A stretch of DNA of 42,881 bases from Candidatus Saccharimonadota bacterium (GTDB taxonomy: Bacteria > Patescibacteriota > Saccharimonadia > Saccharimonadales > Saccharimonadaceae), in the NCBI GenBank assembly GCA_017404955.1, contig JAFRBH010000009.1, positions 1-42,881 of the forward strand, given 5' to 3'. Made by a program: the position numbers and the translations under genes. The notes beneath the pieces are model-generated. The model did not search any database and had not been told where the DNA came from. It saw only the letters and a program-made list of their open reading frames with translations. Shown piece by piece: positions 1 through 42,881 of this stretch. The first letter of the stretch is position 1. The number at the start of each line of letters is the position of its first letter.

Positions 1-45
1 CGAGAGATTTACAGTCTCTTGTCATTGCCACTAGACGACTCCAGC
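1..45 (-). tRNA. tRNA-Tyr (GTA), partial, cut by window edge
   Basis: The first 46 bases are identical to positions 2680-2725, which belong to the complete tRNA-Tyr further on. Reading the minus strand, the piece starts with the acceptor sequence GCTGGAG at 45 and runs through the D arm into the anticodon arm with anticodon GTA. The variable arm, T arm and 3' end lie outside the window. It is the last visible member of a minus-strand tRNA cluster, 13 nt downstream of tRNA-Thr(GGT). Confidence 0.85.
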
Positions 46-58
46 AATTTGGTTCTTA

Positions 59-134
59 TGGAGCCGTGAGCCGGGTTTGAACCGGCGACCTTCGCCTTAC
101 CATGGCGACGCTCTGCCAACTGAGCTATCACGGC
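59..134 (-). tRNA. tRNA-Thr (GGT)
   Basis: The minus strand folds as a class I tRNA. The acceptor stem is GCCGTGA with TCACGGC. The D arm contains AGCTCAGTTGG. The anticodon loop ATGGTAA presents GGT, which reads ACC. The T arm contains GGTTCAAACC. The 3' CCA is encoded (59-61). It lies downstream of a tRNA-Thr-like remnant and upstream of tRNA-Tyr, probably in one precursor transcript from the promoter at 335-362. Confidence 0.95.
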
Positions 135-215
135 ATATTGCCTTATACCAAACTTTTTTGGAATCGTTTAGTCCGACTTTTTAAGGTATTATTCTTCTCC
201 TTATCCTCGACCTTT

Positions 216-288
216 TAGCTCAGTTCCGCTATTGGGGTGAGTGTCTATCCTTACCATGGATGCGCTCTACCAACTGAGCTATCGCGGC
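216..288 (-). pseudogene. tRNA-Thr-like remnant with rebuilt 3' half
   Basis: Reading minus from 288, the sequence has a convincing tRNA 5' half: acceptor GCCGCGA, D arm AGCTCAGTTGGTAGAGC, and an anticodon stem-loop with ATGGTAA (anticodon GGT), as in the intact tRNA-Thr at 59-134. After the anticodon stem no T arm or matching acceptor strand follows. Instead AACTGAGCTA appears, an exact 10-nt complement of the D-arm segment TAGCTCAGTT (216-225 against 272-281). The RNA could fold as one long hairpin around the anticodon arm. It cannot form a normal tRNA, so it is called a degenerate or repurposed tRNA. Confidence 0.65.
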
Positions 289-334
289 CTATGTATTGCG
301 TTGCATTATTAACGGGCGCAACGCTACAGGGTTT

Positions 335-362
335 ATTATAGCACGCCAGCTGAATAATTCAA
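335..362 (-). promoter_or_regulatory. Promoter of the tRNA cluster, followed by a leader hairpin
   Basis: On the minus strand TTGAAT (357-362), a 16-nt spacer and TATAAT (335-340) form a good promoter. It overlaps the 3' end of the DUF308-like gene. The leader between it and the tRNA-like remnant holds a 7-bp hairpin, GCGTTGC with GCAACGC (298-304 and 318-324). Confidence 0.6.
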
Positions 363-1063
363 GGTGTTGTTTGGTCACTCTCGGGATTTTCTTTGCCATT
401 TCTGATAATATTGGCCATCTTTTTACCATCGTCCAAAGTTTCTTTTAGGTTTTCCTTGGTCGATGCAGAGATAATTTCCGCAACTCCAGCAACCATAGTA
501 AGCATACCCATGACGATATAGCTATTAATATCAATCGAATCAGAGGCAATAATGAAATAAGGGCCTAGAATAAGCTCAAAAAGCGTTAGAACAACTACGA
601 ATTTCCAATGAAAGTCTATATTTTTGCGGGCTTTATAAGTGTTAATAGCCCCGAGCACGCCATTTAATGTTGTGAAGAAGCCAGCCATCAAGTTTAGTAT
701 TTTATCGGTGAAACTTTGATTGGTGAGCAAAAACACGCCAAGGCCTGTGATGATTATATAAACAGCCGTTTCGCAAAATTGTAGAACTAGTTCTTTTTTC
801 CTAATAGTCCTTTCCTCGCGGGGTTGTTTTTTCGCCTCATTATAACTGGATTTAATGTACCCAAGCCGATAGGCTGCCCATAGGGATAAAATTGCACCAA
901 GTATAGTGATGATGATTGGTAGGGTCCAGGTGTCGTTGCCTTTACCATTTAGAGCGGCGATAAACATCATTATCCCAAATATAAACATCATAAAAGATGC
1001 CATAAACTTGTTTTTTAGGAATATTTTGTAGGCGGAAAGGCCGCGTTTTACCAATCTATTCAT
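359..1063 (-). CDS. DUF308/HdeD-like six-helix membrane protein
   Basis: The 234-residue protein has six hydrophobic segments in two sets of three (about 21-39, 48-66, 94-112, 121-140, 152-172 and 180-198), with a charged cytoplasmic-looking loop and a hydrophilic tail. Size and topology match the DUF308/HdeD family, whose biochemical function is poorly known outside acid stress in Escherichia coli. The family call is from layout, not from a signature residue. The start is supported by TACAAT at 1070-1075, 6 nt before the ATG with no ribosome binding site, as in the leaderless genes of this window. Confidence 0.6.
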   Translation of the reverse strand: MNRLVKRGLSAYKIFLKNKFMASFMMFIFGIMMFIAALNGKGNDTWTLPIIITILGAILSLWAAYRLGYIKSSYNEAKKQPREERTIRKKELVLQFCETAVYIIITGLGVFLLTNQSFTDKILNLMAGFFTTLNGVLGAINTYKARKNIDFHWKFVVVLTLFELILGPYFIIASDSIDINSYIVMGMLTMVAGVAEIISASTKENLKETLDDGKKMANIIRNGKENPESDQTTP

Positions 1064-1089
1064 GTTTTTATTGTAGCACGAAAAACATG

Positions 1090-1114
1090 AAAAAGGCCAC
1101 CTTTCTAGGTGGCC
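1090..1114 (-). terminator. Terminator of the HD-GYP gene
   Basis: On the minus strand GGCCACCT, a 4-nt loop and AGGTGGCC form an 8-bp hairpin followed by TTTTT, 11 nt after the stop codon. Confidence 0.85.
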
Positions 1115-1124
1115 CTAAGCCGCT

Positions 1125-2420
1125 TTATGTGGCCTTCATTTTTGCCAAAAGTTTCTCTCCCATCTGAAGCTTGCTCTCGGAATCGATGATGTCGATCATA
1201 ATCTTAGCAAACGTGGGGTCAAACTGCGTCCCAATACCTTTTACAAATTCACTCCTTACTACCTCTATGGGAAGTACATCTCTGTAGCTTCTCTTTGAGG
1301 TCATCGCGTCATAAGTATCGGCAACGGCAATAATACGAGCAAATTCTGGTATTTCTTCTCCGAAAAGTCCCTCCGGGTAGCCTTTGCCATCAAATCTTTC
1401 ATGATGGTAGTGCGCACCGATGGTAAGTTCCGGAGAAATGCTAATTTTTGAAAGAATCTCATACCCAATCTTCGGGTGAGATTTAATCACCGTGTACTCC
1501 TCATCTGTAAGCCTACCCTCTTTGTTGATGATAGCATCGGGAATGCCGATTTTACCAACATCATGAAGTAAGGCGATCAGATACAGCTCCTCTAGCTCCT
1601 CTTTGCTTTTGCCGGCTCGCTCGGCGATTTTTACCGAATATTCCGCTACCCTCTTGGAGTGACCGTTAGTGTAGCTGTCTTTGGCATCAATTGCTTCAAC
1701 CAATGCAAAGGTTGTTTGCTTAACCAACTCGATCTCCTTCTGGTAGGCGATCTTTACAAGGCTGTTAGCGTCCAAAATGGAAAAACAGTATAAAACCGTA
1801 ACCATCCCCACAATAGAAGCGCTAGTTAATGCAACTTCGTGTGCGACAAAGCGGAGAGCAGAGGTGATGAGTGGGGTAATCTGGAAGAGTAAAAGTGGCA
1901 AAAATAGTCGTTTTCTTAGGTGCTTGCGATACTTGATAGTGGTGGCAAGCAGAATAAACGTTGAGAGCATCGGAAAAATGTAAGAGATGAAATAATACTG
2001 CGAGCGCAGATATACATTGCCATCATCAAAGACGTAATACAGACCTGTCAATTGTGAGATTAACAGTGTCAATACGCCAAGAGATAAGATGTGTTCTACG
2101 ACCCTCAGGCTTTTCGGGGGCTCTTTCATTTTTCCTTCGACAATTAGCAAATCTTTCAGGTATAGGCAAAAGAAATAGACAAAAGCTATGTTTGCGCCAT
2201 AAACCAAGAATTTGCCGATTCGTGTGATGCAAATTCCGAGCGTACTGATGTCCCCGTTGTAGAGGTCCGCCAGTTGGTCGGAAATTGATTGTAACATTGC
2301 GAAAGCCGCTAAAGTGAATAGTAGCTGCTTTCTTTTTCTCGAAATAGAATCTGTAATAAAGGTAAAAATCATCAATACCAAGCAGACTCCTATCGAAATA
2401 AACATTGTATATTCTTGCAT
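1125..2420 (-). CDS. Membrane-anchored HD-GYP cyclic-di-GMP phosphodiesterase
   Basis: The 431-residue protein has an N-terminal half of about seven hydrophobic segments (roughly residues 5-225), a short helical linker and a C-terminal HD-GYP domain (about 235-425). Visible motifs are GHSKR, the metal-binding HDVGKIGIPD near 286, the signature HHERFDGKGYPEGL near 339, and VADTYDAMTSKRSYR. These are the metal ligands and GYP loop of enzymes that hydrolyse cyclic di-GMP, so an active enzyme under control of a membrane sensor is likely. The signal is unknown. It is a single-gene unit with its own promoter, ribosome binding site AGGAGGGTG and terminator. Confidence 0.9.
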   Translation of the reverse strand: MQEYTMFISIGVCLVLMIFTFITDSISRKRKQLLFTLAAFAMLQSISDQLADLYNGDISTLGICITRIGKFLVYGANIAFVYFFCLYLKDLLIVEGKMKEPPKSLRVVEHILSLGVLTLLISQLTGLYYVFDDGNVYLRSQYYFISYIFPMLSTFILLATTIKYRKHLRKRLFLPLLLFQITPLITSALRFVAHEVALTSASIVGMVTVLYCFSILDANSLVKIAYQKEIELVKQTTFALVEAIDAKDSYTNGHSKRVAEYSVKIAERAGKSKEELEELYLIALLHDVGKIGIPDAIINKEGRLTDEEYTVIKSHPKIGYEILSKISISPELTIGAHYHHERFDGKGYPEGLFGEEIPEFARIIAVADTYDAMTSKRSYRDVLPIEVVRSEFVKGIGTQFDPTFAKIMIDIIDSESKLQMGEKLLAKMKAT

Positions 2421-2470
2421 TTTTTCACCCTCCTCTGTCTTTGGCTGTAAAAGTGCTACGACTATATACT

Positions 2471-2499
2471 ATTTTACCATAAAATCATGTAAAAGTCAA
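2471..2499 (-). promoter_or_regulatory. Promoter of the HD-GYP gene
   Basis: The minus strand has TTGACT (2494-2499), a 17-nt spacer and TAAAAT (2471-2476), about 50 nt before the start codon. Confidence 0.7.
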
Positions 2500-2601
2500 A
2501 AGGTACAGAAAGGCTGTTTTGCTCCTAGCATAAATACTATTTTTATCAGATTTAACTTTTGGGTCAGAGTTAAAACAAAATGGGTAGAACTTGCCCACGA
2601 T

Positions 2602-2626
2602 AGAGAAAAAAAGACCCCGAAGGGCC
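2602..2626 (-). terminator. Terminator of tRNA-Tyr
   Basis: On the minus strand GGCCC and GGGTC close over a TTCG tetraloop, followed by TTTTTTTCTCT. It lies 14 nt after the tRNA 3' end. The rest of 2500-2601 holds nothing recognisable; open frames across it are chance. Confidence 0.75.
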
Positions 2627-2639
2627 AAATCTTTCAACT

Positions 2640-2724
2640 TGGTGCTGGAGGTAGGACTCGAACCTACGAAGGCCGAAGCCGAGAGATTTACAGTCTCTTG
2701 TCATTGCCACTAGACGACTCCAGC
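2640..2724 (-). tRNA. tRNA-Tyr (GTA)
   Basis: This class II tRNA on the minus strand has acceptor GCTGGAG paired with CTCCAGC, an anticodon loop with GTA, a long variable arm (CGGCTTCGGCC region), T arm GGTTCGAGTCC and an encoded CCA (2640-2642). A TATAAT box lies upstream at 2736-2741. Its 5' half is identical to the partial copy at 1-45, so the genome has at least two tRNA-Tyr copies within 2.7 kb. Confidence 0.95.
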
Positions 2725-2783
2725 AACCTTTAGATATTATATCAAAAGTTTTTTCTTTCGTAAAGATGCACTTGTATTTGTGG

Positions 2784-2789
2784 TATAAT
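2784..2789 (+). promoter_or_regulatory. Extended -10 box of a leaderless gene
   Basis: TGGTATAAT lies 6 nt before the ATG at 2796, so transcription should begin at or next to the start codon. No ribosome binding site is present. Confidence 0.65.
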
Positions 2790-2795
2790 TTTTTT

Positions 2796-3395
2796 ATGAA
2801 ATTAAAGACGCTGCTTTCTCCAAAATTTGGGATTGTGCTTACACCAATAATCTTTGGCTTATCGCAAGTAGTAATTTTGGGGTATTACTGGTTTTTTGGA
2901 GGCTATGCTGGGAAGCTTAATCTGACAATCTCTAAATATGTAGGTCTAGAACTTTGGTCTTCGGTATTTTTTGCTATTTGTAATCTTCTTATCGTGATTT
3001 TGATGTTAAGATATTATCTTGTGACTTGGAAAAAGCTCTCTGTAATTTGGCTAATTCTGTCATTGATTCAAACGATCGGTTTTATTGGACTTTCTATCTG
3101 CCCGCACAATGCTTTTATGAGCGATGGAACCCGTGAAACTATTAATACAATTCATATTCTCATGGCGAGAATGATGTTTTTAGCGATGTTTGGTATGATG
3201 CTAGAACGGCTGAGGCTTAATGGTCTCAAAAATTCTGTTTCCGCTAAGGCTTGTTTGGCGTTTCTAGGTTACAGTTTGATCTATATCATTAGCTACGTGA
3301 GCTCTTGGAATATACTTTGGGATATGGTATTAATTTGGGAAAGTGGCTATATTTACGCCTTTATGGGTGCCTTAATTTTATCAAGGCCACGTTAA
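2796..3395 (+). CDS. Small polytopic membrane protein (DUF998-like)
   Basis: The 199-residue protein has about six hydrophobic segments and short loops, with SPKFG near the N-terminus and a central CPHNAF motif. The layout resembles DUF998-type membrane proteins of unknown function; this is a weak assignment. The start at 2796 is chosen over an upstream ATG at 2766 because the -10 box TATAAT lies between them, which makes the upstream codon untranscribed. It is a single gene, followed by tRNA-Thr on the same strand. Confidence 0.55.
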   Translation: MKLKTLLSPKFGIVLTPIIFGLSQVVILGYYWFFGGYAGKLNLTISKYVGLELWSSVFFAICNLLIVILMLRYYLVTWKKLSVIWLILSLIQTIGFIGLSICPHNAFMSDGTRETINTIHILMARMMFLAMFGMMLERLRLNGLKNSVSAKACLAFLGYSLIYIISYVSSWNILWDMVLIWESGYIYAFMGALILSRPR

Positions 3396-3485
3396 AGGTT
3401 TACTTATTTTTAAAAGTTTGTTAAAATTATCTAAGTATTTTATGCTGTGCTCGCCCCTTGGGACGCGTTGCGGCATATAAAGTAA

Positions 3486-3561
3486 GCCGTGATAGCTCAG
3501 TTGGTAGAGCAGCCGCCTTGTAAGCGGCAGGTCGTCGGTTCAAGTCCGACTCGCGGCTCCA
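3486..3561 (+). tRNA. tRNA-Thr (TGT)
   Basis: Acceptor GCCGTGA pairs with TCGCGGC, including one G-T pair. The D arm is AGCTCAGTTGGTAGAGC. The anticodon stem GCCGC and GCGGC encloses CTTGTAA, giving anticodon TGT. The T arm holds GGTTCAAGTCC and the CCA is encoded at 3559-3561. A weak TTGTTA/TATGCT pair upstream is a possible promoter. Confidence 0.95.
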
Positions 3562-3574
3562 TTTTTATGGGAAA

Positions 3575-4369
3575 CTATTGAATTTTTTTACGAATATTAC
3601 GACGCGATCCAACTGGTATGGTTGAGTGAGTTGAGAGCGAAGAACGACTGACCGCAGATTGGTTAGGCTGCTTTGCGACTGCTCTTTGCGACGCTTTAGC
3701 TTGTCTTTTTGGGTAAAGCATGCGTCGGGGGTGTTTGATGGCCTTTCTCTTGGCTTTTTCCGCAATTAGAGCTTCGATTCTGGCGGTGGTTTCAGTGATG
3801 GCTTCGGTATCTTCCGCAGCTTCATGAATAGCAAGAATTTGTTTCAGAGTGGCAAGACTATTATCTAATTTGAAGGCTGATTCAAGGGCGGCGAGAGCGT
3901 TTTTGCGATTCCCCATTTTCTCTTCAGCTTTGGCAAGGGCAATGTATCTGGCCGGCATATCATCTTCAAGCTCGATGGCTTGGTTGAAAGCCATGGCAGC
4001 TTTTTCATATTCGCCAATTTCTAGGTAGATAAGACCCACGTTATGGAGAGAAGAGGCATTACTGTCTAGTGATTGAGCGATTTCAAAGCACTCGATTGCC
4101 TCCTTAAACTTCTGGCCTTTAGCATAAAGAATACCTAGACGGTTATAAGCGGCGGCGTTTTTTTCATCGAGCTTCAAGATAGCGAGTAGGGCTTTTTCGG
4201 CACGAACAAATTTTCTTTCACGCATGGAAACTTGAGCGATACTCCAGAGTTTTTTCACTCTGATTGCGGTCTTTTCGTCGGGCTTTTCTTCGGCTTTTTT
4301 ATGTTTAAACAGTGGAAAAAGAAAGGCAACGTAAAGCCCAAGCAAAAGAATTGCGAAAATTCCTAACAT
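3575..4369 (-). CDS. Membrane-anchored TPR-repeat protein
   Basis: The 264-residue protein begins with a single hydrophobic helix (about 3-20), followed by at least three tetratricopeptide repeats (about 70-200) with the A-G-Y-F-A-P pattern, for example AAYNRLGILYAKGQKF and SLHNVGLIYLEIGEYEKA. The C-terminal tail is basic and serine-rich. TPR domains are protein-binding scaffolds; no partner can be read from the sequence. TAAAAT lies 7 nt before the ATG, so the gene is probably leaderless. It runs in the same direction as the downstream-shifted holB-rluA pair but has its own promoter. Confidence 0.8.
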   Translation of the reverse strand: MLGIFAILLLGLYVAFLFPLFKHKKAEEKPDEKTAIRVKKLWSIAQVSMRERKFVRAEKALLAILKLDEKNAAAYNRLGILYAKGQKFKEAIECFEIAQSLDSNASSLHNVGLIYLEIGEYEKAAMAFNQAIELEDDMPARYIALAKAEEKMGNRKNALAALESAFKLDNSLATLKQILAIHEAAEDTEAITETTARIEALIAEKAKRKAIKHPRRMLYPKRQAKASQRAVAKQPNQSAVSRSSLSTHSTIPVGSRRNIRKKIQ

Positions 4370-4379
4370 AAGTTCTATT

Positions 4380-5060
4380 TTAGCATAAATCGGCTACAAG
4401 GTGAAGTTTTATGTTGCCATTTTGCTTAAGGTTATCGTATAGTTTTAAAAAGTTTGGCAATTTCTTTAAAAGCTCTGGGTTTTTAGTCTTGAAATATGAT
4501 TTATAGAGTATTTCGATGGCGGTTTCGATGATTTTTAAAGTAAATAGTCTAGAATTCCCGGTTTTCTTATACTCTTTTTCGGACATGATGTCTTTCGTAA
4601 TGTTCAAAATCTGGGTGTCTTTAGCGGTAATTAATTTTTTGGCATAATTTTTAATGTTTTCTGAGGTGCTAATTGGCACGCCTAACGCGTTTTCTTGTCT
4701 GAAGATATATACGTTGGCGCGTGATAGAACTGTCTCAAGCAGAGCGGAGGGTTCTTTCGTTAAGAATACAATGTGATAATTCTCTTTTGGCTCTTCCAGA
4801 AGCTTTAAGATAGCGTTTTCAGCGTTCTCATTCATAGCTTCGGCGTTTTCAACAACAATAAAGCGGGATTTTGTTTCCTTAAGCTTGCAAATGTCAATCA
4901 TTTCATCGGCCTGCTCTTTGGTAATTTTACCTGTCTTCCCGGGCATAATTCTAAAAGCGTTTTTGATGCTGATTTCTTCTGGGTTTGGTACACAAAAAAT
5001 GGAAAAACCAGATTTTTCAGCAATATTTCGAATGCTTTCTAAATCACTAAAAAACATCAT
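4380..5060 (-). CDS. holB: DNA polymerase III delta' subunit-like protein
   Basis: The 226-residue protein carries the AAA+ clamp-loader signatures FIVVENAEAMNENAENAIL and KLLEEP followed by a sensor-type LSRAN segment, typical of delta'/HolB. It lacks a Walker A P-loop, as delta' commonly does, and it is shorter than the usual 300 or more residues, ending soon after the collar-like helices. It should be a non-catalytic clamp-loader subunit working with DnaX (17744-19120). The ATG at 5060 (or the adjacent one at 5057) is favoured because GGAG lies 5 nt before it. It overlaps the end of the pseudouridine synthase gene, so translation is coupled. Confidence 0.75.
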   Translation of the reverse strand: MMFFSDLESIRNIAEKSGFSIFCVPNPEEISIKNAFRIMPGKTGKITKEQADEMIDICKLKETKSRFIVVENAEAMNENAENAILKLLEEPKENYHIVFLTKEPSALLETVLSRANVYIFRQENALGVPISTSENIKNYAKKLITAKDTQILNITKDIMSEKEYKKTGNSRLFTLKIIETAIEILYKSYFKTKNPELLKKLPNFLKLYDNLKQNGNIKLHLVADLC

Positions 5061-5946
5061 TAAACTCCGGAGGTAATGGCGCTGTGAATGTGGTGCGTTC
5101 GCCACCATCTGCGCCAGGAATGGTTATTTCTAGAGAGCCTGCATGAAGATAAAGTCGCTTTGCAGGATGTTCTTTGTTGTACACTTTGTCGCCCAAAATT
5201 GGACAACCGATGTATTTAAGATGGACACGAAGCTGATGGGTGCGCCCAGAGATAGGCTTAAGCTCAAGAAGTGCCTGGTTCTTCGCGGTGTCTTCTTTTT
5301 CGACTTTGTAATAGGTTTCTGCAGGCTTACCCTTGGGATCAACCATAAAGGTAGTTGGGTGTTTCAAGTTTCTGGCGATGGGTAAATCAATCTTGGCTTC
5401 TTTGAGTTTAGGTATTCCGCAAGTTATTGCATAGTAGGTTTTGTGGGTTTTTCTCTCTTGAAATTGGTTGCGCAGATACTTCTGAGCGGCTTCGTTTTTA
5501 GCTAAAATTACTACACCTGAGGTGTCACGATCAAGACGATGGACGAGTAGGCCAAAATCTTCTAGAGTAGGCTCCTCAGTATATTCACCTTTTGCCATAG
5601 ATAGTAGGCCAGCAGGTTTATTAATAACGAGAACATTATCATCCTCATAGATGACGTTTTCTTTTGGTAACTCTAGAGTTTTTCTTTCGGGAATGCTCAG
5701 CTCAATTTTGACAGGGTTTTCGGTAATAATTTCGGCATTTGGTTTCTTAATAACTTCGCCATTCACTTTTACATAGCCGGACTTAATAAAATTTTGGAGA
5801 GTGCTACGGTTATACTCAGGGTGCTCATCTACTAGAAGTAGATCTAGGCGTTTTCTTTCTAATACTTTTGTTTCCGGCAAAATAATATCACCGTTTTTGA
5901 CACGAGACATTTCTGGTTTACTAAATTTTTTACCAGTGATAATCAT
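5047..5946 (-). CDS. RluA-family 23S rRNA pseudouridine synthase
   Basis: The 299-residue protein has an N-terminal S4 RNA-binding domain (about 30-75, LDLLL and FIKSGYVKVNG) and a catalytic domain with HRLDRDTSG, where the second aspartate is the nucleophile, then GRTHQLRVHL near the C-terminus. This is the RluC/RluD/RluA family that isomerises uridines in 23S rRNA or tRNA; the exact target cannot be told. The start is uncertain. TATAAT ends only 1 nt before this ATG, so transcription from it would begin inside the gene and favour Met13. A second -10-like TATAGT lies 11 nt upstream. Confidence 0.88.
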   Translation of the reverse strand: MIITGKKFSKPEMSRVKNGDIILPETKVLERKRLDLLLVDEHPEYNRSTLQNFIKSGYVKVNGEVIKKPNAEIITENPVKIELSIPERKTLELPKENVIYEDDNVLVINKPAGLLSMAKGEYTEEPTLEDFGLLVHRLDRDTSGVVILAKNEAAQKYLRNQFQERKTHKTYYAITCGIPKLKEAKIDLPIARNLKHPTTFMVDPKGKPAETYYKVEKEDTAKNQALLELKPISGRTHQLRVHLKYIGCPILGDKVYNKEHPAKRLYLHAGSLEITIPGADGGERTTFTAPLPPEFNDVF

Positions 5947-5964
5947 GATTATATTGTACTATAA

Positions 5965-5994
5965 CTTGACTAGTTACGTCAAGTATGGTATAAT
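5965..5994 (+). promoter_or_regulatory. Consensus promoter with an overlapping dyad
   Basis: TTGACT (5966-5971), a 17-nt spacer and TATAAT (5989-5994) form a near-perfect sigma-70 promoter for the gene at 6033. The -35 lies within an inverted repeat, CTTGAC at 5965-5970 and GTCAAG at 5978-5983, a possible repressor site. Confidence 0.7.
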
Positions 5995-6032
5995 ACAAGT
6001 ATTGGAGTGTATCTTAAAAAAGGAGGTGGCCT

Positions 6033-6581
6033 ATGGTGTATAGAGAGATAAAGGGTGGATCGATTTTCACCCAAATATGCAACTATAACGGCAGGCCTGA
6101 CTGTCTGTTGACGGGGGTATATTCATTGATGTACCCAAAACCGATTGGTAACTCGTGTGGAGAGTTCGTTCAGCTTTGTAACGCGGCTAATCGTGTAGCG
6201 GAGAATAAGAAGTTGGAATATAGAGCTGAGGAGATCCTTACCTATGAAAGGGTTGGAGATGAAAATCCATACGCTCTCAGAGGAAACAAGATGGATGTCA
6301 AGGATGTCTATCTTACAGATTTCGATCTTGAGCGACACCAGACAGGTATGGTGACAATGAAATTTTTTGTTAATCCCCAGGAAGCATACAATAGGGGCGG
6401 ACTCCCCCAAGAGTATGCTCTGAAGTTGCCGTTCCTGTATATCGCGATGTTGCAATTCGCTGTAGAGGTAGAAATCGGCGATGTAGCTACCCAGAAAATG
6501 GCGGTCGCATTTACGAAAAAAGGAGCTCTGATTTACGAGCTGGCTACTGTCAATAATACACACTTCAATGAGGGAGGCTAG
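6033..6581 (+). CDS. Uncharacterised soluble protein
   Basis: I do not recognise this 182-residue protein. It has no signal peptide and no membrane helix, and looks like a mixed alpha/beta cytoplasmic protein with four cysteines in its first third (ICNYNGRPDC, NSCGEFVQLC). It is a complete free-standing unit: a strong promoter (5966-5994), an AAAGGAGGT ribosome binding site 5 nt before the ATG, and a terminator that begins inside its last codons. No neighbour suggests a pathway. It belongs with the orphan cassettes that sit between housekeeping operons in this window. Confidence 0.75.
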   Translation: MVYREIKGGSIFTQICNYNGRPDCLLTGVYSLMYPKPIGNSCGEFVQLCNAANRVAENKKLEYRAEEILTYERVGDENPYALRGNKMDVKDVYLTDFDLERHQTGMVTMKFFVNPQEAYNRGGLPQEYALKLPFLYIAMLQFAVEVEIGDVATQKMAVAFTKKGALIYELATVNNTHFNEGG

Positions 6582-6594
6582 GGCCTCCCTTTTT
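6572..6594 (+). terminator. Terminator overlapping a stop codon
   Basis: GGGAGGC, a 4-nt loop and GCCTCCC precede TTTTT. The 5' arm encodes the last residues of the upstream gene and the TAG stop starts directly after it. Confidence 0.9.
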
Positions 6595-6609
6595 ATATCA
6601 AAAAAACCT

Positions 6610-6685
6610 TGGTGGAGTGTAGGAGGATCGAACTCCTGACCTCTTCAATGCCATTGAAGCGCTCTACCAGCTGAGCTAACACCCC
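6610..6685 (-). tRNA. tRNA-Ala (GGC)
   Basis: The minus strand has acceptor GGGGTGT, D arm AGCTCAGCTGGTAGAGC, anticodon loop ATGGCAT with anticodon GGC, T arm GAGTTCGATCC and an encoded CCA (6610-6612). Its upstream region (TAAAAT at 6703-6708 on minus) faces the trpS promoter. Confidence 0.95.
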
Positions 6686-6734
6686 ATAAATAAGGCTGGT
6701 TCTATTTTACCATAAGTTGTGCTAAAATTGAAGT

Positions 6735-7748
6735 ATGAAAACGATTTTGACTGGTATCAGAGTAAATAGTGAACCAACCTTGGGAAATTTTCTTGGCGCG
6801 ATGTTGCCGATGGTAAGACTTGCTAATGAACACAGCAAAGACCATCATATTAATATCTTTATCCCCGATCTTCATTCAGTGATTGCAGAAATTGATGGTA
6901 ATTTTCAGAAAAATCTAGTTAATTCTATCAAGATTTATTTGGCAGCAGGGCTCAAGGTCAACCAGAACGTGCATGTTTACCGCCAAAGCTATGTGCCGGC
7001 TCACTCAGAGATGTGCTGGCTTCTAAATTGCGTTGCTAATATGGGTGAAATGGGTCGCATGACCCAGTTTAAAGATAAGAGTGAGGGCAAAAGCACTGTC
7101 AATGTGGGTATTTTTGACTACCCAGTGTTAATGGCGGCAGATATTTTGCTTTATTCCGCTAATTATGTACCTGTGGGAGAGGATCAATTCCAACACTTAG
7201 AGCTGACTCGCAATATCGCATTGCGCTTTAATCATCGTTTCAAAAAAGATATTTTGGTAGTTCCAGAAAAAACCGAAACACAGGTTAAATTTATGGGTAA
7301 TAGTGAAGGTGTGCGTATTCGTGATCTTTCCGATCCAACCAAGAAGATGAGTAAATCTACCCCTGGGGAGAATAGTAAAATTATGCTTACTGACAATCCA
7401 GAAAAAGCGGCTAAGAAAATTATGTCTGCAACTACCGATTCGCTAGGTAAAATCCAATACGATATGTTTAACCAACCAGGCATTTCTAACCTTCTACAGA
7501 TTGAGGCTTTAATCAATGATAAGCCGCTACAGGAGGTGATTTCTACCTGGCAGGGTGAAACACATTATGGTGATCTAAAGAAACAGGTAGCCAGCTCTGT
7601 CTCTACATTCTTAACTCATTTCCAGGAAAGTATCGAAGCAATCCCAGACGAAATGGTTTACGAGCTCTTTGAGACTGGTGAAGCTTACGCTAATGATGTG
7701 GCTGACAAAAAACTACTAGAAGTCCAAAAAGCCTTTTCTTTACGTTAA
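6735..7748 (+). CDS. trpS: Tryptophanyl-tRNA synthetase
   Basis: The 337-residue protein is a class I aminoacyl-tRNA synthetase that charges tRNA-Trp. Its HIGH-type motif is in GIRVNSEPTLGNFLGA (7-22) and its KMSKS loop is at 204-208. MTQFKD and the downstream GIFDYPVLMAADIL segment are typical of TrpS. Length is normal for the family. TAAAAT lies 6 nt before the ATG and there is no ribosome binding site, so this essential gene is probably leaderless. It is followed on the same strand by a permease gene with its own promoter. Confidence 0.97.
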   Translation: MKTILTGIRVNSEPTLGNFLGAMLPMVRLANEHSKDHHINIFIPDLHSVIAEIDGNFQKNLVNSIKIYLAAGLKVNQNVHVYRQSYVPAHSEMCWLLNCVANMGEMGRMTQFKDKSEGKSTVNVGIFDYPVLMAADILLYSANYVPVGEDQFQHLELTRNIALRFNHRFKKDILVVPEKTETQVKFMGNSEGVRIRDLSDPTKKMSKSTPGENSKIMLTDNPEKAAKKIMSATTDSLGKIQYDMFNQPGISNLLQIEALINDKPLQEVISTWQGETHYGDLKKQVASSVSTFLTHFQESIEAIPDEMVYELFETGEAYANDVADKKLLEVQKAFSLR

Positions 7749-7817
7749 TTAAACCTAGAGTCTTGGAGTTGCTAATGCTTTGATTTTTGTGCTATAATTA
7801 AACCAAGTAGGAGGTTT

Positions 7818-8912
7818 ATGGGTAGATTCATAGAGGTTGACACCAAGACATTTATTAGATTTTGGCTAGTTGTGGCCGCGATGGCAGTCATTGTTTTATT
7901 ACTTGGGCAAGCACTCACAGGTCTTTTAATCGTGGGCGCAGCACTGTTTTTAGCGCTTGCAATTTGGCCATTAGTTAAAAAGGTAGACAAGGCTTTAAAT
8001 AAGAAGAAAAGCCGATTGGGGCTTTCTGCTGGTCTAGTAGTAGGCGGTGTGGTGTTAGCATTAGTGTTCGCAGTAATCGTGATTGCACCTGCGTTAATTA
8101 CCGAAACCTCACGCGTAGTTTCTACCGCCCCGGAACAGATACAGAAAACTATTTCTTCCTGGGATGGATTGAATGATTTTGGCAAAATGTTTGGGATTGA
8201 TGACGCCAGAGCTCAGATTATCAATATGATCAAACAATTCTCTGCTAATTTATTGCCTTCTATTCCACAAACACTTTTTGCTAGTATTGGCGCAGTCGGA
8301 AGCGCGCTAGCAAGTTTAATTCTGGTGGTGGTGCTTACTATTCTATTCCTAACACAAGGCCCAGCTTTGCTTAACTCTTTCTGGAAGAAGATGGACGACA
8401 AAAATAGCAAGAAAACTGCTCTTGCTCAACGTATCACTAGCAAACTTGCTAATGTCGTGGCCAAATATGTGACTGGTCAGGTCCTGGTAGCAGTACTAGA
8501 TGGTATTGTTGCTGGACTGGCAGTATTTATCTTGTCTTTGATTTTTGGCTTTTCTTCTGGTCTGGCGCTTCCTATGGGTATGATTGCGATGATTTTCTAT
8601 CTTATACCGATGTTTGGGCCAATCATTACTGCTATATTGGTTTCGTTGATTTTGTTCTTTTCTGCCCCGTTTGCGGCGTTATCCTTCCTCGTTTTCTACA
8701 TCGTTTATGAACAGATCGAAAATAACGTAATTGCGCCAAAAATCCAAGGGAATTCCTTATCTCTTCCACCACTCATTATTCTTTGTTCTATCGTGATTGG
8801 TATGTATATGTTCGGCCTGGTTGGCGCAATCATTTCCATCCCAATCGCTGGCTGTATCAAAGTTTTGGTTGATGAGTATCCCAATATTCGAACATTAAGA
8901 AACTCTGCATAG
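7818..8912 (+). CDS. AI-2E-family (UPF0118) permease
   Basis: The 364-residue membrane protein has about eight hydrophobic segments: two N-terminal hairpins, a soluble helical stretch (about 95-150), then a C-terminal bundle containing GLALPMGMIAMIFYLIPMFG and YEQIENNVIAPKIQGNSL. The latter is the hallmark of the AI-2E/UPF0118 family, whose members include sodium-proton antiporters and putative autoinducer exporters. Substrate cannot be assigned. Unlike trpS upstream, it has TATAAT followed by a GGAGG ribosome binding site 4 nt before the ATG. Confidence 0.9.
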   Translation: MGRFIEVDTKTFIRFWLVVAAMAVIVLLLGQALTGLLIVGAALFLALAIWPLVKKVDKALNKKKSRLGLSAGLVVGGVVLALVFAVIVIAPALITETSRVVSTAPEQIQKTISSWDGLNDFGKMFGIDDARAQIINMIKQFSANLLPSIPQTLFASIGAVGSALASLILVVVLTILFLTQGPALLNSFWKKMDDKNSKKTALAQRITSKLANVVAKYVTGQVLVAVLDGIVAGLAVFILSLIFGFSSGLALPMGMIAMIFYLIPMFGPIITAILVSLILFFSAPFAALSFLVFYIVYEQIENNVIAPKIQGNSLSLPPLIILCSIVIGMYMFGLVGAIISIPIAGCIKVLVDEYPNIRTLRNSA

Positions 8913-8917
8913 AAAGT

Positions 8918-8946
8918 AAAAACCGGCGCTTCAAGCGTCGGTTTTT
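8918..8946. terminator. Bidirectional terminator
   Basis: AAAACCG-CGC pairs with GCG-CGGTTTT around a short loop, with one G-T pair. T runs on both strands serve the permease (plus) and the convergent CHAP-like gene (minus). Confidence 0.85.
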
Positions 8947-8953
8947 TGGTGAG

Positions 8954-9607
8954 TTACGCTATTTGTATCCAGATGAACCGTTTAGCACGATCCTGAGACA
9001 CTCGGTATGTGTGATCCTGGTAGGTTGAATATTCAATTAAACTACCGGTTCTTCTCTCGAGCCATACCACTAGCCCATGGCCATGATCAGCGGTTTCATC
9101 TCTCAAAATGCCAATATAGTGGTACCCGTATTCGGGCGTGGTTACAATTTTACTGAAGCCATTGGCCCGCAAAACCGAAACCCAATTATTGGCATCTCTC
9201 GCGTTGGCATTATAGCGGATCCATTTACCAGTGTATCCATAAATCATGCAAGCGCAGTATGAAGTCGCGTACTTCACCACCATGCCGGATGGGTCTGAAA
9301 CCAGCGAATAGCTTTCCTCTTCATCGTTTTCGTCCCAGTTGGCAAAATCCGGGTGGCACAGCGGCCATGGATACGGATCAACCATGCGAGGATTCTCCTC
9401 GTGAAGCTGCAGTATCTCTCGCCAGTTCTTGCTATTACAATACCTCTTTGTTGCCAAACGATATAGGCTGCGATGGAAGTATCTACTGTAGCGATTCTTA
9501 TTGACTGCAGTAATAGACTTCATAGCGTGAAGATTTACTCGCCCAACCTTTTTCCATTCGCGGCAGGTTTTCACCTTTTGCGTACTACTCTTTTTGTGCT
9601 TGTTCAT
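8954..9607 (-). CDS. CHAP-like domain protein without signal peptide
   Basis: The 217-residue protein starts with a very basic 60-residue region, then an acidic DENDEEE patch. The C-terminal part (about 105-217) resembles a CHAP amidase/peptidase fold: a cysteine in YATSYCACMIY followed by NARDANNWVSVLRANGF, then HGHGLVVWLE and SLIEYSTY. In CHAP enzymes the cysteine and histidine cleave peptidoglycan peptides. The match is by pattern only. No signal peptide is visible, which is unusual for a wall hydrolase. The start at 9607 is chosen over an upstream one because GGGGGTG lies 5 nt before it. Confidence 0.55.
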   Translation of the reverse strand: MNKHKKSSTQKVKTCREWKKVGRVNLHAMKSITAVNKNRYSRYFHRSLYRLATKRYCNSKNWREILQLHEENPRMVDPYPWPLCHPDFANWDENDEEESYSLVSDPSGMVVKYATSYCACMIYGYTGKWIRYNANARDANNWVSVLRANGFSKIVTTPEYGYHYIGILRDETADHGHGLVVWLERRTGSLIEYSTYQDHTYRVSQDRAKRFIWIQIA

Positions 9608-9655
9608 TTTTTCACCCCCTATCGGATTTGAACACGAAACCAAGTATGTGTCTAT

Positions 9656-9683
9656 ATTATATCACACTACCTCTTAAAGTCAA
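9656..9683 (-). promoter_or_regulatory. Promoter of the CHAP-like gene
   Basis: The minus strand has TTGACT (9678-9683), 16 nt and TATAAT (9656-9661), abutting the cysS stop codon. Confidence 0.65.
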
Positions 9684-9684
9684 G

Positions 9685-11046
9685 TTAGCTCAGATATTGC
9701 CATCTTGGGCCGTCGGCAGTATCTAAAATAGTAATGTTGTCTTTTACTAGTTCGTCTCTAATTTTGTCAGCGGTGGCGAAGTCTTTGGCTTTCCTTGCTT
9801 CTTCGCGGGCCTCAATTTTGTCTGCTAGTTCAGCAGTCCTGTCAGGAGTAGAATTGAGCAAGTCTAAACCGAGTAACCTATCAATATAGTCCCAATCTTC
9901 TAGTTTTAAGCAAGTGTTGTCAATTTGGGCTAAGATTTCTGAGGAATTAAGGTTGTTCGAAGCAGATTTTAGAGCTTCGATTTCAGAGAATTTCTTCTCA
10001 GAACAGTCGGAAAAATCCTTAGATTGGTAGGCGAGTGCAATGCGATTTCGCCAGTTCAATCTCCTAGTTTTGGCGGCAGCAAGATCATCGAAGCTGAAGT
10101 TGCGCTCGCCTCGGTAGTGACCTTGTAAAACCCACATCTTGAAATCAAGTGGCGTAAAGCCTCTCTCTTTTAAATCGTCTAAGGTGAAAATATTGCCAAG
10201 GGATTTAGAAATTTTCTCGCCATCGATAGTAATGAAATTACAGTGCAGCCAGTAGTTGGCAAGTTTAGCATCAAATGCTGCCTCGGTTTGCGCGATCTCA
10301 TTGGTATGATGAACTGGGATATGATCAATGCCGCCAGTGTGAATATCAATTGGCAGGCCCAGTACTGTTTTAATGATGGTAGAGCATTCTAGGTGCCAAC
10401 CTGGGTAACCGGGACGGCCGAGATATTCCCATTGCATAGCGTGGTCTTCGCCTGGTTTCACAAATTTCCAGACTGCAAAATCAGAGACATTCTTTTTTTC
10501 GCTATTAAATTTTACTCTAGCGCCAGCGCGCATTTGGTCTAAATCAAGTTTGGCAAAATCGGCATAAGTTTTGAACTTGCTAGTGTCAAAATAAATACCA
10601 TCAGAAGTCTCATAAGTATAGCCTTTTTCGGTTAGAAGATTGACTAGTTTAATATCTTCGTCAATGTAATCTGTGGCCCTAGCAATCTTAGTTGGTTCTA
10701 CCAAATTTAAGCTGCGAAAATCTCGAAGAAAGGCAGCACCGTAAAAATCAGCGATTTCCCAGACAGTCTTACCTTCCTTTTTAGCGCCTTTTTCAAGCTT
10801 ATCTTCGCCTTCATCGGCATCAGAAGCAAGATGGCCGACATCGGTAAGATTGAGCACGCGATTTACTTTAAACCCAGAAAGCTCTAGGGTGCGAACTAAG
10901 AAGTCCCAGTAAATGTAAGAAGTAAGGTTGCCGATATGGGCATAGCTATAAACTGTCGGCCCGCAAGTATAGATTTTAACATTGTCTTTTTCGATTGGCT
11001 GGAATTCATCTAGGGATTTAGTCAGTTGGTTGTATAGCTTAATCAT
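9685..11046 (-). CDS. cysS: Cysteinyl-tRNA synthetase
   Basis: The 453-residue class I synthetase keeps the zinc site that selects cysteine: C28 in CGPTVY, the cysteine of WHLECSTI, and the histidine and glutamate of HTGGIDHIPVHHTNE. The HIGH-type motif is YAHIGN and the KMSKS-type motif is KISKSLGN. The length is normal for the family. Its ATG overlaps the TGA of the upstream DHH gene (ATGA), so the two are translationally coupled. Confidence 0.97.
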   Translation of the reverse strand: MIKLYNQLTKSLDEFQPIEKDNVKIYTCGPTVYSYAHIGNLTSYIYWDFLVRTLELSGFKVNRVLNLTDVGHLASDADEGEDKLEKGAKKEGKTVWEIADFYGAAFLRDFRSLNLVEPTKIARATDYIDEDIKLVNLLTEKGYTYETSDGIYFDTSKFKTYADFAKLDLDQMRAGARVKFNSEKKNVSDFAVWKFVKPGEDHAMQWEYLGRPGYPGWHLECSTIIKTVLGLPIDIHTGGIDHIPVHHTNEIAQTEAAFDAKLANYWLHCNFITIDGEKISKSLGNIFTLDDLKERGFTPLDFKMWVLQGHYRGERNFSFDDLAAAKTRRLNWRNRIALAYQSKDFSDCSEKKFSEIEALKSASNNLNSSEILAQIDNTCLKLEDWDYIDRLLGLDLLNSTPDRTAELADKIEAREEARKAKDFATADKIRDELVKDNITILDTADGPRWQYLS

Positions 11047-12062
11047 AAGTTTTCCTTGATGCTCATTATGGCGTTAATTAGTTCGTGAACGGTATCTTCG
11101 TAAGAGATGTCGTAAGTACGAAAACCGGCAGCGTAAGGATGCCCGCCGCCGCCAAAGTACTCGGCAATTTTATCCGCATAGGCAAAATCTGAAGTAGTTC
11201 TAATCTTTCCAGTGACCTTACCATCTGGATAGGTTTTAATAGCAACTGCGATCTCCACACCTTCTACCATACGCAATTCTTCAAGAATCAAAACATTTGG
11301 GTTATATTGATCGGAATATTCGGTAATATCTTCCCAAGGAATGTGAACAGTAACGAGTGACCCTTCCAGATAATATTCTACGCGCTTGATTAGGTCAGCT
11401 TTATAATCTAAGATTTTTGGGGTTTTCTTAGAAAAGTCGCGCCTTTTATCATCTAGCTTTGCGACTTCAAGGCCACGTGAGACCAGATCAGCAATTACTT
11501 TGAACGTATCAGAGGTAGTGGTGGGCGAAGTTAGGCCTAGAGTGTCGGACAGAATACCGTAATAGAGATATTCAGCGGCTTTCTTCTGAGTCTCATAATT
11601 TTCGTCAGTATCTTTTAACGGCTCTTTTGCTAATAACCCCTGTTCGATAGCTATTTTATAGATTAAATCACAACAGGCTGGTAAAGTCTGAATTAATCCC
11701 TGGTGGGCAAAATGCAAATCATCTTCGGTTTCGTGATGATCGAGCACGAAAACTGGGTAGTTTTCTAAGCGATTTTTGATGGCTGGCTCTTCTAGGAGCT
11801 TAGAAAGTAATACTTCGGCGGCAGTATCAACAATAATGTAGCCATCGGCATTAAAATCAAATTCCAAAGAGACTCTGGACCAGTCATCAAAGTATCTTAA
11901 GTATTTTGGAATTTCTACTGGGCAGTATAGAGATACTTCGTGATCTTTTAGAAGATAATCAAGCGCCAAAGCAGAACCCAAAGAGTCACCATCTGGGTTT
12001 TCAGCTTGAATTACGCAGATTTTCTGCTTATCCTTCAAAAAATCAGAAAAAGTATTATACAT
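11043..12062 (-). CDS. DHH-family phosphoesterase, NrnA-like nanoRNase/pAp phosphatase
   Basis: The 339-residue protein has the DHH pattern in order: NPDGDSLGSALAL, a DTAAE segment, DHHETED, and the C-terminal DHHA1 glycine motif FGGGGHPYAAGF. These place it with NrnA-type enzymes that remove nucleotides from short RNAs and dephosphorylate pAp; a cyclic-di-nucleotide role is also possible. The start at 12062 is favoured because TATAAT (12069-12074 on minus) lies 6 nt before it. That box overlaps the rmuC stop codon. It is first in an operon with cysS. Confidence 0.9.
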   Translation of the reverse strand: MYNTFSDFLKDKQKICVIQAENPDGDSLGSALALDYLLKDHEVSLYCPVEIPKYLRYFDDWSRVSLEFDFNADGYIIVDTAAEVLLSKLLEEPAIKNRLENYPVFVLDHHETEDDLHFAHQGLIQTLPACCDLIYKIAIEQGLLAKEPLKDTDENYETQKKAAEYLYYGILSDTLGLTSPTTTSDTFKVIADLVSRGLEVAKLDDKRRDFSKKTPKILDYKADLIKRVEYYLEGSLVTVHIPWEDITEYSDQYNPNVLILEELRMVEGVEIAVAIKTYPDGKVTGKIRTTSDFAYADKIAEYFGGGGHPYAAGFRTYDISYEDTVHELINAIMSIKENL

Positions 12063-12069
12063 ACCCCTA

Positions 12070-13260
12070 TTATACCTCAATATCACCAATTAGTTTAGTG
12101 CTGTCTTTTTCGGGGAGAGCTTCGACATTTTTGAGCTTCTTTTCGATTACACGAGAGGTGGTAGCAGCAGATTCAATCTTGTTGGCGCTTTCTATTAATT
12201 TCTTATGTGTAGCATCAAGTAGGTCACCAAATTTGCCGAATTGGGCCTTTACAGCCCCTAGAACCTGCCAAACTTCAGAAGAGCGTTTCTCTATTGCTAC
12301 AGATTTAAAGCCCATCAGAAGGCCGTTTAGGGCCACCGGGAGGGTTGATGGTGAGGTAATACTAACATGATATTCTTGCCTAATCTTATCAGAGAGACCA
12401 GGAATACGAAGAATTTCAGCATAGAGGCTCTCTGTTGGTACAAACATAATGCCAAAATCAGTCGTAGCTGGTGGGTCAAGGTATTTGCTGGAGATCTTTT
12501 TGGCTTGCTCTTTAACATCGGTAGCGAGGGCTTTAGAATACTTATCGATGTCCTCTTTACTACCCTTGTCATAAGCAGCAATCAAGCGAGAATAGTTCTC
12601 TACCGGGAATTTACTATCGATTGGCAAGTAGATCGTGCTATCTTCGTCTTTTCCTGGCATTTTAATAGCAAACTCTACTCTATCAGATGATCCTTTGATG
12701 GTAGCAATGTTTTCTTCGTATTGGGAAGGGTTTAGAATGTCAGAGATAATAGAGCCGAGCTGGACTTCACCATAAATACCGCGAGTTTTAACGCCTTCCA
12801 TCACTTTTTTAAGATCGCCAACCCCTGTAGCGAGGTTCTTCATCTCGCCAAGACCTTGGTAGACCTGAGTAAGTTGGCCAGAGATGGTTTTGAAACTCTC
12901 ATTAAAACGTTTTTCAACACTAGCTTTGAGCTTCTCATCAACGGTTTCGCGCATCTCCTCAAGTTTTTTGGTGTTTTCATCTTGGAGATTTTTCACTCTG
13001 GCATCAACAGTTTTCTGAATAGTTTGGAGATTTTCAGAGATCTCTTTGCGATTTTCACGAAATTCACCAGAAATTTTGGGCGTGAGTTTATCTACTTCTG
13101 ATTCAATTCTGATCATACGCTCGTCGAGTTTTTTGGTGCGTTCAGCAACTTCTTCGGCTAGTTTTTCGGCATCAGCAGAAGAAGCTTTGGGTTTTCTGAC
13201 TAGGAGAACGACCAAAAGTATTAAATTGGCTGCTCCTAAAATTACTAATGCTATTTCCAT
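12070..13260 (-). CDS. rmuC: RmuC-family DNA recombination protein
   Basis: The 396-residue protein has an N-terminal membrane helix (about 3-20), a long coiled coil (about 28-130) and the RmuC domain, with TRGIYGEVQLGSI and later PIDSKFPVENYSRL. In Escherichia coli rmuC was identified through its effect on the rate of inversion at short inverted repeats; the domain is nuclease-like. The start at 13260 is supported by TATACT 6 nt upstream, so the gene is probably leaderless. An apparent ATG further upstream would not be transcribed from it. The stop codon overlaps the promoter of the next gene. Confidence 0.92.
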   Translation of the reverse strand: MEIALVILGAANLILLVVLLVRKPKASSADAEKLAEEVAERTKKLDERMIRIESEVDKLTPKISGEFRENRKEISENLQTIQKTVDARVKNLQDENTKKLEEMRETVDEKLKASVEKRFNESFKTISGQLTQVYQGLGEMKNLATGVGDLKKVMEGVKTRGIYGEVQLGSIISDILNPSQYEENIATIKGSSDRVEFAIKMPGKDEDSTIYLPIDSKFPVENYSRLIAAYDKGSKEDIDKYSKALATDVKEQAKKISSKYLDPPATTDFGIMFVPTESLYAEILRIPGLSDKIRQEYHVSITSPSTLPVALNGLLMGFKSVAIEKRSSEVWQVLGAVKAQFGKFGDLLDATHKKLIESANKIESAATTSRVIEKKLKNVEALPEKDSTKLIGDIEV

Positions 13261-13276
13261 AGTTCTAGTATAGCAC

Positions 13277-13302
13277 AAAAAGGGCGGCCTTGGTGGTCGC
13301 CC
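13277..13302 (-). terminator. Terminator of the GH73-like gene
   Basis: On the minus strand GGGCGACC and GGCCGCCC form an 8-bp stem with one mismatch, followed by TTTTT. Confidence 0.8.
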
Positions 13303-13308
13303 TGAGTG

Positions 13309-13854
13309 CTATTCTGCTGTTACTGCAGTAAATAGCGCAATGTACCCCCTTGAGCTGGGAAGATTATGCTCGTCGCGGTAATCTTCTACCGCTCTTACAA
13401 AAGGCCTAACTTTGGCAATATAATAGTCGGGATCAGGGTTATATCCTGCTCTAACTATAGCCTCAAAGAACTTTTGGGGGTTATCTCGATAGAGTAATGC
13501 ATTGCTGGAGGTATAGCATTTTTGTTCAAATAGGTTTTGGTAAAATGCTTCCCAGCCCTCTTCATCGGTAGCGAAGTTCTGATTGCCAGATTTTCCGCCG
13601 GATAGGCCATGGAAATTGTGGCGCTTTATTGCGCTGTACGAAGTGCCTTGGCCAGACTCAAAAATGGCAATAGCCATAGCGGTTTCCCACGGAATATCGT
13701 ATTTCGCGCCATTTCTAATGGCAATGTTGGAATATTTTTCAATAAAAGCTATACGCTCTTCGCTTAAACCTTGCGCGTAAGAGGTCTTAGGCATTAACCC
13801 CCCGCCTAATAATACGGCTAAAACAATAACAACAGCTACTTTTCTAAGGTACAT
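13309..13854 (-). CDS. Secreted GH73-like N-acetylglucosaminidase
   Basis: The 181-residue protein has a signal peptide (residues 1 to about 27, ending SYA-Q), then a glucosaminidase-type domain. AIFESGQGTS holds the predicted catalytic glutamate (E66), NFHGLSG corresponds to the family's N-x-F/H-G-[IL] motif, and the repeated tyrosines of YNPDPDYYIAKV match the end of the fold. These enzymes cut glycan strands of peptidoglycan. In an epibiotic lineage the target could be its own wall or that of the host. It is a separate unit with promoter, AAAGGAGGACC ribosome binding site and terminator. Confidence 0.85.
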   Translation of the reverse strand: MYLRKVAVVIVLAVLLGGGLMPKTSYAQGLSEERIAFIEKYSNIAIRNGAKYDIPWETAMAIAIFESGQGTSYSAIKRHNFHGLSGGKSGNQNFATDEEGWEAFYQNLFEQKCYTSSNALLYRDNPQKFFEAIVRAGYNPDPDYYIAKVRPFVRAVEDYRDEHNLPSSRGYIALFTAVTAE

Positions 13855-13883
13855 AGGTCCTCCTTTGAATCTACAACAGATAC

Positions 13884-13898
13884 GGGCAAAATTTGCCC
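13884..13898. repeat. Perfect palindrome in the 5' leader
   Basis: GGGCAAA and TTTGCCC flank a single central base. It lies between the predicted transcription start and the ribosome binding site of the GH73-like gene, as an operator or leader hairpin would. Confidence 0.5.
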
Positions 13899-13907
13899 AA
13901 CCGTGCT

Positions 13908-13936
13908 ATTTTAACATCGAGATAATAAAAAGTCAA
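13908..13936 (-). promoter_or_regulatory. Promoter of the GH73-like gene
   Basis: The minus strand has TTGACT (13931-13936), a 17-nt spacer and TAAAAT (13908-13913). Confidence 0.7.
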
Positions 13937-13943
13937 GAATATT

Positions 13944-14549
13944 TTAGAGATTGGTACGATTTTCTAAAGCTGCAGAAAGCGTAATCTGATCGGCATAGGA
14001 TAGATCTACTCCTAGAGGTAGGCCGCGAGCAAGACGAGTGATCTTGAGCTTTGGGTATTTTTCTAAAAGAGTCTTCTGAAGCAAAAGAGCGGTAGATTCA
14101 CCTTCCACAGAGGGGTTAGTAGCGATAATTACCTCTTTTGCTTTGTCGTTTTCAACACGAGAGAGTAATTCTTTAATGTGGAGCTGATCAGGAGTGATAC
14201 CATCGATTGGGGAAATTGCACCCCCTAGAACATGATAGGTGCCATGATAACCTTTTGTTTGCTCAATAGCATAAATATCTAGAGGTTCTTCTACTACCAA
14301 AATAGTAGTTTTGTCGCGAGTAGGGTCATCGTATAGAGGGGAAACCTCTTCTGAGCCATCAATTAGAGCGAAAGTAACAGGACAAGATTTGACTCCACTA
14401 TGAAGATTTTCTAAAGACTTAGAGATGTTGTCGCTCAAATTTTTATTGGCACGAAAAAGATAATAGGCATAACGTTCTGCGGTGCGCGGGCCAACACCAG
14501 GAAGGGCGCCTAGTGCGTCAATTGCATTTTGAAGAGCTTTTGGAAGCAT
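13944..14549 (-). CDS. recR: Recombination protein RecR, zinc ligands lost
   Basis: The 201-residue protein starts with a helix-hairpin-helix (LPGVGPRTAERYAYYL, 16-31), then the position of the C4 zinc finger, then a Toprim domain (LVVEEPLDIYAIEQT, ATNPSVEGESTA) and the C-terminal LARGLPLGVDLSYAD. RecR forms a clamp that loads RecA with RecO or RecF. The zinc-finger region (53-80) keeps only C56 of the four cysteines; the final CxxC pair is replaced by S and Y. It lies last in an operon after ybaB, with AGGAG 6 nt before the ATG. No terminator follows. Confidence 0.95.
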   Translation of the reverse strand: MLPKALQNAIDALGALPGVGPRTAERYAYYLFRANKNLSDNISKSLENLHSGVKSCPVTFALIDGSEEVSPLYDDPTRDKTTILVVEEPLDIYAIEQTKGYHGTYHVLGGAISPIDGITPDQLHIKELLSRVENDKAKEVIIATNPSVEGESTALLLQKTLLEKYPKLKITRLARGLPLGVDLSYADQITLSAALENRTNL

Positions 14550-14563
14550 TGTTGCTCCTAATA

Positions 14564-14860
14564 TTACATTCCTAGGTTGCCAAGAGCGCCCATCAGAGGC
14601 TTCATCTTGTCTGTAGCAATTTCCTGAGCTTTGGCATAGCCATCGCGGAAACAGTTCTCAATCCAACGTTCGAGCTCATGAATGTCATCAAAATCAATTT
14701 TTTCTGGGTCCAAGGTAACTTTTTTGACCTTAAGTTCACCGTTAATTTGAACTACTACTGCGCCATCGCCAGCTTCGACTTCGACAATCTCGTTCTTAAG
14801 CTCTTTTTGAGCTTTGCGCAATTGGTTTAACATTTTCATTTGGTCCATTGTCTGTCCCAT
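14564..14860 (-). CDS. YbaB/EbfC-family nucleoid-associated protein
   Basis: The 98-residue protein has the family layout: an N-terminal helix (MLNQLRKAQKELKNE), a central sheet with VVVQINGELKVKKVTLDP, and a C-terminal helix with the family's A-K-A/Q-E-A-type pattern. These dimers bind DNA and are usually next to dnaX and recR. Here it precedes recR, while dnaX is further upstream behind dnaB and a glycosyltransferase. Its ATG is 2 nt from the upstream stop codon, with AGGAG inside the end of that gene. Confidence 0.92.
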   Translation of the reverse strand: MGQTMDQMKMLNQLRKAQKELKNEIVEVEAGDGAVVVQINGELKVKKVTLDPEKIDFDDIHELERWIENCFRDGYAKAQEIATDKMKPLMGALGNLGM

Positions 14861-14861
14861 A

Positions 14862-16331
14862 TTAATTCTCCTGTTTTTTAACTCCTTCGTATAGGTATAT
14901 TCTATCAGAATTCATAGATTTTGGCGAGGTGATAATGCGGGAAAGCCCATATTCTAATTCAGTAGGCCATTTGCCCAAGGTTGCAATGCTTTGGGACTGA
15001 GCGTCGGCGTAGATGTTGGAAACTGTAGTAGTGACCGTATAATCAGTCTTATCCTCCAAAATCTTATAAAAATCATAACTTAAAGTGCCGCCCTGAACCA
15101 AGATAGTGGTGTCTTTAGGGACTTTTTCGTAAATCAAAGCTAAATCTTCATTAAATTCATTGGCAACAACTGGGTTATAGCGATAGCCAAATAGGTAGTG
15201 ATTGAGACTAGAAACTATCATGGTACCTAAAATAATGGAAATTGGGATAAGCCCAAAAATGCGCGCATATGGATTCTCTGGGAATAAACCATACCATTTT
15301 TCAAGGATGTAACGAATTCCGTGAGCGGTTAAAATCGCAAAAGGAATAATAATCAGAACTGCAGTGGGCGGCTCGAGTCCAGCTAGGGCAATTGTGAAGA
15401 CGATAAATATAGAGGCAATAGAATTTCTGGAAGCAAAGAAGCCCTTTGCGGTAGATATTAGGCCCGTGAAAGCTAGCGCTAATGAGGCTAAACCGATCAT
15501 CGGCGATAGAAATACGGACTCGATATTTCCGTTCCAGGACAAAAATGGCAAGAAGGCATCCTTGATGTTTGCAAAATAGTGGCCCAACGAGAACTCGTCT
15601 GTAAACGCAAGAGTTTTTAATGATTCTGGATGTTTTAGGAACTCAAAAGTGAAGCCAGCAATCACCCCGGCGGCGAGCAACAAGGCAATTACTATCAGCG
15701 CCTTTGGCAAAGACTTAAGTATAAATCTTAGGTGTGGATGAAGCAAGGCGTATAATGCTACAAATGCTACAAAATAACAGATGTATGGGGTTGTAAGCGA
15801 TAGTAGTACAAAAATACCAAAAAAGATTGTATAGATAGTTTTTGGTAAAGTTTTCCCTTGGATTTTAGAACCTAGCCAAAGCAATAGGGTAGGCCAAAAT
15901 ACTAACATAATAAGCGGTGTGCCCGAGCCAGCTATAAAGAGAAATGGCGCTGACAGCACTGTCAGGATGGATGCGATGATTGCAACGTTATTCTTGAACC
16001 AGCGGTTCAAAAGTAATATAAGCAGGAGTGCCAATATAGCGCCGAGGATGATGCTTGGCAACTTGATGGAGTAAGCAGATAGTCCAAATAGACTAATCGA
16101 GAATTTTTGCAAAAAATGATATGGTAAATCAACAACGTCTCCATCTAGAATAGTCTCTATGGAAGTGTTGTAGGAAGTGACCGCAGACTCCATCTCAGTT
16201 TCAGACAAACCATCTGGGGAAATTAGGGGCATTCCGAAAATTAAACCAAGTAAAGCAATCGCTAGTAGTATATAGCCGATTATAAAACGGTGACGATACA
16301 AGAATAATCTGGAAATGGTTACTTTTTTCAT
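14862..16331 (-). CDS. GT-C fold membrane glycosyltransferase (GT39/ArnT-like)
   Basis: The 489-residue protein has about ten to twelve hydrophobic segments after a basic N-terminus. Its first periplasmic loop holds an acidic SETEMESA motif where GT-C enzymes have their catalytic aspartate or glutamate, and a soluble domain of about 90 residues ends the protein. It is predicted to move a sugar from a polyprenyl-phosphate carrier to a protein or glycan outside the membrane; the acceptor is unknown. TATAAT lies 7 nt before the ATG, suggesting a leaderless message shared with ybaB and recR. Confidence 0.8.
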   Translation of the reverse strand: MKKVTISRLFLYRHRFIIGYILLAIALLGLIFGMPLISPDGLSETEMESAVTSYNTSIETILDGDVVDLPYHFLQKFSISLFGLSAYSIKLPSIILGAILALLLILLLNRWFKNNVAIIASILTVLSAPFLFIAGSGTPLIMLVFWPTLLLWLGSKIQGKTLPKTIYTIFFGIFVLLSLTTPYICYFVAFVALYALLHPHLRFILKSLPKALIVIALLLAAGVIAGFTFEFLKHPESLKTLAFTDEFSLGHYFANIKDAFLPFLSWNGNIESVFLSPMIGLASLALAFTGLISTAKGFFASRNSIASIFIVFTIALAGLEPPTAVLIIIPFAILTAHGIRYILEKWYGLFPENPYARIFGLIPISIILGTMIVSSLNHYLFGYRYNPVVANEFNEDLALIYEKVPKDTTILVQGGTLSYDFYKILEDKTDYTVTTTVSNIYADAQSQSIATLGKWPTELEYGLSRIITSPKSMNSDRIYLYEGVKKQEN

Positions 16332-16371
16332 TAGCTTTATTATATCAGTTCAATATCTATTTTGTCTAGAG

Positions 16372-17760
16372 TTACATATCTTCTTCGCTATGATGTTTGT
16401 CTAAGGTCAAGAAGCGAGAGAATTGGAGTTGCTCGAAGAGCTCGATCTTACCAATGGAACCATGGCGGTTCTTCTGGATAAGCAGCTCGGCAATATGAGT
16501 ATCTTCATAATCATCTTTAAATTTATTGTAGTAATCTGGGCGATGGAGCATCATTACAAGGTCAGCGTCCTGCTCAATAGAGCCAGATTCACGAAGGTCT
16601 GATAGGACTGGGCGCGGGTCTTCACGACCAGTAACGTTACGGGAGAGCTGCGCCAAAGCTACCACTGGAATATTCAACTCGCGCGCAAGGCGTTTGAGTT
16701 CTTGGGAGATTTCCGTGACCTCCTGAACGCGATTACCAGCATAACGGTCAGAACCGCGAATAAGCTGTAAATAATCAATCACGATCAATTTAATAGGGTG
16801 GTCATCCTCGTGATCATGGACGGCGCGACGGGCTCGATTTCTTAGTTCCAGAACAGTCATAACAGAGGTATCATCAATGTAGAGTGGAGCTTCGCTGAGT
16901 TCACTGGAAGCTTCGGCAGCCCTGGTCTGTTCATCACCAGTAAGCAGCGAGACGTTACGGATATGCTCACTATTGATCTCTCCAAGGTCAGAGACAATAC
17001 GATCGGCTAGTTCACGAGCGGCCATTTCTAGAGAGAAGAAAAGGACTCCAGCGTTATTGATAGTGGCAGCATTATAGGCAATGTTCTGGGCGATTGTAGT
17101 CTTACCCATAGAAGGACGTGCACCAATAACCACAAGGTCGCCATTTTGAAGGCCAGAAATTTTCATATCAAGATCTCTAAAGCCAGTTTTAAGACCAGAG
17201 ATGGTTTCACCACTCTCTTTGAGCTTCTCGATACGATTAAAAGATTCAATAGCAAGAGTCTCTAGCGATTTGAAATCAGATTTAGTCGATTTGTTAGAGA
17301 CGTCGAAGAGGCTTTTTTCAGCATCGGCGACTAGATCTGAAGTGTTACGACTCTCATCAAAGGCATCGGTGGCAATTTTAGTGCCGGTATCAATAAGTTT
17401 CCTTCTAGTAGCACAATCGGCGACGATGTCGGCGTAGGCCTGAATATTAGCTGCGGTAGGGACGAAATTAGTAAGCTCTGTAAGATATGGGGCACCGCCG
17501 ATAGTTTTGAGGTTTTTTTCAGACCTTAATTCAGAGGTAAGAGTTAAGAGATCAATTGGGCGATGGGTGCTATAGAGAGTGGTCATAGCCTTATAGATGA
17601 GGCCGTTGTTCTTGTCGTAGAAATCTTTGTCTTTGACTTTCTCTAGGACGTCTGGGAAGCCTTCATCAGATAGCAAAATGGCGCCAAGCAAAGACTTTTC
17701 GGCGTTGATATCTTGGGGTGGGATACGACCACCTTTTTCGTCATTAGAATGGGACACCAT
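16372..17760 (-). CDS. dnaB: Replicative DNA helicase DnaB
   Basis: The 462-residue protein has an N-terminal helical domain (PPQDINAEKSLLGAIL, about 14-29), a linker, and a RecA-like core with Walker A GARPSMGKT (213-221), a Walker B segment IKLIVIDYLQLI and the DnaB motif RESGSIEQDADLVMMLHR. It unwinds DNA ahead of the replication fork. The ATG lies 17 nt inside the end of dnaX, with GGAGGT 7 nt upstream of it, so dnaX and dnaB are coupled. Confidence 0.97.
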   Translation of the reverse strand: MVSHSNDEKGGRIPPQDINAEKSLLGAILLSDEGFPDVLEKVKDKDFYDKNNGLIYKAMTTLYSTHRPIDLLTLTSELRSEKNLKTIGGAPYLTELTNFVPTAANIQAYADIVADCATRRKLIDTGTKIATDAFDESRNTSDLVADAEKSLFDVSNKSTKSDFKSLETLAIESFNRIEKLKESGETISGLKTGFRDLDMKISGLQNGDLVVIGARPSMGKTTIAQNIAYNAATINNAGVLFFSLEMAARELADRIVSDLGEINSEHIRNVSLLTGDEQTRAAEASSELSEAPLYIDDTSVMTVLELRNRARRAVHDHEDDHPIKLIVIDYLQLIRGSDRYAGNRVQEVTEISQELKRLARELNIPVVALAQLSRNVTGREDPRPVLSDLRESGSIEQDADLVMMLHRPDYYNKFKDDYEDTHIAELLIQKNRHGSIGKIELFEQLQFSRFLTLDKHHSEEDM

Positions 17761-19120
17761 TTGTTTCTACCTCCTGTATATCACCCATTATATCAGAAAT
17801 CTTCGAGATTTTTTGGTCTTTTTTGATCACAGATTTATCATCGGTAAATTCTAATATGATATTCGTCGGCAGGAGGCTTTTGATCAGCTCTAGGTTGTTA
17901 TCCGCTTCTAATATTGTGCGGTCGAACTTACGTGGAATATAGACTAGTAGCGTATTTCCTTGTAGTTGGTGCTCAGTATGTTTCAGAGAATTGGCTATAA
18001 TGCTATTCTTCTCTAAGATGGCCTTTTCTAGCGCTTCCCAGCTAAAGTTGACTGGTTCTGGTATTACTTGAGGCGATTTCTCTTCCTTGGCCTCTACAGC
18101 CTCTTGGGAGGCCTTTTTAGGCGTTTTTGGAGCCTTCTCTTCTTTTGGAGCTATAGATACCACCTTTGAGGTTGATGCGGTAATTTGAGGCCTGACAGCG
18201 CTCTGAGCGAGAAAAGCGAGAAGCAACTTGGCCTCTGGGAACGGTGAAGATACTTCTGGGAGTTTTTCTAATAGAGGTAGAAGTTCTGGCTCAGGGGCTT
18301 TAATGATCTGGTTTATTAGGTTTTCTGCGACAGTTTCGGCCTTGATGCCAGAGTTTAAAATGGTTTTGATATTAGCAGTGATTTCCTCTTGATTTCCCTG
18401 TTTATAGGCACTAAGTAAGCTATCCAGCTGGCTTTCTTCTGGGACACCAAGAGCGGAAATAACTAAATCTTTGTCAATTTTGCTTCCCAGGGTAGAAATT
18501 TGATCTAACAGGGAGATGCTATCACGAAAGCTACCACCACCTTTGGCAATAATAACGTCCAGGGCGTCGCTTGTGATATTGATTTTCTCTTTTTTAGCAA
18601 TGTTCTCCAAATGTTTCTTCATGACATCAGGGGTGGCAAGATTGAAATTATAAATTTGCGCACGAGAAGTAATAGTAGGTGGAATTTTGTAGGCATCAGT
18701 GGTAGCCATGATGAAAATTACGTGTTTTGGTGGCTCTTCCAGAGTCTTTAAGAGCGCGTTGAAGGCTGATTTTGACAGCATGTGAACTTCGTCGATGATA
18801 TAAACCTTAAACTTGCCCTTGGTTGGCGCAATTACTGCTTTTTCCTTAAGCTCTCTGATGTTATCTACGCCAGTGTTAGAAGCGCCATCTATCTCGATGA
18901 TATCAGTGTAATCATCTTCGATTGTGTATGGGAATTTGTTGATTTCGTGGGCAAAAATGCGGGCGACAGAGGTCTTGCCACAGCCCCTAGGGCCAATAAA
19001 AATGTAGGCATGGGAAATTTTGCCGGACCTTAGAGAACTCTCTAGCGGCTTTACCACCTGTTCTTGTCCGACTACCTCGCTTAGTTTAACCGGACGATAT
19101 TTACGATATAACGCCTTCAT
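17744..19120 (-). CDS. dnaX: DNA polymerase III gamma/tau subunit, no zinc module
   Basis: The 458-residue clamp-loader ATPase has RKYRP, Walker A GPRGCGKTSVAR (43-54), DEVHMLSKSAFNALLKTLEEP and sensor ATTDAYKIPPTITSRA. Bacterial DnaX usually has a four-cysteine zinc module between Walker A and the IEIDAAS segment. Here that interval is about 14 residues shorter and has no cysteine. The tail is lysine/glutamate-rich followed by a small tau-like domain. TATAAT lies 7 nt before the ATG, indicating a leaderless dnaX-dnaB operon. No slippery A6 tract for a gamma form was noticed. Confidence 0.96.
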   Translation of the reverse strand: MKALYRKYRPVKLSEVVGQEQVVKPLESSLRSGKISHAYIFIGPRGCGKTSVARIFAHEINKFPYTIEDDYTDIIEIDGASNTGVDNIRELKEKAVIAPTKGKFKVYIIDEVHMLSKSAFNALLKTLEEPPKHVIFIMATTDAYKIPPTITSRAQIYNFNLATPDVMKKHLENIAKKEKINITSDALDVIIAKGGGSFRDSISLLDQISTLGSKIDKDLVISALGVPEESQLDSLLSAYKQGNQEEITANIKTILNSGIKAETVAENLINQIIKAPEPELLPLLEKLPEVSSPFPEAKLLLAFLAQSAVRPQITASTSKVVSIAPKEEKAPKTPKKASQEAVEAKEEKSPQVIPEPVNFSWEALEKAILEKNSIIANSLKHTEHQLQGNTLLVYIPRKFDRTILEADNNLELIKSLLPTNIILEFTDDKSVIKKDQKISKISDIMGDIQEVETNGVPF

Positions 19121-19139
19121 TTACTCTATTATAGCACAC

Positions 19140-19166
19140 AAAAAGCGGCCTTTATGTGGCCGCTTT
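19140..19166 (-). terminator. Terminator of the conserved unknown gene
   Basis: On minus, AAAGCGGCC and GGCCGCTTT form a 9-bp stem followed by TTTTT. It sits directly before the dnaX promoter. Confidence 0.85.
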
Positions 19167-19174
19167 AATTCTAA

Positions 19175-19693
19175 TTAGATTGCTGCTTCTACAGCTGCCC
19201 AGTTGGCGTCTTCGTTATTAGCAGGAATCACTACCGCAACTTGCTGACCTTCTTTTAGGCGGAAATAAGTCACAGAAGCATATAAAATTTCGTATTCTTT
19301 GCCAGAAACTTCTACAAAATACTTGTCATCGTGGTGATTAAGTGTGCCGATGACTGTCTTTCTCTCAACGGGGCCAATCTGTTTGTAAAGAAACTTACCC
19401 TCTGGAGTAATGGTGAGTTTCATAATATCACCCTCAACTAGCTTAGATTTCGAGGCATAGTTGGCAGGAACTGGATAATTCTTACCCTCTTGATCGATCA
19501 TAATCTGGCCATCAAATACCCCCTCGATAACCTTTCCTTCTGGGGTAGAAACCACAACGTCACGCGGGGCTGTGATTGCCTCACCATCACCGAGCACAGA
19601 AACTAGCAGTTCTTTAGCGGCTGATAAATTAGTCTCTGCTTCTGCTAGCAGGCTACGTAATCTTTTTATTTGTTTTTCTGGTAATTCAGACAT
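19175..19693 (-). CDS. Conserved unknown protein with beta-rich C-terminal half
   Basis: The 172-residue protein has an N-terminal amphipathic helix (about 3-38) and then beta-rich segments with VVSTPEGKVIEGVF, YPVPANYASKSKLVEGDIM and KLTITPEGKFLYKQIGP. It has no cysteine, signal peptide or membrane helix. The second half could be a small barrel or OB-like domain, which would fit nucleic-acid binding; this is inference. I believe similar proteins occur in other CPR genomes but cannot name a family. The start at 19693 follows AGGATGCGAGGT; an in-frame ATG at 19702 is possible. Confidence 0.75.
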   Translation of the reverse strand: MSELPEKQIKRLRSLLAEAETNLSAAKELLVSVLGDGEAITAPRDVVVSTPEGKVIEGVFDGQIMIDQEGKNYPVPANYASKSKLVEGDIMKLTITPEGKFLYKQIGPVERKTVIGTLNHHDDKYFVEVSGKEYEILYASVTYFRLKEGQQVAVVIPANNEDANWAAVEAAI

Positions 19694-19732
19694 ACCTCGC
19701 ATCCTGTCTGTTAAATATAGTATTAATATTAT

Positions 19733-19759
19733 ATTATAACGACACGAAATTCTTGTCAA
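19733..19759 (-). promoter_or_regulatory. Promoter of the conserved unknown gene
   Basis: The minus strand has TTGACA (19754-19759), a 15-nt spacer and TATAAT (19733-19738); a second TATAAT overlaps just downstream. Confidence 0.6.
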
Positions 19760-19830
19760 CATTTTTATGTAAAAAGTTTTCCACCGAATCCACAGAGGTA
19801 GTAGGTATAAATGTTGTAAAAATGACTATT

Positions 19831-19867
19831 AAAAATTCCCCTGGCTATTGCAGCCAGGGGCTTTTTT
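19831..19867. terminator. Bidirectional terminator
   Basis: CCCCTGGCT, a 5-nt loop and AGCCAGGGG form a perfect 9-bp hairpin with T runs on both sides. It ends the minus-strand gene at 19866. Confidence 0.85.
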
Positions 19868-20309
19868 AGGTAGCAACTCGCTGAAGTAACTGGCGAAGGC
19901 GCGGATACTTCTTGAATTTTACCAACTTTTGCTCTTTGAGCCAGAGCAGAAGAGCATAGAAACCATAGCTATCTAGGTCAAAAATTTCATGCAGAATGAG
20001 CTCCTTTGTGTTCACATCTTCGTATACCGACAAATACTTCGAGTCGCTCTGGTTATGTGCTATCTGGCAGTATAGCATGCCCTCGAAAGGTGGATCGGTG
20101 TCCCTTATGAATCGAAACTGGTACTTAGCCACTTCTTTTCTTTTTGGTAACACGCCGTCGCAAATTTCCGCACATAGATCTAGACCTTCACCCAGTAAGG
20201 TGTGCGTGCTCTTATCAAAGTACGCTGAAACCGACTTACTGTCATTGGCCAATAGTATAATACTAATCTGTCGGTCATCTGTGTCTAACACATTGAACAA
20301 TGTTCCCAT
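19866..20309 (-). CDS. Uncharacterised soluble protein
   Basis: I do not recognise this 147-residue protein. It has an alpha/beta N-terminal part (QISIILLANDSKSVSAYFD) and a C-terminal helical region that becomes strongly basic (LWLKEQKLVKFKKYPRLRQL). There is no signal peptide. It has its own promoter (TGGACT, 17 nt, TATAAT at 20360-20388 on minus), an AAGGAGG ribosome binding site and a terminator. It faces the divergent two-helix membrane protein gene at 20488, with 178 nt between the two starts. Confidence 0.72.
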   Translation of the reverse strand: MGTLFNVLDTDDRQISIILLANDSKSVSAYFDKSTHTLLGEGLDLCAEICDGVLPKRKEVAKYQFRFIRDTDPPFEGMLYCQIAHNQSDSKYLSVYEDVNTKELILHEIFDLDSYGFYALLLWLKEQKLVKFKKYPRLRQLLQRVAT

Positions 20310-20406
20310 ACCATGATTTCCTCCTTAAAGTACAGTAATCCATCCAACTACTTAAAAATATTATAACAGAATATTACAAAATAGTCCAGTAAAATAGACC
20401 TTCTGG

Positions 20407-20435
20407 TTGACTTTTAGCTTAAACTATTGTATAGT
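20407..20435 (+). promoter_or_regulatory. Promoter of the gene at 20488
   Basis: TTGACT (20407-20412), a 17-nt spacer and TATAGT (20430-20435). It is divergent from the promoter at 20360-20388. Confidence 0.65.
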
Positions 20436-20487
20436 ATTAGTAAGTACTTTTACATGGGAGCAGCTTCTTGAAGGAGGGGGATTTAGA

Positions 20488-21081
20488 ATGAACGTAATAA
20501 GTTTCTTAAAGAACATTTCAACCGAAGATGAAAAGCAGAACATCGCCGCAGCCATTGATCGCTGTTTTGACAAAAGTGATGTTATCGCTATTATGGCGAT
20601 TTTGTGTGGTAATAATCAGCTCTCAACGGAAACGTTGCGCGAGCTCGATGCTCGTATTACGAGGCAGCTACAGACCACTCGTGAAGAGATAGAAAGCGGC
20701 TCATCGTACAAGAAACTCCAGGACGAAGTGAGATCCTATCGAGCAGAGACAATTCACCAAATGACACGCTTGGCCACTAGAAGCTTATGGGTAAGCGGCA
20801 TTTTCTGTGTTGCAGCCATTGTAGTAATCATAGTGCTGTCTAGCAGGGATGTTTCCTCGATTGCGTGGCTGACTATTCCCCTGTTAGAGATAGGGGTGTT
20901 CATAGCATACTTTCTCTTTATGGGTTATATTCTTCACTATTGCGACCAGTGCGCTAATGGATATCCGCAGGAGGATGATGAGCTCAAGGACGCCTTCGAG
21001 GCGCGAACAAAGAAGCTCAAAATCGAGCTGTTCGAGCTTGAAGCAATTCACCGCATGATCAATAATAGCTACTCTGTATAA
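20488..21081 (+). CDS. Two-helix membrane hairpin protein with coiled-coil tail
   Basis: The 197-residue protein has a helical N-terminal part (1-95) with heptad-like stretches, two membrane helices (about 100-117 and 126-150) separated by a few residues, and a C-terminal helix (about 163-192) ending ELEAIHRMINNSYSV. Both ends should face the cytoplasm. The design and tail resemble the products of 25861-26478, 26594-27142 and 27315-27968. I know no named family. The start at 20488 is set by AAGGAGGGGG 7 nt before the ATG; an earlier in-frame start overlaps the promoter. Confidence 0.72.
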   Translation: MNVISFLKNISTEDEKQNIAAAIDRCFDKSDVIAIMAILCGNNQLSTETLRELDARITRQLQTTREEIESGSSYKKLQDEVRSYRAETIHQMTRLATRSLWVSGIFCVAAIVVIIVLSSRDVSSIAWLTIPLLEIGVFIAYFLFMGYILHYCDQCANGYPQEDDELKDAFEARTKKLKIELFELEAIHRMINNSYSV

Positions 21082-21086
21082 AGTAC

Positions 21087-21113
21087 GCCCCTGAGCAATC
21101 GGGGGCATTTTCT
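21087..21113 (+). terminator. Terminator of the two-helix protein gene
   Basis: GCCCC and GGGGC enclose a 10-nt loop, followed by ATTTTCTT. Confidence 0.65.
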
Positions 21114-21125
21114 TGCATTATATAC

Positions 21126-21154
21126 TTGCATTTCTGGTTGGATAGGTGTATAAT
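21126..21154 (+). promoter_or_regulatory. Promoter of the rplJ-rplL operon
   Basis: TTGCAT (21126-21131), a 17-nt spacer and TATAAT (21149-21154). The rplK promoter uses the same -35 hexamer. Confidence 0.75.
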
Positions 21155-21161
21155 TTAAGAA

Positions 21162-21313
21162 GTTACCAAAGACAGTGGCGGCAACTCTTTTCAATCGAGG
21201 AACACAAATGAAGAGAAAAATTGTTTTTTCTTCTGAGTCGACGATGATTGAAAGAAAGCGAAGTTGCTTAATCATGCCACCGAGGCAAATATCTTGTTTT
21301 TATGATTGGTAAC
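21162..21313 (+). ncRNA. Ribosomal protein L10 leader
   Basis: The 5' leader of rplJ has the layout of the L10 leader, where L10(L12)4 binds its own message. GTTACC (21162-21167) pairs with GGTAAC (21308-21313) at the base. Inside, AAAGACAGTGGCGGC is matched by GCCACCGAGGCAAATATC. The conserved AGACAGTGG and CCACCGAGG strands frame the kink-turn binding site. A long arm with a GAAAGAAAGCGAAG segment fills the middle. Excess L10-L12 is expected to repress the operon. Confidence 0.8.
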
Positions 21314-21362
21314 GGAATTTAACAATTCAGCCAATCAAATAAATTTAAACCAAAGGAGCCAA

Positions 21363-21884
21363 ATGGCAATTACTAAAGATAAGAAGAAAACTTTGGTTGC
21401 TGATTTGACAGAACTTTTAAACAGTTCTAAGATGACCGTTTTTGCCAAATATCAGGGGCTTACTGTTGCGGAACTCCAAGACTTACGTAAGGCTGCCCGT
21501 GAAAATGGCGTTAAAATTAAGGTCGTTAAGAACCGTTTAGTCAAAGTCGCGATGGGCGAAATCGCTGTCTATAAAGACACTGACACTACTGGCCTTTCTG
21601 GTCAATTACTTTACGCTATCTCTGATAGTGATGAGGTTGCTCCAGCTAAGGTTCTCGCAAACTTTGCTAAAGAACACGAAGCTTTGCAAATTGCTGGTGC
21701 CTTCAATGATGCCGGCGTAAATCTTTCTGAAGATGAGATCAAGGCTCTCGCCTCTCTCCCTTCCAAGAACGAACTTATCGCTCAGGTCGTGGCACAGCTT
21801 CTTTCCCCAGTTACCGATTCCATCTCCGGTCTTTCCGGTGGTATCTCTGGTATCGTATCTGGCCTAGAGGCACACGCTGCTTAA
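21363..21884 (+). CDS. rplJ: Ribosomal protein uL10
   Basis: The 173-residue protein has the uL10 N-terminal domain (KKTLVADLTELLNSSK, FAKYQGLTVAELQDLRKAAR, KVVKNRLVKVA) and a C-terminal helical spine that binds L12 dimers. It forms the base of the ribosomal stalk that recruits translation factors. The start at 21363 follows AAAGGAGCC; an earlier in-frame start lies inside the leader structure. It is followed by rplL after 33 nt. The pair lies on the opposite strand from rplA and rplK. Confidence 0.96.
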   Translation: MAITKDKKKTLVADLTELLNSSKMTVFAKYQGLTVAELQDLRKAARENGVKIKVVKNRLVKVAMGEIAVYKDTDTTGLSGQLLYAISDSDEVAPAKVLANFAKEHEALQIAGAFNDAGVNLSEDEIKALASLPSKNELIAQVVAQLLSPVTDSISGLSGGISGIVSGLEAHAA

Positions 21885-21917
21885 AATCAGCAATCAATTA
21901 ACGAAAGGAAAATAATT

Positions 21918-22298
21918 ATGGCAACTGATGTCAAGAAATTAGCAGAGGAATTGGTTAAGCTCACCGTCCTCGAAGTTAACGAGCTTAAAAATGTTTTGAA
22001 AGATGAATATGGTATTGAGCCTGCTGCTGCCGCTGTTGCAGTTGCTGGTCCTGCTGCTGGCGATGCTGGCGCTGCTGCCGAAGAAAAATCTGAATACGAT
22101 GTTGTCCTCAAAGACGCTGGTGCTCAGAAGATTGCAGTCATCAAGGCTGTCAAGGAAGCTACTGGTCTAGGTCTTGGCGAAGCTAAGGCTATCGTAGACG
22201 GTGCTCCTGCAACTGTTAAAGAGAAAGTCGCCAAAGACGAAGCTGAAGCTATGAAGAAAGCTCTCGAAGAAGCTGGCGCAACTGTCGAATTAGCATAA
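21918..22298 (+). CDS. rplL: Ribosomal protein bL12
   Basis: The 126-residue protein has the N-terminal dimerisation helices ([19 protein letters not shown]), an alanine/glycine-rich hinge (about 35-52), and the C-terminal domain with [20 protein letters not shown] and [22 protein letters not shown], which contacts translation factors. It is normal in length and composition. The ribosome binding site is AAAGGAAA. Confidence 0.98.
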
Positions 22299-22375
22299 CT
22301 CAAGCTTTAGCTTGGTTAGGCTTTAGCCCATTAGGTTAAGGTCTACTAAATCTTAAATTGGCTGAATTAAATTCT

Positions 22376-22411
22376 AAAAAAGACCACCTTTTTCTAAGAG
22401 GTGGTCTTTTT
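22376..22411 (+). terminator. Terminator of the rplJ-rplL operon
   Basis: AAAAAAGACCACCT and AGGTGGTCTTTTT form a strong hairpin with a T run. The -10 box of rlmH begins 5 nt later, so terminator and promoter are packed together. Confidence 0.9.
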
Positions 22412-22427
22412 ATGGTATGATAGTCTT

Positions 22428-22859
22428 ATGATTAGAGTAATTGCTGGTGGCAAAAAGTCCAAAAATTGGGTCTTAGAAGGGCAAACAGAGTATGAAAAAC
22501 GCCTAAAGAAGCCGTTTGATGTTCATTTTGAGTATTGGGACGATGATAAAATCGCCTCTCTCACCTCTAATTGGCCGTTTAAGCCCTCTGAATACGTAAT
22601 CTTACTAGATGAGCGTGGCACGCAATTAACTTCACCAGAGCTTTCTCATAGGCTAGAGCAGGTATTTAACTCTTCTAAATCTGTAACCTTTATCATCGGT
22701 GGACCTTACGGGGTCTCAGAGGAAACAAGAAAGAGAGCTGATTTCGTGCTCTCTTTCTCTGGTTTAGTATTTCCGCATGAACTAATGCGTATCATGCTAT
22801 CTGAACAGATTTACCGCGCCCAGGAAATTTCCAGGGGTGGTAAATACCACCATAATTAA
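22428..22859 (+). CDS. rlmH: 23S rRNA pseudouridine-1915 N3-methyltransferase
   Basis: The 143-residue SPOUT methyltransferase has IRVIAGGK at the start, LDERGTQLTSPE in the middle and a C-terminal knot region with FIIGGPYGVSEETRKRA, VFPHELMRIMLSEQIYRA and GGKYHHN. It methylates the modified uridine 1915 of 23S rRNA. TATGAT (22416-22421) lies 6 nt before the ATG and there is no ribosome binding site, so the message is probably leaderless. Its stop codon overlaps the stop codon of the convergent rplA gene. Confidence 0.95.
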   Translation: MIRVIAGGKKSKNWVLEGQTEYEKRLKKPFDVHFEYWDDDKIASLTSNWPFKPSEYVILLDERGTQLTSPELSHRLEQVFNSSKSVTFIIGGPYGVSEETRKRADFVLSFSGLVFPHELMRIMLSEQIYRAQEISRGGKYHHN

Positions 22860-23821
22860 TTATAGAGGTTTTCTACTGGGACAGATGGGCCCATAGTAGT
22901 GGTCAGATAGATAGATTTGACATATTGACCCTTGAGGGAAGCTGGTTTTTGGTTCTTCAAGGAGTTGAAGAAGGTTTCTGCGTTAGCAAGAAGTTTAGCT
23001 TCACCAAAGGAGACTTTACCTAAGCCGATATGAACGATAGATTGCTTATCGACACGGTATTCAACTTTACCGGCCTTAGCCTCTTTAACAGCTTTGGCGA
23101 CATCTGCGGTAACGGTGCCAGCCTTTGGATTTGGCATCAAACCCTTAGGGCCAAGTAATCTAGCAAATTTACCAAGTTTTGGCATGTACTGAGGGGTAGA
23201 AATAAGGACGTCGAAATCGATAGTTCCTTTTTCTAGCTGCTTCAAAAATTCTTCATCTTCAGCGATGTCAGCACCGGCAGCTTTTGCCTTCTTAGCTTCA
23301 TCAAGTGGAGCGAAGACAGCTACGCGGACAGTTTTACCGTTACCGTTTGGAAGAACGATAGTGGTACGAATATTCTGGTCTGCCTGGCGTGGATCAACAC
23401 CTAGACGAACGTGAGCTTCGAGGGTAGCGTCAAATTTGACTGGGCTGGTCTTAATAGCAAGAGCAACTGCGTCTTTCAAAGAGTAAGTCTTAGTGCGATC
23501 AATCTCTTTGTGGGCAGCCTGATATTTCTTGCCACGGCGTTCAATTAGAGGGCGAACCTTAGGAGCTGCGCCTTTTGGTTTCTTGGCAGCTTCAGCGTCT
23601 TTTTCTGCTTTCTCTACCTTTTTAGCCTGGCGCTCTTCTTCGGCCTTGACTTCTTCAATGTGTTTCTTAGATTTTTTACCGCTTTTAGCGAATTTTTCTT
23701 CAGCTTCAGCAGGAGCCTCCTCTTTTGGAGCTTCTTTTGGAGCCTCAGTTTCTTCAACTGGAGCTTTAATTTCTTCTTTAGCTGCATCTTCGGCAGCTTC
23801 AAGTTTGGCAGCTTTGGCCAT
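22856..23821 (-). CDS. rplA: Ribosomal protein uL1 with long N-terminal extension
   Basis: The 321-residue protein has a normal uL1 body from about residue 98 ([49 protein letters not shown]). It is preceded by about 95 residues made almost only of K, E, A and P. uL1 forms the mobile L1 stalk that moves deacylated tRNA. The extension is probably disordered; it is not part of the standard protein, and its own frame is supported by the ribosome binding site AAAGGAAA 5 nt before the ATG. The usual partner rplK is separated from it by two other genes. Confidence 0.95.
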
Positions 23822-23833
23822 AAATTTCCTTTC

Positions 23834-23866
23834 TGTGGTATTCGCGACCTAAAATAGGTCTCCCAT
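23834..23866 (-). promoter_or_regulatory. Structured rplA leader, possible L1 binding site
   Basis: On the minus strand GACCTA and TAGGTC close a 6-bp stem, flanked by GGGA on the 5' side and GCGAATACC on the 3' side; outer TGG and CCA can pair. A short stem beside an asymmetric purine-rich internal loop resembles L1-binding leaders. This is inference. The promoter (TTGCGT, 17 nt, TAAAAT) is at 23889-23917. Confidence 0.4.
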
Positions 23867-23919
23867 CAAATTAAATTTTAATGTTCTTATTTTAGCACAG
23901 AACAGATAAAAACGCAAGA

Positions 23920-23952
23920 AAAAAAGAAGGGGCCGCAATTTCTTGCAGCCCC
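23920..23952 (-). terminator. Terminator of the apt operon
   Basis: On minus, GGGGCTGC and GCGGCCCC form a stem with one mismatch, followed by TTCTTTTTTT. A second hairpin (GAGCGC with GCGCTC) lies between it and the stop codon. Confidence 0.8.
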
Positions 23953-23985
23953 TCAAGGGGATGACGTGAGCGCCTAGTGCGCTCT

Positions 23986-24492
23986 CTAAAGGGAAAACTT
24001 CGTGTCAAATATGAGCTTATCACTGTAGAATCGCTCATTCTCATACTCGCCATTGGGGCTCAGGTAATAAACTTCACCCTTCATGACACCTTCATTCTTG
24101 ATCTCTTCGATAAATCCACCGCGGCTCATTGAAATGTACGGACCAGACATTCCAGATTCTATAGCCTGATAAGGCATTGAAAAACGCGGGTATTTACTGT
24201 TGTCTTTGTAGGTAACAGCATACCTATTCTTGCTACCGTAAATGACTAATCCTGCCTCTGTCTTGCCAATGTTGATATACGAATATATCAGAGCGAACGA
24301 CAAAATAAGGTCATCACCACCGCTATTCGCGATCATAAAATCGTAGCTCAGCCTCGGCATATCCTTCACGATATCGCGCCCAGTGCGAATTAAATCAGCT
24401 TTGAACTTCTCTGCTGCCGTAATTGAAATGCGCCTGCCCGTAACCAGATCTTTGAAAAGCCTGTAGCTCTCCATTCTATCTATCCCACTCAT
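23986..24492 (-). CDS. Uncharacterised protein in the apt operon
   Basis: I do not recognise this 168-residue protein. It has a helical N-terminal quarter with basic residues, a middle segment with DLILSFALIYSYI, then a beta-rich C-terminal half with GKTEAGLVIYGSKNRYAVTY. It has no cysteine and no signal peptide. Its start is 7 nt from the apt stop codon, with GTGAGG before it, so it is translated from the apt message. A role connected with adenine salvage is possible only by position. Confidence 0.7.
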   Translation of the reverse strand: MSGIDRMESYRLFKDLVTGRRISITAAEKFKADLIRTGRDIVKDMPRLSYDFMIANSGGDDLILSFALIYSYINIGKTEAGLVIYGSKNRYAVTYKDNSKYPRFSMPYQAIESGMSGPYISMSRGGFIEEIKNEGVMKGEVYYLSPNGEYENERFYSDKLIFDTKFSL

Positions 24493-24499
24493 TGGCGCC

Positions 24500-25114
24500 T
24501 CACTTTCCAGGGTAGGTGAGAATAGTATTCACCGTGTACCCCTTTTTCCTTAAACTGGCCTTACCGTTAAACCTGTCAAGATCTATCAAGGCGAGAATCA
24601 TTACCACTTCGCCACCAAGCTGTTTAACCAACCTGGCAGCAGCTGCTGTGCTACTACCCGTAACGATCAGGTCATCGACCAAGACAACCTTGTCTCCTTC
24701 TTTGATCGCGTCGTCGTGAACTTCGAGCGTGTCTTTACCATATTCGAGGTCGTAGCTTTCCTGAACTACCTTACCGGGTAACTTCCCTTTTCTCCTGATT
24801 GGCACAAACGGCCGGTTCAGCCTGTCTGCAAGCGCTGCTCCATAAACAAAACCACGGGCTTCAATGGCCGCGATTTTATCTATTTCGTGTTCGTACAAGA
24901 ACATTTGCAGCCCTGATACCGAATACCTGAATGCATCCGCGTCATTCCAGACCGTAGTGACGTCACTGAACGTCGCCCCTTCCTTTGGAAAATCCGGGAT
25001 TACTCTGATGGCATTGTCCACTACTTTTACTACCTTTTCGGTAGTGATAGCATTTGTTACGCCAAGAAGATCGCTCTTCTTCCACTTCGCCTTTTCGGTT
25101 TTTTTCTTTCCCAT
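24500..25114 (-). CDS. apt: Adenine phosphoribosyltransferase-like protein
   Basis: The 204-residue protein has about 30 extra basic N-terminal residues, then the Apt body: IRVIPDFPKEGATFSDVT, IAAIEARGFVYGAALAD, FVPIRRKGKLPGKVVQESYDLEYG and the PRPP-binding VVLVDDLIVTGSSTAAA. This reaction makes AMP from adenine and PRPP. Purine salvage fits a lineage that is usually auxotrophic for purines. It lies between rplK and rplA, where no gene is normally found. The ribosome binding site is AAAAGGAGGTCC. Confidence 0.92.
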   Translation of the reverse strand: MGKKKTEKAKWKKSDLLGVTNAITTEKVVKVVDNAIRVIPDFPKEGATFSDVTTVWNDADAFRYSVSGLQMFLYEHEIDKIAAIEARGFVYGAALADRLNRPFVPIRRKGKLPGKVVQESYDLEYGKDTLEVHDDAIKEGDKVVLVDDLIVTGSSTAAAARLVKQLGGEVVMILALIDLDRFNGKASLRKKGYTVNTILTYPGK

Positions 25115-25182
25115 TTAGGACCTCCTTTTAAGGTACTTCCCTGTTAGACGTATATTTCTACGCCGTCCACCCCATTAGTTTT

Positions 25183-25211
25183 ATTATACAACAAAAAGGC
25201 TCCTTTTTCAA
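25183..25211 (-). promoter_or_regulatory. apt promoter built into the rplK terminator
   Basis: The minus strand has TTGAAA (25206-25211), 17 nt and TATAAT (25183-25188). The -35 hexamer lies in the loop and 3' arm of the preceding terminator hairpin. A leader of about 60 nt with a small hairpin follows. Confidence 0.6.
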
Positions 25212-25222
25212 GGAGTCTTTTT
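25193..25222. terminator. Terminator after rplK
   Basis: On minus, AAAAAGACTCCTT and AAGGAGCCTTTTT form a long stem with a T run. Confidence 0.85.
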
Positions 25223-25266
25223 GGTATATATCTTAATAACTACAACAATCTGTTGCTATGTTGCAA

Positions 25267-25698
25267 TTAACCTTCAACTTCCACACCCATTGAACGAGCG
25301 GTGCCAGCCACAACTTTGACGGCGCCATCTAGGTCAACAGCATTGAGCTGATCCATCTTAGCCTTGGCAATTTCCTCGAGCTGAGCGTGAGAAATCTTGC
25401 CGACCTTTTCAAGGTTAGGTTTACCTGAACCCTTCTGAATCTTAATAGCTTCGCGAATAAGATCATCCACAGGCTGACCGAGACATACCCAGTCAAAAGT
25501 GCGATCTTCATAGACCTTAATATGGACAATCACATTCTTACCCATATAATCTTTGGTAGCTTCATTGAATGGATTAATAAAGTCCATCATGTTAAGTCCC
25601 CATTGACCAAGAGTAGAACCTACTGGAGGGCCTGCGGTGGCCTTACCACCAGGAATTCTGAGTTTTAGATTTCCAATACATTTTTTGGCTTCTGCCAT
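25267..25698 (-). CDS. rplK: Ribosomal protein uL11
   Basis: The 143-residue protein has the N-terminal domain LRIPGGKATAGPPVGSTLGQ and the C-terminal RNA-binding domain with KIQKGSGKPN and VKVVAGTARSMGVEV. It sits at the GTPase-associated centre and interacts with L10-L12 and factors. Length and sequence are normal. The ribosome binding site is AAAGGAAA. It has its own promoter and terminator, so here it is a single-gene unit rather than part of an L11-L1 operon. Confidence 0.98.
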   Translation of the reverse strand: MAEAKKCIGNLKLRIPGGKATAGPPVGSTLGQWGLNMMDFINPFNEATKDYMGKNVIVHIKVYEDRTFDWVCLGQPVDDLIREAIKIQKGSGKPNLEKVGKISHAQLEEIAKAKMDQLNAVDLDGAVKVVAGTARSMGVEVEG

Positions 25699-25763
25699 AA
25701 TTATTTCCTTTCGATTAATGTCGCATAAAGAAGCGTCGCGACAAATCGTGCGTAACGATTTTT

Positions 25764-25792
25764 ATTATAATGCATATCGCTTAAAAATGCAA
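25764..25792 (-). promoter_or_regulatory. rplK promoter and structured leader
   Basis: The minus strand has TTGCAT (25787-25792), 17 nt and TATAAT (25764-25769). The 60-nt leader holds two hairpins, AAATCGT with ACGATTT and GTCGC with GCGAC. Confidence 0.7.
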
Positions 25793-25794
25793 GT

Positions 25795-25827
25795 AAAAAC
25801 CCAGCGCATTATTCCTCGCTGGGTTTT
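25795..25827 (-). terminator. Terminator of the gene at 25861
   Basis: On minus, AACCCAGCG and CGCTGGGTT form a 9-bp stem followed by TTTAC. It lies just upstream of the rplK -35 box. Confidence 0.85.
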
Positions 25828-25860
25828 CTCGCCTCTCGGCGAACTAGCTTTTTCCTATGG

Positions 25861-26478
25861 CTAAGCAGAAGCCCTGTTCCGATATGCTCGCTTTATAACA
25901 TTGAGCATTGCCAGCTTGTCACGATATTGCGCTTCAATATCTGCGCATTCCTGTCGAGTACTCTCGTATTCATCTTCGAACTCTCTTGCATACAGTGGTG
26001 CTCGAAATGTTCTAAGCATCAACTTACTGACCAAGTAAGTTACTAAGCATACTGGAATACAAATGAGTAGCGCCTGCAGGCCAGGCCCACGAGTAAGCGT
26101 GTTCATGGCAAGATCAAAATCCACATGCAGCAGAAAACGGTCTACCAGGAAGAACGTCACCATCCCCGAAACTATCGCATAAGCAAAGCTGTTCAGGTTG
26201 TCACTGCGGCACTTGGCCATTAGTTCTGCTTCCTTAAACTCCGGAGTTTCATAGTCTAAGATCTTGAGATTAAGCTCCGTATATTTCTGATGGAGCCGCT
26301 CCAGATCTTCGCTATTGTCATCCCTCAGCTGCACATAAACCTGATACAACATGTCATCAGGAATATCCGCCGTTTCAAGTAGGTCCTCATAAAAGGCTTC
26401 CTCCCGCATCCGAACTGGCACTTCTGCAACATCGGGCTTGCAAACTTTTCCATAGGTTTTGACGTAAATGTTCTCCAT
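25861..26478 (-). CDS. Two-helix membrane hairpin protein with coiled-coil tail
   Basis: The 205-residue protein has a charged helical N-terminal part (1-95), two membrane helices (about 97-117 and 134-155) and a C-terminal helix (about 163-199) ending AMLNVIKRAYRNRASA. It shares this layout with the proteins at 20488, 26594 and 27315. Function is unknown; membrane tethering of a cytoplasmic coiled coil is the simplest reading. It has promoter TTGGCA-17-TATAAT (26508-26536), ribosome binding site AAAGGGGGT and a terminator. Confidence 0.72.
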   Translation of the reverse strand: MENIYVKTYGKVCKPDVAEVPVRMREEAFYEDLLETADIPDDMLYQVYVQLRDDNSEDLERLHQKYTELNLKILDYETPEFKEAELMAKCRSDNLNSFAYAIVSGMVTFFLVDRFLLHVDFDLAMNTLTRGPGLQALLICIPVCLVTYLVSKLMLRTFRAPLYAREFEDEYESTRQECADIEAQYRDKLAMLNVIKRAYRNRASA

Positions 26479-26556
26479 TTCTACCCCCTTTCAAAATAGC
26501 CTCTGTCATTATAGCACTAACATTTTATTTTGCCAAGAAGTTTTTAAAACACCGAG

Positions 26557-26582
26557 AAAAAGCGCCCCATAAATAGGGACGC
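26557..26582 (-). terminator. Terminator of the gene at 26594
   Basis: On minus, GCGTCCC and GGGGCGC form a 7-bp stem with one T-G pair, followed by TTTTTC. Confidence 0.8.
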
Positions 26583-26593
26583 CTTCGTCTAGC

Positions 26594-27142
26594 TCACATC
26601 AGCCCATGTTGATGGCTGTATTCTCGTATAGCCATCAAGTATGACTCGTAGAGGTGTATCCTGTTGCGGAGGATCACCTCCTTGATCATAGCTTCTTCTT
26701 CGGAGGCCTCAGAAGCTTTATATTGTTTCCTTCTTACTATCTCCTCCGCAAACAAAATAAAGCTGAAGAGAGCTACGGCTATTAGCCACGCCTCCGTAGC
26801 TGTGATATCAAAGCCATAGACACTAAAATGCCATAGACCCCATACCGCTACAAGGATGTTTCCACAACCCAATCCAAAAAACAGACCGAGAATCAGGTTG
26901 TCGCACTTCCAGTTATCCTTGCTCCAGAGGATTTCCCTCCTTGACTGCTCTATGCTGCTATTTAACAGGGCCGTCAGGTTTGCCTCTAAGGTTTTGAAAT
27001 CTTCTGGAGGCACACGCCTTAAAATTCTCCTAAAATATACCACGTCGTCTTCACCTCTGCGGCGAGCGTTATTCTTAGACGACGTTTTCACATAGGAAAG
27101 CGTTTCTTGTTCTATTGTTTCAATTACATCCAAGTCCTTCAT
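26594..27142 (-). CDS. Two-helix membrane hairpin protein with coiled-coil tail
   Basis: The 182-residue protein has a helical, arginine-rich N-terminal part (1-78), two membrane helices (about 82-104 and 117-134) and a C-terminal helix (about 145-178) ending SYLMAIREYSHQHGLM. The N-terminal YVKTSSKNNARRR stretch recalls YVKTYGKV in the neighbouring protein at 25861. It is the second of two same-strand members inserted between nusG and rplK, and it is divergent from the third at 27315. The ribosome binding site is GGGGGGTG. Confidence 0.72.
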   Translation of the reverse strand: MKDLDVIETIEQETLSYVKTSSKNNARRRGEDDVVYFRRILRRVPPEDFKTLEANLTALLNSSIEQSRREILWSKDNWKCDNLILGLFFGLGCGNILVAVWGLWHFSVYGFDITATEAWLIAVALFSFILFAEEIVRRKQYKASEASEEEAMIKEVILRNRIHLYESYLMAIREYSHQHGLM

Positions 27143-27189
27143 AGTTTCACCCCCCTTATCCTGGACTAGATCTTAAAGTACATATTACT

Positions 27190-27218
27190 ATTTTATCACA
27201 GTCTTCTAAAAAAGTCAA
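27190..27218 (-). promoter_or_regulatory. Promoter of the gene at 26594
   Basis: The minus strand has TTGACT (27213-27218), a 17-nt spacer and TAAAAT (27190-27195). Confidence 0.7.
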
Positions 27219-27236
27219 CCTACACCCCTGTTTTAC

Positions 27237-27264
27237 TTGACTTTTTCGAAATATTATGTATAAT
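27237..27264 (+). promoter_or_regulatory. Promoter of the gene at 27315
   Basis: TTGACT (27237-27242), a 16-nt spacer and TATAAT (27259-27264). The -35 boxes of this and the divergent promoter are 18 nt apart, so one regulator could control both. Confidence 0.7.
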
Positions 27265-27314
27265 ATTATTATGCACATTTACATTCTGGGTCATTTTTTA
27301 CGAGGAGGTAGAAA

Positions 27315-27968
27315 ATGATGATTGATATTATAAAATTTATTGAACAGAGAAAGAACCAGATTTCTATCAGAGAGATCAGATACATGAAAGAGGAAGCGGA
27401 AGAGTTCGAGAGCCAACGTGAAATCCTTGACTTTTTAATCAGGGAGAAACTCCTAGCATCTGTTGACGCAGTTGAGCTTTACAAATCTATCTGCTTAACC
27501 CTTAAAGGCTATCGAAAGATATATTCACAGGTTTCAACGGAACGAAAGGCTAACAGGGAGCTGGCCATAAAGGAACGCAAAGAAGCCCAAATCTCTCTTT
27601 CTATAGAGAGTATCGTGGTCTGTATTATCTGTATTGCAGTACTGGTGTTTATATACGCCACTATGTTCTTTGACATTCAATCCCAAGGCTACACCCCTAC
27701 AGGCATAGCCTTGTTCGCCTGTAGGCTGTCGGTTTACGTGATTGTTGGCATCATCTGTTGCCTTGTTTATGCCCTGATCAAGGCAATAGTAGCAATCTTC
27801 CTAGCTAATCGCAGCGCAAAGGAGGAAGCGGCCGAGCTGGCGCACGCCACCAAGATGCAATTACAGAGGCTTGACAAAGAGATGTCTGAACTTGAACTCT
27901 GTAAAGGTATGTTGGAGCGCTACAACGGTCGCAACGGCTTACCCACTCAGGGGGAGAGCTACGAGTAG
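27315..27968 (+). CDS. Two-helix membrane hairpin protein with coiled-coil tail
   Basis: The 217-residue protein has a long charged helical N-terminal part (1-95), two membrane helices (about 98-119 and 138-164), and a C-terminal coiled coil (about 168-202) with LDKEMSELELCKGMLERYNG, followed by a short hydrophilic end. It is the fourth protein of this design in the window. The start is ATG at 27315 or the next codon, with GAGGAGGT 6-9 nt before it. It is followed by its own terminator and separates nusG from the upstream promoter regions of the two minus-strand relatives. Confidence 0.72.
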   Translation: MMIDIIKFIEQRKNQISIREIRYMKEEAEEFESQREILDFLIREKLLASVDAVELYKSICLTLKGYRKIYSQVSTERKANRELAIKERKEAQISLSIESIVVCIICIAVLVFIYATMFFDIQSQGYTPTGIALFACRLSVYVIVGIICCLVYALIKAIVAIFLANRSAKEEAAELAHATKMQLQRLDKEMSELELCKGMLERYNGRNGLPTQGESYE

Positions 27969-27992
27969 CAACCAACCCAGAAAGAAGTGCAA

Positions 27993-28024
27993 CAAAATGG
28001 CGCCTTATTTGGACGCCATTTTTC
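27993..28024 (+). terminator. Terminator of the gene at 27315
   Basis: AAAATGGCG and CGCCATTTTT form a stem of about 8 bp with an interior mismatch and a T run. Confidence 0.8.
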
Positions 28025-28080
28025 ATGTTTTAGAAAATTTGAAAGTTTTGTGTGGAAAACTTCACACCATATATTGAGGT

Positions 28081-28626
28081 CTAAATTTTCTTGACCTGGA
28101 GAGCATCAAGCTCGACTGGCGTTTCGCGGCCAAACATAGAAACCATAACCTTGAGCTTGCCTTTTTCGCTATCAATTTCAGAAATGGTGCCATCGAAACC
28201 TTTGAATGGGCCATCGGTAATGGAAACCACTTCGTCGATAGAGTAATTGACAGAGAACTTTGGGTCTTCTACACCCATACGTTTCTTGATCTTGGCGATC
28301 TCTTTCTCAGAAACAGGGGTAGGTTGAGTGCCAGTGCCAATGAATCCAGTTACGCCAGGGGTATTACGAACAATATACCAGGTTTCATCAGAAAGTTTCA
28401 TCTCCACGAGTACGTAACCCTGGAAAATCTTGCGGTCAACGACTTTGCGCTTACCGTTTTTAATCTCAATTTGCTTTTCTTTTGGTACAAGAGCATCGAA
28501 AATCTTACCTTTCATCTCGATACCATCGACACGCTGCTTGATAGAATCAGCAACCTTGTCTTCGTAGCCAGAGTAGGTGGAAATTGCATACCAAGCTCTG
28601 GTGTCATCATATCTATTTACTGCCAT
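28081..28626 (-). CDS. nusG: Transcription termination/antitermination factor NusG
   Basis: The 181-residue protein has the NGN domain (AWYAISTYSGYEDKVADSI, then YVLVEMKLSDETWYIVRNTPGVTGF) and a C-terminal KOW domain (VVSITDGPFKGFDGTISEID). NusG binds RNA polymerase and links it to Rho or the ribosome. It follows secE by 15 nt in the usual secE-nusG pair, but rplK does not follow. The ribosome binding site is AAAGGAA. Confidence 0.97.
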   Translation of the reverse strand: MAVNRYDDTRAWYAISTYSGYEDKVADSIKQRVDGIEMKGKIFDALVPKEKQIEIKNGKRKVVDRKIFQGYVLVEMKLSDETWYIVRNTPGVTGFIGTGTQPTPVSEKEIAKIKKRMGVEDPKFSVNYSIDEVVSITDGPFKGFDGTISEIDSEKGKLKVMVSMFGRETPVELDALQVKKI

Positions 28627-28641
28627 ATAATTCCTTTCTCT

Positions 28642-29019
28642 TTAACCCAATATTAATCCAAATAACCATGTAAATAATGCATCTAGGAGCATAATGATTG
28701 CAATGAAGATGCCAGTGTAAACAAACACCGCAAAAACCATTTTCCAAGTAGCTTTTCTAGATGGCCAGCGCACCTGACGAAGCTCAAGCCATGCGTTTTT
28801 AAAGTAATTACCTTCTTTTTTCGATTTTTTCTCTGCCTTCGCGACAGCTTTGGTTGCTTTAGCATCGATTTTGACCGATTTTCCGGTAGATTTAGCAGGT
28901 TTTGCGGATCTACCGCTATCTTTTCCCACTTTGACCTTTTTTACCGTCTTAGGGGCTTCTAATGGCTCCTCCGGCGATTTTCCCGGATCTTGGGCCTTAA
29001 TTCTGGTAATTTTAGCCAC
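28642..29019 (-). CDS. secE: SecE preprotein translocase subunit, extended N-terminus
   Basis: The 125-residue protein ends in the SecE core: an amphipathic helix with ELRQVRWPSRKATWK and one membrane helix (about 92-118). Before it lie about 70 residues rich in K, A, S and P. SecE clamps SecY (39366-40781) in the translocon. The start is taken as GTG at 29019 because AAAGGAGAC lies 4-5 nt before it; the upstream in-frame ATG has no such site. An inverted repeat (AAGCCTA with TAGGCTT, 29047-29062) lies in the leader. Confidence 0.9.
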   Translation of the reverse strand: MAKITRIKAQDPGKSPEEPLEAPKTVKKVKVGKDSGRSAKPAKSTGKSVKIDAKATKAVAKAEKKSKKEGNYFKNAWLELRQVRWPSRKATWKMVFAVFVYTGIFIAIIMLLDALFTWLFGLILG

Positions 29020-29175
29020 TTTTGTCTCCTTTACTCCTATAAAAATAAGCCTATCTAGGCTTGTCAAGTCAAGTATAGCAAAAAATTTCTAAAAGTAAAG
29101 ACTTTTTCTTCTGGATTTTTTTGCTAAAATGGATTTAGGTTAGTGGGAGCACATTGCAAAGTGAGGTGATTTATT

Positions 29176-29925
29176 TTGAGTGCAGCTGAGAATATATGGA
29201 AAAGTTTTGAATCTTTTTTCCAACTTCAGGGGGTATTCAGGAGCGGCTTTACACGTACTGGAGTGTATGGTTTTTATGTGGATCCGAACGATCCGAAAGA
29301 TAATCCAGAGATACTCCGTAATCTTGAGAGATACAACGTCAGTACGACAGGGTGTCATTGTGGCCGAACGGCCAATCTTTTGTACGATATAATGCGATGG
29401 TATCCTATGTATTTCCGAAACGAAGATATAAGTCTGGCAATCAAGGTAGCTCTCTGCCACGACATCGGAGAAAGTATAGTTGGCGATATCGCTGCAGATG
29501 GCTCAGCTGAACATGAGAAGAAAAAGGCAGCCGAGTGGGCAGCAGTCCAGGAGTTCTATTCCTATCAACCGAAGGGAGATCGGTCAGCGATCATAGAATT
29601 GCATCGTCAATTTGATGAGGATACTACTTTTCTCGGTCAGGCAATCCGCGTAGCGGACAAACTGGATGCTCTTGGCGAACTAATTATCCTGGAAGGCTGC
29701 GGATTCAAGGGTGACGTCTTGAAGAAACGCATACCATCAGAGCAGGATATGAAGTATGCAGAGAAGATCGGTTCCTCCAACTGTACTGATGAATGGGCGT
29801 ACTGTTTCTATCAGATGATGGAGCAACAGGACTACGACAAGCGCTTGAAAACTATCGCAGCGGAGTTTTTAACTGCAGGGCTGAAGTCAATCGGCAGGCC
29901 ATTATACGAATGGTGGCTGGTTTAA
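29176..29925 (+). CDS. HD-domain hydrolase (YfbR/HDDC2-like)
   Basis: The 249-residue protein has an HD metal site: the histidine of TTGCHCGRTANLL, the pair in ALCHDIGESIVGDIA and the aspartate in IRVADKLDALGELI. ESIVGD next to HD is typical of the YfbR/HDDC2 branch, which includes 5'-deoxynucleotidases that remove phosphate from dNMPs. A role in the dUMP/dTMP pool would fit, because thyA lies 95 nt downstream, but substrate is inference. The start is TTG at 29176 with GAGGTG upstream. It has its own terminator, so it is not a strict operon with thyA. Confidence 0.8.
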   Translation: MSAAENIWKSFESFFQLQGVFRSGFTRTGVYGFYVDPNDPKDNPEILRNLERYNVSTTGCHCGRTANLLYDIMRWYPMYFRNEDISLAIKVALCHDIGESIVGDIAADGSAEHEKKKAAEWAAVQEFYSYQPKGDRSAIIELHRQFDEDTTFLGQAIRVADKLDALGELIILEGCGFKGDVLKKRIPSEQDMKYAEKIGSSNCTDEWAYCFYQMMEQQDYDKRLKTIAAEFLTAGLKSIGRPLYEWWLV

Positions 29926-29936
29926 CCTCACTAACC

Positions 29937-29964
29937 AAAAGACCCTAGAAATTAGGGTCTTTTT
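29937..29964 (+). terminator. Terminator of the HD hydrolase gene
   Basis: AAAAGACCCTA, a 5-nt loop and TAGGGTCTTTTT form a strong hairpin with a T run. Confidence 0.9.
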
Positions 29965-30019
29965 CTTTTAAAATCTTATCTTCTGTGGTATACTAAAAAA
30001 CAGCTAACGGAGGTAAATT

Positions 30020-30985
30020 ATGAGTAAATTCGATGATCAATACCTTGACCTCTGTGAAAGGGTGTTGATTTACGGAGAAAGGGTGAGCAACGATCCGGCA
30101 GTTCTTAAGAGAAAAATTAAGAAGTCTACCGGGACTAATATGCCAAATCACTACGCGCAGACAGTAAAGCCTGTAACGACGATTCGCTTGCCCCACCAAG
30201 TGCTTTCGTTTGATCTTGAAGAAGAATTCCCAATTCTAACTTCAAAACAGGTCGCCTTCAAGACTGCAGTGTTAGAGATTTTATGGATTTATCAGGTACA
30301 AAGTAATGATGTGCGTTGGCTACATGAGCGCGGCATTAAGATTTGGGATGAGTGGGAAATTCCTGAAAATGGCAAATATATGGGCCGCGATTTCAAAAAG
30401 CTATACAAAGATCTTGGCCTGAAAGAAGACCCTGCCCACACTATTGGCACAGCTTATGGCTGGATTGCTAAGCGTTACCAACTCACTCAGAGTTTGATTG
30501 AGACGTTGAAGTCCGACCCAAATAACCGTCGTATGGTAATGTCTCTCTGGCAAAATGAATTTTTGAACACAGCGGCTCTACCATCTTGTGTCTGGAATTC
30601 AGAGTGGAACATTACTGATGGACGCCTAAATGTGCTAGTTAATTCTCGTTCCACCGATATTCCTCTAGGCTTGCCATTTAATATTACTCAGTATGCAGCA
30701 CTTTGTTGCTTGATCGCTCACAGCATTGGAATAAAGCCTGGGAAGATGACTTTTGTCTCTAACGACGCACACATCTATGAAAACCAGCTTCCTGGCATTC
30801 GTGAGCAACTTCGTCGTCGTGATGAACTCAAAGCCCGTGGTGAGAAGTTCCCTGATGCACCGAAACTTTGGCTCAACCCTGCAGTCAAAGACTTCTTCAA
30901 GTTCGACAATTCTAAAGAGTTAAAAGATATTCGTTTGATCGATTATAAACATCTTGGCAAAATCAGCATGCCGGTGTCGGCCTAG
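30020..30985 (+). CDS. thyA: Thymidylate synthase ThyA
   Basis: The 321-residue protein has NNRRMVMSLWQ, the catalytic cysteine C190 in LPSCVWN, and RSTDIPLGLPFNITQYAAL for dUMP binding. It methylates dUMP to dTMP with methylene-tetrahydrofolate and produces dihydrofolate. The usual LPPCH around the cysteine is LPSCV here. The first 40 residues are longer than in Escherichia coli. TATACT and GGAGG precede the ATG. It is first in an operon with folA and glyA. Confidence 0.97.
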   Translation: MSKFDDQYLDLCERVLIYGERVSNDPAVLKRKIKKSTGTNMPNHYAQTVKPVTTIRLPHQVLSFDLEEEFPILTSKQVAFKTAVLEILWIYQVQSNDVRWLHERGIKIWDEWEIPENGKYMGRDFKKLYKDLGLKEDPAHTIGTAYGWIAKRYQLTQSLIETLKSDPNNRRMVMSLWQNEFLNTAALPSCVWNSEWNITDGRLNVLVNSRSTDIPLGLPFNITQYAALCCLIAHSIGIKPGKMTFVSNDAHIYENQLPGIREQLRRRDELKARGEKFPDAPKLWLNPAVKDFFKFDNSKELKDIRLIDYKHLGKISMPVSA

Positions 30986-30994
30986 GAGGTAGCC

Positions 30995-31471
30995 TTGAGT
31001 TTTTCTATCATCGCGGCGGTCGGAAAAAACAGAGAGCTTGGCAAAAATGGCAAGCTGCTCTGGCATTTGCCAGAAGATTTGGCGTTTTTCAAGAAAACAA
31101 CACTTGGCCACTCGGTCTTGATGGGTAGAAAAACTTTTGAAAGTTTACCTTCTATGCTCCCCCAGAGAAAGCATTATATCGTTACCAGAAATCAAGATTT
31201 TAAAAGAGACGGCTTGGAGGTCGTTGAAGATTTAGAAAAGTTCATTGCTTCTGCTCCTGATGAAGAAATTTTCGTAATTGGTGGCGGGCAGATTTACGCT
31301 GCGATGCTACCTTATGCCGATACGTTATATTTAACAGAGGTAGATGCTGCCGATGAGTCCGCTGATACCTTTTTTCCGGAGTTCGATAGACTCAAGTTTA
31401 ACCGTGAAGTTTTAGGAAAGGGTATGAAAGATGGTATAAACTATCAATTCGTGAAATATACTAGAAAATAA
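30995..31471 (+). CDS. folA: Dihydrofolate reductase
   Basis: The 158-residue protein has IIAAVGKNRELGKNGKLLWHLPEDL, LMGRKTFESLP and FVIGGGQIYAAMLPYADTLYLTEV, the standard DHFR signatures for NADPH and folate binding. It regenerates tetrahydrofolate from the dihydrofolate made by ThyA. The start is TTG at 30995, set by GGAGG 5 nt upstream and located 9 nt after the thyA stop. Confidence 0.96.
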   Translation: MSFSIIAAVGKNRELGKNGKLLWHLPEDLAFFKKTTLGHSVLMGRKTFESLPSMLPQRKHYIVTRNQDFKRDGLEVVEDLEKFIASAPDEEIFVIGGGQIYAAMLPYADTLYLTEVDAADESADTFFPEFDRLKFNREVLGKGMKDGINYQFVKYTRK

Positions 31472-31499
31472 TTCGTGATATTGTCAAATAAGGAGGTCT

Positions 31500-32873
31500 A
31501 TGAAAAAAGATTTAGTATTTGACCTGTTGAAACAGGAAAAATTGCGCCAAAGAAAGGGCTTAGAGCTTATCCCTAGCGAGAACTATGTTTCAAAAGATGT
31601 ACTTACTGCCATGGGGTCAGTTTTAACCAACAAATATTCTGAAGGTTACCCGTCTTTTGAGGGTATATCCGAAGGCACACTTTGGTCAGAGACAAAAATT
31701 GCCGACAAAGTTTTACCTAACTATCGCTACTATGGTGGGCAAGCAAATGTTGACCGCATTGAGCGCTTGGCAATTCGTCGCGCGATGAAGCTATTCCATG
31801 CTGATCATGCCAATGTTCAGCCACACTCCGGCGCTAATGCCAACGAAGCGGTTTATTTTGCCTGGTGCGAACCTGGCGATAAGATTTTGGCGATGAACCT
31901 TGCTCATGGCGGGCATCTCACTCATGGCTCCCCAGTGACCCGTTCGGCCAAAATTTATAAGTTCCTAAGTTACGGTACCACCCCTGATGGTGACATCGAT
32001 TACAAGGAATTGGAAAAGATTGCTCTCAAAGAAAAACCAAAGATTATTTTAGTTGGCTATTCCGCCTTTATGAAAGTGCCAGATTTTGACCGTGTAGCTA
32101 AGATTGGCAAAAAAGTTGGGGCGCTTCTGATGGCTGATATGGCGCATGTAGCAGGCTTGATTGCTGGTGGTGTTCATCCAAACCCACTAGATCATGGTTT
32201 TCATGTCATGACTACTACCACGCACAAGACCTTGCGTGGCCCTAGAGGCGGCCTCATTCTTTCCAAAGGCAACGTGGCTTCACCTCTGAAAAAACCAGAA
32301 AAAACTCTTACAAATATCCCTATTTTGATTGATCGTGCGGTATTTCCTGGAACTCAAGGTGGACCGCTAGAGCATGTAATTGCTGCCAAGGCAGTGGCTT
32401 TTGGCGAAGCACTTCAGCCATCATTCAAAAAATATGCGCGTAATATTGTAAAAAATGCCAAAGCTTTGGCCAAACGCTTGCAAAAAAATGGTTTCATTTT
32501 ACAGGGTGGCGGCACCGAGAACCACTTAGTGCTAGTTAACGTTAAGGAAAGCTTCGGTGTATCTGGGAAAATGTTCGAAAAAGCACTTGATATGGTAGGG
32601 CTGACATTGAATGCCAATGCTTTACCTTGCGACAAGGAAGCGGCCTTCCGTCCATCAGGGGTGCGCTTAGGCACACCAGCCATCACCACACGTGGTATGG
32701 GAACCGCCGAGATGGAGAAAATTGCGGACTGGATGACAGAGGTAGCGAAACTCTGTGTCGAGATTGGCAATGAAAAAGACTTAACTAGCAAAAAATATGC
32801 ACCTGCCTTTGAAAAGATTCATAAGCAAGTGGTTAAATTAGCACTCAAATTCCCTCTTCCAACTGAGGGATAG
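31500..32873 (+). CDS. glyA: Serine hydroxymethyltransferase
   Basis: The 457-residue PLP enzyme has PSENYVS, NKYSEGYP, the PLP lysine in TTTTHKTLRGPRGG and PGTQGGPLEH. It converts serine and tetrahydrofolate to glycine and methylene-tetrahydrofolate, the cofactor ThyA needs. It is the last gene of the thyA-folA-glyA operon, with AAGGAGGTC before the ATG, and is closed by a strong terminator. Confidence 0.98.
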   Translation: MKKDLVFDLLKQEKLRQRKGLELIPSENYVSKDVLTAMGSVLTNKYSEGYPSFEGISEGTLWSETKIADKVLPNYRYYGGQANVDRIERLAIRRAMKLFHADHANVQPHSGANANEAVYFAWCEPGDKILAMNLAHGGHLTHGSPVTRSAKIYKFLSYGTTPDGDIDYKELEKIALKEKPKIILVGYSAFMKVPDFDRVAKIGKKVGALLMADMAHVAGLIAGGVHPNPLDHGFHVMTTTTHKTLRGPRGGLILSKGNVASPLKKPEKTLTNIPILIDRAVFPGTQGGPLEHVIAAKAVAFGEALQPSFKKYARNIVKNAKALAKRLQKNGFILQGGGTENHLVLVNVKESFGVSGKMFEKALDMVGLTLNANALPCDKEAAFRPSGVRLGTPAITTRGMGTAEMEKIADWMTEVAKLCVEIGNEKDLTSKKYAPAFEKIHKQVVKLALKFPLPTEG

Positions 32874-32889
32874 CTAGCTCAAAGAAAAG

Positions 32890-32921
32890 TCCCCAGGATC
32901 AAAAGACCCTGGGGATTTTTT
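32890..32921 (+). terminator. Terminator of the thyA-folA-glyA operon
   Basis: TCCCCAGG and CCTGGGGA enclose a 10-nt loop, followed by TTTTTT. Confidence 0.9.
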
Positions 32922-32931
32922 GGGGGTGAGG

Positions 32932-33189
32932 TCACTCTACGAGCTTCCGAATACATTTGACCAAGATGCATCCGGTGAGAAATATCGGCGCCAAAACTGT
33001 TAAACACTTTACGAAACCTCTCCAAGGTCTGACGCTGTTGTACCCCTCCTTGATATTTCTCGTGAAAAGCGAGTCCTGCTCGCTGTCTTCCAAAGTGTCA
33101 AAACTTTTATCAACGAAGAAGGCTTCTTCGTAGTCTCCCTCATCTTTAAAAAGCGTGATATATCTACGCTGCGGTTCTTTCACTACCAT
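32932..33189 (-). CDS. Small single-helix membrane protein, unknown
   Basis: The protein has up to 85 residues: a hydrophilic, acidic N-terminal part (about 1-60) and one membrane helix near the C-terminus with FVKCLTVLAPIFLTGCILVKC and a short basic end. I do not recognise it. The start is uncertain: the AGGAGGT site is only 2 nt from the ATG at 33189, and 8 nt from a GTG two codons later (33183), which has the better spacing. It has promoter TTGCAA-17-TATAAT and a GTCTC-GAGAC leader hairpin. Confidence 0.6.
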   Translation of the reverse strand: MVVKEPQRRYITLFKDEGDYEEAFFVDKSFDTLEDSEQDSLFTRNIKEGYNSVRPWRGFVKCLTVLAPIFLTGCILVKCIRKLVE

Positions 33190-33246
33190 CACCTCCTCTC
33201 AAAGAGCGCCCCCTAGACAAGTCTCAAAAGAGACAGCTATACTTTT

Positions 33247-33288
33247 ATTATAGCACACTTTGCTAAAAATTGCAAGATGTGGTATAAT
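33247..33288. promoter_or_regulatory. Overlapping divergent promoters
   Basis: The minus promoter (TTGCAA 33270-33275, TATAAT 33247-33252) and the plus promoter of tRNA-Ala (TTGCTA 33260-33265, TATAAT 33283-33288) both have 17-nt spacers and interlock. Polymerase can occupy only one at a time. Confidence 0.65.
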
Positions 33289-33301
33289 TTTGCCAATGGT
33301 C

Positions 33302-33377
33302 GGGGACGTAGCTCATCTGGTAGAGCGCAGCATTCGCATTGCTGAGGTGGTGAGTTCGAGTCTCATCGTCTCCACCA
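33302..33377 (+). tRNA. tRNA-Ala (CGC)
   Basis: Acceptor GGGGACG pairs with CGTCTCC. The anticodon loop TTCGCAT presents CGC, which reads GCG. The T arm is GAGTTCGAGTC and CCA is encoded at 33375-33377. Confidence 0.95.
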
Positions 33378-33392
33378 ATAATTACAGTATAG

Positions 33393-33414
33393 AGCCTTCA
33401 CGTGCGTGATGGCT
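33393..33414 (+). repeat. Hairpin between tRNA-Ala and the acidic protein gene
   Basis: AGCC and GGCT plus inner CACG and CGTG form a two-part stem around a 2-nt turn. No T run follows, so it is not a clear terminator. It may separate the tRNA from the downstream message. Confidence 0.4.
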
Positions 33415-33435
33415 TGTTCTTTAGGAGGTGAGGTT

Positions 33436-34251
33436 ATGATAGAATACGAGCATCAGCCATTTATGACTGTAACTGAGATTAATCCTGAAATGGTGCCTTA
33501 TGTCTACTTTAAATCTAATTGCAATTTTCTATTTCCGAAAATTGATATCAATAAAATCCATCCGGAAATTCCGCTCCTCGTAAATACGATTGAGAGCTAC
33601 TTTGAGGACCTGGAACTGTATTTAACATTAGATTTAACAGACGAGCAGAGCAGGCACATGATTCAAGAACACTACGATGAGCTAATCATTGTGACACAAC
33701 GCTCAGAGAAAACCAAAGAGGAAGCCTTCTGCTACACGATAACACCACTAGGTTCTTTCTATTTTGACTTTTTTCAGCGTAGCAAAGACAATCAACTTTC
33801 GGAGAAGTTTACAGTATTCCTGACTGACGAAATGAAGGAAGGCCTGTATCTAGTTCCTTGCGAAGTTGATTTCCTGCCAGATGGAGGAATATCTGTCTTT
33901 CATGAGTATCTTCCTAGTGGACCATTTCCGCCACTTAGGCCGGAGAAATACCCCGAAGGCTCGCCGCAGCAGCTCAATGCCAAGAAGTATTATGAGATTC
34001 AGGAGCTCAAATATAGTTCTGCAACCTCAGTTTATTATTCTGGCGATGAAGAGTCTGATCTAATAGACGAAGTATTAGCCGAGGATGAAGAATACTGGGA
34101 AGATGATGACTATGATGAGGATGAAGAATACTGGGAAGATGATGACTATGATGAGGATGAAATTGAAGATTTCCTCAATAGCTCGGGCAAAGATTTCTTT
34201 CATGACGACACTTTGGACACCCTGTACTATGTAGTCAGACCCGAAGACTAA
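33436..34251 (+). CDS. Acidic protein with tandem repeat tail, unknown
   Basis: I do not recognise this 271-residue protein. The first 200 residues look like a folded alpha/beta domain with many aromatic residues (VYFKSNCNFLFPKIDI, PLGSFYFDFFQRS). Then follows an extremely acidic region with two exact copies of the 12-residue unit EDEEYWEDDDYD, and a short C-terminal end. There is no signal peptide. The start at 33436 is set by TTAGGAGGTG 5 nt before it. No separate promoter is seen, so it may share the tRNA-Ala transcript. Confidence 0.7.
   Translation: MIEYEHQPFMTVTEINPEMVPYVYFKSNCNFLFPKIDINKIHPEIPLLVNTIESYFEDLELYLTLDLTDEQSRHMIQEHYDELIIVTQRSEKTKEEAFCYTITPLGSFYFDFFQRSKDNQLSEKFTVFLTDEMKEGLYLVPCEVDFLPDGGISVFHEYLPSGPFPPLRPEKYPEGSPQQLNAKKYYEIQELKYSSATSVYYSGDEESDLIDEVLAEDEEYWEDDDYDEDEEYWEDDDYDEDEIEDFLNSSGKDFFHDDTLDTLYYVVRPED
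34081..34155 (+). repeat. 36-bp coding tandem repeat
   Basis: Positions 34081-34116 and 34117-34152 are identical 36-bp units, followed by the start of a third. Each encodes 12 acidic and aromatic residues, so copy number can change without a frameshift. Confidence 0.95.
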
Positions 34252-34280
34252 AAAATACCCCCAAGGTTTGGGGGTATTTT
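34251..34280. terminator. Bidirectional terminator
   Basis: AAAATACCCCC and GGGGGTATTTT form an 11-bp stem around a 7-nt loop, directly after the acidic protein gene. Confidence 0.85.
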
Positions 34281-34336
34281 CCTTTGTCTCTCCTAGCACC
34301 GGTCAGGCTTCGCCCGACGGAGCATAACGTTACCTC

Positions 34337-34366
34337 AAAAATATCCGTGCAAGCACGGATATTTTT
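34337..34366. terminator. Terminator of the alpha/rpsI operon
   Basis: AAAAATATCCGTG and CACGGATATTTTT form a perfect 13-bp stem with loop CAAG. On minus it closes the long ribosomal operon. A further imperfect hairpin (GGTCAGGC region, about 34295-34325) lies before it. Confidence 0.85.
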
Positions 34367-34373
34367 GTTCCTC

Positions 34374-34772
34374 CTAACGTTTTGAGAACTGTTCTTTCTT
34401 TCTCGCAGAGCGAAGACCGTATTTCTTGCGTTCCTTTTCGCGTGGGTCACGCTTGATGAAGCCAGCTTTCTTCAATACTGGGCGAAGATCTGGGGCTTCA
34501 AGGGTGATAGCTTTAGAAACTGCAAGCTTGATTGCGTCAACCTGGCCAGCTAGACCGCCACCGGTAACTACGATAGTAATGTCGTAATCTTTTTGCTTGC
34601 CGGAAACTGCTAGTGGGTCGGTGATTTCTGCTAATTTGGACTTGTCGCCGGAGAGATACTCAAGAGCATCTTTACCGTTGATAGTGATATTGCCTTTGCC
34701 CTTATAGAGACGGGCGCGAGCTGTGGCAGCCTTGCGGCGGCCAAGTCCGTAGATGTAAGAATCTTTTGCCAT
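34374..34772 (-). CDS. rpsI: Ribosomal protein uS9
   Basis: The 132-residue protein has YGLGRRKAATARARLYKGKG, VTGGGLAGQVDAIKLAVSKAI and the basic tail KKYGLRSARKKEQFSKR, which reaches the P-site tRNA. It overlaps rplM by one base (TAATG), so the pair is coupled. It is the last gene of the operon. Confidence 0.98.
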   Translation of the reverse strand: MAKDSYIYGLGRRKAATARARLYKGKGNITINGKDALEYLSGDKSKLAEITDPLAVSGKQKDYDITIVVTGGGLAGQVDAIKLAVSKAITLEAPDLRPVLKKAGFIKRDPREKERKKYGLRSARKKEQFSKR

Positions 34773-35197
34773 TATTTAATCTCCTTTGGGTTCTGGGCAG
34801 TGTGGGAATGCTCAGCGCCTTCGAATACGCGAAGACGGGCAAGTCTTTCTGCCTGTAATTTATTCTTAGGAAGCATACCTTTCACTGCTTCTTTGATGGC
34901 ATAGCTAGGGTCTTTTTCGATGACCTCAGCAAGGCTTAATTCCTTGATACCACCTGGGAAGCCACTGTGACGATAATACTTCTTGTCGGTTAATTTAGCG
35001 CCGGTAGCTTGAAGCTCTTTAGCATTAATAACTACGACGTAGTCGCCATTATCGATGTGTGGAGTGTAAGTTACCTTTGATTTTCCCATCAATTTGTCGG
35101 CAATCACGACAGCTAATTTACCAAGTGGTAAAGATTTGGCATCGATGATATACCATTCGCGGGAGATTTCTGAGCCTTTTTGAGAATAAGTTTTCAT
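34772..35197 (-). CDS. rplM: Ribosomal protein uL13
   Basis: The 141-residue protein has REWYIIDAKSLPLGKLAVVIAD, KKYYRHSGFPGGIKE and KGMLPKNKLQ, the uL13 signatures. It assembles early on 23S rRNA. It lies between rplQ and rpsI, in the order common in many bacteria. Confidence 0.98.
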   Translation of the reverse strand: MKTYSQKGSEISREWYIIDAKSLPLGKLAVVIADKLMGKSKVTYTPHIDNGDYVVVINAKELQATGAKLTDKKYYRHSGFPGGIKELSLAEVIEKDPSYAIKEAVKGMLPKNKLQAERLARLRVFEGAEHSHTAQNPKEIK

Positions 35198-35198
35198 A

Positions 35199-35576
35199 TT
35201 ACTTGTCCTCCTTGGTCTCGATATTGTCTACAAAAGAAATAGTGGCTAGTTCGGCGTTATCACCTTTGCGGTTTCCAGCACGTTCGATGCGAAGATAGCC
35301 AGAATCACGCTTAATTTGTGGGGCGATTGTATCCATAAGAAGATCTGCAGCTTCAATGCTATTTAATCTAGCGATGAGAATTCTACGATTGGCTAGACCA
35401 CCTTTTTTGGCGATGGTAACTAGTCTTTCAGTAGAACGACGGATCTCTTTGGCTTTTTCTAATGTAGTAGTGATTGATTGATTTTCGATAAGAGAGCACT
35501 GCAAGCCCCGCACAAGTGCGCGTCTCTTGTCGGTTTCACGGCCGAACTTACGGCCTTTATATCCGTGGCGATGCAT
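35199..35576 (-). CDS. rplQ: Ribosomal protein bL17
   Basis: The 125-residue protein has MHRHGYKGRKFGRETDKRRAL, ENQSITTTLEKAKEIR and the C-terminal IKRDSGYLRIERAGNRKGDNA. It follows rpoA by 1 nt and precedes rplM by 1 nt. Confidence 0.98.
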   Translation of the reverse strand: MHRHGYKGRKFGRETDKRRALVRGLQCSLIENQSITTTLEKAKEIRRSTERLVTIAKKGGLANRRILIARLNSIEAADLLMDTIAPQIKRDSGYLRIERAGNRKGDNAELATISFVDNIETKEDK

Positions 35577-35577
35577 A

Positions 35578-36528
35578 TTAAATATTTAACTCCGTTATCT
35601 TTTCTTTTACTTCATCCAATGCCTTTGCGCCAAAGCCTTTGAGGTCTTTAAGATCAGAATCAGAAAGCATTACAAGGTCACGCACAGTCTTAATATCGTT
35701 GTTAGTAAGCGCATTAGCGGTGCGAGCGGAAAGTCCAAGTTCCTCAATTGGAAGCATTAGACCAGAATCTTCTTCTTCTGTTTCACCTCCTGGGGCTGGA
35801 GCACTTTCGACGGTAGTGCTACCGGCAAGGGCGGTATATTGGTTAACTAGGATAGCAGCGGCTTCTTCAAAGGCCTCACGTGGAGTGATGGTACCATCAG
35901 TCTCGATAGTAAGGGTAAGTTGTTGAAGATTAGTATCCTGACCAACACGAGTATTTTCGGCTTTGTAGCGAGCACGAAGTACTGGTGAAAATACTGCATC
36001 AAGTGCAATCATATCTGAATGAACGCGTTCTTGACCAGATTTTTCAATGGTAAGGTAACCGCAGCCAGTATCGACGATGAAATGCATCTTTAAAACATGC
36101 TTTGGGTCATCAATGTGGCAGATAACCTGATTTGGGTTGGCAATTTCAACTTCAGCTGGAAGTTTAATGTCACCAGCGACCACGCGCTTATCTCCAGCCT
36201 TTTCGGACTGCTCTGAGCCTTTAATCTCTAGATAGAGCTCAACAGGGGTATCAGAGTGAGATTTAACGCGAATATTCTTGAGGTTCAACATGATGTCAAC
36301 GACATCTTCACGAATGCCTGGAATAGCAGTAAATTCATGAGTGGAACCTTCAATGCTAAAGGCGGTAATAGCAGCGCCTTTAACACTAGAGAGAAGAACG
36401 CGACGAAGGGAGTTACCAAGGGTGTTACCGTAGCCATAGTATAGAGGGCGTACGATGAACTCTGCGGTATTGTTACCTAGGTCATTGACTTCTTCTAGCT
36501 TTGCTTCATGAATAGCTTTTGTTGTCAT
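35578..36528 (-). CDS. rpoA: RNA polymerase alpha subunit
   Basis: The 316-residue protein has the N-terminal dimerisation domain (FIVRPLYYGYGNTLGNSLRR, EFTAIPGIREDVVDIMLNLK) and the C-terminal helix-hairpin-helix domain (LPIEELGLSARTANALTNN, LKDLKGFGAKALDEV), joined by an acidic linker. The C-terminal domain binds upstream promoter DNA and activators; it is complete here. Confidence 0.98.
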   Translation of the reverse strand: MTTKAIHEAKLEEVNDLGNNTAEFIVRPLYYGYGNTLGNSLRRVLLSSVKGAAITAFSIEGSTHEFTAIPGIREDVVDIMLNLKNIRVKSHSDTPVELYLEIKGSEQSEKAGDKRVVAGDIKLPAEVEIANPNQVICHIDDPKHVLKMHFIVDTGCGYLTIEKSGQERVHSDMIALDAVFSPVLRARYKAENTRVGQDTNLQQLTLTIETDGTITPREAFEEAAAILVNQYTALAGSTTVESAPAPGGETEEEDSGLMLPIEELGLSARTANALTNNDIKTVRDLVMLSDSDLKDLKGFGAKALDEVKEKITELNI

Positions 36529-36542
36529 ATTGTTCTTTCTCC

Positions 36543-37160
36543 TTAGCGTGAGTAGTACTCAACGATTAATTGTTCGTTAATGCCCGCCTCTGCTTCTTCG
36601 CGCTTTGGCAAACCGGTTATTTCGATTTTCATTTTCTTGCCGTCAACCTTCATCCAAGACAAAGTGTTGCTACCTGCTGCACCCATGATGTTGTCTAAGT
36701 TCTTGAAATATTCAGATTTCTGAGATTTTGGACGAACTTCGAGAACATCACCAGCGCTAAGGCGAATGGATGGAATGTCGATACGGCGGCCGTTTAGTAG
36801 GAAGTGACCGTGGGAGACTAGTTGTCTAGCCTGACGACGGGTAGTAGCAAAACCTGCGCGGTAAACAGCGTTATCGGCGCGGCGTTCTAGGAATTCTAGA
36901 AGTTTTTCGCCGGTCAAACCTTCTGCGCGGGTAGCTTCTTTCATTAATTTAGCAAATTGCTTTTCAAGAAGACCATACATGCGGCGAACTTTCTGCTTCT
37001 CGCGAAGCTGAGTAAGATAAAGGCTTCCACCTCTAACTCTCATATCGCCGTGCTGACCAGGAATACCGGTCTTTTTGGCCATAACTTTGTGAGCCTTAGG
37101 AGCGAGGGCATAACCTTCGCGACGACTCTGCTTTACAATAGGTGATTTATCGCGTGCCAT
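36543..37160 (-). CDS. rpsD: Ribosomal protein uS4
   Basis: The 205-residue protein has the N-terminal assembly domain and an S4 RNA-binding domain (RADNAVYRAGFATTRRQARQ, VSHGHFLLNGRRIDIPS). It lacks the N-terminal cysteines of the zinc-binding type, as many bacterial S4 proteins do. In other bacteria S4 represses its own operon. It overlaps rpsK by one base. Confidence 0.98.
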   Translation of the reverse strand: MARDKSPIVKQSRREGYALAPKAHKVMAKKTGIPGQHGDMRVRGGSLYLTQLREKQKVRRMYGLLEKQFAKLMKEATRAEGLTGEKLLEFLERRADNAVYRAGFATTRRQARQLVSHGHFLLNGRRIDIPSIRLSAGDVLEVRPKSQKSEYFKNLDNIMGAAGSNTLSWMKVDGKKMKIEITGLPKREEAEAGINEQLIVEYYSR

Positions 37161-37627
37161 TATGGTTTCCTTTCTCCCTTAGGACGAACACCACCGTGAG
37201 CAATAGGGGTCAAGTCGGTGATACTGTCAATTTTCATACCAACGCTAGAGACGGCGCGAATTGCACTGTCACGACCAAGGCCGATACCTTTGACATAGAC
37301 GTCAACGCTGTTCATGCCATGATCTTTCTTAGCGATTTCTGCGGCTTTTTCAGCTGCAATCTGAGCTGCATAAGCCGTACCTTTCTTACTTCCTCTAAAA
37401 CCGTTAGCGCCTGCGGAAGAGGCAGTTAGTACTTCGCCCTTCTTATCAGAGAAGCTAATGATAGTATTGTTAAAGGTTGCCTGAATGTGCATCTGGCCAG
37501 AGGTAACGATACGTTTGCCTTTCTTGGCCTTTTTAGTAGCTTTAGGAGCTTCGGTAGCTTCGGCTTTTTCAGCCTTTTCCGCTTCAGGAGCTTCCACAGC
37601 TTTATCTTTAATTTCTTCTTCTGCCAT
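37160..37627 (-). CDS. rpsK: Ribosomal protein uS11 with acidic/basic N-terminal extension
   Basis: The 155-residue protein has the uS11 body from about residue 40 (GQMHIQATFNNTIISF, SSAGANGFRGSKKGTAYAAQ, DLTPIAHGGVRPKGERK). The first 38 residues are made of E, K and A with few others and are not part of the standard protein. uS11 lies on the small-subunit platform. Confidence 0.97.
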   Translation of the reverse strand: MAEEEIKDKAVEAPEAEKAEKAEATEAPKATKKAKKGKRIVTSGQMHIQATFNNTIISFSDKKGEVLTASSAGANGFRGSKKGTAYAAQIAAEKAAEIAKKDHGMNSVDVYVKGIGLGRDSAIRAVSSVGMKIDSITDLTPIAHGGVRPKGERKP

Positions 37628-37644
37628 GTTATTCTCCTTTCTCC

Positions 37645-38031
37645 TTAAGTCTTACTTGCTGCCTTTGGCTGTGCTCCACCAACTGCGATAGCTTTACCTT
37701 TACGAGTGCGTGCGTTCGTTCTGGTACGCTGTCCGTTGACTGGTAGTTTCAGCTTGTGGCGGACACCTTTATAAGAGTTGATGTCCTTGATGCGTTTGAT
37801 ATTATTGGTCACGAGACGACGAAGGTCACCTTCAACGCGATACTTGTTTGCAATTATCTCGTTGATCTTTGCTTCTTCAGCCTCGGTGAGATCTTTCACC
37901 CGAGTGGTAGGCTCAATTTTGGCCTCCGCAAGGATGGCTTTGGAGGTTGTTCTACCAATTCCGTAGACGTAAGTTAGGGCGACCCAAACTTGCTTTTCGG
38001 AAGGAATAACAACGCTTGCAATTCTTGCCAT
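37645..38031 (-). CDS. rpsM: Ribosomal protein uS13
   Basis: The 128-residue protein has [32 protein letters not shown] and the basic tail with [20 protein letters not shown]. It sits in the head of the small subunit. It starts 2 nt after the rpmJ stop. Confidence 0.98.
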
Positions 38032-38033
38032 GC

Positions 38034-38150
38034 TTAACCCTGCCTTTGCTTATTCTTTGGTTTATTCTTGTTGATAACACGAAGCACACCTTTACGGCGC
38101 ACAATGATGTCATCAGGGGAGATTTTTTTAACACTTGCACGTACTTTCAT
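38034..38150 (-). CDS. rpmJ: Ribosomal protein bL36, cysteine-free form
   Basis: This 38-residue protein reads [14 protein letters not shown], then [15 protein letters not shown] and KNKQRQG. The usual bL36 has a C-C-C-H zinc site (KICRNC and VICSEPKHKQ); here all the cysteines are gone and the histidine is N. Position before rpsM and length are typical. The ribosome binding site AAGGAAAGG is about 11 nt from the ATG. Confidence 0.95.
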
Positions 38151-38177
38151 AAGTGTCAAAATCCTTTCCTTGTTACG

Positions 38178-38275
38178 GTTGTAAAAATCTCCCATTTCTA
38201 CCCGAATTTTCGGCGTGTTCGACTAATTCGCCATTCTGTTCAGGAATTGCTTCGAAATGTTGTAATTTTTACAAC
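38178..38275 (-). promoter_or_regulatory. Structured leader of the alpha operon
   Basis: Between infA and rpmJ the minus-strand RNA has an 11-nt segment, GTTGTAAAAAT (from 38275), exactly complementary to ATTTTTACAAC ending at 38178. Its first part can instead pair with the neighbouring TACAAC at 38259-38264. Smaller stems (CCGAA with TTCGG, and GGCG with CGCC) lie between. Alternative pairings suggest an attenuation or autoregulation element; S4 is a candidate ligand by analogy with other alpha operons. Confidence 0.45.
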
Positions 38276-38281
38276 GTTTTA

Positions 38282-38506
38282 TTAATCTTTTAGGCGAAAA
38301 CTGATGCGCCCCTTCGTAAGATCGTAAGGGGTCAGTTCAACTTTCACCTTATCACCAGGCACTAAACGGATATAGTTTTTACGCATTTTTCCGCTCATGT
38401 GCGCAATGATAATATGACCATTCTCGAGTTCAACCCGAAATTGGGTATTAGGCAAAGCCTCCACGACCTTGCCGGTGAGTTCAATCACTTCCTTTTGACT
38501 AGCCAT
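38282..38506 (-). CDS. infA: Translation initiation factor IF-1
   Basis: The 74-residue OB-fold protein has [41 protein letters not shown] and GRISFRLKD. It binds the A site of the small subunit during initiation. Its neighbours secY and the alpha operon are typical, but adk and map are absent between secY and infA. Confidence 0.98.
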
Positions 38507-38565
38507 AAATTACTTCTATATTTTATCAAATGTTTGTCAAGTTGTAAAGAGTTTTTTAGAGATTT

Positions 38566-39366
38566 TTACTGATTTTCTTCAGATTTTTCTTCTTCTTTTT
38601 TCTCGTCTTCTTCAGTTTTGGCTGGAGAACCATCGTCGGCGCGCTCCACCCCTGTATTAGTTTCTACAAGAGTCTCCTCTACAAGTACCGCTCGGACAAA
38701 TTGACGCGAGAGATATGTCTGTTGAACCTGAGACCAAACACCAGTACAAGTAATAATTGAGAGGCTCTCTTTCCCTTTTTCTGGTGATTCAACCATCTTG
38801 GCCATCTGACTGTCCGCTTCAGAGAGCGGTACTTCTTCACTCTCCACTACCTTGTACTTGAAGAATTTTCCATCTCCACGCTCAATAACGATGATATCAC
38901 CGATAGCGATATCTGGTAGATGCTTGAAGACACCCTCTTTGGTAGGGCCACCATTATGGCCATCAAGCAACATAGTGCCACCCATGCCGGGCTTGCCAGA
39001 GGAACGGTACCAACCAACATCATAAATACTGACCGGAACTTGTAATCTGCCGATATTATTCAGTCCAACTTCTACCACCCTAGCTCGATCAATGCCGAGT
39101 TTTGCGATAGATAAAAAACGAGGTTTGTTTGGTGCTACTTTATAATTGTTCTTGTCATCATTAGTAACATCTGACTCATCAACATTTTCTACTTCTTCTG
39201 GAGCAATAGTGTTATTGATGGGCGCCATACGAGTAGAGCCTTCTTTACTACTATAGTAATTGTGCTCCCAAATGGCTAGGCGCAAAATAATTGCCAAAAA
39301 GATTAAACCAACTACGCCCCAGATAATCTGGGAACGGTATTTCTTCCAGCTAAATTTTAGAGCCAT
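38566..39366 (-). CDS. Sortase (class E/F-like transpeptidase)
   Basis: The 266-residue protein has a basic N-terminus, one membrane helix (about 14-32), a variable linker and a sortase barrel (about 82-230). The catalytic set is visible: H137 in LLDGHNGG, C207 in ITCTGVW and an arginine in YLSRQFVRAV. A lysine/glutamate tail follows the domain. Sortases join proteins to the wall or to each other. The ATG overlaps the secY stop by one base, so it is made with the translocon. It may act on surface proteins, but the FISUMP protein at 41517 ends without an LPxTG signal. Confidence 0.9.
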   Translation of the reverse strand: MALKFSWKKYRSQIIWGVVGLIFLAIILRLAIWEHNYYSSKEGSTRMAPINNTIAPEEVENVDESDVTNDDKNNYKVAPNKPRFLSIAKLGIDRARVVEVGLNNIGRLQVPVSIYDVGWYRSSGKPGMGGTMLLDGHNGGPTKEGVFKHLPDIAIGDIIVIERGDGKFFKYKVVESEEVPLSEADSQMAKMVESPEKGKESLSIITCTGVWSQVQQTYLSRQFVRAVLVEETLVETNTGVERADDGSPAKTEEDEKKEEEKSEENQ

Positions 39367-40781
39367 TACTTGTAATCATCATAAGTTATCATCAGCGCAC
39401 GTGAGTCTAGCTGACGGAGACTTTCGAGTGCCACCGTCACTACAATTAGAAGTCCAGTACCAGAAATAGAGAGACCGATTGGGTAGCCCATGGTCATGAT
39501 AAAGACGTAGTCTGTGATAAATGGCAACATCGCGATAAGCCCAAGAGCTAGAGCGCCAAAGAGATTAAGACGATTTACTACTTTACCAAGATAAACTGCA
39601 GTGGTGTTGCCAGGGCGAACACCCTCAATGAAGCCACCTTGTTTCTGCAAGTTATCAGCGATTTCCTTAGTATTGAAAATAATGGAAGTATAGAAGTAGG
39701 TAAATGCTACAACTAGAGCAAAGTACATCGCTGGGTATAAGAACCACTTAATAGTGATACCGTCTGGGTATTCAGTGGCGAAGTTGGATGCAGAAGGTGC
39801 AGTAAAAATGGAAACAAGTGCCTGCCCAAAACCGTTGCCTGGATCAATTGACTGAACAAGCTGACCGACAAGTGCCGGCAAAGCCAAAAAGCTAGTTGCA
39901 AAAATCACAGGAACCACTCCAGCAGCAATAAGTTTGATTGGCAAGATTGATTTGATGCCACCATAGCTACTGTTACCATGGACACGCTTAGCGTAATTAA
40001 TAGTAATAATACGCTGGGCTTCGTTAAGTTTGACCAAGAAGTATATCACGATTACCAGTGCCACAGCAAAGCCTAGCACAATCCAGAAGACTGTTGGATT
40101 AACTGGGAGATTGAGCCAGCCAAAGAGTGAGAGTGAACCGTTAGATGTGTCAAATAGGCTACTCCAAAGGCTAGCCATAGTAGTAGGTAACTGAGAGATA
40201 ATAGAAGCAAAGATAATCATGGAAATGCCATTACCAATACCTTGCTCGGTGATAAGCTCACCTAGCCACATCAAGATTACGGAGCCAGCGGTCATAGCGG
40301 CGATTGCCAGAGTCCATTGGGCAGTAGACATCTCAATAGTGGAAGCAGTATTGGCAAGTGCAGACTCTTTTAAGATAAAGATATAGGCAAACGATTGGAC
40401 GATAGCTAGCGGGACAGTAAGAATACGAGTCCATTGATTGATTTTTCTTCTACCAGATTCTCCGTCTTGAGATAGCTCTTCTAGCTTGGGTACAGCTTTA
40501 GTAATAAGCTGGACAACGATAGATGAGGTAATAAATGGAGAAAGGCCAACTAGGATAATCGAGAATGAAGTAAGACCACCACCGGAAATAAGATTTAAGA
40601 AGCTGCCAAAGTCAGATTTAGAGATAAGGTTCTCAATAGCCTCTTTGAAAGTGCTAGCATCACCTAGTGGAACTGGTACATGTGCCAAGAGGCGATAAGC
40701 GATAATGATTCCAAAAACAATCAAAATACGCTTGCGCATATCTTTGTTCAAAAATGATTTAAAAATTGTTTTGAAATGCAT
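39366..40781 (-). CDS. secY: Preprotein translocase subunit SecY
   Basis: The 471-residue protein has about ten membrane helices, the N-terminal DMRKRILIVFGIIIAYRL, the plug region SGGGLTSFSIILVGLSPFI, GIGNGISMIIFASI and a helix-10 segment before LRQLDSRALMITYDDYK. It is the protein channel with SecE. TATTAT and AAGAAGG lie before the ATG. It starts a unit with the sortase gene. Confidence 0.98.
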   Translation of the reverse strand: MHFKTIFKSFLNKDMRKRILIVFGIIIAYRLLAHVPVPLGDASTFKEAIENLISKSDFGSFLNLISGGGLTSFSIILVGLSPFITSSIVVQLITKAVPKLEELSQDGESGRRKINQWTRILTVPLAIVQSFAYIFILKESALANTASTIEMSTAQWTLAIAAMTAGSVILMWLGELITEQGIGNGISMIIFASIISQLPTTMASLWSSLFDTSNGSLSLFGWLNLPVNPTVFWIVLGFAVALVIVIYFLVKLNEAQRIITINYAKRVHGNSSYGGIKSILPIKLIAAGVVPVIFATSFLALPALVGQLVQSIDPGNGFGQALVSIFTAPSASNFATEYPDGITIKWFLYPAMYFALVVAFTYFYTSIIFNTKEIADNLQKQGGFIEGVRPGNTTAVYLGKVVNRLNLFGALALGLIAMLPFITDYVFIMTMGYPIGLSISGTGLLIVVTVALESLRQLDSRALMITYDDYK

Positions 40782-40851
40782 ATTAACCTTCTTACTCTAT
40801 CTATAATACCATAGTTTTTAAGATTTGGGGAGGAAATTTCCATAAAACTAC

Positions 40852-40883
40852 CGCCTAATGTCGCACAAGCTACATTGTACGAC
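40852..40883 (+). repeat. 32-bp inverted repeat, left copy
   Basis: These 32 bases are exactly the reverse complement of 42219-42250. They contain a near-palindrome with 9-nt arms (GTCGCACAA and TTGTACGAC, one mismatch) around the 6-nt centre GCTACA. In this copy the symmetry extends to 13-nt arms. In frame the repeat encodes PNVAQATLYD. Confidence 0.95.
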
Positions 40884-41513
40884 ATTAGAGATTCTAAACT
40901 ATATACTGTCCGCAAGCTTGCAGATGGGAATTGTTGGATGACTCAAAATTTAAAATATGAATTATCCACCGGGAAGACACTTGTGGGCGCGGACAATGCG
41001 ACAGGTGAGGCAATTTCATTTACGGTGTCTAGTTGCGCGACTCATGGTAATTGCCCGATGAATAATAATACAAAATTTGGCACTGGTAGTCGGACTTCAG
41101 AGTATTATTATTCTTGGTTTGCTGCTACAGCCGGCAGTGGTTCGAATAGTACACCGAATTACACTGATGCGCCCAATTCCGTCTGTCCTGCGCACTGGAG
41201 AATGCCACCCACAAATATATCATCAACGCCAGACAAATCTTATACCAAGCTTGTAGATTCATATATAACTGGTGCTTGGGATTATGAAATATTGGAAAGT
41301 TCCCCTTTGGATTTTGCTAGAAATGGCGCTCTTTGGGACGGGGTTTTAGTGAATAATGATTATAGTGGGTATTTCTGGTCATCGACAGCGGATAGTAGAC
41401 ATAGTAATGGAGCATATTATACATATCAGCTATATTATAGAACAGACGGAGCGAACACATATGATTCCAGCTCCAGACCACAAGGAGGTAGCGTGCGGTG
41501 TGTTGCGTTATAA
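40875..41513 (+). CDS. Silent FISUMP C-terminal module (no proper start)
   Basis: The 212-residue frame is a FISUMP (Fibrobacter succinogenes major paralogous) module: YTVRKLADGNCWMTQNL at its start, SVCPAHWRMP in the middle, YFWSSTADS and the final GGSVRCVAL. Homology to the C-terminal part of the protein at 41517-42881 begins at PNVAQATLYD, before any start codon. The frame is open back only to a TAG at 40812, with no ATG; the TTG at 40875 lies inside the conserved segment and has no ribosome binding site. There is no signal peptide. It is best read as a stored alternative 3' end, not an independent gene. Confidence 0.75.
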   Translation: MYDIRDSKLYTVRKLADGNCWMTQNLKYELSTGKTLVGADNATGEAISFTVSSCATHGNCPMNNNTKFGTGSRTSEYYYSWFAATAGSGSNSTPNYTDAPNSVCPAHWRMPPTNISSTPDKSYTKLVDSYITGAWDYEILESSPLDFARNGALWDGVLVNNDYSGYFWSSTADSRHSNGAYYTYQLYYRTDGANTYDSSSRPQGGSVRCVAL

Positions 41514-41516
41514 ATG

Positions 41517-42881
41517 TTAGATAGACACACAGCGCACAGAAATGCCGAAGTTTTTGCCATTACCACTGCTGCTAACTTGGTTATTTGGGGCAATACCTCC
41601 AGGACTAATGGCTAAACTGTAGGCATAGTTGCTATAACTAGCATATGGCGTCGCAGACCAGTAATGCCCTGATTGATAATCGAGTACTGCATTGTTGAGT
41701 ACGGCACCTGCGTAGATAAAATCTAAAGGAGCATTTTGGGATTTGGCGGAACCTTCTGCATTACTTAGTAAGGCATATTTAGTTGTGAACAAATTATAGA
41801 ATGACTTATCAACCCCTGAGCCACTTATTGGCAATCTCCACCCCTTTGGACAAATCGATTGAGTAATAGATGGGCTGGCTGCACTTGTGCCTTGTCCAGC
41901 TGTAGCCCCATACCATGTGTAATACCATGAGTTGCCACCGTTTCTAGTATCTATTTCATCGCCAATACTTATATTAGTCCAGGAATTTGGCGTAATGGCA
42001 TAATTATAAGCATTCGCTGAAGTGGTGCTGTTTGGTGTCCAACTAGCAACACCACCGTTAAAAGTCCCTACTTCAAGCGTAACAGAGGTGGAAAGTGTAA
42101 GTCTTATATTTTGCGTCATCCAGCAATTCCCATCAGCCAGTTTCCTGACTCTATAAGTGACAGCATTGGCTCCAGTAGCTGGATTGATAGCCGTACCTGT
42201 TCCGTCTAACCCTCTATAGTCGTACAATGTAGCTTGTGCGACATTAGGCGAAGTGTTATCAGACACAGCTTCATATTTTCCGACCATAGCAGCAATCTTA
42301 TCAATCATTACTGCGGCTGGCTCCGATAAGGCAGTAGCATTAGTTGGTGTATAGACAGAATTACAAATCGTAGACGTCATGTCTTGCATATAATCAATCT
42401 TCCAAAAATCCGGCAATGGTTTCCAGGTGGCATAAAGGGTGCTAGCTCCAGGATTTGGTTTCTGGTCATCCGCTACCACAGTGTACTCCGCCCCAGCCGC
42501 ATAGGATTCCCCAGTACCATCCGCTTCAGTATTCCAACCTGTAAATATGTAATTATTCCTCATCAAAGCGTTACTATTGTCGCTTGGATTAGGTAATGTA
42601 AAAACATAAGATGAAGCTACCGTGCTAGCAGTGAGTGGGCTATATAGATTAGAAACAGTATCTGATGTCCCTGTATCCGGATCAATATCGCCGCCTGCAC
42701 CATCCAAATTAGCATTAAATGTCAAAGAATAATCTATTTCTAGTGGATTTGCCACCGCAGTTAATTCTAGTTCGTTTCTATACGTGCCAGAAGCTATTGC
42801 AGAAGAGACATTAGTACCAATAGTAACAGGTGTTTGTCCATGTTCGGTAGCTGCATTCTTGTTGTCTATCTGCCTATTCTC
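41517..42881 (-). CDS. Large surface protein with InlB-type repeat and FISUMP domain (5' end outside window)
   Basis: The frame is open to the right edge, so at least 454 residues are coded and the N-terminus is missing. It has a Ser/Thr/Asn-rich beta region, an InlB/Listeria-Bacteroides-type repeat (YIFTGWNTEADGTGESY, STLYATWKP), a linker with DMTSTICNSVYTPTNA, and a FISUMP module (VRKLADGNCWMTQNIRL, SICPKGWRLP, GHYWSATPYAS, GISVRCVSI). Composition is that of an exported surface or adhesin-like protein. The module begins at the 32-bp repeat (42219-42250). Its stop is 3 nt from the stop of the convergent module. A GTG at 42755 is not a likely start because the frame continues upstream with the same composition. 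Confidence 0.85.
   Translation of the reverse strand, partial: ENRQIDNKNAATEHGQTPVTIGTNVSSAIASGTYRNELELTAVANPLEIDYSLTFNANLDGAGGDIDPDTGTSDTVSNLYSPLTASTVASSYVFTLPNPSDNSNALMRNNYIFTGWNTEADGTGESYAAGAEYTVVADDQKPNPGASTLYATWKPLPDFWKIDYMQDMTSTICNSVYTPTNATALSEPAAVMIDKIAAMVGKYEAVSDNTSPNVAQATLYDYRGLDGTGTAINPATGANAVTYRVRKLADGNCWMTQNIRLTLSTSVTLEVGTFNGGVASWTPNSTTSANAYNYAITPNSWTNISIGDEIDTRNGGNSWYYTWYGATAGQGTSAASPSITQSICPKGWRLPISGSGVDKSFYNLFTTKYALLSNAEGSAKSQNAPLDFIYAGAVLNNAVLDYQSGHYWSATPYASYSNYAYSLAISPGGIAPNNQVSSSGNGKNFGISVRCVSI
42219..42250 (-). repeat. 32-bp inverted repeat, right copy
   Basis: Exact inverted copy of 40852-40883, in the same reading frame within the surface protein gene. Sequence on both sides differs from the left copy: the module side resumes with two mismatches and then diverges, and the upstream side has only the edge of the repeat in common. 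Confidence 0.95.

Follow-up and report, generated by a model that had tools for sequence, protein, structure and literature searches.

The window (the whole stretch of DNA analysed here, 42,881 nucleotides in length) ends in what appears to be a switch that varies an antigen or ligand through site-specific inversion, likely run by a conserved Xer recombinase; we put the probability of this reading, in which the inversion is predicted from the layout of sites and frames, at roughly 0.8. A tyrosine recombinase of the Xer type, most probably the one Xer that is conserved in the genus, would pair two 30-bp sites and exchange strands within their identical 6-nt spacer, thereby inverting a segment of 1.35 kb. 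A constant, secreted N-terminal part would retain the left half-site and be fused in frame to the adjacent lectin-like FISUMP module, the other FISUMP module would stay silent (stored), and locus-specific spacers would keep each switch private and apart from a separate dif-like site. The features concerned are the following:

39366..40781, minus strand: secY, a conserved neighbour, outside the switch proper
40857..40886, plus strand: core site of the silent module, with left arm 40857-40868 (AATGTCGCACAA), spacer 40869-40874 (GCTACA) and right arm 40875-40886 (TTGTACGACATT), overlain by the perfect repeat 40852-40883
40875..42227, no strand assigned: predicted invertible segment, between the two spacers (in silico)
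40875..41513, plus strand: silent (stored) FISUMP module, without an N-terminal part; 212 codons from the right arm, stop 41511-41513
41517..42245, minus strand: expressed FISUMP module, in frame with the N-terminal part; stop 41517-41519
42216..42245, minus strand: core site of the expressed gene, with left arm 42234-42245, spacer 42228-42233 (GCTACA on the minus strand) and right arm 42216-42227 (TTGTACGACTAT); perfect repeat 42219-42250
42246..42881, minus strand: constant N-terminal part, open to the contig end

A sequence-only reading of this DNA had reported a perfect 32-bp inverted repeat, and both sequence comparison and a repeat search of the window confirm that positions 40852-40883 and 42219-42250 are perfect reverse complements. 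The repeat arms reach 39 nt once two mismatches are allowed, the search returned no second inverted repeat of comparable quality from the rest of the window, and a perfect inverted repeat of 32 bp in 43 kb is beyond chance expectation. Within the repeat lies a nearly palindromic core of 30 bp, AATGTCGCACAA-GCTACA-TTGTACGACATT, in which two inverted 12-nt arms flank a 6-nt spacer; the inverted repeat thus stands as described, with the difference that its apparent functional unit is this core rather than an arbitrary stretch of 32 bp. Beyond the core the two modules agree at 30% of the next 30 ungapped positions (an indel lies there), and their amino-acid identity overall is 38%, so that the perfect match is sharply bounded and does stand out from its surroundings.

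Both modules read NVAQATLYD in the same phase, and both can be assigned to the Pfam family Fib_succ_major (PF09603): the plus-strand module scores 38.5 bits, over the curated cut-off of 33.9, and the minus-strand module scores 33.0 bits alone (just below that cut-off) and 35.2 bits with its frame neighbours included, in which setting both clear the cut-off. The modules are convergent, extend 630 nt (plus) and 702 nt (minus) past the repeat, and have stop codons 3 nt apart. The minus-strand frame extends 212 codons upstream to the contig end (which is the window end, the start codon lying outside the view), and the plus-strand frame is shut by a stop 14 codons upstream. The original description of two modules opening at the repeat in one frame, facing each other, with only the minus-strand module joined to an N-terminal part, is therefore accurate. 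Its further proposal, that inverting the segment would swap the C-terminus in frame, also bears out in silico: replacing 40875-42227 by its reverse complement puts the silent module behind the N-terminal part and leaves the frame open, at 430 aa against 454 aa for the visible part of the protein. This is the inverton feature of short inverted repeats around a segment whose inversion alters the product.

The N-terminal part in the window resembles the N-terminus of a gene on another contig (C3), for which there is a weak match to the Listeria-Bacteroides repeat. At the outer end of the window part, 141 nt (window 42741-42881) are an exact copy of L031:7483-7623, in a gene at the end of contig C11 whose C-terminal domain differs and which has no site, reflecting either a duplicated N-terminus or a second gene family. 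Elsewhere in the window, an exact 36-nt tandem repeat (GAGGATGAAGAATACTGGGAAGATGATGACTATGAT, two copies) occupies 34081-34152, and positions 1-47 are an exact copy of 2680-2726, with tRNA-like repeats nearby at the contig start.

The core site recurs in the genome to which the window belongs (G000; 718 kb in 13 contigs, the window being contig C2). It is present in ten copies, nine of which begin FISUMP modules and one of which is solitary, against a reversed-pattern control that gave one match at three mismatches and none at two:

C2 (window), two sites: spacer GCTACA
C9, two sites: spacer CGCACA; a convergent silent/expressed pair, as in the window
C3 and C13-end: spacer GCAACA
C13-start and C12: spacer CATACA
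C11: spacer CGCACA; an orphan module
Tenth site: intergenic and solitary, with no FISUMP module near

The site is thus not peculiar to the window pair. Nor does it belong to every paralogue, being absent from the FISUMP genes at C5/C1, at C8 and at the C11 end. The sequence-only reading had named, as the pattern that would count against a switch, the same 32 bp conserved at all FISUMP paralogues with no rearrangement; what is found is a set of spacers that differ between loci and match within them.

The arms of the solitary site in G000 are the arms of a dif-like site found across the genus, in 135 of 147 genomes and mostly once per genome (reversed-pattern controls at or near zero), with the consensus AATGTCGCACAA-N6-TTTTACGACATT. 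Its dimensions fit the Xer/dif type (a length of about 28-30 bp, with a 6-nt spacer between a pair of inverted 11-12-nt arms), and it lies beside a VirB4-like ATPase in all nine species checked, often with murG near. It looks like a chromosomal dif; we name it dif-like because no switch in GC skew accompanies it in the one long contig tested (C6 of G107), the skew of C9 in G000 being noisy. The two-arm motif (for example AATGTCGCACAAGATACATTGTGCGAC) also occurs singly in other candidate phyla (L116, L123, L127, L133, L139 and L142, from Patescibacteria), and conservation of the dif-like site may extend across Patescibacteria. Viral contigs yielded 21 motif matches, none of which continues into a FISUMP module.

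Inverted pairs of modules were found in six species (G000, G021, G066, G078, G028 and G147), the relatives with extra sites being Candidatus Saccharibacteria from ruminant guts (for example RGIG2326, which is G147, RGIG5751, RGIG2350 and RGIG2321). Strand exchange by tyrosine recombinases (Xer, Cre, Flp) needs matching spacers, and in 11 of 11 inverted FISUMP pairs the two spacers are identical, with different spacers at different loci; none of 200,000 shuffles of the spacers gave 11 matched pairs, the maximum being 8. In ten of the 11 pairs the modules face each other or an expressed gene is set against a stored module. In G078 the pair on contig C6, which carries three sites, consists of two stored modules, and at the C3 end a stored module lies upstream of the gene, where inversion would flip the N-terminal part. 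The switch proposed from the window alone therefore has counterparts elsewhere in G000 and in further species, which share its arrangement and have locus-specific matched spacers. As separate observations on G078, its silent modules (n=5; L160, L161, L162, L166) have in common a conserved upstream stretch, tggtgggagtcaaatt, and at two loci a silent module lies upstream of an N-terminal part that inversion would flip.

Two further comparisons bear on the origin of the matched spacers. For both the window pair and that of G066, identity ends inside the right arm with no ungapped alignment beyond it (30% over 30 nt), and the spacer identity is hence not due to recent duplication. In G147 a silent/expressed pair sits beside secY in the same layout, with spacers CGTACA and CGTACA where G000 has GCTACA; this is a single orthologous comparison, with one genome per species and the full locus in G147 only. 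Spacers that differ between the two genomes and yet match internally in each indicate that both sites of the locus changed together. Spacer variation falls mainly in the first three nucleotides, which form the codon ahead of a conserved Thr, so that conservation of the site is in part protein coding.

The G000 genome encodes two tyrosine recombinases, on C1 and C8 and neither of them on the window contig, for both of which the best models are XerD/XerC/XerA. A dedicated serine invertase was rejected as a candidate, G000 being without any PF00239 match. The conserved Xer (C1:36298, 329 aa) lies beside a pilin locus in G000 and is present across the genus; the G000 protein has the R-K-HxxR-H-Y residues and scores 246.5 bits to XerD, below the model cut-off. 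The second recombinase (C8, 302 aa, Xer-like) is patchy in the genus. Exactly one PF00589 protein, the conserved Xer, is found in each of G021 (which has two full pairs), G101, G019 and G108; G028 has sites and no tyrosine recombinase in its assembly (possibly a gap in a metagenome-assembled genome). Since the arms are those of the genus-wide dif-like site, the likely enzyme is an Xer tyrosine recombinase and not a shufflon Rci, and the shared arms, together with single-recombinase genomes such as G021, make the conserved Xer the parsimonious and, to judge from these genomes, quite probable invertase.

The same inversion could instead be the work of a dedicated accessory recombinase (the 302-aa C8 protein in G000 and another enzyme elsewhere), which we consider unlikely. 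Extra tyrosine recombinases do occur in G000, G066, G078 and G103, and in Ureaplasma the mba locus is inverted by XerC (demonstrated in M. pneumoniae), an enzyme distinct from the CodV that binds a putative dif (PMC3599477). However, G021 with its two complete pairs, G101 and G019 possess only the conserved Xer, close homologues of the C8 protein are found in few genomes with a distribution that does not track the cassettes, and the arms of the switch sites are those of a solitary site that co-occurs with Xer in most genomes.

Somewhat less likely again is a history in which the cassettes move chiefly by excision and reintegration, in the manner of integrons or pdif modules, with inversion as a by-product. 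The orphan modules are indeed scattered, the C11 orphan has the CGCACA spacer of the C9 pair, and G078 has several one-spacer cassettes on different contigs; yet all of the same-contig pairs analysed (11/11) are inverted, and arrays of directly repeated sites were not seen.

An account without any site-specific recombination, in which the modules are paralogues dispersed through duplication together with homologous recombination or gene conversion, and in which the module start is conserved as a peptide, appears improbable. It would draw on the fact that the site codes within the modules (N-V-A-Q-X-T-L-Y-D) and that 30-110 nt past the site are common to some pairs, but it leaves unexplained the intergenic solitary site with the same arms and no FISUMP module, the FISUMP genes at C5/C1 and C8 that have no site, the spacers that match within loci and differ between them, the break in window-pair identity at the site, and the orphan modules that begin exactly at the site following unrelated DNA.

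On the inversion reading, expressed and silent modules are expected to be intermixed on a tree if they trade places, and they are (11 label changes against a shuffled mean of 9.5, on a weakly supported tree). The complete frames in the 11 pairs are all intact, at 197 codons or more. The window pair and the C9 pair are each cleanly assembled in a single orientation, so that the other orientation was absent or in the minority in that sample. In the G000 assembly (k=141), C3, C13 start and C13 end stop 141 nt past the shared start of the site and C12 stops at 113 nt; in G147 two orphan modules end at 141-142 nt. Such ends, suggestive only, are what would be seen if module starts were joined to more than one flank, and identical paralogues would do likewise. 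The contig end of C3 in G021 had been considered as proof of both orientations, on an exact fit to k=119, and was rejected: other contig ends put the overlap in that assembly at 55 nt, the flank is a repeat found also at C4, and the fit is judged a coincidence. That the sites once recombined and are now fixed in orientation, as the one orientation of each within-contig pair of G000 (window and C9) might imply, is just as improbable as spread by paralogy, given complete silent frames that are intact, spacers that are still matched, and contig ends that in two assemblies lie exactly k=141 away from the site, which suggests module starts with multiple flanks.

The product of the inversion switch would be a secreted protein with an exchangeable tip. 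A confident AlphaFold2 model built on an alignment of 29 modules (pLDDT 89, pTM 0.88) suggests a C-type-lectin-like fold, and its neighbours by VIA-align are mostly of the CLec/FGE type (the Lcl C-terminal domain at Z 7.0, FGE, EgtB, intimin and uPARAP; Z 4-7, below 8). Foldseek with the same model gave E above 0.3, and a search of the PDB by sequence with the module profile gave no match. The first strand of the modelled module is encoded by the site, which places the junction at the domain edge. In complete expressed genes the N-terminal parts open with signal-like sequences (by eye) and have a weak List_Bact_rpt or TIG match. We infer that the FISUMP module binds host or neighbour surfaces.

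The switch was first likened to a shufflon, and in its workings it resembles one. In the R64/IncI shufflon (Rci, pilV), inversion gives a surface protein a different C-terminal part without loss of frame, and partial genes are kept without a start. The likeness does not extend to an adjacent recombinase and multiple segments at the locus: R64 has several segments separated by sfx sites of 19 bp, with rci next to them, whereas the window system has 30-bp dif-like two-arm sites with spacers that differ between loci, no recombinase adjoins the window pair, and each expressed gene of the window, C9, G021, G028 and G147 pairs has a single spare module. Xer-driven phase variation of surface lipoproteins is known from vsa and vpma of Mycoplasma, and our system has in common with those of Ureaplasma and Mycoplasma an Xer-like tyrosine recombinase (a proposed one in this case) and short inverted repeats beside surface protein genes. 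It differs from them in phylum and in its predicted lectin-like module; moreover, in contrast to Ureaplasma with its separate XerC and CodV, switch and dif-like sites here have the same arms and G021 has a single Xer. Two inverted arms, a 6-nt spacer and mostly one solitary site per genome are shared with Xer/dif and pdif, but here inverted pairs lie inside coding sequence and spacers have diversified per locus. Within the library searched, from which most subscription journals fall outside coverage, the word FISUMP occurs in no paper and no paper combines Saccharibacteria, site-specific recombination and inversion.

A second route to variation of these modules is a diversity-generating retroelement (DGR). 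Domains of the Fib_succ_major/DUF1566 family are DGR targets in human microbiomes (PMC4159848), and G000 has a DGR with a FISUMP target, in which 20 of 22 differences between TR and VR fall at TR adenines, assembled from the joined ends of contigs C1 and C5 (L028):

L028:5250-5462, TR
L028:5523-6641, RT
L028:6641-7477, accessory protein
L028:7605-7817, VR

As the cause of the window pair the DGR was rejected: it sits at C1/C5, neither window module has its VR, and the pair itself has no reverse transcriptase and no TR/VR pair with adenine-specific differences. In contrast to a DGR, the window switch would store entire alternative domains, with no need of a reverse transcriptase and no codon mutation. 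The orphan FISUMP module at the start of C11 (L024:1-486, spacer CGCACA) runs at its 3' end into what looks like the beginning of a second VR, over 29 nt with two differences (RSG-L-YGG against RSG-R-YGG in VR1), and this stored module may also be a DGR target.

Dif-like sites are found at other kinds of genes in relatives. Near xer, inverted sites occupy the space between two divergent type IV pilin genes in G123 (L172:5240-5399) and G052 (L108:1380-1527), with matched spacers, and in the same layout in G103 (L174:5051-5202), with near-matched spacers; the sites of each pair are about 90-100 bp apart and enclose an AT-rich, promoter-like segment, which is probably an invertible promoter choosing between pilins. 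In G108 (L169:5245-7376) an array of four pilin genes near xer has three sites with the spacer GAGTGA at the 5' gene ends, both orientations being represented, and pilins may be shuffled there. Saccharibacteria bind to their hosts by means of type IV pili, according to a paper (PMC12206443) that does not mention phase variation or inversion. An inverted pair with the matched spacer CGTTGA in a phage-like region of G145 (L168:5206-5909; C2:28205-28908), with tail-like proteins and broken tyrosine recombinases nearby, could possibly be a tail-protein switch.

If the inversion reading is true, a reduced genome has turned recombination of the chromosome-resolution type to phase variation, the spacer acting as an address code, and the switch loci may explain the assembly breaks found there, which would hide such loci from annotation. 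More tentatively, and with the odds somewhat against it, these loci may form a genome-wide network of receptor variation, in which a housekeeping Xer would work private, spacer-keyed switches on lectin-like tips (and on pilins in relatives) and the DGR of G000 would feed in. In such a network the switches would cross neither one another nor the dif-like site, and the DGR would rewrite FISUMP modules, apparently including the stored C11 orphan, so that mutation and shuffling would feed each other. The switch could help this very small, parasitic bacterium of the gut (Candidatus Saccharibacteria) to alter the targets of its adhesion. Host recognition and host switching are among the main questions about Saccharibacteria, whose life is spent on other bacteria, and a programmed swap of lectin-like tips would single out a well-defined group of candidate recognition proteins that can be tested.
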